11,268 nucleotides of DNA from Patescibacteria group bacterium (GTDB lineage: Bacteria; Patescibacteriota; SOKK01), in the NCBI GenBank assembly GCA_004374725.1, contig SOKK01000087.1, forward strand, positions 1-11,268. Direction: 5' to 3'. Below, one piece after another: positions 1 to 11,268 of the stretch (position 1 is the stretch's first letter; each line of letters begins with the position of its first letter). A model generated the notes under the pieces. It made no database searches. It worked only from the letters and a program-made list of their open reading frames with translations, and was not told where the DNA came from. The position numbers and the translations under genes are program-made.

Positions 1-242
1 TAATTTAGTCAACACTTCTATTAAAATTATTGTAGAATGATTTTCTTTTGTACCCCGTAAGTTGGCTTGGAAGACCAACTCCTCTTGGCTGGAGAGAGGG
101 GGAACCTTGATCACCCTACCTTTACCTTTGTGGCTTTATGTTGCCATGGCCGGATTTAATGGAGATCCCTCAGGCTATTCTCCGGCTTCCTGCCTGAGAG
201 GGGAGTTTATCACGCTCATCCCCGGAGCGGGGCCGAGGCCGG

Positions 243-313
243 TCAGGCCGCGGTGGCGAATAAAAAGAGAGATTGGCGGTGCTGGCGGAAACTTGTCACG
301 TGTAGACCTCCAT
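243..313 (-). other. Two tandem Shine-Dalgarno/mini-ORF units
   Basis: On the minus strand GGAGGT (326-321) sits 7 nt before an ATG at 313-311 that encodes only five residues (MEVYT, stop 298-296). A second GGAGGT (311-306), which begins inside that ATG, sits 6 nt before a GTG at 299-297 that overlaps the first stop as GTGA and opens an 18-codon frame ending at 243. Two near-perfect ribosome binding sites with correct spacing and a start/stop overlap are unusual. The peptides are too short to identify, so this may be a leader-peptide arrangement or coincidence. Read on the plus strand, the same bases give two ACCTCC motifs (306-311 and 321-326), which match the anti-Shine-Dalgarno of 16S rRNA. 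Confidence 0.2.
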
Positions 314-335
314 AAAAAGTACCTCCGTAGTTTGG

Positions 336-396
336 GTTGATGGGATTCTTTGTTGAATGAGAGCTGTTTCTCTACTCAACAAAGGGACCCATCAAC
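336..396. repeat. Long composite hairpin
   Basis: Arms gttgatggg (336-344) and cccatcaac (388-396) pair perfectly over 9 bp. Inside them ctttgttga (348-356) and tcaacaaag (376-384) pair over another 9 bp, and agag/ctct (360-363, 370-373) close a 6-nt loop. Only three-base internal asymmetries interrupt it. This is the most stable structure in the left region. It has no T-run on either side, so it does not look like a simple intrinsic terminator. It could cap a structured RNA. Confidence 0.6.
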
Positions 397-443
397 TAAA
401 CTAAAAGAGGAATTCTATTTCGTTTAATCTTTTAAAGAACAGG

Positions 444-485
444 GTCTTAACTTAGCAAACTATTTCTAGCTTGTCAAGTTAAGTC
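444..485. repeat. Imperfect inverted repeat
   Basis: gtcttaactt (444-453) faces aagttaagtc (476-485), 9 of 10 positions pairing, with a partly self-complementary interior (aacta facing tagct). On the minus strand the same bases contain TTGACA (477-472) and, 17 nt on, a weak -10 TAAGTT (454-449), so a promoter reading is possible but is confounded by the palindrome. Confidence 0.45.
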
Positions 486-498
486 CTACATCTAGAAT
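471..498 (+). promoter_or_regulatory. Possible rightward promoter
   Basis: TTGTCA (471-476) and TAGAAT (493-498) are separated by 16 nt, each matching 5 of 6 consensus positions. Transcription would start near 505 and run through the hairpins at 498-515 and 576-635, possibly towards the antiporter gene. The overlap with two inverted repeats lowers confidence. Confidence 0.35.
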
Positions 499-866
499 TG
501 GAACTGTGGTTCCAAGTCCAAGAGGTAGAACTTAGAGGGAAAAAGGGGCAGGGAGAAGGGTCTAGACGAGTATAAGGAGAATAGGAGGGCAACACGAATA
601 GGAATTGAACTCGGTAAGCCTCCTATTGCAGCTCCTAAAATATACTGGGATACCCCTGTAACTCCTCCCTGCCTTTGCCCGTGGACTTGTCTTTCTTCCT
701 CTTGTTTGCCATCTGTGGTAACTTTTTGGCGCGCCCGTATCTGGTGGGCATCCCTAGGAAGTTCTAAGTCCGTGGGTCTTTTAAGGGTCTTATAATAGTT
801 GGTTTTATTAAGCCCTTTTCCCTCCGGATTATTCAGTCCTGACGAAAAATGGCTTAAGCAAGGCAA
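492..866 (-). CDS. Doubtful hypothetical ORF, 124 aa
   Basis: An uninterrupted minus-strand frame begins at a TTG about 35 nt downstream of the strong leftward promoter at 907-935. Its translation has a basic/polar first half and a hydrophobic stretch near residues 75-110 that is rich in Leu, Ser and Pro. It has no Shine-Dalgarno sequence. The codon use (many CCC, CCT and CTC codons late in the frame) is unlike neighbouring genes, and I see no conserved motif. The late part coincides with a pyrimidine-rich minus-strand tract that is poor in stop codons for compositional reasons. It may be a real small protein, but a non-coding transcript is equally likely. Confidence 0.15.
   Translation of the reverse strand: MPCLSHFSSGLNNPEGKGLNKTNYYKTLKRPTDLELPRDAHQIRARQKVTTDGKQEEERQVHGQRQGGVTGVSQYILGAAIGGLPSSIPIRVALLFSLYSSRPFSLPLFPSKFYLLDLEPQFQF
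498..515. repeat. Short perfect hairpin
   Basis: ttggaac (498-504) and gttccaa (509-515) form a perfect 7-bp stem with a 4-nt loop. It lies directly downstream of the possible rightward promoter and has no T-run. Confidence 0.5.
576..635. repeat. Stem with 30-nt loop
   Basis: aataggagg (580-588) pairs perfectly with cctcctatt (619-627). An outer ggag/ctcc helix (576-579 with 632-635) extends it. The loop repeats the word aatagga, giving an alternative pairing partner for the right arm, so the region could switch between two folds. On the minus strand the loop contains gttcaattcc, which resembles a tRNA T-loop, but no T-stem forms. Confidence 0.45.
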
Positions 867-906
867 AAATCGGTTTTCTGGTTTTCAATTACGGCACGAA
901 CATCCT

Positions 907-935
907 AATATAGCATACCTTGATACTCTTGTCAA
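907..935 (-). promoter_or_regulatory. Strong sigma-70-type promoter reading leftward
   Basis: On the minus strand a perfect -35 TTGACA (935-930) is followed after exactly 17 nt by TATATT (912-907), 5 of 6 positions of the -10 consensus. The predicted start is near 900, and the transcript would enter the gene-poor 1-900 region. This is the best-matching promoter in the window, which argues that the region to its left is expressed even though no clear protein is encoded there. Confidence 0.6.
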
Positions 936-1001
936 GGGTAACCCCTACTAAAATTAACCTAAACAGGTTAAAATGGAGGTGAAGTTAAATATATTAAAAT
1001 T

Positions 1002-2687
1002 ATGGAAAATATTTTTCTTGACATCGGTGTACTTGTAATCCTTGCGGCCTTAGGAGCACTCTTGGCGACTTTCTTGCGTCAACCTTTAATCCCACTTTAC
1101 CTCTTAGTGGGAATTTTAATTGGCCCGGTTTTAGGATTGGTTACAAACCAAGAAGTAATTATTACTTTCTCTGAAATTGGAATTGCTTTGCTTTTGTTTG
1201 TGGTGGGATTGCGGATTGACCTTGGAAAATTAAAAAGCGTTGCTAAAATTGCAGTTGTTGGCGGAATAGTTAAGGTAGGTGTTTTAGCACTCTTGGGATT
1301 TCTTTTGGCAAACTTTTTAGATTTTGCGTATCCCGCTACAATCTATCTTGGACTTGCAGTAGCGTTTGGGAGCACAATGGTTGCTTTAAAAATTCTTTCC
1401 GACCGTCAGGAGTTAAACTCTTTACACGGCAGGATTGTGATTGGTTTTCTTTTGGTGGAAGATATCTTGGCAGTTCTTGCTTTGACCGTTCTTTCTACCC
1501 TTGGCAGCTTTGAAGTTACAGGTCTTCTTCTGGCACTGGTGAAAGGGATTGGCCTTCTTTTAGCCGTGGTTTTAGCAAGCCGTTTTGTCTTCCCTTGGCT
1601 CTTTCGCTATGCATCTAAATTTGAAGAGCTGATGTTTATTCTGGCACTGGGTTTCTGTTTCGGCTTTGCCTGGCTTTCCTATTCCCTAGGCCTCTCGATT
1701 GCAATTGGTGCTTTCTTTGTTGGAGTGGGGCTGGCGAACTTGCCGTATCGTCTTGCAATTGCTGGAAAAGTGCGAGTCTTGCGAGATTTCTTCGCTGTGA
1801 TTTTCTTTGTTACCTTGGGGATGCAGATTGCAATTTCTGATTTGGATTTGGTTTGGAAGGCCTTGGTTATCTTTACCCTCTTTGTGATTATTGTTAATCC
1901 ATTAACCACCGCTTTGATTACAAGTATTTTTGGCTACAAGAGGCGGACGACGTTTATGGCGGTGGTCTTTTTAATCCCCACTAGTGAGTTTGCTTTGATT
2001 ATCGTGACAGAGGGGATGCAGAGAGGGGATATAGGTAGTAATGTTTTTGCTTTGGTGGTGATGTTGGCAGTTCTAACAATTACCTATATGTCTTATTTGG
2101 TGAGGTTTGATTGGCAGATTTATAAAGTTGCGAAATGGCCGCTTAAGATTTTTGAGAGTTTCAGTCGCGAGCACATTGAAAGAGTTGAGATTAAAGATGG
2201 AAAGAAGAAAGGGAAACAGGTTGTTCTTTGTGGGGTAGATCGGCTAGGACATAAAATTTTAAAGGCGCTTTCAAGCATGCGAGAGAGTATTTTGGTGGTA
2301 GATCTTAATCCAGAACTGATTGAGAAAATGGCAAGAAAGAAGATCCCCGCGATTTATGGAGATATTAATGATCCAGAAATCTTTCATAAAACAGAGCCCA
2401 AAAATACAAAATTGATCATCTCTACTGTTCCTGATAAACATGATAATCTTTTACTTCTAGAACAAACAAAATCTTATCGGCGTTCAATGGTTGTTTGTGT
2501 AACAGCCTCGCAGGCTCGCGATGCTTTGGAGCTTTACAAGCACGGTGCTGATTACGTAATTGTTCCCAAACACCTTGGTGGCGAACATGTTGCTTTTCTT
2601 TTGAAAAAGTCTGGGAATCGATTTGGTAAATTTAAGCAAACAAAAAAGGAGCATCTTAGGGAACTCCGGGAAATAATGAGAAAATGA
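1002..2687 (+). CDS. CPA2 cation:proton antiporter with TrkA-N (RCK) domain
   Basis: This is a 561-residue inner-membrane antiporter of the KefB/KefC-like monovalent cation:proton antiporter-2 family, expected to exchange K+ or Na+ for H+ under control of a cytoplasmic nucleotide-binding domain. Residues 1 to about 375 are a string of hydrophobic segments. They carry the family signatures LLLFVVGLRIDL (about 62-73), a GSTMVALKIL segment (about 123-132) and LVEDILAV with its conserved acidic pair (about 150-157). Residues about 405-540 form a Rossmann-type TrkA-N domain beginning VVLCGVDRLG, with a later acidic VVDLNP that suits a dinucleotide ribose contact. The usual GxGxxG is GVDRLG here, so the middle Gly is replaced. 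Start: a good GGAGGT lies at 975-980, 21 nt from the ATG, which is too far. The protein begins exactly where relatives begin, so the ATG is kept. Its far end meets amrA convergently. Confidence 0.9.
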   Translation: MENIFLDIGVLVILAALGALLATFLRQPLIPLYLLVGILIGPVLGLVTNQEVIITFSEIGIALLLFVVGLRIDLGKLKSVAKIAVVGGIVKVGVLALLGFLLANFLDFAYPATIYLGLAVAFGSTMVALKILSDRQELNSLHGRIVIGFLLVEDILAVLALTVLSTLGSFEVTGLLLALVKGIGLLLAVVLASRFVFPWLFRYASKFEELMFILALGFCFGFAWLSYSLGLSIAIGAFFVGVGLANLPYRLAIAGKVRVLRDFFAVIFFVTLGMQIAISDLDLVWKALVIFTLFVIIVNPLTTALITSIFGYKRRTTFMAVVFLIPTSEFALIIVTEGMQRGDIGSNVFALVVMLAVLTITYMSYLVRFDWQIYKVAKWPLKIFESFSREHIERVEIKDGKKKGKQVVLCGVDRLGHKILKALSSMRESILVVDLNPELIEKMARKKIPAIYGDINDPEIFHKTEPKNTKLIISTVPDKHDNLLLLEQTKSYRRSMVVCVTASQARDALELYKHGADYVIVPKHLGGEHVAFLLKKSGNRFGKFKQTKKEHLRELREIMRK

Positions 2688-2737
2688 TTAATGTATAATG
2701 AATAATGTAAATAGCCCATTATTCATTAATCATTATT
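2684..2737. repeat. Heptad-periodic inverted repeat, copy A
   Basis: The left arm is 7-nt units ATGATTA, ATGTATA, ATGAATA, ATG (2684-2707). The right arm is CATTATT, CATTAAT, CATTATT (2717-2737). The inner 12 bp (2696-2707 with 2717-2728) pair perfectly around a 9-nt loop. The element fills the gap between two convergent genes and contains the antiporter TGA inside its first unit, and its last base is the end of the amrA stop codon. It could act as a bidirectional 3'-end structure, though it is AT-only and has no long T-run. It shares architecture but not sequence with 7941-8002 and 9982-10059. Confidence 0.75.
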
Positions 2738-3252
2738 TAACTGTGACGTTCAACGGTGAACCGTTCAATTGAGAGCGGTTCTTTTTGATAGTTAATTCCG
2801 GCTTTATCGCAGGTAATTCTTAGCTGGGTCTCTACGTTGTCTACGCCGTCTAGATCAGGGAGTAACAAGCCGCGATAACCGAACTGATTGGCAACAATGA
2901 TTCCGTACTTTTTGGGGTCAAGCTGGTTAACATCAGTAACAGGCTCAGGTTTACTTAAGACATCTACAGAGTAACTTAGATCTTTGAGCTCTTTTTTAGT
3001 AACAGGGTGAAAACGGAGATCTTTGGTTGCAGCGGAGATTGCATTTTGAATGATTTCTTCAGCAAGATTTTTCTGAGTCGGAACAAAAGTTCCGGTGCAA
3101 CCGCGAAGTTTTTTATCTTTCTTCAGGGAAACAAAAACCCCCGCCTTTTTTATCAGCATTTCCTTTGGTAAATCTTCTGGCGGTTTGATAGTCTTGTCTT
3201 CTTTGAGATAGGTTTCTACGGCTTGCTGGGCAAGTTTTGTATAGTTGTCCAT
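2737..3252 (-). CDS. amrA: AMMECR1-domain protein, AmmeMemoRadiSam protein A
   Basis: This 171-residue protein is nearly all one AMMECR1 domain, the partner always found with Memo-like and radical SAM proteins in the AmmeMemoRadiSam set; its biochemical role is not established. The hallmark LRGCTG motif is at residues 49-54, preceded by GVFVSLKKDKK. It is followed by the LRFHPVTKKEL segment and a C-terminal YRGLLLPDLDG stretch, all in family order. The frame is open to 3315, but the first 21 codons of that extension are translated from the repeat at 3262-3383, so the ATG at 3252-3250 is chosen. No Shine-Dalgarno precedes it, only an A/T-rich stretch, probably because the repeat inserted about 10 nt upstream. 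It is the last gene of the amrS-amrB-amrA unit. Confidence 0.9.
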   Translation of the reverse strand: MDNYTKLAQQAVETYLKEDKTIKPPEDLPKEMLIKKAGVFVSLKKDKKLRGCTGTFVPTQKNLAEEIIQNAISAATKDLRFHPVTKKELKDLSYSVDVLSKPEPVTDVNQLDPKKYGIIVANQFGYRGLLLPDLDGVDNVETQLRITCDKAGINYQKEPLSIERFTVERHS

Positions 3253-3261
3253 TTTTTTATT

Positions 3262-3383
3262 GTTATTGCGAGTCCTGCGAAGCGGGACGAAGCCTGCCTG
3301 CCGGCAGGTAGGCAATCCTGTCAGTTTTGGGTTGCCTATATCCTCACGGGATTGCTTCGTCGCTGCGCTCCTCGCAATGACAC
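3262..3383. repeat. Interspersed imperfect palindromic repeat, copy 2
   Basis: The ends are attgcgag (left) and ctcgcaatgaca-like (right), inverted relative to each other. Inner words ggcaatcctgtcag and cgggattgcttcgtcgc match the copy at 4196-4312 in the same order and orientation. It fills the amrB-amrA gap, supplies the last residues and stop codon of amrB, and ends about 10 nt before the amrA start. No transposase is present, so it would be a non-autonomous, MITE-like or REP-like element. Repeats with this kind of sequence are familiar from many uncultured bacterial genomes. Confidence 0.85.
3292..3313. repeat. GC-rich palindrome nested in repeat copy 2
   Basis: gcctgcctgcc (3292-3302) faces ggcaggtaggc (3303-3313), pairing over 11 bp with one G-T wobble. 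It is absent from copy 1 at 4196-4312, which suggests a secondary insertion. A closely related palindrome stands alone at 5820-5837. Confidence 0.75.
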
Positions 3384-4184
3384 TCTAAACTTACCGACTG
3401 CGTACCCAACCCCAAAGGGACCTTCATAGGTGATGAAATCTAGTTTGTAGTCAAAGTTGCTTAGGACTCCGAAGAGGATTACAATTGAGCGCAGGCCACA
3501 TTCTCCTGCTTCTTGAATCAGATTTTGGTCTAGTTTAAGAATTTCCTGGGGCTTGTTTTGTTTGATCAGTTCTACCAATTGCCGATCAAATTCCTTTCCT
3601 TTGGGGTTATAGCCGGCAGGAGCTTCAGGGGTTAAGCGATGCGAAAGATCACCACTTGCAACAAAGACAATTTTCTCTTTGCTCTCTTTGATGATTTTTC
3701 CTAAGCTCTTCCCAAACTCAAAATGTTTATCTAGATCTAACATTGAAAAAGTGAGGGGAACCAGTTTAAAAGAATTATATTTCTGGCTAAGATAGTAGAG
3801 CGGAACTAAAATTCCATGATCAAGATTGTTTTCTTCCAAGAGTTCGGGAGCAAGAGCAGAATTTATTTCGGTGAGAGGGAAGTTGGATTTTGCAATAATT
3901 TCTTTGGAGAGTTTTTGATCTTTTTCAAATTTTAGGTTGATATTGAAAGCTCCGAATTGAGCGAGGTTACCTTGGTAACTTTCAAAGTTATAGATCCCGA
4001 AGGAATTGGATAGAGTAACGCTATGAGGTGAAATGATAATCACAGTTTCTGGTTTGAGTTTCGCAACATCGTCTCCCAATTTTTTCATTGCTTCTACAGT
4101 TTTCGGAGTTTGTCTAAGATTATCCTGACCAATTTCAGGAATAATAATTGGAGGGTGAGGTGTAATGTAGGCGGAAGTGAGCAT
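3336..4184 (-). CDS. amrB: Memo-like protein, AmmeMemoRadiSam protein B
   Basis: This 282-residue protein belongs to the Memo family, related to class III extradiol dioxygenases. Family-typical metal or active-site candidates are visible: His10 in ITPHPP, His54 in ISPHS, His123 in LDHG, Asp179 and His182 in SGDLSH, and Cys229 in AGECG. The C-terminal family motif YEGPFGVGY is at about 253-261. An ATG five codons upstream (4199) is also in frame, but it lies at the edge of a repeat and relatives start at MLTSAYITPHPP, so 4184 is chosen. Neither start has a good ribosome binding site. Residues from about 268 (VSLRGAQRRSNPVRI) are translated from the repeat at 3262-3383. The natural protein should end near GKF, so the original stop has been lost and replaced by one inside the repeat. 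The core fold should be unaffected. Confidence 0.9.
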   Translation of the reverse strand: MLTSAYITPHPPIIIPEIGQDNLRQTPKTVEAMKKLGDDVAKLKPETVIIISPHSVTLSNSFGIYNFESYQGNLAQFGAFNINLKFEKDQKLSKEIIAKSNFPLTEINSALAPELLEENNLDHGILVPLYYLSQKYNSFKLVPLTFSMLDLDKHFEFGKSLGKIIKESKEKIVFVASGDLSHRLTPEAPAGYNPKGKEFDRQLVELIKQNKPQEILKLDQNLIQEAGECGLRSIVILFGVLSNFDYKLDFITYEGPFGVGYAVGKFRVSLRGAQRRSNPVRI

Positions 4185-4195
4185 TGTTCCAAGTG

Positions 4196-4312
4196 CCATT
4201 GCGAGCCCCGCGAAGCGGGGCGTGGCAATCCCGTCAGGATGTAGACTGTCTATATTTCAACGGGATTGCTTCGTCGCCTCCCGCAAAGCGGGAGGACTCC
4301 TCGCAATGACAT
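4196..4312. repeat. Interspersed imperfect palindromic repeat, copy 1
   Basis: It begins ccattgcgag and ends ctcgcaatgaca, with smaller GC hairpins inside each arm (ccccgc-gaa-gcgggg near 4206-4220 and cctcccgc-aaa-gcgggagg near 4277-4294). It shares the words ggcaatcc-gtcag, tatat and cgggattgcttcgtcgc with copy 2, in the same orientation. It occupies the whole gap between the amrS stop and the amrB start. The minus-strand end contains GCGAGGAG, a weak Shine-Dalgarno resemblance, but too far from amrB to serve it. Confidence 0.85.
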
Positions 4313-4318
4313 TATGAA

Positions 4319-5218
4319 TTAAACATTTCCTAAATAAACATGTTTCAAACCAGCTTTTTTACCAATCTCTTGGGCTTTTTTGAGGGTTTTTAGCGGACGC
4401 GGGGGGAGGTCATGAAGTTTTGCTTGGGGGACGAAGCGGGTGACGTGCCAGGGTATTTCGGGTCCGAGGTTTTTGACAATCCAATTGGCAATTTTTTTGA
4501 GATTTTCAGGACTGTCATTCATCGTCGGGACAATATTGGTGACAACTTCAACATGCATTTTCCATTTGTCTTTGGCTCTTTTGGTCACTTCCAGAATTCC
4601 TTTTACTTGAGGAATGTTAGCCATTTTCTGATAGAACTTGTCATCAAAACTTTTGATGTCGACGCGAAAAGCATCAAGATAGGGCCCGATTAAATCGAGA
4701 TGCTCTTTGGTTAAAAAGCCGTTTGTGACATAGACCGTATAATATTTTTTGAGGTGAGGATGTTCTTTGATTTCCTTCATCACGTCCAGGTTGAATTCTA
4801 ACCAGATCGCGGGCTCGTTATAGGTAAAGGCTACACCGGCGCTATCAGATTTTTCTAAAAGTTCAATGACCTTCTTGGGAGTGATTTTCTCGCTGGCCTT
4901 ACCTAGCATCTTAATTTCTTTGCCATCAAGATAGGTTAAGCTCCAATTTTGACAGAAAAGACAGCGAAAGTTGCAGCCGTAAGTGCCCAGAGATAACACT
5001 TGCGTTCCAGGATGAAAATGAAAGAGTGGCTTTTTCTCAATCGGATCAATATTTACCGCGGAAGCGATTCCATAGATCAGAGTGTATAGCTCTCCCTTCT
5101 GATTTTTCCGCGTACCACAAAACCCTGTTTTCCCTTCCGGAATGACGCATTTCCGCTGGCAAACATAGCATTGCACGGCGTTATTTTCTAGTTTTTTGTA
5201 GAGAAGTGCTTTTTTCAT
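4319..5218 (-). CDS. amrS: Radical SAM enzyme of the AmmeMemoRadiSam system
   Basis: A 299-residue cytosolic radical SAM protein related to pyruvate formate-lyase-activating enzymes. The [4Fe-4S] motif CxxxCxxC is Cys82, Cys86 and Cys89 in GCNFRCLFCQNW, preceded by SLGTYG. The N-terminus carries the Cys17, Cys20, Cys24, Cys34 set (CYVC, RKC, GFCG) typical of this subfamily and probably another metal site. AFTYNEPAIW (about 130-139), VTNGF and FRVDIKSF follow in the usual order, ending in HVTRFVP near 260-266. It should generate a 5'-deoxyadenosyl radical. The substrate of the AmmeMemoRadiSam trio is unknown; modification of AmrB or a small molecule are both conceivable. It is first in its operon, with no Shine-Dalgarno and a promoter almost touching the start (5228-5233). 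Confidence 0.92.
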   Translation of the reverse strand: MKKALLYKKLENNAVQCYVCQRKCVIPEGKTGFCGTRKNQKGELYTLIYGIASAVNIDPIEKKPLFHFHPGTQVLSLGTYGCNFRCLFCQNWSLTYLDGKEIKMLGKASEKITPKKVIELLEKSDSAGVAFTYNEPAIWLEFNLDVMKEIKEHPHLKKYYTVYVTNGFLTKEHLDLIGPYLDAFRVDIKSFDDKFYQKMANIPQVKGILEVTKRAKDKWKMHVEVVTNIVPTMNDSPENLKKIANWIVKNLGPEIPWHVTRFVPQAKLHDLPPRPLKTLKKAQEIGKKAGLKHVYLGNV

Positions 5219-5227
5219 CGCAGGTTT

Positions 5228-5233
5228 ATTATA
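5228..5233 (-). promoter_or_regulatory. Extended -10 promoter of amrS, leaderless start
   Basis: The minus strand reads TGtTATAAT, a perfect -10 with the extended TGn element. No good -35 lies 16-18 nt upstream. A start about 7 nt downstream would fall 2-4 nt from the amrS ATG at 5218, leaving essentially no leader, which fits the absence of a ribosome binding site. Confidence 0.55.
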
Positions 5234-5242
5234 ACATAGGGG

Positions 5243-5271
5243 TTGATTTTTCAGCTTGGGTTTGATATGCT
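5243..5271 (+). promoter_or_regulatory. Possible promoter for the small-protein unit
   Basis: TTGATT (5243-5248) and TATGCT (5266-5271) are 17 nt apart, each matching 4 of 6 consensus positions. It is divergent from and partly back-to-back with the amrS promoter. A start near 5278 would transcribe the genes at 5340 and 5494, ending at the terminator at 5729-5756. Confidence 0.4.
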
Positions 5272-5301
5272 ATTACCTTCTACTAAATAGACGACCTTAA
5301 A

Positions 5302-5322
5302 AATAGAAAGGGTGATTCTATT
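5302..5322 (+). repeat. Small hairpin in leader of the small-protein unit
   Basis: aatagaa (5302-5308) and ttctatt (5316-5322) pair perfectly over 7 bp around a 7-nt loop agggtga. The loop holds purines that could serve as a ribosome binding site for a TTG at 5321 that opens a competing 24-codon frame. Confidence 0.4.
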
Positions 5323-5339
5323 GAACGACAAGGGTAAGA

Positions 5340-5450
5340 ATGGTAGAGATAGAAAGAGAGATAAGGCCAACCATTCACTGCTCAAAGCGTTATGATCCTA
5401 GACGAGACCGCAATGGTCATAATGTGCGAAAGGTAGTCAAGAAGAAATAG
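5340..5450 (+). CDS. Possible 36-residue basic protein
   Basis: ATG to TAG gives a highly charged, Arg/Lys-rich peptide that begins MVEIEREIRPTIHCSKRYDP and ends VRKVVKKK. A purine run (aaggg, 5330-5334) is 5 nt before the ATG. I do not recognise a family. One Cys and two His are present but no CxxC pair, so a zinc ribbon is not supported. The frame lies between a plausible promoter and the better-supported gene at 5494. An overlapping 24-codon frame from TTG 5321 has a similar claim to the same bases. A short RNA leader rather than a protein remains possible. Confidence 0.35.
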   Translation: MVEIEREIRPTIHCSKRYDPRRDRNGHNVRKVVKKK

Positions 5451-5493
5451 CGTTTTCCCTCTTTGACTTTTCTCTGTAAAGGAGGAATTAGCG

Positions 5494-5715
5494 ATGAAGG
5501 GACCTCTGAAATGGCCGTCAATCATTTTCGCGGTGGCCTTACTGGCCTACGTTCTTTTTATGGTGGAGATACCTTTCCCTTGGAACGACGAGGGAGTTCT
5601 TGCTCTTCCTGGTGACCTCTCGTCGCAGCCGGGATATTTTGGTTTCCTCGCCTTCATTGCCTTTGGCGCCATCCTCACCTGGCTCTACCACTTTTTGACC
5701 AGGAACAAGAACTGA
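5494..5715 (+). CDS. Small two-helix membrane protein, 73 aa
   Basis: An ideal ribosome binding site (AAAGGAGGAA, core 5481-5486) is 7 nt from the ATG, and a strong terminator follows the stop, so this is very probably a real gene. Residues about 8-26 form one transmembrane segment and about 48-67 a second. They are joined by a loop rich in Pro, Trp and acidic residues (IPFPWNDEG) and end in a short basic tail (TRNKN). That layout suggests a hairpin with both ends on the cytoplasmic side. I recognise no family. Codon use favours C-ending codons (GCC, CTC, TAC, ATC) much more than the flanking genes, which prefer A/T endings, hinting at a different origin. Confidence 0.75.
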   Translation: MKGPLKWPSIIFAVALLAYVLFMVEIPFPWNDEGVLALPGDLSSQPGYFGFLAFIAFGAILTWLYHFLTRNKN

Positions 5716-5728
5716 CGCCTAGGATTTG

Positions 5729-5756
5729 GGGAGCTTACGAAAAGCTCCCTTTTTTA
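5729..5756 (+). terminator. Intrinsic terminator
   Basis: gggagctt (5729-5736) and aagctccc (5742-5749) pair perfectly over 8 bp with a 5-nt loop, followed by six T (5750-5755). It separates the small-protein unit from the rpsA promoter. Confidence 0.9.
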
Positions 5757-5784
5757 TTTGCCTCGTATCGGAATGGTGCAGAGT

Positions 5785-5813
5785 TTGCCTTTTTTCAATA
5801 ATAGACCTATAAT
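5785..5813 (+). promoter_or_regulatory. Promoter of the rpsA-infB-rbfA operon
   Basis: TTGCCT (5785-5790) and a perfect TATAAT (5808-5813) are exactly 17 nt apart. The predicted start near 5820 gives a leader of about 120 nt before rpsA and coincides with the palindrome at 5820-5837. Confidence 0.7.
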
Positions 5814-5819
5814 AAAAGT

Positions 5820-5837
5820 GCCTACCTGCCGGTAGGC
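5820..5837 (+). repeat. Palindrome at the predicted transcript 5' end
   Basis: gcctacc (5820-5826) and ggtaggc (5831-5837) form a perfect 7-bp stem with loop tgcc. It is closely related to the palindrome at 3292-3313. Located at the predicted +1, it would put a hairpin at the very 5' end of the operon mRNA, which could protect it from decay. Confidence 0.65.
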
Positions 5838-5940
5838 AAGCTTCCCGAAAATAGTTTTTTATAGTAGAATTGAGTGCAACCTATTATTAACCGGCGCTTT
5901 TCCTTGGCGCACAGACAAAAGAAAGGATTTTTTTATTACT

Positions 5941-7179
5941 ATGCCTAAGAAAACCGAAACCCGCCCACGCCAGGTTTCTGGCGGGCAGGCTAAAGCTCAA
6001 AACTCCAAAATGGCTGACCTGGTCGAAGACTATACCAAAGACATCCCCCTTATTAAAGAAAACGAAACAGTTAAAGGAAAAGTAGTTGAGATTCGCGACA
6101 ATCAAGTCCTTTTGGACATTGGAGGAATGACAACCGGTGTAATTTCTGGCCGGGAGCTTAATGATGGTCTTGGAACAACGGATGAATTAAAAGTGGGAGA
6201 TGAAATTACTGCTACTGTGATTGATCTTGAAGATGAGGATGGACAGATGGTACTTTCCTTGCGCCAGGCAGGGCGGGAAAAACTTTGGGAAACTCTCAAG
6301 GAGAGAATGGAAAAGAAAGAAATTTTTGCCTGTAGTGTTGCTGAAGCAAACAAAGGTGGTTTGATGGTTGAAGTTGGAGGAATCAAAGGTTTCTTACCTG
6401 TTTCTCAATTAATTCCTGAACACTACCCACGTGTTGAAGGTGGCAACAAGGAAGAAATTTTAAGTTTGCTTCAGCAGTTTGTTGATAAAAAGATGGATGT
6501 TGTGATTATTAATGTTGATCCTCAAGAGAGAAAATTAATTCTTTCTGAGAAGGAAGCAGTTAAAGACGAACAACAGAAAAAACTCAAGAAATTGAAAGAA
6601 GGCGATGCTGTTGAGGGGGAAGTAAGTGGAGTAGTAGATTTTGGCTTCTTTGTGCGTTTTGATGGTATGGAAGGATTAGTACATATTTCTGAGATTAGCT
6701 GGGATAAAGTGGAACATCCCTCGGACTATGTCAAAATTGGAGACAAGGTGAAGGTTTCAATCTTGGGTATTGAGGATGACCGGGTCTCTTTGAGTATGAA
6801 ACGTCTCACAAAGGATCCATGGGTTGAAGAGGCAAAAAAGTATAAAGTTGGTCAGAGAGTGAAGGGGAAAGTAACAAGAATTACTCCCTTTGGTGCCTTT
6901 GTAAAATTAGATGATAAAGTTGACGGTCTTGTTCATATTTCGGAGTTGTCTTCTAAGAAAGTAGATAACCCGGAGGAAATCTTAAGTGCTGGAAATGAGA
7001 GTGAATTTAAAATTATTTCTCTTGAACCAGAAGAGCATAGATTAGGATTAAGTTTGAAAGCTTTAGAAGAAAAGAGTGATAAAGGAGATGACGGGAAGAA
7101 AGATGAAAAAGATAGAGAAAAGGAAAAAGGTGAAAGTAAAAAGGCAAAAGAAGATGCCCAAAAAAGCAGTAAAAAATAG
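5941..7179 (+). CDS. rpsA: 30S ribosomal protein S1, four S1 domains
   Basis: This 412-residue protein carries four S1 OB-fold RNA-binding domains at about 40-112, 124-204, 220-290 and 305-376. The last two are the most canonical (DFGFFVRFDGMEGLVHISEIS and FGAFVKLDDKVDGLVHISELS). It ends in a charged tail of about 35 Lys/Asp/Glu residues. S1 brings mRNA to the 30S subunit; four domains rather than six is a shorter form seen in many Gram-positive and reduced genomes. A ribosome binding site AAAGGA (5922-5927) lies 13 nt before the ATG, somewhat long. Codons 9-15 (RPRQVSG) are encoded by the hairpin repeat at 5964-5986. A second Met at residue 24 could be the ancestral start but has no ribosome binding site. 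A homologous short S1-domain protein of other function is the alternative. Confidence 0.88.
   Translation: MPKKTETRPRQVSGGQAKAQNSKMADLVEDYTKDIPLIKENETVKGKVVEIRDNQVLLDIGGMTTGVISGRELNDGLGTTDELKVGDEITATVIDLEDEDGQMVLSLRQAGREKLWETLKERMEKKEIFACSVAEANKGGLMVEVGGIKGFLPVSQLIPEHYPRVEGGNKEEILSLLQQFVDKKMDVVIINVDPQERKLILSEKEAVKDEQQKKLKKLKEGDAVEGEVSGVVDFGFFVRFDGMEGLVHISEISWDKVEHPSDYVKIGDKVKVSILGIEDDRVSLSMKRLTKDPWVEEAKKYKVGQRVKGKVTRITPFGAFVKLDDKVDGLVHISELSSKKVDNPEEILSAGNESEFKIISLEPEEHRLGLSLKALEEKSDKGDDGKKDEKDREKEKGESKKAKEDAQKSSKK
5964..5986 (+). repeat. Palindromic repeat inside the rpsA coding region
   Basis: gcc-a-cgccag (5964-5973) pairs with ctggcgggc (5978-5986) around the loop gttt, a 9-bp stem with one bulged base. 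It is in frame and adds a few residues to the unstructured N-terminus of S1. The mRNA would carry this hairpin about 20 nt downstream of the start codon. Confidence 0.6.
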
Positions 7180-7948
7180 TGGTTCAGAATTAAAAGACTT
7201 TACAGTAGAGCTGGCAAAGAAAGCTGGTAAGATTTTGATGGATGATTTTGGGAAAGCTCACAAAGCTCAAGAGAAAGGGCGTTTTGGCTATGTCACTGAT
7301 ACTGATCTTAAAGCGGAGAAGCTGATTTTGGGAGAAATTAAGAAGAAGTATCCTGAACATGATTATCTCTCAGAGGAAGCGGGAGGTAACCCCAGGCATT
7401 CTCGCCTACGTTGGATTATTGATCCTTTAGATGGAACTAATAATCACTTCTTTGGTTTTCCTGCTTTTGCAGTTTCAATTGCTCTTGAGAAAGATCATCA
7501 AATTCAACTGGGGGTGATTTATCTTCCTTATTGCAATTGGATGTTTGTTGCTGAGAGAGGAAAGGGAGCATTTCTGAATGATAAACCGATTAAAGTCTCT
7601 GATGTCGAAATGGGAAGATTACCTTTTTTGTGTGATACCCGTCTGAAGTGGGCGAAGAAAAAGCGCCTGGGAGATCTTGATCGTTTGATAGATCATACTT
7701 TGAATGTTCGAATGTTTGGCTCCACTACTCAAAATCTTTGTTTCTTGGCGTCGGGAAGTGCGGGAGTATTTATCGAACGAGCAACAAAGCCTTGGGATAT
7801 TGCAGCAGGTTGTTTAATCATTGAAGAAGCTGGGGGGCTGGTAACTGATTTTGAAGGGAGGCCCTGGAGTGTTTATATGAAAAATCTTGTTGCTTCTAAT
7901 AGTAAAGTCCATAAAATTGTTTTAGACTTGCTAAGAAACGGAACGTAG
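7154..7948 (+). CDS. Inositol monophosphatase-family phosphatase
   Basis: A 264-residue Mg2+-dependent, Li+-sensitive-type sugar/nucleotide phosphatase (IMPase/CysQ/FBPase superfamily). The three metal-binding signatures are present: EEAGG at residues 74-78, WIIDPLDGTNN at 87-97 (Asp90, Asp93) and KPWDIAAG around Trp214-Asp215. The specific substrate (inositol phosphate, PAP or a sugar bisphosphate) cannot be told from sequence. The frame is open back to 7076 within the rpsA tail. ATG 7154 is chosen because the family's N-terminal helix (ELKDFTVELAKKAG) follows it directly and the earlier stretch is the Lys-rich out-of-frame reading of the S1 tail. This leaves a 26-nt overlap with rpsA and implies translational coupling. 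Confidence 0.85.
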   Translation: MPKKAVKNSGSELKDFTVELAKKAGKILMDDFGKAHKAQEKGRFGYVTDTDLKAEKLILGEIKKKYPEHDYLSEEAGGNPRHSRLRWIIDPLDGTNNHFFGFPAFAVSIALEKDHQIQLGVIYLPYCNWMFVAERGKGAFLNDKPIKVSDVEMGRLPFLCDTRLKWAKKKRLGDLDRLIDHTLNVRMFGSTTQNLCFLASGSAGVFIERATKPWDIAAGCLIIEEAGGLVTDFEGRPWSVYMKNLVASNSKVHKIVLDLLRNGT

Positions 7949-8002
7949 AACGTAGAACGTAGAAAAAATATTTCTGCATTCTGCGTTCTGAGTTCTGAAT
8001 TC
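7941..8002. repeat. Heptad-periodic inverted repeat, copy B
   Basis: The left arm is GAACGTA three times plus GAA (7941-7964). The right arm is TTCTGCA, TTCTGCG, TTCTGAG, TTCTGAA, TTC (7972-8002). Units CGTAGAA and CGCAGAA pair with a G-T wobble. The phosphatase stop TAG (7946-7948) lies inside the first copies, and the infB ATG starts 5 nt after the right arm. There is no T-run, and the operon evidently continues, so it is not an obvious terminator. Confidence 0.8.
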
Positions 8003-8007
8003 ACCCT

Positions 8008-9981
8008 ATGGCTATTAAACTCAAGGCTGCGGCCGAAAAATTTGGTTTTTCTGAGAGGGAGTTCCGTTCAAAATTACGTGGACTTGGTTTTAAGATTGAT
8101 CGAAAAGAAACCAAAATTGATGAAGGAATTGTCACGCAATTTGAGAGACGATTAAAGAATGAGGAAGAAAAAAAAGTTGAAAGCAAGGAATCAGGGGAAA
8201 TAAAGACGATTGAAATTCCAAAAGTAATTGCGGTAAAAGGCTTGGCGGAGAAAATGGAATTACCTGTTGCAAAAGTGATCAAGGAATTAATGAAGAATGG
8301 AATGATGGTCACAATTAATGAGAATATTGATTTTGAGACAGCTGCTATTATCAGTGAAGATCTTGGTTTTAAGGTTAAAGAAGAAAAAGCTGATCTCTTA
8401 AAAGCTGCGAAAGCTGGCCAGCACGTTGAAGTTGATGATCTTTTAAAAGAGGATGATAAGAAAAAGTTAAAAAGGCGCCCGCCAGTTGTAGTAATGATTG
8501 GGCATGTTGATCATGGCAAGACCACGCTCTTGGATGCAATTCGCAAAGCAAATGTTGTTAAAGGAGAAGCGGGGGGAATTACCCAACATATTAACACTTA
8601 TCAAGTTAAGAAAAAAGGCAAGTTGATCACTTTTATTGATACTCCGGGGCACGAGGCTTTTAAAAGGATGCGTGCTCAAGGAACAAAGATTACTGATATT
8701 GCAGTCTTAGTCGTGGCTGCGGATGAAGGTGTGAAGCCTCAGACAATTGAGGCAATTAAACATGCCAAGGATGTGAAAGTGCCAATCATTGTTGCAATCA
8801 CGAAAGTTGATAAACCAAATGCAAATGTTGATAAGGTAAAAAAAGAGTTGGGTGATTATGAAATTTTATCAGATGAGTGGGGAGGGAAAGATGTTTTTAT
8901 CCCTGTTTCCGGAATGACCAAAGAAGGACTTGATGATTTGTTAGATATGATTTTGTTAGTTTCAGATATGGAAGAGTTTAAGGCGAATCCCAAGCGCGAA
9001 GCAGTGGGAACAGTTGTCGAATCTAATCTTGATAAAAGCAGAGGCCCGATAGCGACAGTTTTAGTTCAGACAGGAACCTTGAGACAAGGTGATTACGTAG
9101 TTGCTGGAGAGGCGCGGGGGAAAGTGAGATTTATGGAGAATTATCAGAATAGGTCTCTTAAAGAGGCATTGCCTTCTATGCCGGTTTTAGTCGGGGGTTT
9201 TAAGGAGGTTCCGATTGTGGGTAGTGTTTTGCAGGCGGTTGAGTCAGATCAAAAAGCCCGCCAAATTGTGAGTAGTTTACACCATAAACAGATAGTGAAC
9301 AGACTTAAAGCTGTGAAGGATATTAGTTTAGATGAGTTAACTTCTCGGATCAAAGAGAGCCGCATCAAAAAACTGCGAATCGTATTAAAGGTAGACGTAA
9401 AAGGATCTTTAGAAGCAATTAAAGAATGTCTTAAGGCGATTGGAAATGATGAAGTAGCAATTAACTTAGTGCGTACAGGAATTGGTGCTATCAGTGAAAC
9501 AGACATTGATACTGCAGCTGCCGCAGATGAAATCGTGATCGGTTTTAATGTTAACGTTGATCCTATTGCGAAAAAATTAGCAAAAGATGGAAAGATTAAA
9601 ATTTTTCAATTTGAAGTTATCTATGAACTTATTGAAAAAGCTAAGGAGCTTTTAGGTGAATTACTCGAGCCAGAAATTATTGAAAATATTTTGGGAAGGA
9701 TTAAGATTTTGAAGGTTTTCAAAACTGGCAAGAAAGATATGATTATTGGGGGTAAGGTTACAAAAGGCAAGATTCAACCTAATCATTTAGTAAGAATTTT
9801 AAGAAAAGGGAAGAAAATTGCTGAAGGTGAAATTGATTCCCTTCAGCAGGAGAAAAAAACTGTCTCAGAATCTAAGAAAGGTTCAGAGTGTGGGGTGCAT
9901 TATAAAGGAGAGCCGGTGGTTAAAGAGGGAGATATTGTGGAAGTGTTTAGCCGAACGGAGAAGAAGAGAAGCCTTAAATAA
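8008..9981 (+). CDS. infB: Translation initiation factor IF-2
   Basis: A 657-residue GTPase that delivers fMet-tRNA to the 30S subunit and promotes subunit joining. A short N-terminal region (about 1-130) includes an IF2_N-like segment (VIAVKGLAEKMELPVAKVIKEL) but lacks the long charged linker of many bacterial IF-2s. G motifs: G1 GHVDHGKTT at 165-173, G2 GITQH at 190-194, G3 DTPGHE at 211-216, and G4 TKVD at 265-268. Thr replaces the usual Asn in the G4 NKxD motif. Domains II, III (C1) and C2 follow; the C-terminal fMet-tRNA-binding region includes VTKGKIQPNHLVRILRKGK. There is no Shine-Dalgarno before the ATG because the heptad repeat fills the upstream spacer. Translation may be coupled or depend on weak structure at the start. 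Confidence 0.95.
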   Translation: MAIKLKAAAEKFGFSEREFRSKLRGLGFKIDRKETKIDEGIVTQFERRLKNEEEKKVESKESGEIKTIEIPKVIAVKGLAEKMELPVAKVIKELMKNGMMVTINENIDFETAAIISEDLGFKVKEEKADLLKAAKAGQHVEVDDLLKEDDKKKLKRRPPVVVMIGHVDHGKTTLLDAIRKANVVKGEAGGITQHINTYQVKKKGKLITFIDTPGHEAFKRMRAQGTKITDIAVLVVAADEGVKPQTIEAIKHAKDVKVPIIVAITKVDKPNANVDKVKKELGDYEILSDEWGGKDVFIPVSGMTKEGLDDLLDMILLVSDMEEFKANPKREAVGTVVESNLDKSRGPIATVLVQTGTLRQGDYVVAGEARGKVRFMENYQNRSLKEALPSMPVLVGGFKEVPIVGSVLQAVESDQKARQIVSSLHHKQIVNRLKAVKDISLDELTSRIKESRIKKLRIVLKVDVKGSLEAIKECLKAIGNDEVAINLVRTGIGAISETDIDTAAAADEIVIGFNVNVDPIAKKLAKDGKIKIFQFEVIYELIEKAKELLGELLEPEIIENILGRIKILKVFKTGKKDMIIGGKVTKGKIQPNHLVRILRKGKKIAEGEIDSLQQEKKTVSESKKGSECGVHYKGEPVVKEGDIVEVFSRTEKKRSLK

Positions 9982-10059
9982 ATGGAGTATGCGGGATGGG
10001 GTATGAGGAATGTTAATTTCACATGCCCTATTCCTCATATTGCATACCTCATATTATAT
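9982..10059. repeat. Heptad-periodic inverted repeat, copy C
   Basis: The left arm is ATGGAGT, ATGCGGG, ATGGGGT, ATGAGGA, ATGTTAA (9982-10016). The right arm, read as its complement, is ATGAGGT, ATGCAAT, ATGAGGA, ATAGGGC (10052-10025). ATGAGGA (10003-10009) pairs perfectly with TCCTCAT (10032-10038), and neighbouring units pair with wobbles and mismatches. The element begins directly after the infB TAA and ends 2 nt before the rbfA ATG. Confidence 0.75.
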
Positions 10060-10061
10060 TT

Positions 10062-10436
10062 ATGTCTTTACGTAGAATTCTCAAAGTCAACAAATTAATT
10101 AAGCAAGAAGTCGGCAAAATCTTGCAGGATGAAATTGATGATCCCAGGTTTGGATTTGTGACGATTATAAAAGTAGATACTTCTCCTAATTTGGAACATG
10201 CTAAAGTTTTTCTTAGCTTTATTGGTGGAGAGGAAAAGGAGAGGGAGATTAAAGACATTATTTTAGAACATAGACCAGAGATTCAAAGACGCCTAAATCG
10301 TACTTTGGAGATGAAAAATGTCCCACTTTTAGATTTTGGTTTTGATTATTCTGTACGCCATGCTGATCACATTGAGCGTTTAATTAAACAAGTTAAGGAT
10401 GAAAAAAATCCCACCCGAAAAATTAAATCAAATTAA
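10062..10436 (+). CDS. rbfA: Ribosome-binding factor A
   Basis: A 124-residue KH-type protein that binds the 30S subunit and helps mature the 5' region of 16S rRNA. Family features in order: the N-terminal helix KVNKLIKQEVGKIL, then DEIDDPRFGFVTIIKVDTSPNLEHAKVFLSF, and the C-terminal RTLEMKNVPLLDFGFD-like strand and RHADHIERLI helix. The open frame reaches back to 10023, but the extension is the repeat. Start ATG 10062 matches the family's beginning. No clear ribosome binding site precedes it. Directly downstream of infB, it is in its classical position. Confidence 0.93.
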   Translation: MSLRRILKVNKLIKQEVGKILQDEIDDPRFGFVTIIKVDTSPNLEHAKVFLSFIGGEEKEREIKDIILEHRPEIQRRLNRTLEMKNVPLLDFGFDYSVRHADHIERLIKQVKDEKNPTRKIKSN

Positions 10437-11268
10437 GAAGTTGATCACAGAGAGTGAGCAGATTTTGCTCATCTCGCACAGGAAACCAGATGGTGATACT
10501 TTGGGTGCAATGTTGGCTTTATTTTTAGCACTGAAATTTCAGTTAGGCAAGGAAGTATTTCTTTTATGTGCCGATGAAGTACCGGAGCATTTTCGTTTTC
10601 TGCCAAACTTTTTTGAAATAAAACAAGAAATTGATCCGGAAAAGAAAGGAATAGATCTTGTTATCACTGTTGATGTTGCTGTGAAGGCACTTTTGGGTCT
10701 TGATGATTTATTACTCTCAATTTTCAGTCATGAAAGAAAAACAATAAATATTGATCACCATCATGATAATTCCTCGTATGCAGACCTGAATTTGGTCTTA
10801 GAGAGCTCTTCTACTTCAGAGATCATTTTTCATTTAATAAGTGGATTAGGTTTAAAAGTTGATTCTAAAATCGCAACTTGCTTATTAACAGGAATTTATA
10901 CTGACACAGGGAGCTTCCAAAATGATAATACAACACCAGAGACGTTTAGGATTGCTTCACAGTTGATTCTTAAAGGAGCACGCCTAGGATTAATTAATCG
11001 CAATGTTTTTCGTAATAAGCCAATCTCTCGCTTGCGCTTGTGGGGAAGAGCACTCTCACATGTTCAACGTGATCAGAAACGAGGAGTGAATGTTTCGGTA
11101 ATTACTCAAAAAGATCTTGAGGAATGTGGTGCTACCCTTGAGGACTTGGAAGGAGTGGTAAATATGATCAATGCTATTCCGGATACTAGAGCGACGATTC
11201 TTCTGTCAGAGCAAGAGAAGAATGAGATTAAGGAGAGGTTGATTTCAACGTATACGGCGCTTGGGATG
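10399..11268 (+). CDS. nrnA: DHH/DHHA1 phosphoesterase, NrnA-like (3' truncated)
   Basis: The frame is open from ATG 10399 to the window end, 290 codons, with the C-terminus missing. It starts 38 nt inside rbfA, which suggests translational coupling. NrnA-type enzymes degrade 2-5 nt RNA (nanoRNA) and dephosphorylate pAp; other DHH enzymes act on c-di-AMP-derived pApA. Motifs: HRKPDGDTLGA at about 27-37 (Asp31, Asp33), Asp92 in VITVDV, the DHH signature IDHHHDN at 118-124, and YTDTGSF with Asp169. The DHHA1 nucleotide-binding domain begins around residue 230 and lacks its last part. The rbfA-nrnA arrangement is common in bacteria. Which nucleotide it prefers is not decidable here. Confidence 0.88.
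   Translation, partial: MKKIPPEKLNQIKKLITESEQILLISHRKPDGDTLGAMLALFLALKFQLGKEVFLLCADEVPEHFRFLPNFFEIKQEIDPEKKGIDLVITVDVAVKALLGLDDLLLSIFSHERKTINIDHHHDNSSYADLNLVLESSSTSEIIFHLISGLGLKVDSKIATCLLTGIYTDTGSFQNDNTTPETFRIASQLILKGARLGLINRNVFRNKPISRLRLWGRALSHVQRDQKRGVNVSVITQKDLEECGATLEDLEGVVNMINAIPDTRATILLSEQEKNEIKERLISTYTALGM

Follow-up and report, generated by a model that had tools for sequence, protein, structure and literature searches.

Dispersed heptanucleotide hairpins at gene junctions of a Patescibacteria genome resemble the STRRs of filamentous cyanobacteria

Cyanobacterial STRRs (short tandemly repeated repetitive sequences) occur as several unit families in one genome. In filamentous species they are usually 7-bp units located between genes, with hairpins described in the hupS-hupL spacer and close to a 3' end, and roles in transcript stability and translational coupling have been suggested for them (PMC2670836). 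Three heptanucleotides from Calothrix are mentioned in PMC4692102, together with the GGGAATC/GGGANTN heptamers of Xanthomonas, which form 186 and 183 arrays per genome and inverted pairs in 70 and 75 cases. In marine Beggiatoaceae, TAACTGA forms intergenic heptamer arrays, some overlapping a stop codon (PMC4679880). A polymerase contact length has been proposed to account for the preference for 7 nt (Mrazek 2007, as cited in PMC4679880 and PMC4692102).

Here we analyzed 11,268 nucleotides (the window; contig SOKK01000087.1) from a Patescibacteria group bacterium, in which three spacers hold heptad elements (Table 1). The preliminary description gave all three a shared design of two inverted arms of tandem 7-nt units around a loop, and both the design and its coordinates were correct. 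The genes were called as longest ORFs, and the identity of infB is supported by its position ahead of the RBFA gene and by its relatives.

Table 1 Elements and flanking genes in the window.
Feature	Position	Strand	Comment
Na/H exchanger with TrkA_N domain	1002..2687	+	stop within E1
Element 1 (E1)	2683..2735	.	TAATGAN units (AATG family) in a heptad hairpin; flanked by the Na/H antiporter and AMMECR1 genes, which converge
AMMECR1 domain gene	2737..3252	-	called ORF extends to 3315; ATG 3250-3252 (reverse strand) is the likelier start in our reading
Inositol monophosphatase-family ORF, as called	7076..7948	+	stop within E2
Element 2 (E2) left arm	7941..7964	+	GAACGTA x3.4; includes TAG 7946-7948 of the IMPase-like gene
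E2 right arm	7972..8002	+	inverted AGAANNC units; stops 5 nt short of infB ATG
infB (translation initiation factor IF-2)	8008..9981	+	between E2 and E3; our reading
Element 3 (E3) left arm	9982..10015	+	ATGNGGN units; immediately 3' of infB stop TAA
E3 right arm	10023..10059	+	inverted; stops 2 nt short of likely rbfA ATG
rbfA (RBFA domain)	10062..10436	+	called ORF starts at 10023 inside E3; 10062 is the likely start in our reading

The arms of E1 (2683-2707 and 2717-2735) have lag-7 identities of 0.83 and 0.92, and those of E2 reach 1.00 on the left and 0.88 on the right. The E2 unit is GAACGTA on the left and, read backwards, GAANNCA on the right. E3 is the weakest of the three (0.63 and 0.53). 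Over whole elements, lag 7 exceeded all other lags from 3 to 12 (E1 0.67, E2 0.73, E3 0.54), in agreement with the constant period first described. E1 and E2 each cover a stop codon, E3 directly follows one, and all three nearly abut the next gene. E1 spans the antiporter stop TGA (2685-2687), and its far end falls 1-2 nt short of the stop codon of the convergent AMMECR1 gene, so this element joins two gene ends rather than an end and a start. The unit sequences are indeed unrelated among E1, E2, and E3, but all of these units turn up again at other sites of the genome.

We scanned 41 of the 108 contigs for heptad periodicity, amounting to 185.9 kb including 14.7 kb masked as N (171 kb readable). 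This set includes the window and four contigs picked for E2 matches (C12, C29, C70, and C99), and a further 20 contigs, added later, were picked partly for AATG or AAGT matches. Twenty-seven stems scored at least 11, arm periodicity was at least 0.6 in 22 of these, and the best lag was 7 in all 22. After the window and the four E2-matched contigs were dropped, a recount gave 17 of 17. Ten first-order Markov resamplings yielded 0-4 stems each, none with lag 7. Lag 7 yielded 24 tandem arrays, the remaining lags between 4 and 12 only 0-2 apiece, and spacer autocorrelation peaked at lags 7 (0.336), 14 (0.313), and 21 (0.301), with a mean of 0.274. The enrichment of lag-7 inverted repeats suggested as a check in the preliminary description is therefore strong, and coincidence was rejected as an explanation on the counts of stems and arrays. 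E2 and E3 are absent from the 22 periodic stems because the detector is ungapped and both contain bulges or mismatches; E3 reached a score of 10 in another scan. By our reading, 7 of the 24 arrays lack an inverted partner, so an array need not form a hairpin. Among named relatives, lag 7 dominates the arrays (15, versus 0-3 at other lags); it does not dominate the periodic stems (8/23, with 15 at other lags).

At least five unrelated unit families coexist in this one genome. AGGTNAN gave 45 pattern matches, AAGTNAN gave 29, and for a single 81-nt AATG-family query we counted 39 matches spread over 21 loci, its own included, with the best copies 90-92% identical over approximately 60 nt. Among the 45 best element pairs, selected by score ahead of the permutation test, 41 by our count exceeded the maximum of 200 heptad-permuted versions (for example, 52 versus 38.5, 47.5 versus 31.5, 42 versus 23, and 39.5 versus 22.5) and four did not. 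The best family pairs align across 50-90 nt, with the loop included in one pair. E1, E2, and E3 each have at least one genomic relative above all 500 heptad permutations. E2 has sister copies on C12, C29, and C70, and the E3 relative on C2 (L038) covers one arm only, 37 nt; a second comparison, of E3 with L054, was not above permutations, 11 of 500 reaching its score. Since unit order is kept beyond the heptad-permuted controls, copying occurs. The earlier proposal of a generating process rather than copying is thus supported where it favors a recurrent process across lineages, and its exclusion of copying is not supported, as relatives within the genome align far above permutations.

Many of these elements fill the junction in which they lie. 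At 12 of 16 co-directional junctions with an element, only 2-23 nt of spacer remains beside it, while junctions lacking one have a median gap of 24 nt (n = 98). The 16 include one element with a wrong upstream gene (residual 766) and another whose gap contains tRNA genes (residual 236). Start codons falling inside an element were shifted to the next in-frame start for gap measurement. Elements do lie close to stop codons, as first proposed, but with 12 of 16 junctions filled a preference for stops is hard to tell from filling of the whole spacer. Divergent spacers hold few elements (2/24). Element orientation is not clearly skewed, because most spacers of 60 nt or more (51 of 73) separate co-directional genes in any case. 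AAGTNAN clusters lie beside tRNA genes in 8/11 versus 1/32.

We also compared the same junctions in other lineages. Many relatives have a tight infB junction, and in others it is occupied by heptad arrays of unrelated units, so that period and position stay while the units change; the architecture is shared without shared sequence, as the three window elements had suggested. A recurrent process fits these unrelated units better than descent of one element. Copying of one element across lineages was rejected, because units differ between lineages and an E2 relative gave only weak partial matches in at least 6 of 378 other genomes, with at most two candidates scored per genome. Thirteen co-directional junctions were represented in at least four named loci, and at seven of these some species carry a heptad element under permissive criteria (an array score of 10, or a stem), which therefore count AT-rich arrays too. 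At five of the seven, other species have gaps below 25 nt, in a comparison that is between species throughout. In 14 further genomes, mostly from families rich in another heptad, no clear element was seen by eye at the infB junction, with one possible case (L225). For G019 and G021, family-level relatives amounted to one genome each. Viral contigs also carry heptad hairpins. One phage junction has heptad arrays in L451 and L452, and in L455 and L463 its stop and start touch or overlap. For two viral genes, the sole relatives are identical copies.

The preliminary description knew of no named class of this kind, but the STRRs (PMC2670836) and the inverted Xanthomonas GGGAATC pairs (PMC4692102) match it. 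As in STRRs, heptanucleotide tandem arrays occupy many dispersed intergenic sites and can form hairpins between operon genes, and a contig C11 element (L047:2772) has the same unit as Nostoc ttgtcagttgtcagttgtca (PMC2408588 Table 3). Unlike that repeat, which is listed as hairpin-free (PMC2408588), inverted pairing is common here. Two further differences from STRRs as published are that our elements occupy the stop-start gap in full and that one family is associated with tRNA genes. The 29 related loci (infB 40-48% identical) are mostly labelled Moran-/Gracilibacteria or other Patescibacteria and none is cyanobacterial, so the STRR name applies by analogy only. The Xanthomonas heptamers similarly favor co-directional spacers near the end of the upstream gene, are rare at divergent ones, and are described as having no known function, but they comprise a single G-rich unit studied as a G-quadruplex (PMC4692102), whereas many units coexist here and the main ones contain no run of three Gs. 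The Beggiatoaceae repeats differ in having one unit, TAACTGA, in direct orientation (169 sets, one indirect), for the most part immediately ahead of start codons (PMC4679880). A literature search found no heptad hairpins in Patescibacteria, subscription papers being largely outside its reach. New here are the several unit families in a single genome, the near-exact filling of stop-start gaps, and the AAGTNAN family beside tRNA genes.

With their 7-nt period, inverted arrangement, dispersed copies, and lineage-specific units, and with tight stop-start gaps and tRNA flanks occupied, E1, E2, and E3 are best read as belonging to three separate families of dispersed heptad hairpins in an STRR-like class with paired inverted arrays, slippage-grown, copied, and tolerated at gene borders, a reading that does not imply function and to which we assign a probability of roughly 60%. 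Array length would change through 7-nt replication slippage, and foldback (template-switch) copying may create the inverted arm and keep it refreshed. Whole elements could spread by templated copying between junctions sharing short words or through a putative trans-acting enzyme; we found neither an enzyme nor a donor site for this step. Elements in intergenic gaps would survive, with the RNA hairpin folding out so that stop and next start stay close, and we propose that operon translation is therefore little disturbed. Any benefit, such as transcript stability, a cistron boundary, or translational coupling, would be secondary. Counting against this reading, passive tolerance would not predict so specific a tie of the AAGT family to tRNA genes.

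That tie, together with the scarcity of elements in divergent spacers, would also suit selected RNA elements, in which the hairpin would shield the 3' ends of mRNAs, keep transcripts separate, or couple translation of adjacent genes, and the heptads are only the mode of building; like functions were proposed for STRRs (PMC2670836). Folding is strong relative to 200 dinucleotide shuffles (z = -4.74 for E1, -8.95 for E2, and -5.19 for E3), and the stem foot holds the stop and start. Arm-to-arm pairing occurs at 409/427 constant but only 68/121 variable unit positions, and this partial pairing speaks for the main reading. The count at variable positions is nevertheless above the 44.6 expected from composition and reached in 0/2000 permutations, though in a register chosen by the detector. 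This excess could mean selection on the hairpin. With the register re-optimized, however, it is small (358 versus 335 over 19 elements, none individually clear), and on the transcript strand G-U pairs do not outnumber A-C mismatches (7 versus 18), so we do not accept these mismatch statistics as proving selection on the RNA. A simple intrinsic terminator, with a GC-rich stem followed by a T run, was likewise rejected: the scan of the window listed 13 sites (10.3 expected), one just beyond E1 (2758-2781) and none at E1, E2, or E3. No Rfam covariance model matched within the window at gathering score, and a known conserved RNA family was rejected. Single-orientation arrays, orthologous junctions that manage without any element, and the unclear orientation skew further weigh against selected RNA elements, which we consider possible but rather unlikely.

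Dispersed families of inverted-repeat hairpins, also present on viral contigs, recall miniature mobile elements on which a transposase acts in trans, as RAYT tyrosine transposases do on REPINs. REPINs are likewise hairpins scattered between genes, but they consist of REP doublets (PMC3116915), whereas the arms here are heptad arrays rather than REP palindromes. Y1_Tnp (PF01797) had no match in this genome, the same search being positive in 6 of 10 genomes examined; array ends vary, and no target duplications were seen by eye in the family alignments. We rejected RAYT-driven REPINs on the absence of PF01797 and on arm structure, in a genome 78% complete. Because of this completeness and of some contigs read as N, a search for PF01797 only could miss an enzyme, and movement in trans appears quite improbable. 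If the arrays were series of sites at which a DNA- or RNA-binding protein reads the 7-nt units, this would account for the regular fixed and free unit positions, with A at position 6 in 36/36 AGGTNAN and 44/48 AAGTNAN units, and Xanthomonas units also conserve positions 1-4 and 6 (PMC4692102). The five or more unrelated families, plus other units in other lineages, would then need many proteins, which makes such a role very doubtful.

An unlikely but broader proposal is that the inverted heptad arrays at gene ends are the work of one widespread activity, encoded by the host or carried by phages, that keeps a fixed 7-nt register and starts from a local 7-mer, with later copying of the arrays to other junctions. 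If true, a single activity would explain the elements in Patescibacteria, in a Chloroflexi-labelled genome, and on viral contigs, as well as the STRRs and Xanthomonas repeats of the literature. It has long been asked why bacterial repeats so often have a length of seven. Because orthologous junctions lack any element in some species and hold unrelated heptad hairpins in others, they provide a natural experiment on repeat birth, copying, and tolerance. Should the hairpins influence translation or RNA ends, they would rank among the main forces shaping operons in this tiny-genome group.

Heptad-periodic inverted repeats are present in three spacers of the window, as the preliminary description proposed, and their arms are arrays of 7-nt units. 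In elements 1, 2 and 3 alike, lag 7 (the self-match at a 7-nt offset) ranked top among lags 3-12 and folding was far stronger than in the element's own shuffles; element 3 is the weakest of the three, with diverged units. The source genome comprises 488 kb in 108 contigs and is 78% complete, with the window as contig C50. Using an ungapped-stem scan with a score cut-off of at least 11, we covered a first sample of 41 contigs, seven of which read as N, so that 171.1 of 185.9 kb were readable. The suggested genome-wide excess of lag-7 arms was found in these 41 contigs: 27 stems reached the cut-off, 22 had periodic arms, and the best lag was 7 in 22/22, with zero periodic lag-7 stems in ten Markov resamplings. 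Lag 7 also held in 17/17 periodic stems after omission of the window and four contigs chosen for a match to element 2. When a hairpin was not required, tandem arrays numbered 24 at lag 7 versus 0-2 at every other lag from 4 to 12. A second sample of 20 further contigs, part of them selected because they contained known hits, yielded 21 stems. Lag-7 periodicity was seen in 11; two more stems were listed as periodic, with lag 12 and arms of just 14-15 nt.

There were no heptad elements in 50 kb of E. coli. Across 38 further genomes of the phylum (740 kb), lag-7 arrays numbered 15 versus 0-4 at other lags, and across 28 named relatives 15 versus 0-3; among periodic stems, lag 7 accounted for just 4/7 and 8/23, respectively. 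The source genome is therefore unusually rich in lag-7 repeats. Among the relatives compared, the closest rank shared with it was the phylum.

Coordinates of features in the window and at other examined loci (L-numbers)
Location	Feature	Remark
Window 1-960	Long stretch with no convincing gene, yet structured	Stem at 336-396
Window 2683-2735	Element 1	Between convergent Na/H antiporter and AMMECR1 genes
Window 2758-2781, + strand	Terminator-like stem and T run	Directly beyond element 1
Window 3270-3390 and 4187-4318	GC-rich second dispersed repeat with palindromes (GCAATCCCGTCAGGA ... ACGGGATTGC)	Flanks LigB/Memo gene
Window 7941-8002	Element 2	Before infB
Window 9982-10059	Element 3	Between infB and rbfA
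L093:2329, L432:1214, L438:2486, L440:2189	Stems resembling the GC-rich palindrome repeat	On other contigs
L092:925-956	Heptad array within Fpg/MutM-like gene	Rare coding case
L101:2225 and L037:2323	Aligned element pair	Loop also common to both
L047:2772 and L433:1267	Carry TTGTCAGTTGTCA	
L429:8168-8232	TGTTCCACGTGGAACA twice, inverted	ParB parS sequence; may lie close to the origin

Among the window genes, Pfam assigned an Na/H exchanger with TrkA_N, AMMECR1, LigB/Memo, radical SAM, S1, inositol-monophosphatase-like, rbfA and a DHH gene; infB was identified through its relatives. The first 960 nt gave no Rfam match at gathering score, no tRNA and no tmRNA, only two sub-threshold microRNA-family matches. 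For the antiporter gene, the stem beyond element 1 makes a more convincing terminator candidate than element 1 itself.

The units form the families AATGANT, AGGTNAN, AAGTNAN and AGAANNC, plus rarer units. The preliminary description preferred a generating process to copying, and its case against copying was not borne out within the source genome. In alignments that included the flanks, 41/45 top element pairs (score-selected prior to the permutation test) beat all 200 heptad-permuted versions. An 81-nt query gave 39 matches at 21 loci of the source genome, two of which (C15 and C93) share their flanks too. Each window element has a relative above 500/500 permutations, which for element 3 is a match of one 37-nt arm; another candidate relative of that element failed to beat all 500. 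Together, these alignments show that family members are copies and that copying within the source genome is real.

Across genomes, by contrast, unit families are specific to lineages. Matches to the AGGTNAN pattern numbered 45 in the source genome against 0 for a reversed control, and 1-3 each in 15/378 other genomes; the reversed control, also a heptad (ATTGGAW or AGTGGAW), was common in certain of the other genomes, G275 having 32 matches. Viral contigs contained 119 stretches of four AGGTNAN units each, of which 10 (8 distinct loci) had an inverted partner within 120 nt and 27 lay within an ORF. The arrays with a nearby partner, some GC-rich, are in L283/L374, L303, L310, L311, L323/L375, L336, L341 and L388. 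They lie between a stop and the following ORF start in L323/L375, and directly 5' of an ORF start in L283/L374. At the junction preceding a Mu-F-like head gene (PF04233), stop and start touch or overlap in L455 and L463, heptad arrays are present in L451 and L452, and other relatives have different spacers or different upstream genes. In our reading, the upstream protein end is unchanged in L451/L452 and the stop codon lies within the first heptad unit.

Among 24 elements of the first sample, 18 lay between co-directional genes, 2 between divergent genes and 1 (element 1) between convergent genes; the other 3 were at contig edges. Only 2-23 nt of gap remained outside the element at 12/16 co-directional junctions. 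A Shine-Dalgarno-like word preceded the next start at 1/16 element junctions and is rare genome-wide (16/98 other junctions). Of the AAGTNAN clusters in the first sample, 7/9 had a tRNA gene no more than 60 nt away (other families 1/21); the figures were 1/2 versus 0/11 in the second, for which both AAGT contigs had been fetched owing to AAGT hits. Pooled, this is 8/11 versus 1/32 (Fisher p ~1e-5, same-contig clusters being non-independent); the examined set included each of the eight contigs with a listed AAGTNAN match. Conversely, 9/12 tRNA genes on 61 contigs had a heptad cluster within 60 nt.

The same junctions in other species were compared at 59 infB loci. At 25/59, the next called ORF, not always rbfA, began less than 25 nt past the infB stop or overlapped it. 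Heptad arrays of unrelated units lie 3' of infB in the window, L014, L029, L035, L071 and L077, with a further array of unit ATGGTNA in L032 (labelled Chloroflexi) and partial cases, judged by eye and lag-7 score, in L018, L019 and L034. Right past the infB stop of L066 (genome G038) is a GGGTTAAC-like tandem array of period 8 by eye. The period at this junction is not invariably 7. Among 13 orthologous co-directional junctions, each in at least four named loci, 7 had a heptad element in some species, a count that missed two infB cases through ORF calls; the gap in other species was under 25 nt in 5/7, and in no species for 2/7.

Heptanucleotides have been reported to outnumber other long simple repeats in the majority of bacterial genomes, and a polymerase-contact idea has been put forward for them (Mrazek 2007, cited through PMC4679880 and PMC4692102). 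The preliminary description knew of no named class, but cyanobacterial STRRs and the Xanthomonas GGGAATC repeats are closest in kind, and the source-genome case is a richer variant in a different phylum. TTGTCAGTTGTCA has the unit of a sequence reported to occur 44 times in Nostoc PCC 7120 (PMC2408588 Table 3).

Arm-to-arm pairing held in 409/427 cases at constant unit positions and in 68/121 at variable ones (44.6 expected); with the register re-optimised, it was barely above heptad-permuted arms. Transcript-strand mismatches had no G-U bias. This partial pairing and lack of bias suit two inverted arrays of one unit, drifting and slipping independently, better than a strictly kept RNA helix. 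This reading favours a process in which arrays would arise and change through slippage plus templated copying. The elements would survive in gaps between genes, and the hairpin may hold stop and next start close together. The pairing signal, weak but positive, and the link of the AAGTNAN family to tRNA genes leave room for a function.
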